A DNA stretch of 32,317 nucleotides from Pseudomonadota bacterium. Its GTDB lineage: Bacteria; Pseudomonadota; Gammaproteobacteria; Pseudomonadales; Moraxellaceae. The DNA lies in NCBI GenBank assembly GCA_021804355.1, contig JAJZHP010000019.1, positions 1-32,317 on the forward strand, read 5' to 3'. Both the position numbers and the translations under genes were made by a program. Positions 1 to 32,317 of this stretch are shown here, in pieces. The notes beneath the pieces are model-generated. The model saw nothing but the letters and a program-made list of their open reading frames with translations, was not told the DNA's origin and ran no database searches. Within the stretch, counting starts at the first letter, position 1. Every line of letters begins with the position of its first letter.

Positions 1-239
1 CGCAAGACCCCCACCGGCACATCTTGATCCAGCCAATACAGGCTATCCAGATGCGGCAGAGTGATCAACACCACATCACCTACGTAGGCTTGCAGGGACT
101 GGTGAGTAGCTGACAACGGCCAAGTCAACAAATCCCTATCCTGGGATTTGCCGTTTCCTGCCTCCTGGCAAGCCTGTACCTGACCAGCTCCGACCAGTAT
201 CAACCCGAGCCAAACACCTAGTGACCAACGGGTGTTCAT
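1..239 (-). CDS. Partial secreted protein, C-terminus off the left edge
   Basis: The first 79 codons of a minus-strand gene are visible and the frame is still open at the window edge. The product begins with a typical signal peptide: MNTRW, then a hydrophobic stretch, then cleavage near GAGQVQA. The mature part is short and not recognised. A segment around GDVVLITLP, followed by YWLDQDVPVG, faintly recalls the beta-strand pattern of chagasin-type (I42) protease inhibitors, but this is too weak for a call. Its ATG overlaps the TGA of the upstream M48 protease in an ATGA arrangement, so it is the last visible gene of the recN-cyclase-SH3-protease operon and is probably translationally coupled. 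The signal peptide places it in the periplasm or outer membrane. Confidence 0.6.
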   Translation of the reverse strand, partial: MNTRWSLGVWLGLILVGAGQVQACQEAGNGKSQDRDLLTWPLSATHQSLQAYVGDVVLITLPHLDSLYWLDQDVPVGVL

Positions 240-1102
240 AAAGCGTGCATTTTCATAAACTCGCGGGTGTTCTCAACCCCCCCCGTATAGGCATCCAAGC
301 TATCTCCTATACTGAGCTTCAGTCGTTCCACACGACTGGCTGGGCTGGGATGCGTTTTCAGGATCAGCGCCATATGGCTATCTTCAGTCCCCATGGCTTC
401 CAGAGTTTGCAGCACTACTACCAAACCGTAAGGGTCATAGCCTGCACGAGCAGCTAACACCATGCCCTGCTTGTCCGCCATATACTCATCATCCTTGTCC
501 AAGCCACGCGCATAAACAGCCGTGCCTGCCTTATAGGCTTTCAGCAGTGCCTGAGAAGATGTGTTATTAGCGCCTTGGTGATCGGCCACCATGGAGGCAA
601 TATCTTCTTTCCAGGCTTGGCCCATGGCATTCTGCAGAGCTTTAAGGTGATGTTTAAGGACCACATGCGTGATTTCATGACCCAACACACCGGCGAGTTC
701 CGCCTCACTATGCATGGCTCGCCATAGGCCACGCGTTATCAAGACAGTCCCCCCTGGCGTCGTAAAAGCATTGACATCATCATCGGCAATAACAGCAAAA
801 TGCCAAGGCAAATCCGGACGCTCACTTTGCAAAGCGACCCAGAGACCCACACGATTAACATAGTTTTGCAGGTCTGCATTGGGTACAACCGGGGCCTGTG
901 CCAAGATGCTCGCAGCAATACCGTTGCCGATCTTTATTTCCTGAGCCTGGTCGATATTCTCATTGGCCTTGACCATATTCTTACCCATATCCAGAACCTT
1001 ATGGATATCAGAGCTCTGCATATTGCTCATAAGACCACTAAAATCAAAGGCCTGTACAGACATCGCCGATAACAAAGCCCAGCAGCTAAACCAGAATCTC
1101 AT
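236..1102 (-). CDS. Secreted M48 family zinc metalloprotease
   Basis: This 288-residue protein has a signal peptide (about residues 1-18, cleaved after SVQA) and one M48 peptidase domain. The zinc site is clear: HEITH at 142-146, with E206 in DDEYMAD as the likely third ligand. The family motif HPSPASRVERL starts at H251. It is the short type, without the C-terminal TPR repeats of BepA (YfgC), so it resembles LoiP/YcaL-like periplasmic proteases that act on misfolded envelope proteins; the substrate is unknown. A GGGAGG ribosome site lies 7 bases before the ATG. The start overlaps the stop of the SH3 gene (ATGA), and its own stop overlaps the start of the next secreted protein. Sharing an operon with an SH3 protein and a CHASE2 cyclase points to envelope sensing or upkeep, which is inference. 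Confidence 0.9.
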   Translation of the reverse strand: MRFWFSCWALLSAMSVQAFDFSGLMSNMQSSDIHKVLDMGKNMVKANENIDQAQEIKIGNGIAASILAQAPVVPNADLQNYVNRVGLWVALQSERPDLPWHFAVIADDDVNAFTTPGGTVLITRGLWRAMHSEAELAGVLGHEITHVVLKHHLKALQNAMGQAWKEDIASMVADHQGANNTSSQALLKAYKAGTAVYARGLDKDDEYMADKQGMVLAARAGYDPYGLVVVLQTLEAMGTEDSHMALILKTHPSPASRVERLKLSIGDSLDAYTGGVENTREFMKMHAL

Positions 1103-1614
1103 GACCCGCCTCCCTGGGTTGAGGACTCACCCACATAAGGAACTTTTTCTGCTTTCAAAGGCACCTGCGCTGCATAATGCCTGGCTTGCTCAGGCGTTGC
1201 CGTATAAGACGTCAACACATTCCAGGCCTGCCAGTCGGGTTGTGCTAACTTAAGTTGCTCTTCTGACAGTCCTTTCACACCGGTCGAAACGGTTGTTCCC
1301 GTTGAACCCGTTCCCAGCAAATGCGCAAGAGAACTCAGCCCTCCCAAAGTAGAATGCGTTGGGTTACCTGGAGGTGTACAGTCCACATCAAACATATGCA
1401 CCCAGCCTTGGGTATTGTCTGGTAACTTGACCTGTACCCAAGCCCCCAAGTTATTGAGCACCTGCACCCGGTCATGCGCCTTCAGCTGACCTACCGTGGC
1501 GGCATCACCGTAATGATCTGCCAGCAAATTAACATCCCGCAACACGGTAGCATTACTCGCATAAGCTCCCCAGGCGACGACCACCAGCCATAACCCTGCC
1601 ATCCAACGTTTCAC
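1099..1614 (-). CDS. Secreted bacterial SH3 domain protein (GTG start)
   Basis: The product is about 171 residues: a signal peptide (MKRWMAGLWLVVVAWGAYAS), a bacterial SH3 domain over roughly residues 22-80 (VLRDVNLLAD through GAWVQVKLP to QGWVHMFDVD), and a glycine/threonine-rich C-terminal part without a recognised fold. Bacterial SH3 domains usually bind peptidoglycan or envelope proteins. I chose the GTG at 1614 because an AAGGAGG sequence lies 8 bases upstream, it begins a perfect signal peptide, and it starts 1 bp after the cyclase stop. The same frame stays open back to an ATG at 1773, but that would run 158 bp into the cyclase gene and hide the signal peptide. The stop overlaps the M48 start as ATGA. 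Confidence 0.8.
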   Translation of the reverse strand: MKRWMAGLWLVVVAWGAYASNATVLRDVNLLADHYGDAATVGQLKAHDRVQVLNNLGAWVQVKLPDNTQGWVHMFDVDCTPPGNPTHSTLGGLSSLAHLLGTGSTGTTVSTGVKGLSEEQLKLAQPDWQAWNVLTSYTATPEQARHYAAQVPLKAEKVPYVGESSTQGGGS

Positions 1615-1615
1615 G

Positions 1616-3430
1616 TTATACCTCCTTGCGTCTTGGCTCATACAGATGAACCTGAGCATCACGCCCCTTAACCTGTACCCAGCCATGATCCACAAAATCA
1701 AAATATGAACCACATGCATCTCGCGTTGATTCGGATACCAACACACGAGCACGTCCGCGTGTTTGCCCTTCAATGCGGCTAGCCAAATTCACCGTATCGC
1801 CAATGGCTGTATAATCAATCCGCTCATCAGCACCCAAGAAACCTACCACAGCAGGTCCCGTGTGTATGCCTATGCCAATATCAAAATTTTCGCCAGCTTC
1901 ACCCAAATCTTTGCAGAAAGCCTGTAATACTTCCACCATGCTCAAAGCAGCCTGCACAGCGTGAACCGCATGCTCAGGATCATCGATAGGTGCATTCCAG
2001 AATGCCATGATGGCATCACCTATAAACTTATCCAGGGTACCTCGGTTCTTGAAGATGATAGCTGTCTGGCGCCTGAAATAACGATTGAGTAAATCCAGCA
2101 CCGATTCCGGCGTTTTTAGTTCTGAAAGATGGGTAAATCCTCGAATATCAGAAAACAATACGGTAATAGTTCGACTGCTGGGGCGCATGGCTAATTCAGC
2201 ATCGCCACCCGCCACCAGGGCACGAACCACATTGGGATCGAGGAAACGACTGAAAAGAGCTTCGGTGCGTACCCTATCCGCGCGTTCCATGGCATAAGCC
2301 AATCCCGCCTGAGCAACCATCAGGGTCCAGGCCATAGCTAAACCTGACAAACCCTCAATCATCCAGTGTTCTTGTTGCAGAAACAACATAGAGATACCCG
2401 CCAGCACCAGAGTGACAGCGAGTAATCCTAAGCCGATTTTCCAAATTGACATGCCACGCCAGAACCCCCAGGCCAAGAGCACTAGCAAGACAGCACCCAA
2501 CCAAGGCCGCAGGGGTACAGGATTCAACCAGTCATGATGCTTTAAGTTGCTGATAGCCGTTCCCAGCATCATCGGTGCCTGCGTGGTTGTCGACATGGGC
2601 GTAGCCCGAAAATCCGACAAACCGGGCGCCGTAGCACCAATCACAACTATTTTGCCTGTAAATTCATTGGCAGGCCGACGATGCACACGTCGATCCATGT
2701 CCAGATAAACATCACTGAAGCTTGCCCTGGGTAACCCATGAGCAAACCAGTTAATCAGTATGCGGTCACCCGAAGGCTGGGACCAATGATAATCCGTGGC
2801 CAAGCGTTGCGGTAAAGATGGGAGTATCCAGCCCGCATGCTGGGCGTAGAGCAAATAATGTCGACCTATGCCATCAGCATCTGGGGTGAAATTGGCTAAC
2901 CCGCCCCGCCAACTTTGCGGGCTGGTGACCAGAGGAAGCATCAACGGAGCGAATGCTTTGGGGTTGGTACCCTGCAAGTGCATGCTTGGCGCCAGCATGG
3001 CTAAGCGGGTCAACGGTGCTCCATGCCCGTCATTGAGTAACAGTGTGGGCAAATAAATATTGTCATGCCGCGCTACCGTATCGCGGAACAATGCATCACT
3101 ATCGGCGCGAAAGGTGTCAGCTTCATTGAAAAATAGATCAAAGACGATGGCCTGTACATTTTGCGCCTCAAGACCTTCTATCAACTCGGCCTGTACACTT
3201 CGCGGCCACGGAAAACTGCCTGCAAGTGTGTTGAGATCTTCCAGTGATTTTTGATCAATATCAATGAGCACAATATCCTGGGGCACTGGATGCCATGACG
3301 CCTGAACGCGTAGCAGGGTATCCTGAATACGGTACTCAACGCGGTCAAAAAGGCCATCACTCTGATCCGCCAGCACTAACAGAAGCGCCAATACAGGAGA
3401 TAATAGCTGCCAGCGCCAGTTACTCTTCAT
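1616..3430 (-). CDS. CHASE2-domain class III adenylate/guanylate cyclase
   Basis: This 604-residue membrane protein has an N-terminal hydrophobic segment (about 8-22), an extracytoplasmic CHASE2 sensor domain (about 25-300), three predicted membrane segments between about 308 and 380, and a class III nucleotide cyclase domain (about 415-600). The catalytic set is complete: metal aspartates D428 (FSDIRGFT) and D472 (KFIGDAIMAFW), and transition-state residues N548 and R552 (DTVNLASRIE). K468 with T541 at the base-recognition positions favours ATP over GTP, so cAMP is the likely product. The start codon overlaps the recN stop as ATGA, with GGAG 8 bases upstream, so it is probably translated in coupling with recN. 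The CHASE2 ligand is unknown. No cAMP receptor protein is in the window. Confidence 0.93.
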   Translation of the reverse strand: MKSNWRWQLLSPVLALLLVLADQSDGLFDRVEYRIQDTLLRVQASWHPVPQDIVLIDIDQKSLEDLNTLAGSFPWPRSVQAELIEGLEAQNVQAIVFDLFFNEADTFRADSDALFRDTVARHDNIYLPTLLLNDGHGAPLTRLAMLAPSMHLQGTNPKAFAPLMLPLVTSPQSWRGGLANFTPDADGIGRHYLLYAQHAGWILPSLPQRLATDYHWSQPSGDRILINWFAHGLPRASFSDVYLDMDRRVHRRPANEFTGKIVVIGATAPGLSDFRATPMSTTTQAPMMLGTAISNLKHHDWLNPVPLRPWLGAVLLVLLAWGFWRGMSIWKIGLGLLAVTLVLAGISMLFLQQEHWMIEGLSGLAMAWTLMVAQAGLAYAMERADRVRTEALFSRFLDPNVVRALVAGGDAELAMRPSSRTITVLFSDIRGFTHLSELKTPESVLDLLNRYFRRQTAIIFKNRGTLDKFIGDAIMAFWNAPIDDPEHAVHAVQAALSMVEVLQAFCKDLGEAGENFDIGIGIHTGPAVVGFLGADERIDYTAIGDTVNLASRIEGQTRGRARVLVSESTRDACGSYFDFVDHGWVQVKGRDAQVHLYEPRRKEV

Positions 3431-5076
3431 AAAACCGACTCCAGCAGAGCTCGCGCATGTTCCATCGTTGCTGAAGTTATCTGGCTCCCTCCCGACAATC
3501 TAGCCAGCTCTTCTACCCTCTGAGCCTCATCCAGACGAGCAACCTGGGTGCGGGTGTGATCACCTTCAATCTGTTTTTCTACACGCCAATGATGATGTCC
3601 GCGAGCGGCAACCTGCGGCTGGTGGGTAATACAAAGGATTTGTGTTTGCTCACCCAAGGTTCGCAATAATTGCCCAACAGCCTCAGCGACTTGCCCACTA
3701 ACTCCTACATCAACTTCGTCAAATACCAGGGTGGGAACCTGGCTGCTGGTTGCGTAAACTACTTGCAGCGCCAGGCTAATGCGTGAGAGTTCCCCTCCTG
3801 AGGCTATACGAGCCAGAGGCCGCAAATCCTGACCCGGATTAGCTGAGAAAAATACTTCAATATCTTCACATCCATGCCGACCAGGTGTTTCCAGGATAGT
3901 TAAGCGGAACTCAAGGCGAGCATGCGCTAAACCCAGGCCAGGAAAATACGCTGTCACTGCAGTTTCAAACAACTGAGCCGCTCGTAGACGCTCTTGCGTT
4001 AATTGAGCTGACAACTCTTGATATTGCCTGGCCGCTGCCTCAGCCAAGGCTTGCAGGGCCTCAAGGTTCTGCTCTTCTTGTAACTTTTGCATCTGCTCCT
4101 GCAATTTTATATGCCAAGCCGGCAAGGCTTCCGCTTCACAACCCATGCGGCGCGCCAGACGATGTATCTGAGCTAATCGATCATCGAGCCAAGCCAGGCG
4201 TTCAGGATTGGCTTCCAGGTGATCCAAAGATTGTCTCAGTCCTTGTTCAACTTCCTGCAAACTCAACTCAGCTGATTCCGCCCAAGCATCCCATTCTCGG
4301 CCAGAATCTTGTAGCAGCGATAGGCGTTGACGAAGCTGCCGGAGCTGTCGCAATAGCGCCCCACCCTCATCGTCTAGCAGGGACCAAGCGACCGACATAT
4401 GTTCGCGGCGAGCATCGACATGTGCTAATAAATCATACTCCGACTCGATAGCATGCAGTTCTCCTTCCTTAAGACCCAGCGCTTCCAGCGCGTCACTTTG
4501 TTCTGACCACGCCTCGTGCTGCTCCTTGCGCTGCCGTTGTAGCTCCCGAGCCTGTTGTATATTATGTAATTGCTCTTGCCAGTCACTCCAGGCTTTTTCT
4601 GTCGCTGAAGCCAGATCAGCAGCCCCAGCATAACGATCCAGAATCTGTCGGTGAGTTTCTTTTCTAAGCAGCGACTGATGTTCATGCTGCCCGTGAACTT
4701 CCATGAGCAAACCGCCTAACTGGCGTAAATCAGCCAATGAAACCTGACTACCGTTGATAAACGCCCGGCTACGCCCATCACTACCGATGACACGGCGTAA
4801 ATGCGCCTCGACTTGCTCATCCAGTGCATGTTCTTTGAGCCAAGCCAAGGCATCAGGTAACCGGCTGACATCAAACAGGGCACTCACTTCTGCTCTTTCG
4901 CAACCTTGGCGTACCTGCCCTGCATCTGCACGCCCCCCCAGACAGAGCGCCAGAGCATGCAACAAAATTGACTTGCCTGCCCCGGTCTCTCCGGTAATGA
5001 CCCCAAATCCTGGGGCAAACTCCACCTCGAGATGATCAACGATGGCAAGATGGCGCAACGCTAGCAGAGTCAGCAT
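3427..5076 (-). CDS. recN: DNA repair ATPase RecN
   Basis: RecN is an SMC-like ATPase that holds DNA ends or sister chromatids together during recombinational double-strand break repair. The 549 residues match the usual length (about 550). Walker A is GETGAGKS at 29-36, the ABC signature is in ASGGELSRISLAL, and Walker B is LVFDEVD with D453 and E454. The middle third is glutamine-, glutamate- and leucine-rich coiled coil. It is the first gene of the minus-strand operon and is divergent from grpE with 149 bp between them. No good ribosome site precedes the ATG at 5076, and no LexA-type CTG-N10-CAG box is visible upstream, although recN is a strong SOS gene in E. coli. The pairing with a CHASE2 cyclase downstream is unusual. 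Confidence 0.96.
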   Translation of the reverse strand: MLTLLALRHLAIVDHLEVEFAPGFGVITGETGAGKSILLHALALCLGGRADAGQVRQGCERAEVSALFDVSRLPDALAWLKEHALDEQVEAHLRRVIGSDGRSRAFINGSQVSLADLRQLGGLLMEVHGQHEHQSLLRKETHRQILDRYAGAADLASATEKAWSDWQEQLHNIQQARELQRQRKEQHEAWSEQSDALEALGLKEGELHAIESEYDLLAHVDARREHMSVAWSLLDDEGGALLRQLRQLRQRLSLLQDSGREWDAWAESAELSLQEVEQGLRQSLDHLEANPERLAWLDDRLAQIHRLARRMGCEAEALPAWHIKLQEQMQKLQEEQNLEALQALAEAAARQYQELSAQLTQERLRAAQLFETAVTAYFPGLGLAHARLEFRLTILETPGRHGCEDIEVFFSANPGQDLRPLARIASGGELSRISLALQVVYATSSQVPTLVFDEVDVGVSGQVAEAVGQLLRTLGEQTQILCITHQPQVAARGHHHWRVEKQIEGDHTRTQVARLDEAQRVEELARLSGGSQITSATMEHARALLESVL

Positions 5077-5110
5077 GGTGGTGAATTCATCGAATAGCTT
5101 CGTGCCTACG

Positions 5111-5140
5111 ATTATAAACCAGATACAGGAACAGACTCAT
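5111..5140 (-). promoter_or_regulatory. Candidate recN promoter, TATAAT -10 box
   Basis: On the minus strand a perfect TATAAT lies at 5116-5111, about 35 bases before the recN start. The best -35 at 18-bp spacing is poor (ATGAGT, 3 of 6 matches), so the promoter may need an activator or may not be real. Confidence 0.35.
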
Positions 5141-5154
5141 GCCAAAACTTCAAT

Positions 5155-5183
5155 CTTGAAATTACAGGCATCAACCCCATTTA
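5155..5183 (+). promoter_or_regulatory. Sigma-32 (RpoH) heat-shock promoter of grpE
   Basis: CTTGAA at 5155-5160 and CCCCATTTA at 5175-5183 are separated by exactly 14 bases between CTTGAA and CCCCAT. This is a full match to the proteobacterial sigma-32 consensus. A perfect 10-bp palindrome, TTAGCGCTAA (5181-5190), overlaps the -10 end. Transcription should start near 5191 and leave a leader of about 35 bases before the grpE ATG. Confidence 0.9.
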
Positions 5184-5225
5184 GCGCTAAGTCGAATTAT
5201 TTTTTGTCGTCCGGAGTATTTTGTC

Positions 5226-5759
5226 ATGTCTGATCAGACACCTGAACAACCCGATGCCGAAACACCTAGCGTGGATCATGTTGATATTAGCGTCTCAGCG
5301 GAAACGCTACAGCAACGCGTTGCTGAGTTGGAATCCCGCCTACGCGACCAAACTTTGCGTAGCCAGGCTGAAATTCAGAATATTCAACGCAGGGCTGAAC
5401 GCGATGTGACTCAAGCCCATAAATATGCACTGGAAAAGTTTTCAGCCGAGTTGCTAGCCATAGTCGATAATATGGAACGAGCTTTAGCGGCATCCAACCC
5501 GGATGATGAAGCCACTCGTACTCTACGTGATGGCATCGTATTGACCCACAAGATTTTCCTGGATGCTCTGCGTAAATTCCAGGTGGAACCCTTGGACCCG
5601 CTTGGCGAACCTTTCAACCCTGAATGGCATCAAGCCGTGTCAACGCAAGCCTCGACGACGGCCGAGCCCAATTCGGTACTTAATGTGCTGCAGAAAGGCT
5701 ACACCCTGAGTGGCCGCCTATTGCGTCCGGCCATTGTTGTGGTGGCCAGTGCAGGTTAG
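5226..5759 (+). CDS. grpE: Nucleotide exchange factor GrpE
   Basis: GrpE releases ADP from DnaK and resets the chaperone cycle; it also acts as a thermosensor. The 177 residues are slightly shorter than the E. coli protein (197). They contain an acidic N-terminus, a long dimerising coiled coil (about 22-70, including LRSQAEIQNIQRRAERD), a helical part with NMERAL, and the C-terminal beta domain that contacts DnaK (PLGEPFNPEWHQAVS and LQKGYTLSGRLLRPAIV). A GGAG ribosome site lies 9 bases before the ATG. It is the first gene after the sigma-32 promoter and is followed 95 bp later by dnaK. Confidence 0.97.
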   Translation: MSDQTPEQPDAETPSVDHVDISVSAETLQQRVAELESRLRDQTLRSQAEIQNIQRRAERDVTQAHKYALEKFSAELLAIVDNMERALAASNPDDEATRTLRDGIVLTHKIFLDALRKFQVEPLDPLGEPFNPEWHQAVSTQASTTAEPNSVLNVLQKGYTLSGRLLRPAIVVVASAG

Positions 5760-5761
5760 CT

Positions 5762-5790
5762 CTTGAAATCAGCGTTGCTGACACCATTTT
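5762..5790 (+). promoter_or_regulatory. Second sigma-32-type promoter, in front of dnaK
   Basis: Between grpE and dnaK there is CTTGAA at 5762-5767 and CACCATTTT at 5782-5790, again with 14 bases between CTTGAA and the CACCAT. The geometry is identical to the grpE promoter, with one change in the C-run. It begins two bases after the grpE stop codon and would give a leader of about 55-60 bases before dnaK. It lets dnaK be raised above grpE in heat shock. Confidence 0.8.
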
Positions 5791-5854
5791 TAAAGACAAG
5801 CGGGTAACCGTAACTTGATCAGGGCACCCTCAAGGCTGCCTGGCGGAGAATGAA

Positions 5855-7771
5855 ATGAGTAAGATCATTGGTATTGACCTAGGCACCACCAATTCATGCG
5901 TAGCTGTTCTTGAAGGTGACAAAGTCAAAGTGATTGAAAATGCTGAGGGCGCGCGCACTACGCCTTCCATTGTTGCCTACACGGAAGGTGAAACCTTGGT
6001 GGGGCAGGCGGCCAAGCGCCAAGCCGTGACCAATCCAAAAAATACACTTTTTGCCGTCAAGCGCTTGATTGGTCGCCGCTTTAAGGATGATGTCGTGCAA
6101 AAGGACATCAACCTCGTACCCTATACGATCGTAGCTGCTGATAATGGTGACGCTTGGGTAGAGGCACGAGGCGATAAGAAGGCCCCGCCGCAAATCTCCG
6201 CTGAAGTCCTGAAAAAAATGAAGAAAACCGCTGAAGATTATCTCGGCGAAACAGTCAGCGAAGCCGTTATCACAGTGCCTGCCTACTTTAATGATGCACA
6301 GCGACAAGCCACCAAGGATGCCGGACGTATCGCCGGCCTGGACGTCAAGCGCATCATCAACGAACCCACAGCTGCCGCTTTAGCTTTTGGCATGGACAAG
6401 AAAGAGGGTGATCGCAAAATCGCTGTCTATGACTTGGGTGGTGGAACTTTCGATATCTCCATTATTGAAATCGCTGAAATTGATGGCGAACACCAGTTTG
6501 AAGTGCTCTCCACCAACGGCGACACCTTTTTAGGTGGTGAAGATTTTGATATGCGCATCATCGATTTTCTGGTCGATGAATTCCGCAAGGAAAGTGGCAT
6601 CAACCTCAAAGGCGATGCTTTAGCCATGCAGCGCTTAAAAGAAGCTGCCGAGAAAGCCAAAATTGAATTGTCTTCGGCACAACAAACCGAAGTCAATCTG
6701 CCCTATGTCACGGCTGATGCCAGCGGTCCCAAGCATATGAATGTGCGCGTTACGCGTGCCAAACTTGAAGCCTTGGTTGAAGACCTGGTACAACGTACTA
6801 TGGAGCCCTGCCGTATTGCCCTGAAAGATGCCGGCCTGAAGACTTCTGACATTGCCGACGTCATCTTGGTCGGTGGACAAACGCGTATGCCGCTGGTCCA
6901 AGAAAACGTAAAAACTTTCTTTGGTCGTGAACCTCGCCGTGATGTTAACCCTGACGAAGCCGTTGCTATCGGCGCTGCTTACCAGGGTGCTGTGCTTTCA
7001 GGTGAAGTCAAAGACGTGTTATTGCTGGACGTGACACCCTTGACCCTGGGCATTGAGACCATGGGTGGCATCATGACCTCACTGATCGATAAAAACACGA
7101 CCATACCCACCAAGAAATCACAGGTGTTTTCAACGGCTGATGACAATCAGACGGCAGTGACGATTCACGTCCTGCAGGGTGAACGCAAGGAAGCCGCCAA
7201 GAACAAATCCCTGGGCAAATTTGACCTGACAGACATCCCCTCTGCCCCACGTGGCATGCCCCAGATTGAAGTGACCTTTGACATTGATGCTAATGGCATC
7301 TTGCATGTTGGCGCCAAGGACCAGAAAACGGGACGTGAGCAGTCGATTGTCATCAAGGCAAGTTCTGGACTTTCAGAAGCCGAAATCAAGGATATGGTGC
7401 GTGATGCTGAAGCCCATGCCGAGGAAGACAAGGAATTTGCTGAAATGGTCAACCTGCGCAATCAAGGCGACGGGCTAGTGCATGCCGTTCGCAAGACCTT
7501 GGCTGATGCTGGAGACAAGGTGGCTGCCGAGGAAAAATCACGGATCGAGACCGCCATAGGTGAACTGGAAAGTGCGCTCAAAAATAATGACCGCACTGCC
7601 CTTGAAGCCAAGATCAAGGAATTGACCGATGTCTCTGCCAGCCTGGCTCAGCGTATGTACGAGGAGCAGGCAGGAGCAGAAGCTCATGCGGGCGATGCTG
7701 GCAATCATCACGCCGGTGGCGACGAAAGTGTCGTTGATGCTGAGTTTGAAGAAGTCAAAGATCGCAAGTAA
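5855..7771 (+). CDS. dnaK: Chaperone DnaK (Hsp70)
   Basis: ATP-dependent Hsp70 chaperone working with DnaJ and GrpE. At 638 residues it equals the E. coli protein in length. The nucleotide-binding domain shows the phosphate-1 loop GIDLGTTNS (about 6-14), catalytic K69 in [11 protein letters not shown], phosphate-2 [12 protein letters not shown] and the adenosine motif [10 protein letters not shown]. The interdomain linker is VLLLDVTPL, followed by the substrate-binding beta domain and helical lid. The C-terminus EFEEVKDRK carries the conserved EEVKD-type tail. GGAG lies 6 bases before the ATG. It is transcribed from its own sigma-32 promoter and by read-through from grpE. No truncation or unusual residue was seen. 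Confidence 0.98.
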
Positions 7772-7796
7772 TTAGCCGATCTTTAGTGATGACCCT

Positions 7797-7822
7797 GCGG
7801 AGACTTTGTGTCTCCGCTTTTT
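7797..7822 (+). terminator. Hairpin with T-run between dnaK and dnaJ
   Basis: GCGGAGAC (7797-7804) and GTCTCCGC (7810-7817) form a perfect 8-bp stem with loop TTTGT, followed by five T. This has the form of an intrinsic terminator. Only 19 bases separate it from the dnaJ start and no other dnaJ promoter is seen, so it is more likely a partial terminator or attenuator that sets the DnaK:DnaJ ratio, or an mRNA-stabilising end for dnaK. Confidence 0.75.
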
Positions 7823-7841
7823 GCTTAAATTCAGGTGAAGC

Positions 7842-8975
7842 ATGGCCAAACGTGATTATTATGAGGTCCTCGGCGTTGAAAAGGCAGCCAGCGAGGATGA
7901 CATCAAGAAGGCCTACCGCAAGGCAGCCATGAAGTTTCACCCAGACCGCAATCCTGGCGACAAAACGTCTGAGGAGAAGTTCAAGGAAGTTAGTGAAGCC
8001 TACGAAGTGCTTTCTGATGAGAACAAACGGGCAGCCTATGACAGGCACGGTCATGCCGGTGTTGATCCCAATATGGCTGGCGGTTTTGGTGGAGGCCCAG
8101 CAGGTGGTGCCAACTTCGCTGATATCTTTGGCGATGTTTTTGGCGATATTTTTGGCGCCAATGGCCGCGGCCAACAACGCACCAACCGTGGCTCTGATTT
8201 ACGTTATACCCTGGAAATTTCGCTGGAAGAGGCGGTCCATGGCACCAAGGTTAATATCCGCGTGCCTACGCTGGTTGACTGCGAGACCTGTGAGGGTAGT
8301 GGCGCCCGCAAGGGTTCCTCGCCTGTCTCCTGTACCACGTGCGGTGGACGCGGGGAAGTACGGATGCAACAGGGCTTCTTCTCTGTCCAGCAAACCTGCC
8401 CAACCTGTCGTGGCAAAGGCCGTATGATTAAAGACCCTTGTCCAGCCTGCCGTGGCCAGGGCAGGGTGCAGAAAGAGAAGAACCTTGAGGTCAAGATTCC
8501 TGCCGGCGTGGATACAGGCGATAGAATCCGACTAGCTGGTGAAGGCGAATCAGGCGGTGCCGGAGGCATGGCAGGCGATCTCTATGTACAGATTGTTGTC
8601 CGTGAACATAATCTGTTTAAACGAGATGGTGCTGACTTGTTCTGTGAAGTTCCCATCAGCTTTGTTGATGCCGCTCTGGGTGGAGAAATTGAAATCCCTA
8701 CCCTGGATGGCCGTGTCAAACTGAAGATTCCAGAAGGCAGCCAAAGCGGCAAGCAGTTCCGCTTACGCGGCAAGGGGGTCTCTCCCGTACGTGGCGGTGG
8801 ACCTGGCGACATGCTGGTCAAAGTTATGGTGGAAACTCCCGTCAAGCTGAATAAGCGGCAAAAAGAAATTCTGCGTGAGTTTCAGGCAACCATGGATGGA
8901 GAAAGCGATGGGCATACCCCGCAAAAAGATAGTTTCTTTTCTGCGGTGAGATCTTTTTTTGAAGGTAAGAACTGA
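7842..8975 (+). CDS. dnaJ: Co-chaperone DnaJ (Hsp40)
   Basis: DnaJ delivers substrates to DnaK and stimulates its ATPase. It is 377 residues long, as in E. coli (376). The J domain (1-70) contains the H33-P34-D35 motif. A Gly/Phe-rich segment follows (about 79-107, with two FGD(V/I)F copies). The zinc domain has all four CxxCxGxG repeats with cysteine pairs 147/150, 164/167, 186/189 and 200/203. The C-terminal beta domains include [16 protein letters not shown] and the hydrophobic substrate site. AGGTGAA precedes the ATG. It is the third gene of the grpE-dnaK-dnaJ cluster, with the hairpin described above in front. Confidence 0.98.
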
Positions 8976-8983
8976 TGATGATC

Positions 8984-9015
8984 CGGGGCATCCTTTTTCC
9001 ATCTGGGATGCCTCG
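8984..9015 (+). terminator. Possible terminator hairpin after dnaJ
   Basis: CGGGGCATCC (8984-8993) pairs with GGATGCCTCG (9006-9015) to give a 10-bp stem with one G-U pair and a 12-base loop, starting 9 bases after the dnaJ stop. There is no T-run after the stem, so termination would be inefficient or factor-assisted, and read-through into the efflux genes is possible. Confidence 0.5.
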
Positions 9016-9059
9016 ACTCCCTCGTTCACACAGCAATGTTGGCCAAACGACCAAAAAAC

Positions 9060-9088
9060 ATGACAATGACGTCAAAGGCTGCTAATTT
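9060..9088 (+). promoter_or_regulatory. Candidate promoter of the efflux operon with internal palindrome
   Basis: ATGACA (9060-9065, 5 of 6 to -35) and TAATTT (9083-9088, weak -10 but preceded by TGC) are 17 bp apart. The perfect palindrome TGACGTCA (9067-9074) lies in the spacer, where a repressor could act. Another palindrome, TTGGCCAA (9039-9046), is just upstream. No regulator gene is adjacent. Confidence 0.3.
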
Positions 9089-9116
9089 CTTTGCCCTCTG
9101 CTGAGGAGAGTTACGT

Positions 9117-10184
9117 ATGCGTCATGTTGTTCCCTGGCTTCTTTGGTTGCCCTGCTTGACAGCGTGCACCCACCCTCAACCTGCACCTACACCTCCACAG
9201 GCTGTTGAAACTCAAGTGGTAGCACCTCAGGCTTCCTCTGACATTCTGGACCTGGCTGGCGCTATTCATGCTAGGGTTGAAACCAGTTTGGGGTTTCAGG
9301 TTCCTGGACGCATCATGGCTCGTTCCATCAATCTGGGCTCCCATGTCGAAAAAGGGCAAGTGCTTGCTGAACTCGATAGCCGTGATCTGGATCTTGCCGT
9401 TGAAGCCGCTCAAGCGGAGATGCACGCTGCTCAATCTGACCTGGACCTGGCGAAAACAGACCTCAAGCGAGCTGAAGATCTGACTGACAAAGGTTTTGTT
9501 TCAACGGCAGAGAGGGATCATCGCCAAGTTGCCCTGGATGCAGCCCAAGCTCATTATGAACAGGCCAAGAGCGAGCTGGATCTGCGCAATAACCAGCATA
9601 ATTATGCCACGCTGCGAGCTCCTGCCCCTGGCGTTATCACCCAGGTCAATGCTGACAGCGGACAAGTCGTAGCTGCCGGTGAACCCGTTTTTCGCCTGGC
9701 TGAAGATGGGGCCCGCGACATCGAAGTCGTACTGCCTGAAGACAAGCTACCCCTGATACATGCGACCCATGCTACCGTCAGCCTATGGGCAACACCAGGT
9801 CAAATCCTTCAGGCCAACCTGCGCGAGGTTTCTGCCTCGGCGGATCCCATTACCCGTACCTACACCCTACGATACGCTCTCCTGGCAGGAAAAACTCCTC
9901 TAGTACTCGGACAATCAGCCGTATTACATCTTTACCTGAATCATCCGCTAAAACAGCTGCTCATTCCCACCACTGCTCTATTTGAACGCTCTGGGCAGAC
10001 CATGGTGTGGATTTATCAGTTACCCAGCAAGACGCTGCAAGCTCGGCCCGTGCATGTCTTGGGAGCCCAAGACAATGATGTGGCGGTCGCTGGCCTCCAT
10101 GCCGGAGAAATCATCATTACGGCAGGCGTGCATGTGCTGGTGGATGGCGAATCCGTCATACCACTGCCTGCTGCCTACCGCTAG
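9117..10184 (+). CDS. RND efflux periplasmic adaptor lipoprotein (membrane fusion protein)
   Basis: Links the RND pump in the inner membrane to an outer-membrane channel. The 355-residue product has a lipoprotein signal peptide with lipobox LTAC and lipidated C17, followed by a proline-rich linker. The fold order is typical of HlyD/AcrA proteins: barrel-sandwich first half (GFQVPGRIMARSINLGSHVEKGQVLAELDSR in part), an alanine-rich coiled-coil hairpin (about 80-150), the second lipoyl half (TLRAPAPGVITQV), then beta-barrel and membrane-proximal domains. GAGGAGAG lies 7 bases before the ATG. It is followed 15 bp later by the pump gene. The substrate cannot be inferred. Confidence 0.93.
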   Translation: MRHVVPWLLWLPCLTACTHPQPAPTPPQAVETQVVAPQASSDILDLAGAIHARVETSLGFQVPGRIMARSINLGSHVEKGQVLAELDSRDLDLAVEAAQAEMHAAQSDLDLAKTDLKRAEDLTDKGFVSTAERDHRQVALDAAQAHYEQAKSELDLRNNQHNYATLRAPAPGVITQVNADSGQVVAAGEPVFRLAEDGARDIEVVLPEDKLPLIHATHATVSLWATPGQILQANLREVSASADPITRTYTLRYALLAGKTPLVLGQSAVLHLYLNHPLKQLLIPTTALFERSGQTMVWIYQLPSKTLQARPVHVLGAQDNDVAVAGLHAGEIIITAGVHVLVDGESVIPLPAAYR

Positions 10185-10199
10185 CCATAGGGCCAGTTC

Positions 10200-13100
10200 A
10201 TGAGTCAGACTAGATTCAATATCTCACGATGGGCGATAGAGCAGCCATCGCTCACCTTGTACTTTCTAGTCGTCTTATTATTGGCAGGAGTTGCCAGCTA
10301 TTTCCAACTCGGCCAGGATGAAGACCCTCCTTTTACGTTCCGGGCAATGGTCGTGACCACACACTGGCCCGGAGCTACGGCAATGCAGATGTCTGAGCAG
10401 GTGGCCGATAAAATTGAGCGCACTTTGCAGGAAGTGCCTTATGTGGACCGCATTAGCACCTATTCCCAACCCGGGGTCAGTACGACGTTTCTCCTGTTGA
10501 AAGATGTGACACCGCCTAATGAGGTCCCCTGGATTTGGTATACCACGCGCAAAAAAATCAACGACATACGCTACACCCTGCCTCAAGGCATACAAGGCCC
10601 TTTTTTCAACGATGAATTTGGCGACGTGTATGGCATCTTGTATACCCTGAGTGGCGATGGTTACAGCATGGCACAGCTACATGATGCCGCCGATACCGTT
10701 CGCCAGCAATTGCTCAGGGTTCCTGATGTCGCCAAGGTTGAACTCTACGGCGTTCAGGATGAGAACATCGTTGTTGAAATTTCGCAGAAACGACTGGCCG
10801 TTCTTGGACTGGACTTAAATCAGGTGGTCGCTGAGATCGGCCAGCAAAATGCCATTGCGGATGCCGGGGTACTGCATACGCCGGGCGATGATATACAAAT
10901 ACGCGTTACCGGACAGTTATCCGGGGTCGAAGCTCTACGCAATCTGCCCTTGCGTGCTAATGGCAAAAACTTTCACCTGGGTGATATCGCCTCTATTTTC
11001 CGGGCTTATCAAGATCCGCCTGCGCCTGAAGTCAGGGCCCAAGGGCATCCGGTCATCTCGCTCGGGATATCGATGGCTAAAGGTGGTGATATCATACGTA
11101 TGGGACAAGCCCTGTCCAAAGTCACAGCTCACATACGTAGCCAAATGCCTGCTGGCTTAAACCTTGTCCAGATTGAAAACCAACCCCAGACCGTAGCAAA
11201 ATCTGTCAGTGAGTTTGTGCAAGTATTGACCGAGGCTCTGGTCATTGTTTTGCTGGTCAGTTTTGTCAGCCTGGGATTAAAAACCCAACCCCTGGGCCTC
11301 GATATGCGCCCGGGTCTTGTGGTTGCCTTAGCCATCCCCCTGGTTCTGGCCGTAACCTTCCTCATCATGGACCTGGCCCATATCAATCTCCATAAAATCT
11401 CGTTGGGATCACTCATCATCGCCTTGGGTCTACTGGTTGATGATGCCATCATCGTGGTTGAAATGATGGTACGCAAACTCGACGAAGGACTGGATCGCCT
11501 CCATGCCTCCACGGCCGCCTACGAATTAACCGCCATGCCCATGTTGACCGGGACTCTGATCACAGCCGCCGGTTTTTTACCGATAGGGCTGGCGCGATCT
11601 GCCGTTGGCGAATATACCTTCGCCATTTTTGCTGTCACCACAGCCGCTCTCTTGGTTTCCTGGGTGGTTTCTGTCTACTTTGTGCCCTATCTGGGATTTC
11701 ATTTACTCAAACCTAGCCGGCATAACGAACATGATGTTTTTGACAGTCCCTTTTATAGAAATTTCAGGACACTGGTAACGTGGTGCATCGATCATCGCTG
11801 GCGTACCCTGGGTCTGACTTTGCTGGCCCTGATACTGGGCATGATCGGCATGAAACATGTTGAACAGCAATTTTTTCCGGATTCGGATCGCCCTGAGATA
11901 CTGGTTGACCTTTGGTTGCCCGAAGGAAGTTCCATGCAAGCCACCGAGGTGGCAGCCAAACGACTGGAAAATCTTCTGGCGCACAATCCACGGGTTGGTC
12001 ATTACACCGATTTTGTAGGTTCGGGAGCTCCTCGCTTCTTTCTGACTCTGGATGAGCAACTCCCTCACGCCAATCTGGCGGAGTTTATTATTCTTCCTCG
12101 GCAGGCTTCACAGCGTGATGAACTACGTCGTGAGTTACAAGCGCTATCTGTGACCGCCATGCCTGAAGCGCGCATGCGCGTCAAACTTTTACCTAACGGC
12201 CCCCCCATTGCTTATCCTGTAGCCTTTCGCATCATCGGTGAAGATCCTGTGGTGCTGCGTAGCATGGCTGATATCATCAAGCAAAGAATGCGCGCCAACC
12301 CGCATTTAAGCGGCGTTAATGACAACTGGAATGAATCAGACAAGGTCCTCAATCTCGTTGTTGATCAGGATCGCGCTCGTGCTTTAGGGGTTTCCAGTCA
12401 GTCGGTAGCACAAGCCGCCCATGCGATCCTGTCGGGCCAGACCATAGGCCAATACCGCGAAGGCAACAAATTGATTGCCATTGAGTTGCGTCAACCCGCT
12501 GATGAGCGTGACACCTTGACCGCACTGAGCAGTGCCTACCTGCCGACAGCGTCGGGACAGTCCATTCCTATCAGCCAAGTCGTGCGCCTCGTCGTAGGCT
12601 GGGAACCCGGCATGGTATGGCGAGAAAATCGTGATTTCAGCATTACCGTTCAAGCCGATGTCGTCGGTGATATTCAACCTGCGACGGTATCAGCACAGAT
12701 CAATGCCCAACTCGGTGATCTGCGCCAGCTCTTGCGACCTGGCTACCGAATCGATGAAGCAGGCACAGTGGCAGAAAGTGCTAAAGGACAGGGATCTATT
12801 TTTGCCATTGTCCCCCTCATGCTATTTATCATGTTCTCACTGCTGATGCTGCAATTACGCAGTTTTCCCCGTGCTTTACTGGTCTTTGTCAGTGGACCTC
12901 TGGGCATTATCGGCGCAGCGATGGCATTGCTGCTCAGCCACCGGCCTTTTGGTTTTGTTGCCATGCTAGGTGTCATAGCCCTCAACGGCATGATCATCCG
13001 CAATTCCGTCATCTTGATCGATCAAATTGAACAGGACAGAGCACAAGGTATAGATCCCTGGCTCGCCATCATCGAGGCCACCGTGCGTCGTTGTCGTCCA

Positions 13101-13280
13101 ATTCTACTGACGGCGGCAGCAGCCGTGCTGGCCATGATCCCCCTGTCGCAAAGCGCCTTCTGGGGGCCCATGGCGGTGGCCATCATGGGAGGACTGGTCG
13201 TGGCTACCGCTCTCACGCTGCTTTCACTCCCTGCTGCCTACGCCGCCAGTTTCAGGATTGAACGACGAGAAAACAGCTAA
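10200..13280 (+). CDS. RND efflux pump inner-membrane transporter (AcrB/MexK/TriC type)
   Basis: A 1026-residue proton-driven exporter of the hydrophobe/amphiphile RND family with the expected layout: TM1 (about 17-36), large periplasmic loop, TM2-6, middle segment, TM7, second loop, TM8-12. The proton-relay aspartates D414-D415 in GLLVDDAIIVVE of TM4 are present. At the TM10 position where AcrB has K940 this protein has R934 (ALNGMIIRNSVILID), as in other pumps of the TriC/MexK-like branch known to me. The next TM10-TM11 arginine motif RRCRPILLTA is intact. An AGGG site precedes the ATG. No outer-membrane channel gene follows, so it must share a TolC-like protein encoded elsewhere. Its stop codon overlaps the stop of the convergent GGDEF-EAL gene by 4 bp. 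Confidence 0.93.
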   Translation: MSQTRFNISRWAIEQPSLTLYFLVVLLLAGVASYFQLGQDEDPPFTFRAMVVTTHWPGATAMQMSEQVADKIERTLQEVPYVDRISTYSQPGVSTTFLLLKDVTPPNEVPWIWYTTRKKINDIRYTLPQGIQGPFFNDEFGDVYGILYTLSGDGYSMAQLHDAADTVRQQLLRVPDVAKVELYGVQDENIVVEISQKRLAVLGLDLNQVVAEIGQQNAIADAGVLHTPGDDIQIRVTGQLSGVEALRNLPLRANGKNFHLGDIASIFRAYQDPPAPEVRAQGHPVISLGISMAKGGDIIRMGQALSKVTAHIRSQMPAGLNLVQIENQPQTVAKSVSEFVQVLTEALVIVLLVSFVSLGLKTQPLGLDMRPGLVVALAIPLVLAVTFLIMDLAHINLHKISLGSLIIALGLLVDDAIIVVEMMVRKLDEGLDRLHASTAAYELTAMPMLTGTLITAAGFLPIGLARSAVGEYTFAIFAVTTAALLVSWVVSVYFVPYLGFHLLKPSRHNEHDVFDSPFYRNFRTLVTWCIDHRWRTLGLTLLALILGMIGMKHVEQQFFPDSDRPEILVDLWLPEGSSMQATEVAAKRLENLLAHNPRVGHYTDFVGSGAPRFFLTLDEQLPHANLAEFIILPRQASQRDELRRELQALSVTAMPEARMRVKLLPNGPPIAYPVAFRIIGEDPVVLRSMADIIKQRMRANPHLSGVNDNWNESDKVLNLVVDQDRARALGVSSQSVAQAAHAILSGQTIGQYREGNKLIAIELRQPADERDTLTALSSAYLPTASGQSIPISQVVRLVVGWEPGMVWRENRDFSITVQADVVGDIQPATVSAQINAQLGDLRQLLRPGYRIDEAGTVAESAKGQGSIFAIVPLMLFIMFSLLMLQLRSFPRALLVFVSGPLGIIGAAMALLLSHRPFGFVAMLGVIALNGMIIRNSVILIDQIEQDRAQGIDPWLAIIEATVRRCRPILLTAAAAVLAMIPLSQSAFWGPMAVAIMGGLVVATALTLLSLPAAYAASFRIERRENS

Positions 13281-16200
13281 ACAGGAGATGTTGCATCATG
13301 CCGGCTGCCATTCAGCGATGTATCGGTACCCTCCCGAGATAGCCAGCGACGCGCAAACTCCTCGGCAGGTAGGGCTGGGTCAAACAAATAGCCTTGGGCA
13401 TGATCACAGCCTAACTGCCTGAGCATATTAGCCTGCTCCTCAGTCTCTACACCCTCGGCCAAGGCTTTCATGCCCATACTCTTTGCCATAGCTATCGTGG
13501 TTGCCACGATGCTATGGTCATTATGATCCGTCAACAGATGGCGAATAAAACTTTGATCCACCTTTAACGTCGAAGCAGAGAATCGTTTCAGGTAGGTCAG
13601 CGAAGAATACCCCGTACCAAAATCATCTATGGCTAAGGCATAGCCCGCTTCGACAAGTTGACTGGCGATAGCGGCAGATCGCTCTGGATACTGCATAACA
13701 CCCGATTCAGTAATTTCCAGCTCGATAAACTGCGCTGACACACCTGAATTATTGAATATTGCCTGAACCTGCTCCGGAAAACTTTCCTGACTGAGCTCTT
13801 GAGCAGATACATTGATAGCTACGCGTCCAGCCAAGAAATAGCCTGCCGCTAGCCAATCATGTACTTGTTGAGCAGCCCTTTTTAACACCCATGTGCCTAT
13901 ATCAGCAATCATGCCATGCTCTTCGGCAATCGGAATAAACTCACTAGGACTGACCCAGCCCCATGCAAGGTCTTTCCAGCGTAACAGCACTTCCATGCCA
14001 ATCAGACGGTTAGTTTGTAAACACACCTGCGGCTGATAGTAAATTTCCAGCCCACCCTCCTTAAGTACCCGCGCAAGCCTTTGGGCGATTTCCATATGAC
14101 GGATGATTCTTTCGCCCATCTCTGGCTGGTAAAAACAATACCCTGTACCTTCACCCTTGGCCCGGTACATGGCTATGTCTGCATGTCGAAGTAGATCATG
14201 TACGTCGCCAGCATCCTCTGGGTAAATAGATATGCCCAAACTCGCATCTACCTGAAAGCTCATACTTTCGCTGATTTCAATACGTTGCCTGAATGAAGCC
14301 AGTATATTTTTGGCCAAGGAATCCAGCTCTGAAAGAGAAAGAGCTTCCGCCATAATGACAAATTCATCCCCGCCCAGACGCGCCACCCATTGCTCTGACG
14401 GTTTAGCGATCGCAGATAGACGTGCGGCTATAGCCATCAGGATATGGTCCCCGATCACATGCCCTTGCGTATCGTTAATTTCCTTGAATCGATTTAAGTC
14501 GATAAAAAGCAGAGCCAGTTGGCCTGATGTAGCTCTTATTTCAGCTAATTTATGCTCAAGCAGCTCCAGGAACCAGCGTCTATTAGGCAGATCGGTCAGG
14601 GTGTCGTAATTCGCTAAATGCTTTATCTTATCTTGTGCCTGACGTTGCTCCGTAACATCTTCTTTCACGGCCATATAATGGGTGATTTGGCCATCTTGTT
14701 GGCGTACGGGGGAAATTTGGGCAACTTCCACATATTCACTACCATCTTTGCGACGATTGATGAACTCTCCACGCCAGTAATTGCCTCTTGCCAGATGATG
14801 ATGCAAATCCTTATAAACTTCATCTGGAGTTTTACCCGATTGCATAATACGCGGATTCTTACCGAGAACCTCCTCTCGGGTATAACCCGTTGTGCGCACA
14901 AATGCCTCATTCACATATAATATATGTGAATCCAGATCCGTAATGACCACGGTATTGACGCTTTGATCGATGGCCTGCGATAAGCGTAGCAATTTGTTCT
15001 CATGTACACGTCGCTCTGTCACATCCTGAACGGTCCCCATCATCATGAGGTCATCAGTTCCGACATGAAGTTGTTGCATCTCCAGCCAGATCTCATCGGT
15101 GCCCTTAAGCACCCTAAAGGCTACAACCTTACTGGATTCTCTCCCGTTTCTGGCATTATCTAGAACTCCACGATCGGCTGGATGTACCTGACTGATCAGA
15201 GTGCCCCAATTAAACATGCTGCTCTCTTCGGGCAATCCAAACAAACGCTTGGCTTCATTTGACAGTATTAATCTGCCTGAGGTGCTTTCCTGGTACCAGC
15301 TACCTAGCTTGGCTACTGCCTGTGCCTGATTCAGAATGGCCTCACTTTGACGCAGGCGTAACTCTGCTTCTTGTCGTCGTAGCTGCTGCTGATGAAAAGA
15401 CAGAGCAAAAGCGACATCTCCCGCGATTTCCTCACAAAGAGCCACATTATCGTTGTCAAATACGCCATGTTCATCCGAATACAGTACCATCACTCCCCAG
15501 ATTTCCCCCTCGACCAACAAAGGAAGGTTGATGCTGGCGCGATACCCCATACGCTCGGCACGCTCACGCCAGGGTGACATGGTCGGCTCTCTTAGGAGGT
15601 CATTACAGACCTCTGTGCGTTGACTTATCACTGCCCGAGCGGATGGCCCCTGTCCTTGGGCAGATGCATCCAGCATAATATCTATGTGTTTCAGATAATT
15701 GCCCGTTGCTCCCGCTGAAGCGACAGGAATAACATGTTCAACCTTCTCATCTACTTGGCCTATCCATGCCATATGAAACCCGCCCTTCTCTACAGCCAGG
15801 GTACATGCATTTTCGAGGACAGCCTGAGAATCCTTATCCATGCGCAAGACACCATGATTGATGCCGCTTTGCCAGCAGTACATACGTGCCAGCCTTTTAG
15901 TATGTGCTTGCTTAATTTTTAAAGCACGAATCAGCTGTAAGTACTTAGTCTGCATCTGAGCCATATGGTTGATGACAATACCCAACTCGTCATGAACCCT
16001 ATCAGGACTTACCTGCGCAACCTCACCCTTGGCTAAGGTCTCGGAAATCTCTTGAATACGCTTCAGACCGTAGCGCATGCGCTGTATCAAGGTCAGGCTA
16101 AATAAAATGCTGAGCAAAACCGCAAAAGCCGCCAGTATCATCAGGCTCTTTTGATGTGTCCAAGAGCGATGTTTCGCCTGAGCATAAAAACTATCTACCT

Positions 16201-16744
16201 GATTAATTTCATAATCTCTCAGGTCATCGAGGGCAGCCCTGGCCTGCTCACAGGTTATTTCTAGAGGGCCATGCAAATTCATGGCTTCAGCCATGGTGAC
16301 CTGCCCCTCAGCCGCATGGGCGGCTGCCGTAGCCAAACGATCCACGCATTGTTTATGCACGATCTGGGCACGCTGTACCCAGCGTCGTCCTGATTCATCC
16401 TGTGGCAAAGCCTGAAAGTACTTCCACTCATCTTCCAGATGCTGCATCCATGCCGCATGTTGCTGCCAAGCCAGCCGATGCGATGATTTCGATAGTTCAC
16501 GATGATCGAGCGCGGCCTGATAGCTATCGATCACCTGACGACGACCTCGTTCAAAATCTTGCGCTATGGTAGCCAAGCTGATGACGCGCTGTTGATACAT
16601 GAAATTAGCCTGAGCCAAATCATCATCAATCGCATGTAATCCCTGCCAGCCTAAGCCTATAGCCAACGTAAACATGCTTATCATGGACAAGATGGCTAAA
16701 CCCAGCTGTCTAGCTAGCGATCTATGCTTATTAAATTCAGCCAT
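13277..16744 (-). CDS. Membrane sensor GGDEF-EAL protein with HAMP, GAF and two PAS domains
   Basis: This 1155-residue protein makes and/or degrades c-di-GMP. Order: TM1 (about 13-35), a helical periplasmic region (about 40-195), TM2 (about 199-220), HAMP (220-272), GAF (about 295-450), a PAS_3-like domain (about 470-578), a PAS domain (about 585-700, with ITDLDSHILYVNEAF), GGDEF (705-870) and EAL (880-1140). GGDEF is intact at 791-795, but the inhibitory RxxD site is absent (K781, E784). The EAL signature reads E918-V-L; the other phosphodiesterase residues are visible: N979, E1010, D1040-D1041 (DDFGTGYSS), K1061 and E1097. So phosphodiesterase activity is plausible. AGAGGG precedes the ATG. 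It is the last gene of the che operon, 53 bp after the second receptor, which ties c-di-GMP to that pathway. Confidence 0.93.
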   Translation of the reverse strand: MAEFNKHRSLARQLGLAILSMISMFTLAIGLGWQGLHAIDDDLAQANFMYQQRVISLATIAQDFERGRRQVIDSYQAALDHRELSKSSHRLAWQQHAAWMQHLEDEWKYFQALPQDESGRRWVQRAQIVHKQCVDRLATAAAHAAEGQVTMAEAMNLHGPLEITCEQARAALDDLRDYEINQVDSFYAQAKHRSWTHQKSLMILAAFAVLLSILFSLTLIQRMRYGLKRIQEISETLAKGEVAQVSPDRVHDELGIVINHMAQMQTKYLQLIRALKIKQAHTKRLARMYCWQSGINHGVLRMDKDSQAVLENACTLAVEKGGFHMAWIGQVDEKVEHVIPVASAGATGNYLKHIDIMLDASAQGQGPSARAVISQRTEVCNDLLREPTMSPWRERAERMGYRASINLPLLVEGEIWGVMVLYSDEHGVFDNDNVALCEEIAGDVAFALSFHQQQLRRQEAELRLRQSEAILNQAQAVAKLGSWYQESTSGRLILSNEAKRLFGLPEESSMFNWGTLISQVHPADRGVLDNARNGRESSKVVAFRVLKGTDEIWLEMQQLHVGTDDLMMMGTVQDVTERRVHENKLLRLSQAIDQSVNTVVITDLDSHILYVNEAFVRTTGYTREEVLGKNPRIMQSGKTPDEVYKDLHHHLARGNYWRGEFINRRKDGSEYVEVAQISPVRQQDGQITHYMAVKEDVTEQRQAQDKIKHLANYDTLTDLPNRRWFLELLEHKLAEIRATSGQLALLFIDLNRFKEINDTQGHVIGDHILMAIAARLSAIAKPSEQWVARLGGDEFVIMAEALSLSELDSLAKNILASFRQRIEISESMSFQVDASLGISIYPEDAGDVHDLLRHADIAMYRAKGEGTGYCFYQPEMGERIIRHMEIAQRLARVLKEGGLEIYYQPQVCLQTNRLIGMEVLLRWKDLAWGWVSPSEFIPIAEEHGMIADIGTWVLKRAAQQVHDWLAAGYFLAGRVAINVSAQELSQESFPEQVQAIFNNSGVSAQFIELEITESGVMQYPERSAAIASQLVEAGYALAIDDFGTGYSSLTYLKRFSASTLKVDQSFIRHLLTDHNDHSIVATTIAMAKSMGMKALAEGVETEEQANMLRQLGCDHAQGYLFDPALPAEEFARRWLSREGTDTSLNGSRHDATSPV

Positions 16745-16797
16745 GATGTCCCTCTGCCTAAATCACATATGACACCCAATTCATCAGTTAAATGGGT

Positions 16798-18126
16798 TCA
16801 AAAAAGCTCGATACGCGGAGCATCTCCGGTTGATGGTTGGCTAGTGCTCCCTGCATAGGCATCACCCGTCATGGTGCGGTGAGTTTCTCGTTGACTCTCC
16901 ATGGCATAGCCTTCAAACAGACGATCTAACTGTTGTGTCACATCATCAATGGCTATCGGCGAAATCAGCGCATCAGGCAGTTGTGCTGCCAGCGCCTGCA
17001 AATGCTCATCGAGACATTTTAGAGAGCTTGTTACCTGTTCCATTTGCTGGCGCGTGATATCTTGAAACTGAAGTTCTCCCAGCAAGGACATCACCAAACG
17101 ATGCACCTCAGCAGAACCGTGATCCAGACTTTGCGTAAACGTGATGACATAGCTGGCCAAGCGATGAAAGTCCTGACCGGTTGCCTGCAACTGATCCGCA
17201 ATGGCTTTAAACTCCTGTATCTGCTGCTCAGCATCACGCAGTCCCATGCGTTCACTGAGCTCCATGCGAATGGATGAACCCACATGAGTAATACCCTGCG
17301 TGATCTGCGAAGCTGCCTGCCCGGTTTGCTCGGCCAGTTTGCGTACTTCATCGGCAACGACGGCAAAGCCACGGCCCTGCTCGCCAGCGCGCGCTGCTTC
17401 AATAGCCGCATTGAGGGCTACCAGATTGATCCGCTTGGCGACATCTTGTATCAAGGTGGCTAGCGGGGATAACGAGACGACCTGATTGACCACCAACTCA
17501 AAGGTTTGGCGTGCGGTCTCAATATCTTCAGCACGCTGCGTCTGATAATTTTTAAGTTGGGTCAACGCCGACAGATTGCGTTGAATTTGACTATCCACAT
17601 TACTTGCCAGGTCATCAGAATAATTTTTAGCACTACTTACCTCCTTTAACACCGCATCGAGGGCATCCTGAATGGCATTGGCTCTGCCGACGATACTGAC
17701 GGCTGCCGTCTCAGTAAAATCAGCCACTTGCTTGAGATGCCCGCGCAGTACGCCGTTAAACCCAGGTATATTCCGCAGCTGCGTTTCTACTCTGTCAAAA
17801 TTACTGATGGCCATGGCCTGTAGCCTGGCCATCATTTGTAAAGTTCTGGACTGGCTGCCCTGCAGTTTGTTCAAAAAGAAGCGTTGAACCACGTACTCAT
17901 AAAAAGTTATCAAGGCTACAAATATGACACTGACGCCGACCTCAGCAAGGCTGTCATAGCGTGAATTTAGATGTTGATCGTGAACATGGTGAATAACGTG
18001 TAATGCCAGCCAAATCAGCAGCCCTTGCGCCAGCAAGGCGATGATGCGAACGAATATATTCAACTTCGTCTGATACAAATTGACCATGGGATGTTTGAAA
18101 TCAGGAATTTTCTTAGGGCTGCTCAT
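16798..18126 (-). CDS. Short membrane methyl-accepting-type receptor with a CheZ-like motif and RIELF tail
   Basis: A 442-residue protein with two membrane segments (about 24-45 and 63-85) joined by a short loop of about 17 residues, so it has no extracytoplasmic sensor domain and no HAMP. A coiled coil follows, then the receptor signalling hairpin tip around 225-268 ([18 protein letters not shown], then [16 protein letters not shown]), which contacts CheA and CheW. After the hairpin comes LQFQDITRQ, with D356 and Q360 spaced as the catalytic Asp and Gln of CheZ (FQDLTGQ). The protein ends in RIELF, the same last five residues as CheD of this operon, and not in a NWETF-like CheR/CheB tether. 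Its ATG overlaps the hemerythrin stop (ATGA), so the hemerythrin is its probable input partner. The phosphatase role is inference. Confidence 0.88.
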
Positions 18127-18536
18127 TGTGGTCCCATCCCTTCATGATGCATGCCGCGGGATTGAATCGCCCGCCCCATGGCTTTGTCCATGCTCAGAAT
18201 ATGCCCTATCCACCATGACTCCAAAAAATCAACCATGGCTTTGGGATCCGTGTATATATCGAGTTCTGCCACCCAAACCCAGTAGTTGCGGTGCTCCCTG
18301 ATATGCCTGGATCGACCCGACCATTCAGGAATAGTCAACTCCATGAGAACTTCCTCATGCATAAAGTGGCTGGCTGCGTACGAATTCAGCCGGGCTTGCC
18401 ACACTTCCATATTGTTTATCCGCCCTGACCTAGCCAACGCCGTGATGCGATTGATCATTTGTAGTAAGTAACGATGTTCTTGATCAATCTGATTGATGCC
18501 TATTTCACACTCATGTGTCCAGAGCAACTGCGCCAT
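18123..18536 (-). CDS. Bacteriohemerythrin, diiron oxygen-binding protein
   Basis: A single hemerythrin domain of 137 residues that binds O2 (or senses it) at a non-heme diiron site. All expected ligands are visible: H21 (DQEH), H57 and E61 (HFMHEE), H78 and H82 (HIREH), H112 and D117 (HILSMD). The N-terminal [18 protein letters not shown] matches the family opening. The last 15 residues are His/Met/Gly-rich. It is translated between cheD (16 bp upstream) and the second receptor (ATGA overlap), so it is probably a sensor or oxygen-delivery subunit for that receptor. In Desulfovibrio DcrH the same two modules are fused in one chain. A storage or detoxifying role is the alternative. Confidence 0.93.
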
Positions 18537-18552
18537 ATTTTTTACCCTGCCT

Positions 18553-19131
18553 TTAAAAAAGCTCGATGCGACGTATCGGGGTGGGGGTATCTATGCCTGT
18601 ATTTTGCCAACGCCATTCGCGTTTTACCGCTTCCTCGACATCTGGCGTAGCTACCGCCATACGGCGGCAAAATACATCGCCATCAGGTACGGCGATCACT
18701 TTGCGTGAACAGGCTCCCCCTAAGTCCTCCGCCACCAAAGCTATACCTTCACGCTGTAGCCATGCTCGCGCAAACTTCGCGTTATCTTCACCAATCATGG
18801 TCTGTAGGGAATGAACCACCGTCCCTCCCCCAAAGGCTTTGGCAACTAGCCTTGACTTATTTGCTCCGCGTGCCAGCATGGCATTGACCAGCACTTCCAT
18901 AGCATAGTCGCCCGCCAACACCACATCAGGATCATCTTCCCCGCCTGAATGCCGTCGTGGCAGCAAAAAATGGTTCATGCCGCATAGACCCAGACGCGGT
19001 TCATACAAGCAGACAGCGACACAGGACCCCAGAATCGTCGCTATGGGTCTATCGCTTTCAACAGCCCACCCGCCGGGATGTAGAGTTTTTGCCTGCCGTT
19101 CCAGGGCACGAGTATCCACAGGCTCAGGCAT
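18553..19131 (-). CDS. cheD: Chemoreceptor glutamine deamidase CheD
   Basis: CheD deamidates receptor glutamines and, in species with CheC, is a feedback regulator. The 192-residue protein carries the catalytic C37 in [13 protein letters not shown] and H54 in GMNHFLLP, followed by KAFGGG. It overlaps the end of cheB by 8 bp. The C-terminal stretch after the core domain ([11 protein letters not shown], then [13 protein letters not shown]) is an extension; its last five residues are identical to those of the second receptor, with the same codons for IELF. No cheC is nearby, so CheD here works without its usual partner or with one encoded elsewhere. Confidence 0.94.
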
Positions 19132-20170
19132 GGCGGCTGTACTCCATCAAGGCTTGAGCCACCACCGGCAATGGTAAGACTCTATCGACAGCTCCACGCT
19201 TAATTGCTTCCTGCGGCATACCGAAAACCACACAGGTAGAAGCATCCTCCGCGATAGTACTGGCTCCGGCCGCATGCATGGCCAAAAGTCCTCGCGCACC
19301 ATCATCTCCCATTCCGGTTAGGATCACGCCCAAGGCGTTAGCTCCAGCCGTTTCAGCGACCGACCGAAACAGCACATCGACCGAAGGCTTGTGCCGGTTA
19401 ACAACAGGACCGTCGCTAACCTGCACCAGATAGCGGGCACCACTACGGCGCAACACCATATGACGTCCACCCGGGGCAATCAGCACATGACCGGTCATAA
19501 CCCGGTCACCATCCACAGCTTCCTTGACTTGCACCTGACAAAGACTATTCAGCCGCTCGGCAAACATGGCGGTAAACTTCTCTGGCATGTGTTGTACAAT
19601 GACAATGCCACAGACCGATCGGGGCAAACGAACCAAAATTGCTTCCAGCGCCTGAGTTCCTCCTGTAGAAGTGCCGATCGCGATGACCCGCTCTGTCGTG
19701 CTAGTCATGGCAGGCTGATCCAGAAGAGGTTTTGTGGCCTGAGGAGCTCGTCGTAACCGGCGAGGCTCCACCTCAGCCGCTGCTCGGATAGCACCAATAA
19801 AATTACTGGCTTCATCCTCAAGAAAACTGTTCAACCCCAAACGGGGCTTGGTAATAATGCTGACTGCACCCGCAGCCATAGCTTCAACGGCCGTCTGGGT
19901 CCCGCGCTCGGTCAGCGTGGAACAAATGATGACCGGTGTAGGTCGCTCCTCCATGATCTTGCGCAAAAAGGAAAGACCATCCATGCGCGGCATTTCAATA
20001 TCCAGCACAATGACATCGGGCCATTCTTTTTTCATGGCTTCCATGGCAAAAAGTGGATCACTCACGGCTGCAATCAACTCGATCGCTGGATCTTTGGCCA
20101 GAATATCGCGGGCAGCTCGTCTGACCACTGCAGAGTCGTCCACCACCATTAATCTGATCTTTCTAGCCAT
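19124..20170 (-). CDS. cheB: Receptor methylesterase/deamidase response regulator CheB
   Basis: CheB removes methyl groups from receptor glutamates when phosphorylated by CheA. The 348 residues comprise a receiver domain (about 4-125) with acidic pocket D11-D12, phospho-acceptor D57 and K108, a linker, and a methylesterase domain (about 158-345). The catalytic triad is S168 (GTSTGG), H194 (QHMPEKFT) and D290 (GMGDDG). It starts 10 bp after the cheR stop with a GAGG that overlaps that stop, and ends 8 bp inside cheD. Confidence 0.96.
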
Positions 20171-20180
20171 GGCAGATGCC

Positions 20181-20993
20181 TCAAGTTACCCGGGCATAGA
20201 TCGTGGGCTTGACCTGCCGTAAACCGTTAACCAAACCATTCAGCGACTCCGAATGGCCGACCACCAGATACCCCTGCGGTTTCAAACGCGCCAACAACTT
20301 ATGCACGACTTCGCGTTTGGTCTCAGGGTCAAAATAAATCATGACGTTACGCAGAAAAATTACATCATAAAAGTCAGCCCCCAATATAGGCTCCATCAGG
20401 TTGCAAGTCGCAAAAGAAGTATGTTCTCGCAACCGTTTATCCATTAAAAACGTACCCGATTGTGATCCCACCCCTTTTAGGCAATACTTTTTTCGGTAAA
20501 CCTCAGGCAAACCACGACTACGCGTATCGTCATAATGACCGCGTCGTGCCGATTCAACCACCATCTCGCTGATATCTGTCCCGGTCACGCACCACGTAGC
20601 GCCTAAGCCCAGAACCTCCGCCAGCACCATGGCCAAGGTATACACTTCTTCTCCCGTACTGCAGGCTGCACTCCATAGGGAGGGCGCCGTCACCTCCCGC
20701 GAACGCGCCCATGCCGCCAGCCATTCAAAATGTTTCTCCTCTCGAAAAAAGTAGGTTTCATGCGTAGTCAGTAAATCGATCATCCGCTGCCATTCCGTAG
20801 AGTCCTGGCCTGCGGTAACATAACGGTAATAGGCTGAAAAGCTTTCTAAACCCAGATGACGCAAACGCTGACTTAATCGCCCCACGAGCAGTTGGCGCTT
20901 AGCATCGCTCATGGCGATGCCTGCTACCTTGTGGATGAGCTGTCGGAAAGCGGTAAATTCGCGATCCGACATCTCAACCTGCAAGATACTCAT
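20181..20993 (-). CDS. cheR: Receptor methyltransferase CheR
   Basis: SAM-dependent methylation of receptor glutamates. The 270 residues show the N-terminal helical domain (about 8-75), then the Rossmann domain with [11 protein letters not shown], the SAM site [15 protein letters not shown], the TDIS motif, and [17 protein letters not shown]. Its start overlaps the cheW stop as ATGA, with GGAG 7 bases upstream. The first receptor of this operon ends in DFVRY, which fits the aromatic-x-x-aromatic pattern of CheR/CheB-binding tails, so it is the likely main substrate. Confidence 0.96.
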
Positions 20994-21550
20994 ACACGCT
21001 CCGCCGTGAGAGCTGACTCCGCTCCAGCTTCGACTGCACCATCACGTGCTGCCAGCAACAGGGCAATTTCATCGATAGACAAGACACGTTCTATATTGAG
21101 CAAAATAACAAAACGGCTGCCTATTTTGCTCATACCCTGAATAAAATCAGCGCGGATACGTGCGCCAAAGGAGGGAGGGGGCTCTATGTCACTGGAGGCC
21201 ACATCCAGCACCTCAGAGACGGAGTCCACCACCATACCCATATCATGACGCCCATCATCCAGTCGCAGTTCAATAATGACAATACAGGTGCGCCGCCCTA
21301 TGGTCTGCCGCTCTCGCCCGAATCGGGCACCTAAATCGATCACCGGTACCACACTACCGCGCAGATTGATCACGCCACGGATAAACGATGGCATCAGGGG
21401 GATTTCCGTCACCTGACCGTACTCAATGATTTCCTTGACGTTCAATATGCCTACGGCAAACATCTCTCCATTTAGCAGAAAGGTCAAAACCTGCTGTATG
21501 GTATCCGCCGTTGCTACGGACGTGCCACGAACGGGAGTTATCTGTCCCAT
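20990..21550 (-). CDS. cheW: Chemotaxis adaptor CheW
   Basis: CheW couples receptors to CheA. The 186-residue protein has one CheW domain (about 18-165), with QVLTFLLNGEMFAVGI, the region FIRGVINLRGSVVPVIDL, and a C-terminal segment around FIQGMSKIGSRFVILLNIE. The last 20 residues are alanine- and glutamate-rich and probably disordered. It begins 17 bp after the receptor stop with AGGAG 9 bases before the ATG, and overlaps cheR. It is the only cheW in the window. Confidence 0.96.
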   Translation of the reverse strand: MGQITPVRGTSVATADTIQQVLTFLLNGEMFAVGILNVKEIIEYGQVTEIPLMPSFIRGVINLRGSVVPVIDLGARFGRERQTIGRRTCIVIIELRLDDGRHDMGMVVDSVSEVLDVASSDIEPPPSFGARIRADFIQGMSKIGSRFVILLNIERVLSIDEIALLLAARDGAVEAGAESALTAERV

Positions 21551-21567
21551 GATAGCTATCTCCTCGC

Positions 21568-24336
21568 TCAGTAACGCACAAAATCGCCTTCATCCAGGGA
21601 TGCCGCCGCTGCCGGTTGACGGCTGCTACGTTGAGCAGTAGCAGCAGCGGGTCGGCTCGCTGAACTGCGCTTGGATGCTACCGGAGCATGGCCTCTATCC
21701 ACCCGGAAGAATCCCACCAGCTGTTGCAGTTGCGCAGACTGCGCCCCCAACTCCTCTGCCGTAGCCGCCAACTCTTCCGATGCTGAGGCATTTTGTTGTG
21801 TGGCCTTATTTAACTGCCCCATGGCGCCGTTGATTTGTGCTACCCCTGTGGATTGTTCATCCGAAGCTGCGGCAATCTCCTGCACCAGATCCGAAGTTTT
21901 CTTGATAGAGGGCACCATAGCTCCCAGCAAACTACCCGCCTTCTCGGCCAGAGCCACTGAAGATCCCGCCAGATTACCAATTTCCTGGGCGGCCACTTGA
22001 GAGCGTTCAGCCAGTTTGCGTACTTCTGCAGCCACCACAGCAAAACCTTTGCCATGCTCACCGGCCCGGGCAGCTTCAATCGCTGCATTCAACGCCAGCA
22101 GGTTCGTCTGGTAAGCAATATCGTCAATGATGCCTATACGATTGGCAATTTGTTTCATGGCCGATACCGTCTCCGTCACAGCTCCTCCCCCCTCTTGGGC
22201 TTCCGTAGCTGCCTGGGTGGCAATATTGTTGGTCACCTTGGCGTTATCAGCGTTCTGATTGATTGATGAGGTCATCTGTTCCATGGCCGCTGTAGTCTCT
22301 TCCACAGAAGCGGCTTGTTCGGAAGAGGACTGCGACAGGGACTGGGCCGTTGACGATACCTGCCCAGCGGCATTACTCAGGTCATCGGCAGCGATATTGA
22401 TTTGCGCCAGCGTTTCAGAAAGTTTTTCGATAGACGTATTGACGGCAAGCTTCATGGCATCAAAATCTCCTTGATAGCTACGCGTAATCTTTTGCGTCAT
22501 ATCACCAGCAGCCATGGCCTCCATAACACGTTTGACATCATTAAACGGCTCAACAACGGAATCTAAGGTACTGTTCATGCCTTCCACGATTTTGCGGAAG
22601 TCACCACGGTGTGCAGGCGCATCAGCTCGCGTTTCAAGCACGCCTGCCAGTGCCGCTGCACTTAAACTATTGGCATCAACGATCAGTGCCTTGATGTTGT
22701 TTCGTACCTGTTCAATGGTTTCATTGATAAAGGCTTTTTTGCCAGGGAAAGTTTCAAGAGGTGCATCCAGATTACCTTCACCAAATTCCTTGATGCAGGC
22801 CATCGCCTTCTTCTTCACCGCAATATGCCCAAACACCATGGTGTTGACACCTCGGGCCATCGCACCAAAATCACCCTTGAAGCGACCTTCATCAATCTTG
22901 ATATCGATATCACCCAGATCATGTTCATGCGACATATGGTTCATGTCAGCGATAAAGCTCTTGATGTTGGTACGCATAGCTTCGATATTGTCGTTAATGA
23001 ACGCTTTCTTACCGGGGAATTTCTCAAGAGGTGCATCAAAGTTACCATCACCAAATTCCTTGATGCAGGCCATTGCCTTCTTCTTCACCGCGATATGACC
23101 AAACACCATGCCGTTGACACCCTTGGCCATCACGGCAAAATCACCCTTGAAGCGACCTTCATCAATCTTGATATCGATATCACCCAGATCATGTTGCTGT
23201 GACATATGAGCCATATCAGCTATGAAACTTTTGGTATTGGTGCGTAAAGTTTCTATATGGTCATTGATAAACGCTTTCTTACCGGGGAATTTCTCAAGAG
23301 GTGCATCAAAGTTACCTTCACCAAATTCTTTGATACAAGCCATTGCCTTCTTCTTCACCGCGATATGACCAAACACCATACCGTTGACACCCTTGGCCAT
23401 GTTGGCAAAATCATTTTTGAACTGGGACTCATCAATCTTGACATCAATATCGCCGGCATCATGTTCACGTGACATTCGATTCATGTCGCTCATCAATAGC
23501 CGTAACGCTGATTGCACAGCAGCTATCGATGCCATCACACTGTGGCGATCTTGGGGAAGCAGACTGATCTCCGTGGTTAAATCTCCCTCGGCAAGGCGCC
23601 GCGTCGCCTGTTGTAATAAAACCGGCTCGGCTCCAAGTTGCGCCATCAGACTACGCAGGATGCTATAGCCGAAGGCAGCTAGCAAAGCAGCCATGGCAAC
23701 AGCCAGTGTTATCATGATATTTAAGGTATGACTTTGTGAAGTATGACCTGCCTCAACTGAGGCTGTGGCATCCGTCGCTCCCGAGGAAATCAACTGAGCA
23801 ATGGCCGTATCCGCCGTACTAAATTTAGGTGATGCTTCATCGACACCACGGATAAAGGCTGCAAGCAACTCCGAATGCCCTGGCGTATTATTAGCTGCAT
23901 CCTGAGATGATAGCTGTTCCATCTGGCCACGATTACGGGTGGCCAGCATACGGTAGTCATTCAGAGCCGCCTCAAACTGAGTCCATTGTTGCTGCTCTTG
24001 AGCAGAATGCTCGAAATGTACCCAGGTTGCTTCAGCGGAGCCCACATCTTTCCATCCTGCATCGATAGACTGAACATGCCCCATTAATCGACCTGAATCT
24101 GCATGTCCCGACGCTAATTCTGCATACGCGCCTAGCATGTTTAAGCGGACATTCTGTAATCCCGTACGCAATTGCGTCAAAGCCTGCATAGAGGATATTT
24201 CGTTATTACCCACCTGATCGAAAATAGCCTGATCACTTTCAAAACCACGAAAGGCCATAAAAGCCACCAGCATCAGGGAGGCTAGTGCCACACCGATCAA
24301 AGACAGTAGTTTATACCTGACTAACATAGTACTCAT
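21568..24336 (-). CDS. Methyl-accepting receptor with three tandem 90-residue HAMP-like repeats
   Basis: A 922-residue transmembrane receptor. TM1 (about 9-29) and TM2 (about 205-225) enclose a four-helix-bundle-like periplasmic domain (30-204). A HAMP domain (about 226-282) is followed by three tandem copies of a 90-residue unit (285-374, 375-464, 465-554), a diverged further HAMP region (about 555-640), and the signalling domain (about 650-875; tip [20 protein letters not shown], then [15 protein letters not shown]). The repeat carries [16 protein letters not shown] and [17 protein letters not shown]; poly-HAMP relays of this kind are known in other receptors. The Ala/Ser/Arg-rich tail ends DEGDFVRY, a match to the x-aromatic-x-x-aromatic CheR/CheB tether. 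It lies between cheA and cheW, so it is probably the main receptor of the cluster. Confidence 0.95.
22675..23484 (-). repeat. Three in-frame 270-bp tandem repeats inside the receptor gene
   Basis: Units are at 23484-23215, 23214-22945 and 22944-22675. Long blocks are identical at exact 270-bp spacing, for example the segment at 22781-22800 recurs at 23051 and, with one change, at 23321. Each unit encodes 90 residues. The middle and last units are most alike in their first half, the first and middle in their second half, which suggests recombination among copies. The unit number could vary between strains. Confidence 0.95.
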
Positions 24337-24354
24337 ATTGCACCCTTGGCCCCT

Positions 24355-24406
24355 GGTTTCTTGCGAAACCTATTGGCTTTTATGGACATGCATGAACAGC
24401 ATGTCC
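24355..24406 (-). other. Two hairpins between cheA and the receptor gene
   Basis: In the 95-bp gap, read on the minus strand, there are two perfect hairpins. The first is GGACATGC-tgttcat-GCATGTCC (24406-24384). The second is GGTTTC-GCAA-GAAACC (24370-24355), whose loop is a GNRA tetraloop. Neither is followed by a T-run, so they look like mRNA stability or processing elements that separate cheA from the receptor, not terminators. Confidence 0.6.
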
Positions 24407-24431
24407 CCCTGTTAATGATAGGCAACCCTGA

Positions 24432-26597
24432 TCAGGCCCCCGTGAGTAAACGTTCTCGTGTTACCAAACCACCTTCCGATTGATGCGTACTGAGACGCAC
24501 CAGCGACTGCACATCCAGAATCAACGCCACTTCCCCTGAACCCAAAATAGTTGATCCACTCAAGCATCGTTCGTTGCGAAACAACGCCCCTAGCGGTTTA
24601 ATAACCGTCTGAAATTCCCCAAATAAATGATCCACCACCAAACCCGCTCGCCCACCTACATGTCTGACCACCACCACATTGCGACGACGTGGTGGTTCAT
24701 CCTGATGGTTAAACAAAATTCTGAGATCAATGAGAGGCAACACTTCACCACGCAGATTCAAAAATGCCATCGGCTCTTCAGCATGAGATAATTCCACGCA
24801 CTCGACGACAGCATCTAGCGGCACCACATAAGAAGCATCAGACACACCTGTCAAAAATCCATCGATAATGGCTAATGTCAGTGGCAGTCGAATGGTAAAT
24901 TTCGAACCCTTGCCTTGCTCGCTAGCCACCTCAACAGAACCGCGCAAAGCCTGCACATTCTTGCGTACCACATCCATGCCTACACCACGGCCTGATATAT
25001 TGCTGACTTGATCCGCGGTACTGAAGCCAGGTTCAAAAATCAGGTTGATGATTTCTTTATCGCTAAGTACCTGGGTAGCATGGATCAGCCCCTTCTCTAC
25101 GGCCTTATCATGTACTCGGGTGGTATCGATACCACGCCCATCATCAGAGACTTCGATCACGATACTGCCAGAATCGTGGCGTGCTGACAGGGCCACCGTA
25201 CCCATGGCTGTTTTGCCACAAGCCAGTCGTTCGGCAGAGGGCTCAATGCCGTGATCGATGGCATTACGGATCAAGTGCATCAGCGGATCAGCTATTTTCT
25301 CGACCACTGACTTATCCAGCTCAGTGTCGCCTCCACTGACCACCAGATCGATATCCTTGCCCAGTTCCTTGGCCACATCGCGAACTACCCGATAAAATCT
25401 GCGAAAAGTTTCACCGATTTGAACCATATGCAGCTGCAATGCTGAATCACGTATGTTTTCTACCAGCCTGCCCAGCAACGACGTAGCTTCCACCAGAGCT
25501 GATTGTCCGGACTGACGCGCCAGCAAACTCGCGGAGGCTCCTGCGATCACCAATTCACCGACCAGATCAATCAGCTGGTCCAGTTTATCGGCCTTGACAC
25601 GGATCAGTCGGGCATCGGCTGATGCCTTGTCGTTGACCTGTTTCTGGCGATTAACCGCCGCATCGACAATCTCCGGTTGCACCACATGCTGGCGCACCAG
25701 AATTTCACCTAAAGGGGGGGGCATACTACCTTGCTCGGTCACAGCATCCTGCCCACGCAACCCTTGCGCCAGCTCATCCGGAGTCAGCGCGCCTGAACGC
25801 ACCAGCATTTCCCCCAAACGCATATGTTCTTCAGGCAAATCATCAATACGATTAACAAACTCACCTATTCGCGCTGGAGGAGGCAAAATGCTGAGTTCAC
25901 AATCATCGCGGCAGAACATGAATACTTTCTCTATGGCATCCTTTCCTGCCACGCTACGCAGCACCACATCAAAACCCAAGTAACAACTCTCCGGGTCCAT
26001 GGCATCGGCCATAGGTAACTCATGGGTGAGCGCCTGAATCTGCAGTACCTCTCCTAACGTAGCGAGATGGCGTAAAAAAGCCAAAGGTTCCATACCGTTA
26101 CGCAGGATGTCTTTTCCAAACATCACACGAATCAGCCAGCTATCTTCAGCTGAGGGAGGATGCTCGATATCCATGTTGACATCAGGACGCGCACTCGGCG
26201 CAGGATGATCAGCACCATGAAATGCTTTCAGCATGTCCAAAACAGCATCGGTTTCAGGCTGCAGTTCTGCATCTGCCTCAAGTTTGCCCGCCGCAACCCT
26301 ATTCAGCATCACGCTTAAATGATCGCCGGCGCGCAATAACACGCCGATCAAACTTTCCGAAATTTCTAAGTGATGGGTACGCAAGTCTTCCAGCAGACTC
26401 TCCAGGACATGCGTATAACGTTCGACATGCCCAAGATCAACCACGCCGGCACCGCCTTTGATGGTATGCGCTGCACGGAAGATGGCGTGGATAGTCTCCT
26501 CATCCCGATCCCCCTGCTCCAAACGCAGCAGCCCTGATTCCATGGCTTCCAGGAGTTCTTGAGATTCTTGAATAAATACGGTGTAGATCTCATCCAT
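24432..26597 (-). CDS. cheA: Histidine kinase CheA with tandem MshEN-like motifs
   Basis: The central kinase that phosphorylates CheY and CheB. The 721 residues comprise an Hpt domain (about 1-105; phospho-acceptor H44 in AAHTIKGGAG), a P2-like domain (about 152-240; WLIRVMFGKD and LGEVLQIQAL), an unusual linker with two 24-residue motifs (260-283 and 295-318) of the RLGxxLVxxG type, the dimerisation domain (about 330-395; LDQLIDLVGELVIAG), the ATPase domain (N box HLIRNAIDHGIE at 441-452, G1 DDGRGID at 485-491, G2 GRGVGMDVV) and a CheW-like domain (about 575-710). No receiver domain is attached. It overlaps the STAS gene by 8 bp. The two linker motifs follow the pattern of MshEN c-di-GMP-binding domains; binding is unproven. 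Confidence 0.96.
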   Translation of the reverse strand: MDEIYTVFIQESQELLEAMESGLLRLEQGDRDEETIHAIFRAAHTIKGGAGVVDLGHVERYTHVLESLLEDLRTHHLEISESLIGVLLRAGDHLSVMLNRVAAGKLEADAELQPETDAVLDMLKAFHGADHPAPSARPDVNMDIEHPPSAEDSWLIRVMFGKDILRNGMEPLAFLRHLATLGEVLQIQALTHELPMADAMDPESCYLGFDVVLRSVAGKDAIEKVFMFCRDDCELSILPPPARIGEFVNRIDDLPEEHMRLGEMLVRSGALTPDELAQGLRGQDAVTEQGSMPPPLGEILVRQHVVQPEIVDAAVNRQKQVNDKASADARLIRVKADKLDQLIDLVGELVIAGASASLLARQSGQSALVEATSLLGRLVENIRDSALQLHMVQIGETFRRFYRVVRDVAKELGKDIDLVVSGGDTELDKSVVEKIADPLMHLIRNAIDHGIEPSAERLACGKTAMGTVALSARHDSGSIVIEVSDDGRGIDTTRVHDKAVEKGLIHATQVLSDKEIINLIFEPGFSTADQVSNISGRGVGMDVVRKNVQALRGSVEVASEQGKGSKFTIRLPLTLAIIDGFLTGVSDASYVVPLDAVVECVELSHAEEPMAFLNLRGEVLPLIDLRILFNHQDEPPRRRNVVVVRHVGGRAGLVVDHLFGEFQTVIKPLGALFRNERCLSGSTILGSGEVALILDVQSLVRLSTHQSEGGLVTRERLLTGA

Positions 26598-26928
26598 GAC
26601 TTGGCTCCGATTCTGCTAGCAAAACCAGAGGATCACCAAAGAAAGCCGCCAGGTTGAGAAACTCAAATACGGCTATGACAGCATCCGAATGCGCCACGAT
26701 ATGCATTTCATGGCGCTGTTGCAGACTCTCCTGCTTAGCCAGCATCAGCAGTTGTACGCCTGCGGTATCCAGGTCATTTACGTTGGAAAGATCCAGCTCC
26801 ACGCGAGCATGCTGGCGAACAGCATCTACCAGAGCAACCTTGATAGCAGTAGCATCATAAATACTTAAATCGCCCTGAATACGCAGTCGAACTGAAGCTT
26901 CGCCGCAAGTTTCCTGATGAATTTCCAT
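26590..26928 (-). CDS. STAS domain protein (anti-sigma-factor-antagonist type)
   Basis: A single STAS domain of 112 residues (MEIHQE to PSHG) with GDLSIYDATAIK, a central VELDLSNVNDLDTAG and a final hydrophobic helix. In SpoIIAA-like proteins the phosphorylated serine sits in D-S-x-G; here the motif is D-T-A-G, so a threonine occupies the site. I chose the ATG at 26928 because GAGG is 8 bases before it; the in-frame ATG at 26934 is only 2 bases from the same GAGG. It lies between cheY and cheA, overlapping cheA by 8 bp. STAS proteins in che operons may modulate CheA or a partner-switching output; the partner here is unknown. Confidence 0.85.
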   Translation of the reverse strand: MEIHQETCGEASVRLRIQGDLSIYDATAIKVALVDAVRQHARVELDLSNVNDLDTAGVQLLMLAKQESLQQRHEMHIVAHSDAVIAVFEFLNLAAFFGDPLVLLAESEPSHG

Positions 26929-26948
26929 CGCCATTACCTCTTTTGCGC

Positions 26949-27314
26949 TTAGCGCAGCACCATACCCAGCGTTGCGATTAAATCTTCCGCTGTTACCGGT
27001 TTGACCAACCAGCCACTCGCCCCCGCTGCCTTAGCTTCAGCTCGCTTGGACTGCTGAGATTCAGTCGTCAAAAACAGAATGGGCATAAACTTAAAGTTGG
27101 ATAACTGACGTACTTTTTTGATGAACTCAATGCCATTCATCCCCGGCATATTGAGATCTGTAATGAGCAGGTCCACCTTTTTGCCAGCCTGAAATAACTT
27201 CATGGCATCCTCGGCACTGCGCGCCTGTTCCACGGCATATCCAGCTTTAAGAAGAATATTGGATACTGACAACAAGATAGTTGCCGAATCATCGACCAAC
27301 ATGATAGTTCGCAT
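26949..27314 (-). CDS. cheY: CheY-type single-domain response regulator
   Basis: A 121-residue receiver domain and the likely output of CheA. Acidic pocket D8-D9, phospho-acceptor D53 (LLITDLNMPGMNG), T83-T84 (FLTTES) and K105 (KPV) are all in place. The segment before K105 reads GASGWLVKPV, as in the stand-alone regulators that head many non-enteric che clusters. AGAGG lies 8 bases before the ATG. It is the first gene of the operon, after 504 bp of non-coding DNA. Flagellar switch binding cannot be assumed, since no motility gene is present here. Confidence 0.93.
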   Translation of the reverse strand: MRTIMLVDDSATILLSVSNILLKAGYAVEQARSAEDAMKLFQAGKKVDLLITDLNMPGMNGIEFIKKVRQLSNFKFMPILFLTTESQQSKRAEAKAAGASGWLVKPVTAEDLIATLGMVLR

Positions 27315-27419
27315 GTATCAACCTCTAACGCCACTTAACTTTCACTTAGTTTGTTAGCCTAGTTCAGCCCATCAAGATATTTTTTCATTTCCTTAAAATT
27401 AATGATCTGCATCAATTCG

Positions 27420-27459
27420 TTTCTTGATTGCACAAAGAATTTCTTGATTGCACAAAAAA
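27420..27459. repeat. Tandem 20-bp direct repeat with TTGCACAA core
   Basis: Two abutting copies of TTTCTTGATTGCACAAaGAA differ at one base (27437 G, 27457 A). A third, partial start (TTTCT) follows, leading into GTGCAATGCAC (27472-27482), which is a palindrome around one base and shares the TGCAC core. They lie 105-170 bp before the cheY start, so they look like a cluster of activator or repressor sites. Confidence 0.7.
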
Positions 27460-27524
27460 TTTCTGATAATCGTGCAATGCACACAAGAAAGTAATATTGC
27501 TTTTGTAAATTTGAATAGATTGAT

Positions 27525-27553
27525 GTTAATTCAAGCTAACCGATTGAATTAAC
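27525..27553. promoter_or_regulatory. Perfect 10-bp inverted repeat with 9-bp spacer
   Basis: GTTAATTCAA (27525-27534), spacer GCTAACCGA, TTGAATTAAC (27544-27553). The arms match perfectly. The 29-bp dyad is about 210 bp upstream of cheY. The arms are AT-rich and no T-run follows on either strand, so an operator for a dimeric regulator is more likely than a terminator. Confidence 0.6.
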
Positions 27554-27818
27554 TACTCTAATAGAGACTCATAGATTAAGAAACAAGCAAGGAATATCGT
27601 CGGTGTAACCGAAAAGAAGCAAGACTAATGAACTGGCATCGCCGATGCGCGCCAACAATAGAATTTATTTGGATACATAATCCGGCATGATTTTGACACC
27701 CTTGAATCTGCGGTCGTTGCCAAGGATTTACCAAAACAAGGCTCGATCTTTTAACCTCAGGTTCTCAATAGGTTGCTTCAACTGCCCCCTCAAAACATCA
27801 GGGAGCAGATTTTCAAAC

Positions 27819-30071
27819 TCAGCGCTGTTCCTTGCGTTGTCTGGATGAGGTTGGCCGTCTATTTTTCCCTGGCTCTTCCTGATCCTGTCGGGGCGGCAAT
27901 CCGGTATGTTGCGTCAGCAAACGTCCGCGTACCGCCTTACGTGACACGCCGGCCTCGGTGGTACTATTTTTTCTCACCGGACTGGCATAAGCCGTCTGTC
28001 CTGCAGGTTGATGACGTGGAATCAGTTGATGTTTTGCTGGACCAATGAGATCAGCGCGTCCCATGGCTTTGAGCGCCTCCCGCAATATCGGCCAGTTAGC
28101 TGGATCATGATAACGGAGGAAAGCTTTATGCAAACGCCGACGCTTATCGCCCTTGACGATATCTACCCGTTCACTATCGCGACTGATTCTGCGCAGGGGA
28201 TTGCGGCCGCTATGATACATAGCAGTTGCCGTGGCCATCGGTGAAGGGTAAAAAGTCTGTACCTGATCTGCCCGAAATCCATGTTGTTTGAGCCACAGCG
28301 CCAAATGCATCATGTCCTCATCCGTTGTACCCGGATGTGCTGCAATAAAGTAAGGTATCAAATATTGTTCTTTACCAGCTTCCTGTGAATAACGATCAAA
28401 CATGGCTTTGAACGTGTCATAACTCCCCATACCCGGTTTCATCATTTTGCTGAGCGGCCCGGACTCCGTATGTTCGGGTGCAATTTTCAGGTAACCACCC
28501 ACATGGTGCTGTACCAACTCTTTGACATACTCGGGAGATCGCACCGCCAGATCATAACGCAGACCTGAACCTATCAGCACTTTCTTGATCCCCGGCAGTT
28601 GCCGGGCGCGGCGGTACAGGCTGATGAGCGCCGAATGATCGGTGGTCAAGTTTTCGCAAATATCCGGATACACACAACTGGGTTTACGGCATACCGCCTC
28701 GATGTCCGGCGACCGGCAAGCCAAACGGTACATATTAGCCGTAGGTCCACCCAGATCCGATACCACGCCGGTAAATCCTGGCACTTGATCACGCATGGTC
28801 TCGATTTCACGGATGATGGAGTCTTCAGAGCGATTCTGAATAATCCGACCTTCATGCTCGGTAATGGAACAGAAGGTACAGCCTCCGAAGCAACCGCGCA
28901 TGATGTTCACTGAGAAACGGATCATGTCATACGCTGGAATTTTCGCTCCCTGATAAGCGGGGTGAGGTAAGCGTGCATAAGGTAGATCAAAGACATAATC
29001 CATCTCTTCCGTCGATAGCGGATTAGGAGGAGGATTCAGCCACACCAATCTGTCCGCACAAGACTGGACGAGGGCTCGGGCATTACCCGGATTGGTTTCC
29101 AAGTGAAGAATACGGCTAGCGTGGGCATACAGCACCGGGTCTGATTTGACCACCTCATAGGCTGGCAACCGAATGACACTACGATGGCGCGGCGGACGTA
29201 CACGTTTAGCAGCAGAGGGCCGTATCCTCACCACCTGGCTATCACCCTGCGCTTGGTCACAGGCTGGAGCTTCACGCGTATCGGTATAAGGACTGAGTAA
29301 AGGCTCAACCGGACCCGGGACATCAATGCTGGAAGAATCGAGTTCATACCAGCCCTCAGGCACGTCTGACCGCATAAAGGCCGTGCCGCGAACGTCGGTG
29401 ATATCCCGAACAGACTCTCCAGCAGCCAGACGATGGGCGATATCGACAATAGCCCGTTCGCCATTGCCATATATCAGCATGTCCGCCTTGGAATCCACCA
29501 ACAAGGAGCGGCGAACTTTATCCTGCCAGTAGTCATAATGCGCAATACGGCGCAATGATGCCTCAATTCCACCCAGGATAATGGGTACCTCGTGATAGGC
29601 TTCTCTTACACGCTGGGCATAGACCAGAGAACTTCGGTCTGGACGCAAACCACCGCTCCCCCCCGGGGAATAGGCATCATCCGAGCGGATGCGTCTATCC
29701 GCCGTGTAGCGGTTGATCATGGAGTCCATATTCCCAGCCGTGACACCAAAAAAAAGGGTAGGCTGTCCCAGGGCTCGCATGGGTTCTGCGGACTTCCAGT
29801 CAGGTTGGGCGATGATACCTACGCGAAATCCCTGGGCCTCCAGTAAACGGCCGACAATAGCCATACCAAAACTGGGGTGGTCTACATAAGCATCACCTGT
29901 CACGATAATAATGTCGCAGGCATCCCAACCCAGTACGTCCATTTCCTCCCGACTCATCGGCAAAAAAGGAGCTGGCCCCAGACATTCAGCCCAGTAGCGG
30001 GAATAGCCAAACAATGTTTTAGCTGTATGGGCTTCAAAATCAATTCGGGCCGTCGCCGTCATGCGATGCAT
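27819..30071 (-). CDS. YgiQ family radical SAM protein
   Basis: A 750-residue member of the YgiQ/UPF0313 family, whose reaction is not established. The N-terminal domain (about 45-200; [33 protein letters not shown]) is characteristic. The radical SAM core has the cluster motif CFGGCTFC with C394, C398 and C401, followed by TEHEGR. A second cysteine group (about [21 protein letters not shown]) lies after it and could hold another metal site. The last 60 or so residues are basic and low in complexity. The ATG at 30071 is the furthest upstream; a second ATG at 30062 is equally possible, since neither has a strong ribosome site. It is divergent from the diguanylate cyclase gene. Confidence 0.92.
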
Positions 30072-30216
30072 TCTCTGACAGGTAAGGCGGCCATTGTACC
30101 AGTTTTAGCGGCATGGCTGGATTTCACCGAACCTGAAAAGATGACAGTCTCTCGCACAACCGTGCACAGTGAACAGCCTTCGTGTAAACTGACAATAAAT
30201 AATAGGGATTCCCAGC

Positions 30217-31479
30217 GTGGATAACTCAACTAAATCTCTGCAGGACCTTGATTCTGATGATATCACAGTCATACGTCAGCATATGCAACGGCGTATGCAC
30301 TGGTTGGGTTTCGGTGGTTCCCTGGAGCAACGCTACCGTCAGCAACGCAGTGATGACTTTCAGCGTACCGTTTCTGAGGGGGCTCCCTGGCTGGTATTGT
30401 TTCATGTCCTGATGAATATCATCACCTGGGTCGTCAGACACCCTTCCGGGGAAGATTTTCAGATGTGGATGACCACGCTGATTATAACGACCGCAGCGAT
30501 CACGGTGGGTTTATTCGTTGCCATGGTTCCCGTCCTGCGCCGCAACTTCAATATCCTCGGCGCCCTGTGTGGCGGCCTGGTCATCTTCGTCGAAATGACA
30601 GCTGCACAGTTATATCAGAACCTGGATTTGGCTCAGGACGTCACCTACGTAGCGCTTTTAGCCATGATCGTGACCAGCTTGGGTATACGCCTGCTTTTTC
30701 CAGCGGCGGCCGTGGCCCTGATTACTTCTTCGGCAGCGGCCCTGGTGACAGGCATCGTCATCGAGGCTCGCATCGACTGGCTGAGCGTAACCATCTATGT
30801 GGGTGCCGGCATCGTCATTTGTCTTTATTTAGCTCATACCCTGGAACGTATGGAACGCCGTGCCTTCTTGCAGTCCCTGTTGCTCTCCTGGGAAGGCCAG
30901 CAGCTCGATGTAGCCAACCGCAAATTGGATCAGCTTTCTCGTCGCGACCCTCTGACCAATCTGGCCAATCGCCGTGATTTTGATGAGATCCTCATAGAAG
31001 AATGGGAACGGGCCCGACGAGAAGAGCAACCCGTCAGTCTGCTTTATATGGACATTGATCATTTCAAACTCTATAACGACCATTATGGCCATAGCGCAGG
31101 CGATACCTGCTTGATCAAGATCAGCAAGGTATTAGCGGAAGCGCTGAAACGTCCAGGAGATATGGCAGCTCGTTACGGTGGCGAGGAGTTTGTTCTGCTC
31201 TTGCCCAACACCGATGAACGAGGAGCTCGGCGAGTTGCTGAGCGACTGATCAAACGCGTCGACTCGCAACGCATTGTTCATTTACACTCCCGCACAGCAG
31301 GTCATGTCACGATCAGTATTGGTGTGGCTACACGTATACCTTCGCGCGATCATGGCACATCCCAAACCCTGCTGGATATTGCTGATGCTGCACTCTATGC
31401 CGCAAAAAATGCCGGCCGACATAGGCTACATGTGGCTAGTGATAATACCCCCACGACAGCCATTACCCCAGTATCATGA
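30217..31479 (+). CDS. Membrane diguanylate cyclase (GGDEF), GTG start
   Basis: Makes c-di-GMP from two GTP. The 420 residues have a cytoplasmic N-terminus, five or six membrane segments between about 57 and 207, a short coiled linker, and a GGDEF domain (about 235-405). The active site is GGEEF (321-325), and the inhibitory site R312-x-x-D315 lies five residues before it, so product feedback is expected. D279 and D281 in YMDIDHFK complete the metal site. No EAL domain is present. The GTG at 30217 has AGGGA upstream; the next in-frame ATG is codon 23. The last 17 bp overlap the convergent unknown gene. The membrane domain is not one I can name. Confidence 0.92.
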   Translation: MDNSTKSLQDLDSDDITVIRQHMQRRMHWLGFGGSLEQRYRQQRSDDFQRTVSEGAPWLVLFHVLMNIITWVVRHPSGEDFQMWMTTLIITTAAITVGLFVAMVPVLRRNFNILGALCGGLVIFVEMTAAQLYQNLDLAQDVTYVALLAMIVTSLGIRLLFPAAAVALITSSAAALVTGIVIEARIDWLSVTIYVGAGIVICLYLAHTLERMERRAFLQSLLLSWEGQQLDVANRKLDQLSRRDPLTNLANRRDFDEILIEEWERARREEQPVSLLYMDIDHFKLYNDHYGHSAGDTCLIKISKVLAEALKRPGDMAARYGGEEFVLLLPNTDERGARRVAERLIKRVDSQRIVHLHSRTAGHVTISIGVATRIPSRDHGTSQTLLDIADAALYAAKNAGRHRLHVASDNTPTTAITPVS

Positions 31480-32290
31480 CGCGTTCTATGGCATCAAAGA
31501 GTTGATCCACGCGATGGGAAGGCATGGCCTGGGCTTTGACGGTCTTTAACGCCATACCATCCTCGGCATGTATCCAAACCGGACGCATGATATTTTTATC
31601 CTGTAAAACGACTTCATCCCATAACAACTCAAGCGCCCTCTGACGATCCTGCATACTTAACCAAAGTCTTCCATCCCCTGCATCCAGTACTAACTGACAG
31701 GCTGTAGCGCCACGCACGCCAATAAGGCGCACCCATCCTGGCCGTCGGCTAATCAGAATTTGACTCATGATGTCTTGCTGCAAGCTGCGCGGATCAGCAT
31801 GGACTGCAGCACGATGAAGACTAGGTATACTCAGAATACCTTCCAGTGCAGCGAGGTCAAGGAGGTAGAAGGTTTCGTAGCGCCCTTCTCCTTGATGGGT
31901 GATCAGCTGATAACCTTCCCCTGCCCGCAGGATATAGATCCAGACAACCTCCTTATGTTCTGCCAAGTCCATGACGGCACTAGCCATACCGCGCAGACGA
32001 GCAACGAGGCTTCCTGACGTACTTTCCCGCGTGACATGCACGACATCTACTGACGGCCTGGCGCGCATGCCTGCTAACAAACACATTAACGCCTCTGCCA
32101 GAGCTCTTTCGCCGACAAAGGTGTGCATAATGATCTCTTGCCAGCTATTCCTGGCTACCAGATCAATGCGACGCAGCAGGTTGGCTCGTAATCCTCCGTA
32201 AGAAAGGGGATTACCGTCCTGAGCCACTCGCGCCAAACCTCGCCGGGACAAGGCACTTTCATCAGCCATGGTCGGATTGATCAGTAACAT
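31463..32290 (-). CDS. Unrecognised cytoplasmic protein, possibly cut at the right edge
   Basis: A reading frame of 275 codons from the ATG at 32290, or 268 from the ATG at 32269. The frame stays open to the window edge (residues ACPPCWQAA before the first ATG), so the true start may lie outside. No signal peptide or membrane segment is seen. The composition is normal for a globular protein, with alternating strands and helices (VVWIYILRAGEGYQLITH, WVRLIGVRGATACQLVLDA). No family was recognised. Its stop lies inside the 3' end of the convergent diguanylate cyclase gene (17-bp overlap). Normal codon use and length make it likely to be a real gene. Confidence 0.65.
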   Translation of the reverse strand: MLLINPTMADESALSRRGLARVAQDGNPLSYGGLRANLLRRIDLVARNSWQEIIMHTFVGERALAEALMCLLAGMRARPSVDVVHVTRESTSGSLVARLRGMASAVMDLAEHKEVVWIYILRAGEGYQLITHQGEGRYETFYLLDLAALEGILSIPSLHRAAVHADPRSLQQDIMSQILISRRPGWVRLIGVRGATACQLVLDAGDGRLWLSMQDRQRALELLWDEVVLQDKNIMRPVWIHAEDGMALKTVKAQAMPSHRVDQLFDAIERVMILG

Positions 32291-32317
32291 GGCCGCCTGC
32301 CAGCAGGGCGGGCATGC

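Follow-up and report, generated by a model that had tools for sequence, protein, structure and literature searches.

A short chemoreceptor with a CheZ-like module

We found that a short chemoreceptor of an F7-like chemotaxis operon carries a CheZ-like module behind its signalling hairpin, and we lean toward the interpretation that this module dephosphorylates CheY-P of its own operon, most likely as an off-switch. Sequence comparisons gave good support to homology between the C-terminal helix of the receptor and CheZ, extending beyond the shared motif. The window, which is the whole stretch of DNA analysed here, is contig C6 (32,317 bases) of a genome of 2.6 Mb and 174 contigs that was searched.

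By ORF translation the receptor is 442 amino acids long (16798..18126, − strand). A Pfam scan placed the MCPsignal domain PF00015 at residues 198–336 (E 1.6e-26), and a canonical hairpin tip lies within this match (residues 239–249; 17380..17412, − strand). An MCPsignal domain with a hairpin tip is a defining feature of MCPs, and the protein has both. In known receptors the tip region is the contact site for CheA and CheW. Each arm of the hairpin comprises ~110 residues, and two hydrophobic stretches near the N-terminus, read by eye, are probably transmembrane segments. The sequence LQFQDITRQ (residues 352–360; 17047..17073, − strand) sits on the C-terminal, returning helix, and its D356 and Q360 align with the catalytic Asp and Gln of CheZ. 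An earlier sequence-only reading had placed the motif after the signalling hairpin and had numbered the two residues in this way, and it was right on both counts. On the N-terminal helix, TETAA (residues 138–142; 17701..17715, − strand) lies near the D/Q level when counted from the tip, and may correspond to T-E-x-A-A in CheZ. A helix ends in YAMESQR (residues 407–413), followed by a variable linker predicted to be disordered (16816..16908 for both, − strand), and the chain closes with the tail RIELF (residues 438–442; 16801..16815, − strand), a putative docking peptide.

A single-chain AlphaFold2 model of the receptor, built from 9 sequences, reached a mean pLDDT of 65.7 and a pTM of 0.30. 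In this low-confidence model the motif was in the middle of a helix (297–386) and the tail was in disorder; because confidence was too weak, the model was unfit for superposition on CheZ. In a Foldseek search with the same low-confidence model, chemoreceptors ranked first, and the best 50 of 295 matches contained no CheZ. A PDB sequence search with the C-terminal profile also returned no CheZ, its matches being of coiled-coil type (designed bundles, viral fusion proteins and one chemoreceptor).

Sequence similarity to CheZ

Scored singly, the receptor fell below the cut-offs of both CheZ families, PF04344 (13.7 bits, cut-off 30.7) and NF041271 (13.0, cut-off 350). Among the C-terminal regions of its family and relatives, 11 of 21 matched PF04344 at E ≤ 10 (best E 0.00046), and this was the most frequent family among the matches at that threshold; the proteins of loci L121, L123 and L135 had no PF04344 match at E ≤ 1.

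Profile-profile comparison gave a clearer result. The C-helices of 19 receptors aligned with those of 28 CheZ over 66 gapless columns (score 36.8, P 2.9e-5), with FQD and Q in register, and the maximum in a column-shuffle null (n = 200) was 24.1. With 25 receptors the score rose to 43.8 (P 5.9e-7), again gapless and with D and Q in register, so that the likeness spans about 63–66 columns. The control C-helices of 23 Aer2-like receptors scored 14.4 against CheZ, and the hairpin segment of the LQFQD receptors themselves scored 17.3. When the nine motif columns were masked in both profiles, the score was still 26.1 with the register unchanged; none of 300 heptad-preserving shuffles exceeded 24.2.

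Searches with profile HMMs were asymmetric. The HMM of the 25 receptors, the window's own included, recovered 26 of 28 CheZ at E ≤ 1e-3 (best 2.9e-10), and the remaining two had E-values of 0.0013 and 0.015. Its best reversed decoy was at 6.3e-3 and its sole match to an Aer2-like receptor was at E 8. Two decoy ORFs passed E ≤ 1e-3, those of L120 and L112, both of which are module proteins that had been left out of the receptor and small-protein sets. A search of the class with the receptor-only profile A2 matched at least 22 cheZ genes (E 2.0e-8 to 4.2e-6). In the reverse direction, the CheZ HMM found 3 of 25 receptors at E ≤ 1e-3 (best 3.6e-7) and 21 of 25 at E ≤ 10, and it found none of 20 LQFED receptors and none of 18 small proteins at E ≤ 1e-3. 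The LQFED HMM recovered 1 of 28 CheZ.

The 25 receptors, 20 LQFED receptors, 18 small proteins and 28 CheZ were chosen by regular expressions that contain D and Q; thus, the 100% occurrence of D and Q in these four sets is by construction. The same applies to QFQD in profile A2, whose frames were picked with it (all 21 given loci yielded one). For the CheZ set, 31 loci were given, of which 28 yielded a protein by the pattern and 3 were dropped. The sequences behind all counts are related and not independent.

The sequence-only reading had also asked whether D356 and Q360 are exposed on one helix face. Measured from the hydrophobic face, D and Q lie at 124 and 176 degrees in the receptors and at 116 and 168 degrees in CheZ, so the two residues, four apart, point outward by helix phase as in CheZ and are presumably exposed.

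Likeness on the N-terminal helix was marginal. In 19 receptors the T-E-x-A stretch aligned with that of CheZ at a score of 16.3, against a 95% null of 16.7, and in 25 receptors the score against the N-terminal part of CheZ (13.8) equalled the 95% null; against the full CheZ profile, the best alignment of these 25 fell elsewhere than the T-E-x-A stretch. N-helix profiles of LQFED receptors and small proteins did not match the CheZ N-helix (10.9 and 11.1). Counted from the tip, [TS][EDQG]x[AST] stands opposite D in 18/25 receptors and 27/28 CheZ, and opposite the catalytic level in 3/18 LQFED receptors and 0/18 small proteins; two of the 20 LQFED receptors had no tip pattern and were left out of the N-helix tests (n = 18). 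Around the motif itself, FQ is kept, the alanine typical of CheZ at −5 occurs in 16% of receptors only, and T-G before Q is mostly absent. The DDLLSSLGF-type tail of CheZ is likewise mostly absent from the receptors, which have IELF instead. The most plausible source of the likeness to CheZ is, in our view, common ancestry, at least for the C-terminal helix. The receptor falls outside CheZ as Pfam defines it, yet plausibly works like CheZ.

Conservation of the motif and proteins without the hairpin

All seven sequences of the window's family (the window's own included) keep [GS]ELQFQD[IM]TRQQ and, after a variable linker, end in IELF. An alignment of 21 C-terminal regions shows no variation at Q-F-Q-D, at the Q or at a Y further on; conservation reaches ≥90% for M, R, H and the final I and F. 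A fairer count comes from 20 receptor-length weak matches of the class search, which were fetched with the motif unseen: [FY][QE]DxxxQ was present in 20/20, with a pattern that allowed Q or E in the last place, and 20/20 ended in [VI][ED]LF. The residue before D varies (Q or E, and Y in the small proteins; E in 18/20 LQFED receptors), whereas D and Q are constant. Conservation of D356 and Q360 in orthologues, on which the earlier proposal depended, was therefore found both in the window's family (7/7) and in the weak relatives (20/20). The family is widespread in the class. Nine related loci lay in named records, six from Pseudomonadales/Proteobacteria and three from Desulfobulbaceae/Deltaproteobacteria, all metagenome bins.

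The string FQDxxxQ alone proves nothing, because another receptor of the same genome (L007) has SFQDITQQ before its hairpin, in what we take to be its sensor region. None of the seven other MCP-domain matches in the genome has [FL]QDxxx[QE] after the hairpin. For the window's receptor we rejected a chance origin of the motif, since conservation and context lift LQFQDITRQ above chance.

The motif also occurs in proteins that lack the receptor hairpin. Locus L120 encodes a 174-aa protein with QFQDSSRQ in the slot between cheB and cheY that is held by the receptor in L123, and 18 further short proteins (179–236 aa) carry QFYDxxxQ, 16 of which end in [VIL]x[LFM]F. Seven of these 19 small proteins, the one of L120 included, are encoded ≤300 bp from a che gene, and for 12 a che gene lies somewhere in the stretch retrieved. 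The QFYD proteins aligned with the receptors at an hhalign score of 67.5 and with the CheZ profile at a non-significant 14.9; they are linked to CheZ through the receptors only. No Pfam name was found for them (6/18 scanned) and no NCBIfam name (4/18 scanned).

Gene neighbourhoods and the C-terminal tail

In the window, the genes on the same strand follow the order cheY, STAS, cheA, multi-HAMP receptor, cheW, cheR, cheB, cheD, hemerythrin, receptor and GGDEF-EAL. CheY, the proposed substrate (26949..27314), was identified from its translation, and the STAS protein (26590..26934), CheA (24432..26597), the products of cheW, cheR and cheB (19124..21550) and the hemerythrin-domain protein between cheD and the receptor gene (18123..18536) were identified by Pfam; the multi-HAMP receptor (21568..24336) and CheD (18553..19131) complete the set, all on the − strand.

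Gene order was examined in 20 neighbourhoods (L121–L140), a non-random set made up of 16 high-scoring matches outside the window's family (two of them from genome G396) and four of that family. The receptor gene was ≤60 bp from a cheY on the same strand in 16 of the 20, compared to 0 of 19 for the other hairpin receptors in these neighbourhoods (two of which lie in stretches without cheY). The CheY domain begins 19–44 bp after the receptor in 12 of the 16 and lies just upstream in L121, L122, L124 and L129; L123 reads cheR-cheB-receptor-cheY-cheD. All four neighbourhoods that lack the adjacency to cheY belong to the window's own clade; there the receptor gene comes after cheD and the hemerythrin gene and occupies the cheD end rather than a place beside cheY.

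The tail of the receptor recurs in these operons. Across loci L101–L140, the C-terminus [VIL]x[LFM]F was found in 20/21 receptors matched to P0001 and in 7/13 CheD, and in none of 25 CheB, 24 CheR, 25 CheW, 19 CheA, 23 CheY, 10 STAS, 5 hemerythrin and 26 multi-HAMP receptor matches. It was present in 19 of 636 other ORFs of ≥150 aa, and 16 of those 19 were small QFYD proteins. The window's receptor closes with PRIELF and its CheD with RRIELF; in L123 the corresponding ends are EEITFF and ADITFF. A CheX-domain protein on contig C32 of the genome (PF13690, E 8e-13) ends DIDDLVSSGELEFF, which joins a stretch resembling the end of the genome's CheZ (VDDLLSSLGF) to a comparable LEFF tail; a second CheX-like frame (C115) had no such tail. 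We infer from this distribution that the tail may serve to dock a partner shared by these proteins, for which CheY is the simplest choice. CheD is not known to act as a phosphatase.

Chemotaxis phosphatases in the genome and in the class

CheX and CheC are CheY-P phosphatases with a fold unrelated to that of CheZ, and neither of their families (PF13690, PF04509) was among the Pfam matches of the receptor. On contig C6 no CheC or CheX was found at E ≤ 0.001, and the sole CheZ match there was the sub-threshold one to the receptor itself. Elsewhere in the genome, contig C68 encodes a true CheZ (PF04344, E 8e-69) between cheY and cheA, adjoining a sigma-factor gene that we read as probable fliA; there were also two CheX-like matches above the Pfam cut-off and three CheA-type matches, and no CheC match in the whole genome. 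The sequence-only reading had pointed to the lack of cheZ and cheC in the operon; the missing phosphatase that this implies holds for the operon itself and fails for the genome. Because the genome has CheZ and CheX-like matches, the receptor is not needed for want of phosphatases in the cell, and we ruled it out as a replacement for a missing phosphatase of the genome.

The sequence-only reading had also proposed a survey of whether genomes with this receptor lack cheZ, and most of them were found to have it. Of 369 genomes of the class, 96 matched the receptors' C-terminal profile at E ≤ 1e-5 and 152 had CheZ over the cut-off. After six genomes whose single match was the cheZ gene itself were taken out of the co-occurrence counts, 79 genomes had module and CheZ, 11 had the module without CheZ, 73 had CheZ only and 206 had neither; thus 79 of 90 module-bearing genomes also have CheZ (the 79 may be 77, since G334 and G421 were counted on single matches beyond those listed). 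Co-occurrence of module and CheZ was positive across the 369 genomes. In a first, stricter search, 13 of the 369 genomes matched and all 13 had CheZ over the cut-off.

Ten of the eleven CheZ-less module genomes were tested, leaving out G205 (a match to an 85-aa fragment). CheA was found in nine of the ten, CheX at E ≤ 0.001 in four (one under the cut-off) and CheC in two of these four. Five genomes (G215, G229, G278, G314 and G346) had CheA and the module and no CheZ, CheX or CheC at the thresholds used, and FliM was present in four of the five. The module was inside a cheA cluster in all five clusters viewed (G229, G278, G314, G346 and G450), which were chosen for closeness of the module match and CheA on one contig; in G215 the module match was on a contig without a CheA match. 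The G314 protein reads LQFADRLKQ and has lost the tail. The five genomes with CheA and the module and none of the three phosphatase families at these thresholds make the module a candidate principal CheY phosphatase in some species.

Comparison with known systems

The receptor resembles CheZ in having a FQDxxxQ helix with D and Q on the outward face, in the helical hairpin followed by a linker and a C-terminal peptide, and in having its gene beside cheY in most relatives examined. It differs from CheZ in its added signalling hairpin and N-terminal membrane part, and in a tail of the type IELF or ITFF rather than DDLLSSLGF. Descriptions of CheZ regions include an AXXFQ motif next to DXXXQ (PMC7750401).

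From its context and tail, we regard the receptor as probably akin to the McpA-like receptors of F7 systems. By gene content alone (CheY, STAS, CheA, multi-HAMP receptor, CheW, CheR, CheB and CheD), the operon is close to F7 stage 1 as described in passages of Ortega et al. (2020; PMC7184735). According to the same passages, McpA-like receptors occur in F7 stage 1 and 2 clusters with a role called unclear, deletion left the F7 array in place, and a cited study places such receptors with the F6 array; in stage 1 and 2 genomes, cheZ is found only in F6 systems. The McpA-like receptors (CttP/PA0180, VCA1088) are also short membrane proteins; their genes belong to or neighbour F7-type clusters that include an Aer2-like receptor, and none of those analysed has the pentapeptide tether (PMC7184735). 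Their C-terminus is described there as highly conserved, with a non-aromatic residue at the second pentapeptide position (valine in one, from a P. species), whereas the CheR-tether pattern is x-[HFYW]-x(2)-[HFYW]. RIELF likewise departs from this pattern in having I at the second position, and we rejected it as a CheR-tether pentapeptide because I is non-aromatic. The multi-HAMP receptor of the window ends DFVRY, which fits the tether pattern, as do the ends of many multi-HAMP receptors of these operons.

The comparison with McpA-like receptors also has its differences, in that the passages of PMC7184735 used here mention no motif, phosphatase or CheZ link for them. A review of Vibrio cholerae (PMC7534058) lists such receptors as 24H outliers and points out that experimental reports on VCA1088 are lacking. 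CheT of Sinorhizobium meliloti (PMC12654446) is described as a DxxxQ protein of divergent sequence, predicted to be structured like CheZ, that acts on CheY-P and enhances dephosphorylation of one CheY; by description it is like the receptor in these features, but CheT forms complexes with CheR and, as far as described, is not a receptor. A CheZ-like module in receptors is absent from the passages drawn on from Ortega et al., the V. cholerae review and the papers on CheT and CheZ, and among titles and abstracts of the literature covered (mostly open-access journals and few preprints) none gave such receptors a phosphatase function.

A proposed mechanism and its alternatives

In CheZ, an Asp and a Gln enter the active site of CheY and position the attacking water. 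We propose that the receptor works similarly, through a CheZ-like module situated where its signalling hairpin comes closest to the membrane. In the receptor dimer, the two long helices on either side of the hairpin would make up a four-helix bundle equivalent to that of CheZ, and the signalling tip would be free for CheA and CheW. The flexible linker ending in RIELF would dock CheY-P and so tether it to D356 and Q360, which would be inserted into the CheY active site to place the attacking water as in CheZ. Dephosphorylation might be tuned by a signal along the bundle, coming through the receptor or the neighbouring hemerythrin, and the receptor would thereby switch off signalling in an F7-like system that lacks cheZ in its cluster. 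Anatomy, homology, conservation and gene order are what the sequences show; that the helices form such a bundle, that CheY-P is bound and dephosphorylated there, that the tail docks it and that a signal exerts control is inferred. The idea of a receptor-phosphatase had been raised in the sequence-only reading, and we regard it as partly supported: the homology to CheZ, the outward face, the adjacency to cheY and the hairpin-less versions all fit it, and its implied rationale of a missing phosphatase applies to the operon alone.

The anatomy and the adjacency to cheY would be the same if the module bound CheY or CheY-P through its CheZ-like surface and tail without catalysis and acted on it as sink, scaffold or polar anchor. 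CheD, not known to be a phosphatase, has the same tail, and catalysis is read from a kept DxxxQ. We nevertheless consider binding alone unlikely, in that D and Q are retained in 20/20 weak relatives while the residue before D varies among Q, E and Y, and a mere docking surface would not obviously need both catalytic residues facing outward. That variation before D (Q in QFQD, E in most LQFED receptors) also brings to mind an adaptation site, for methylation or deamidation by CheD, or a packing element, with the likeness to CheZ then a matter of shared helical-bundle architecture. CheD having the same tail, CheZ and the receptors both being helical hairpins, and the weak search from CheZ to the receptors (3/25) are consistent with this explanation. 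It is quite unlikely, however, given that ordinary receptor C-helices fail to match CheZ (14.4 vs 43.8), that conservation concerns one Asp and one Gln, both facing outward, and that the motif is present in proteins without a receptor hairpin. Furthermore, the Q and its next residue are mostly QI, QQ or QR with no fixed Q/E pair. A methylation site was disfavoured on these grounds.

Alternatively, the module might be a phosphatase whose target is the flagellar CheY of the C68 cluster, or some other response regulator, so that the F7-like system would be coupled to motility. The association of McpA-like receptors with the F6 array in a study cited in a passage of PMC7184735 would agree with this, as would the presence of CheZ in most module genomes (79/90). 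Because the gene in relatives lies beside the cheY of its own operon (16/20), we judge such a target very unlikely and prefer dephosphorylation of the operon's own CheY-P by the receptor.

If the receptor is indeed such a phosphatase, this would settle two questions left open in the passages of PMC7184735 used here, namely the task of McpA-like receptors and the reason for their strongly conserved C-terminus, together with the restriction of cheZ to F6 systems in the stage 1 and 2 genomes of that paper. As in bifunctional sensor kinases, a single chemoreceptor would then act on the kinase and also take the phosphate off again, which could explain how the systems of such receptors end a signal, and an origin of CheZ would be suggested. 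On that last point we offer a tentative and rather doubtful scheme: the LQFQD and LQFED receptors, the L120-type protein and the QFYD proteins of ~190 aa would form a DxxxQ superfamily of CheY-P phosphatases sharing a CheY-docking tail with CheD and some CheX, and within it CheZ would be a lineage that gave up the hairpin and was recruited to the flagellar system.

The hemerythrin-domain protein is a possible input partner of the receptor. Its gene adjoins the receptor gene also in L136–L139.

Surroundings of the receptor

Past its first hydrophobic stretch, the short chemoreceptor contains a histidine-rich sequence, HVIHHVH (17980–18000), which was only partially conserved among orthologues. 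The immediate neighbour of the receptor gene (18123–18536) encodes a hemerythrin-domain protein, and such a protein adjoins the receptor in loci L136–L139 of the window receptor's family as well. Together, HVIHHVH and the neighbouring hemerythrin may be a sign that metal or oxygen is sensed. Elsewhere in the window, a multi-HAMP receptor (21568–24336) has near-identical repeated segments; its C-terminus, DFVRY, matches the CheR-tether pattern.

Similar motifs and C-termini at other loci

We observed the motif QFYDxxxQ in an unnamed family of proteins 179–236 amino acids long (loci L101–L111 and L113–L119), whose C-termini are mostly IELF or similar and whose genes were found within che operons as well as away from them. 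The members scanned could be assigned to no family in Pfam or NCBIfam. A receptor on contig C94 of the same genome as the window (locus L007) has SFQDITQQ on the N-terminal side of the hairpin, in what seems to be the sensor region, and this is a chance likeness to the LQFQDITRQ of the window's receptor.

That genome also contains a second chemosensory-like cluster on contig C32 (L180:3825–8835), comprising an Hpt/HATPase kinase, a short MCP of 274 amino acids, a CheY-like protein, a 179-amino acid protein without a Pfam match that ends in GALELF, and a CheX-domain protein that ends in DIDDLVSSGELEFF. The latter two tails are similar to those of the window's receptor and CheD. On contig C139 (locus L178), a partial CheA and a CheR are followed by a response regulator fused to parts that, judging by sequence, resemble a phosphatase of the PP2C type and a kinase-like ATPase end; FliM lies ~2.5 kb further on.
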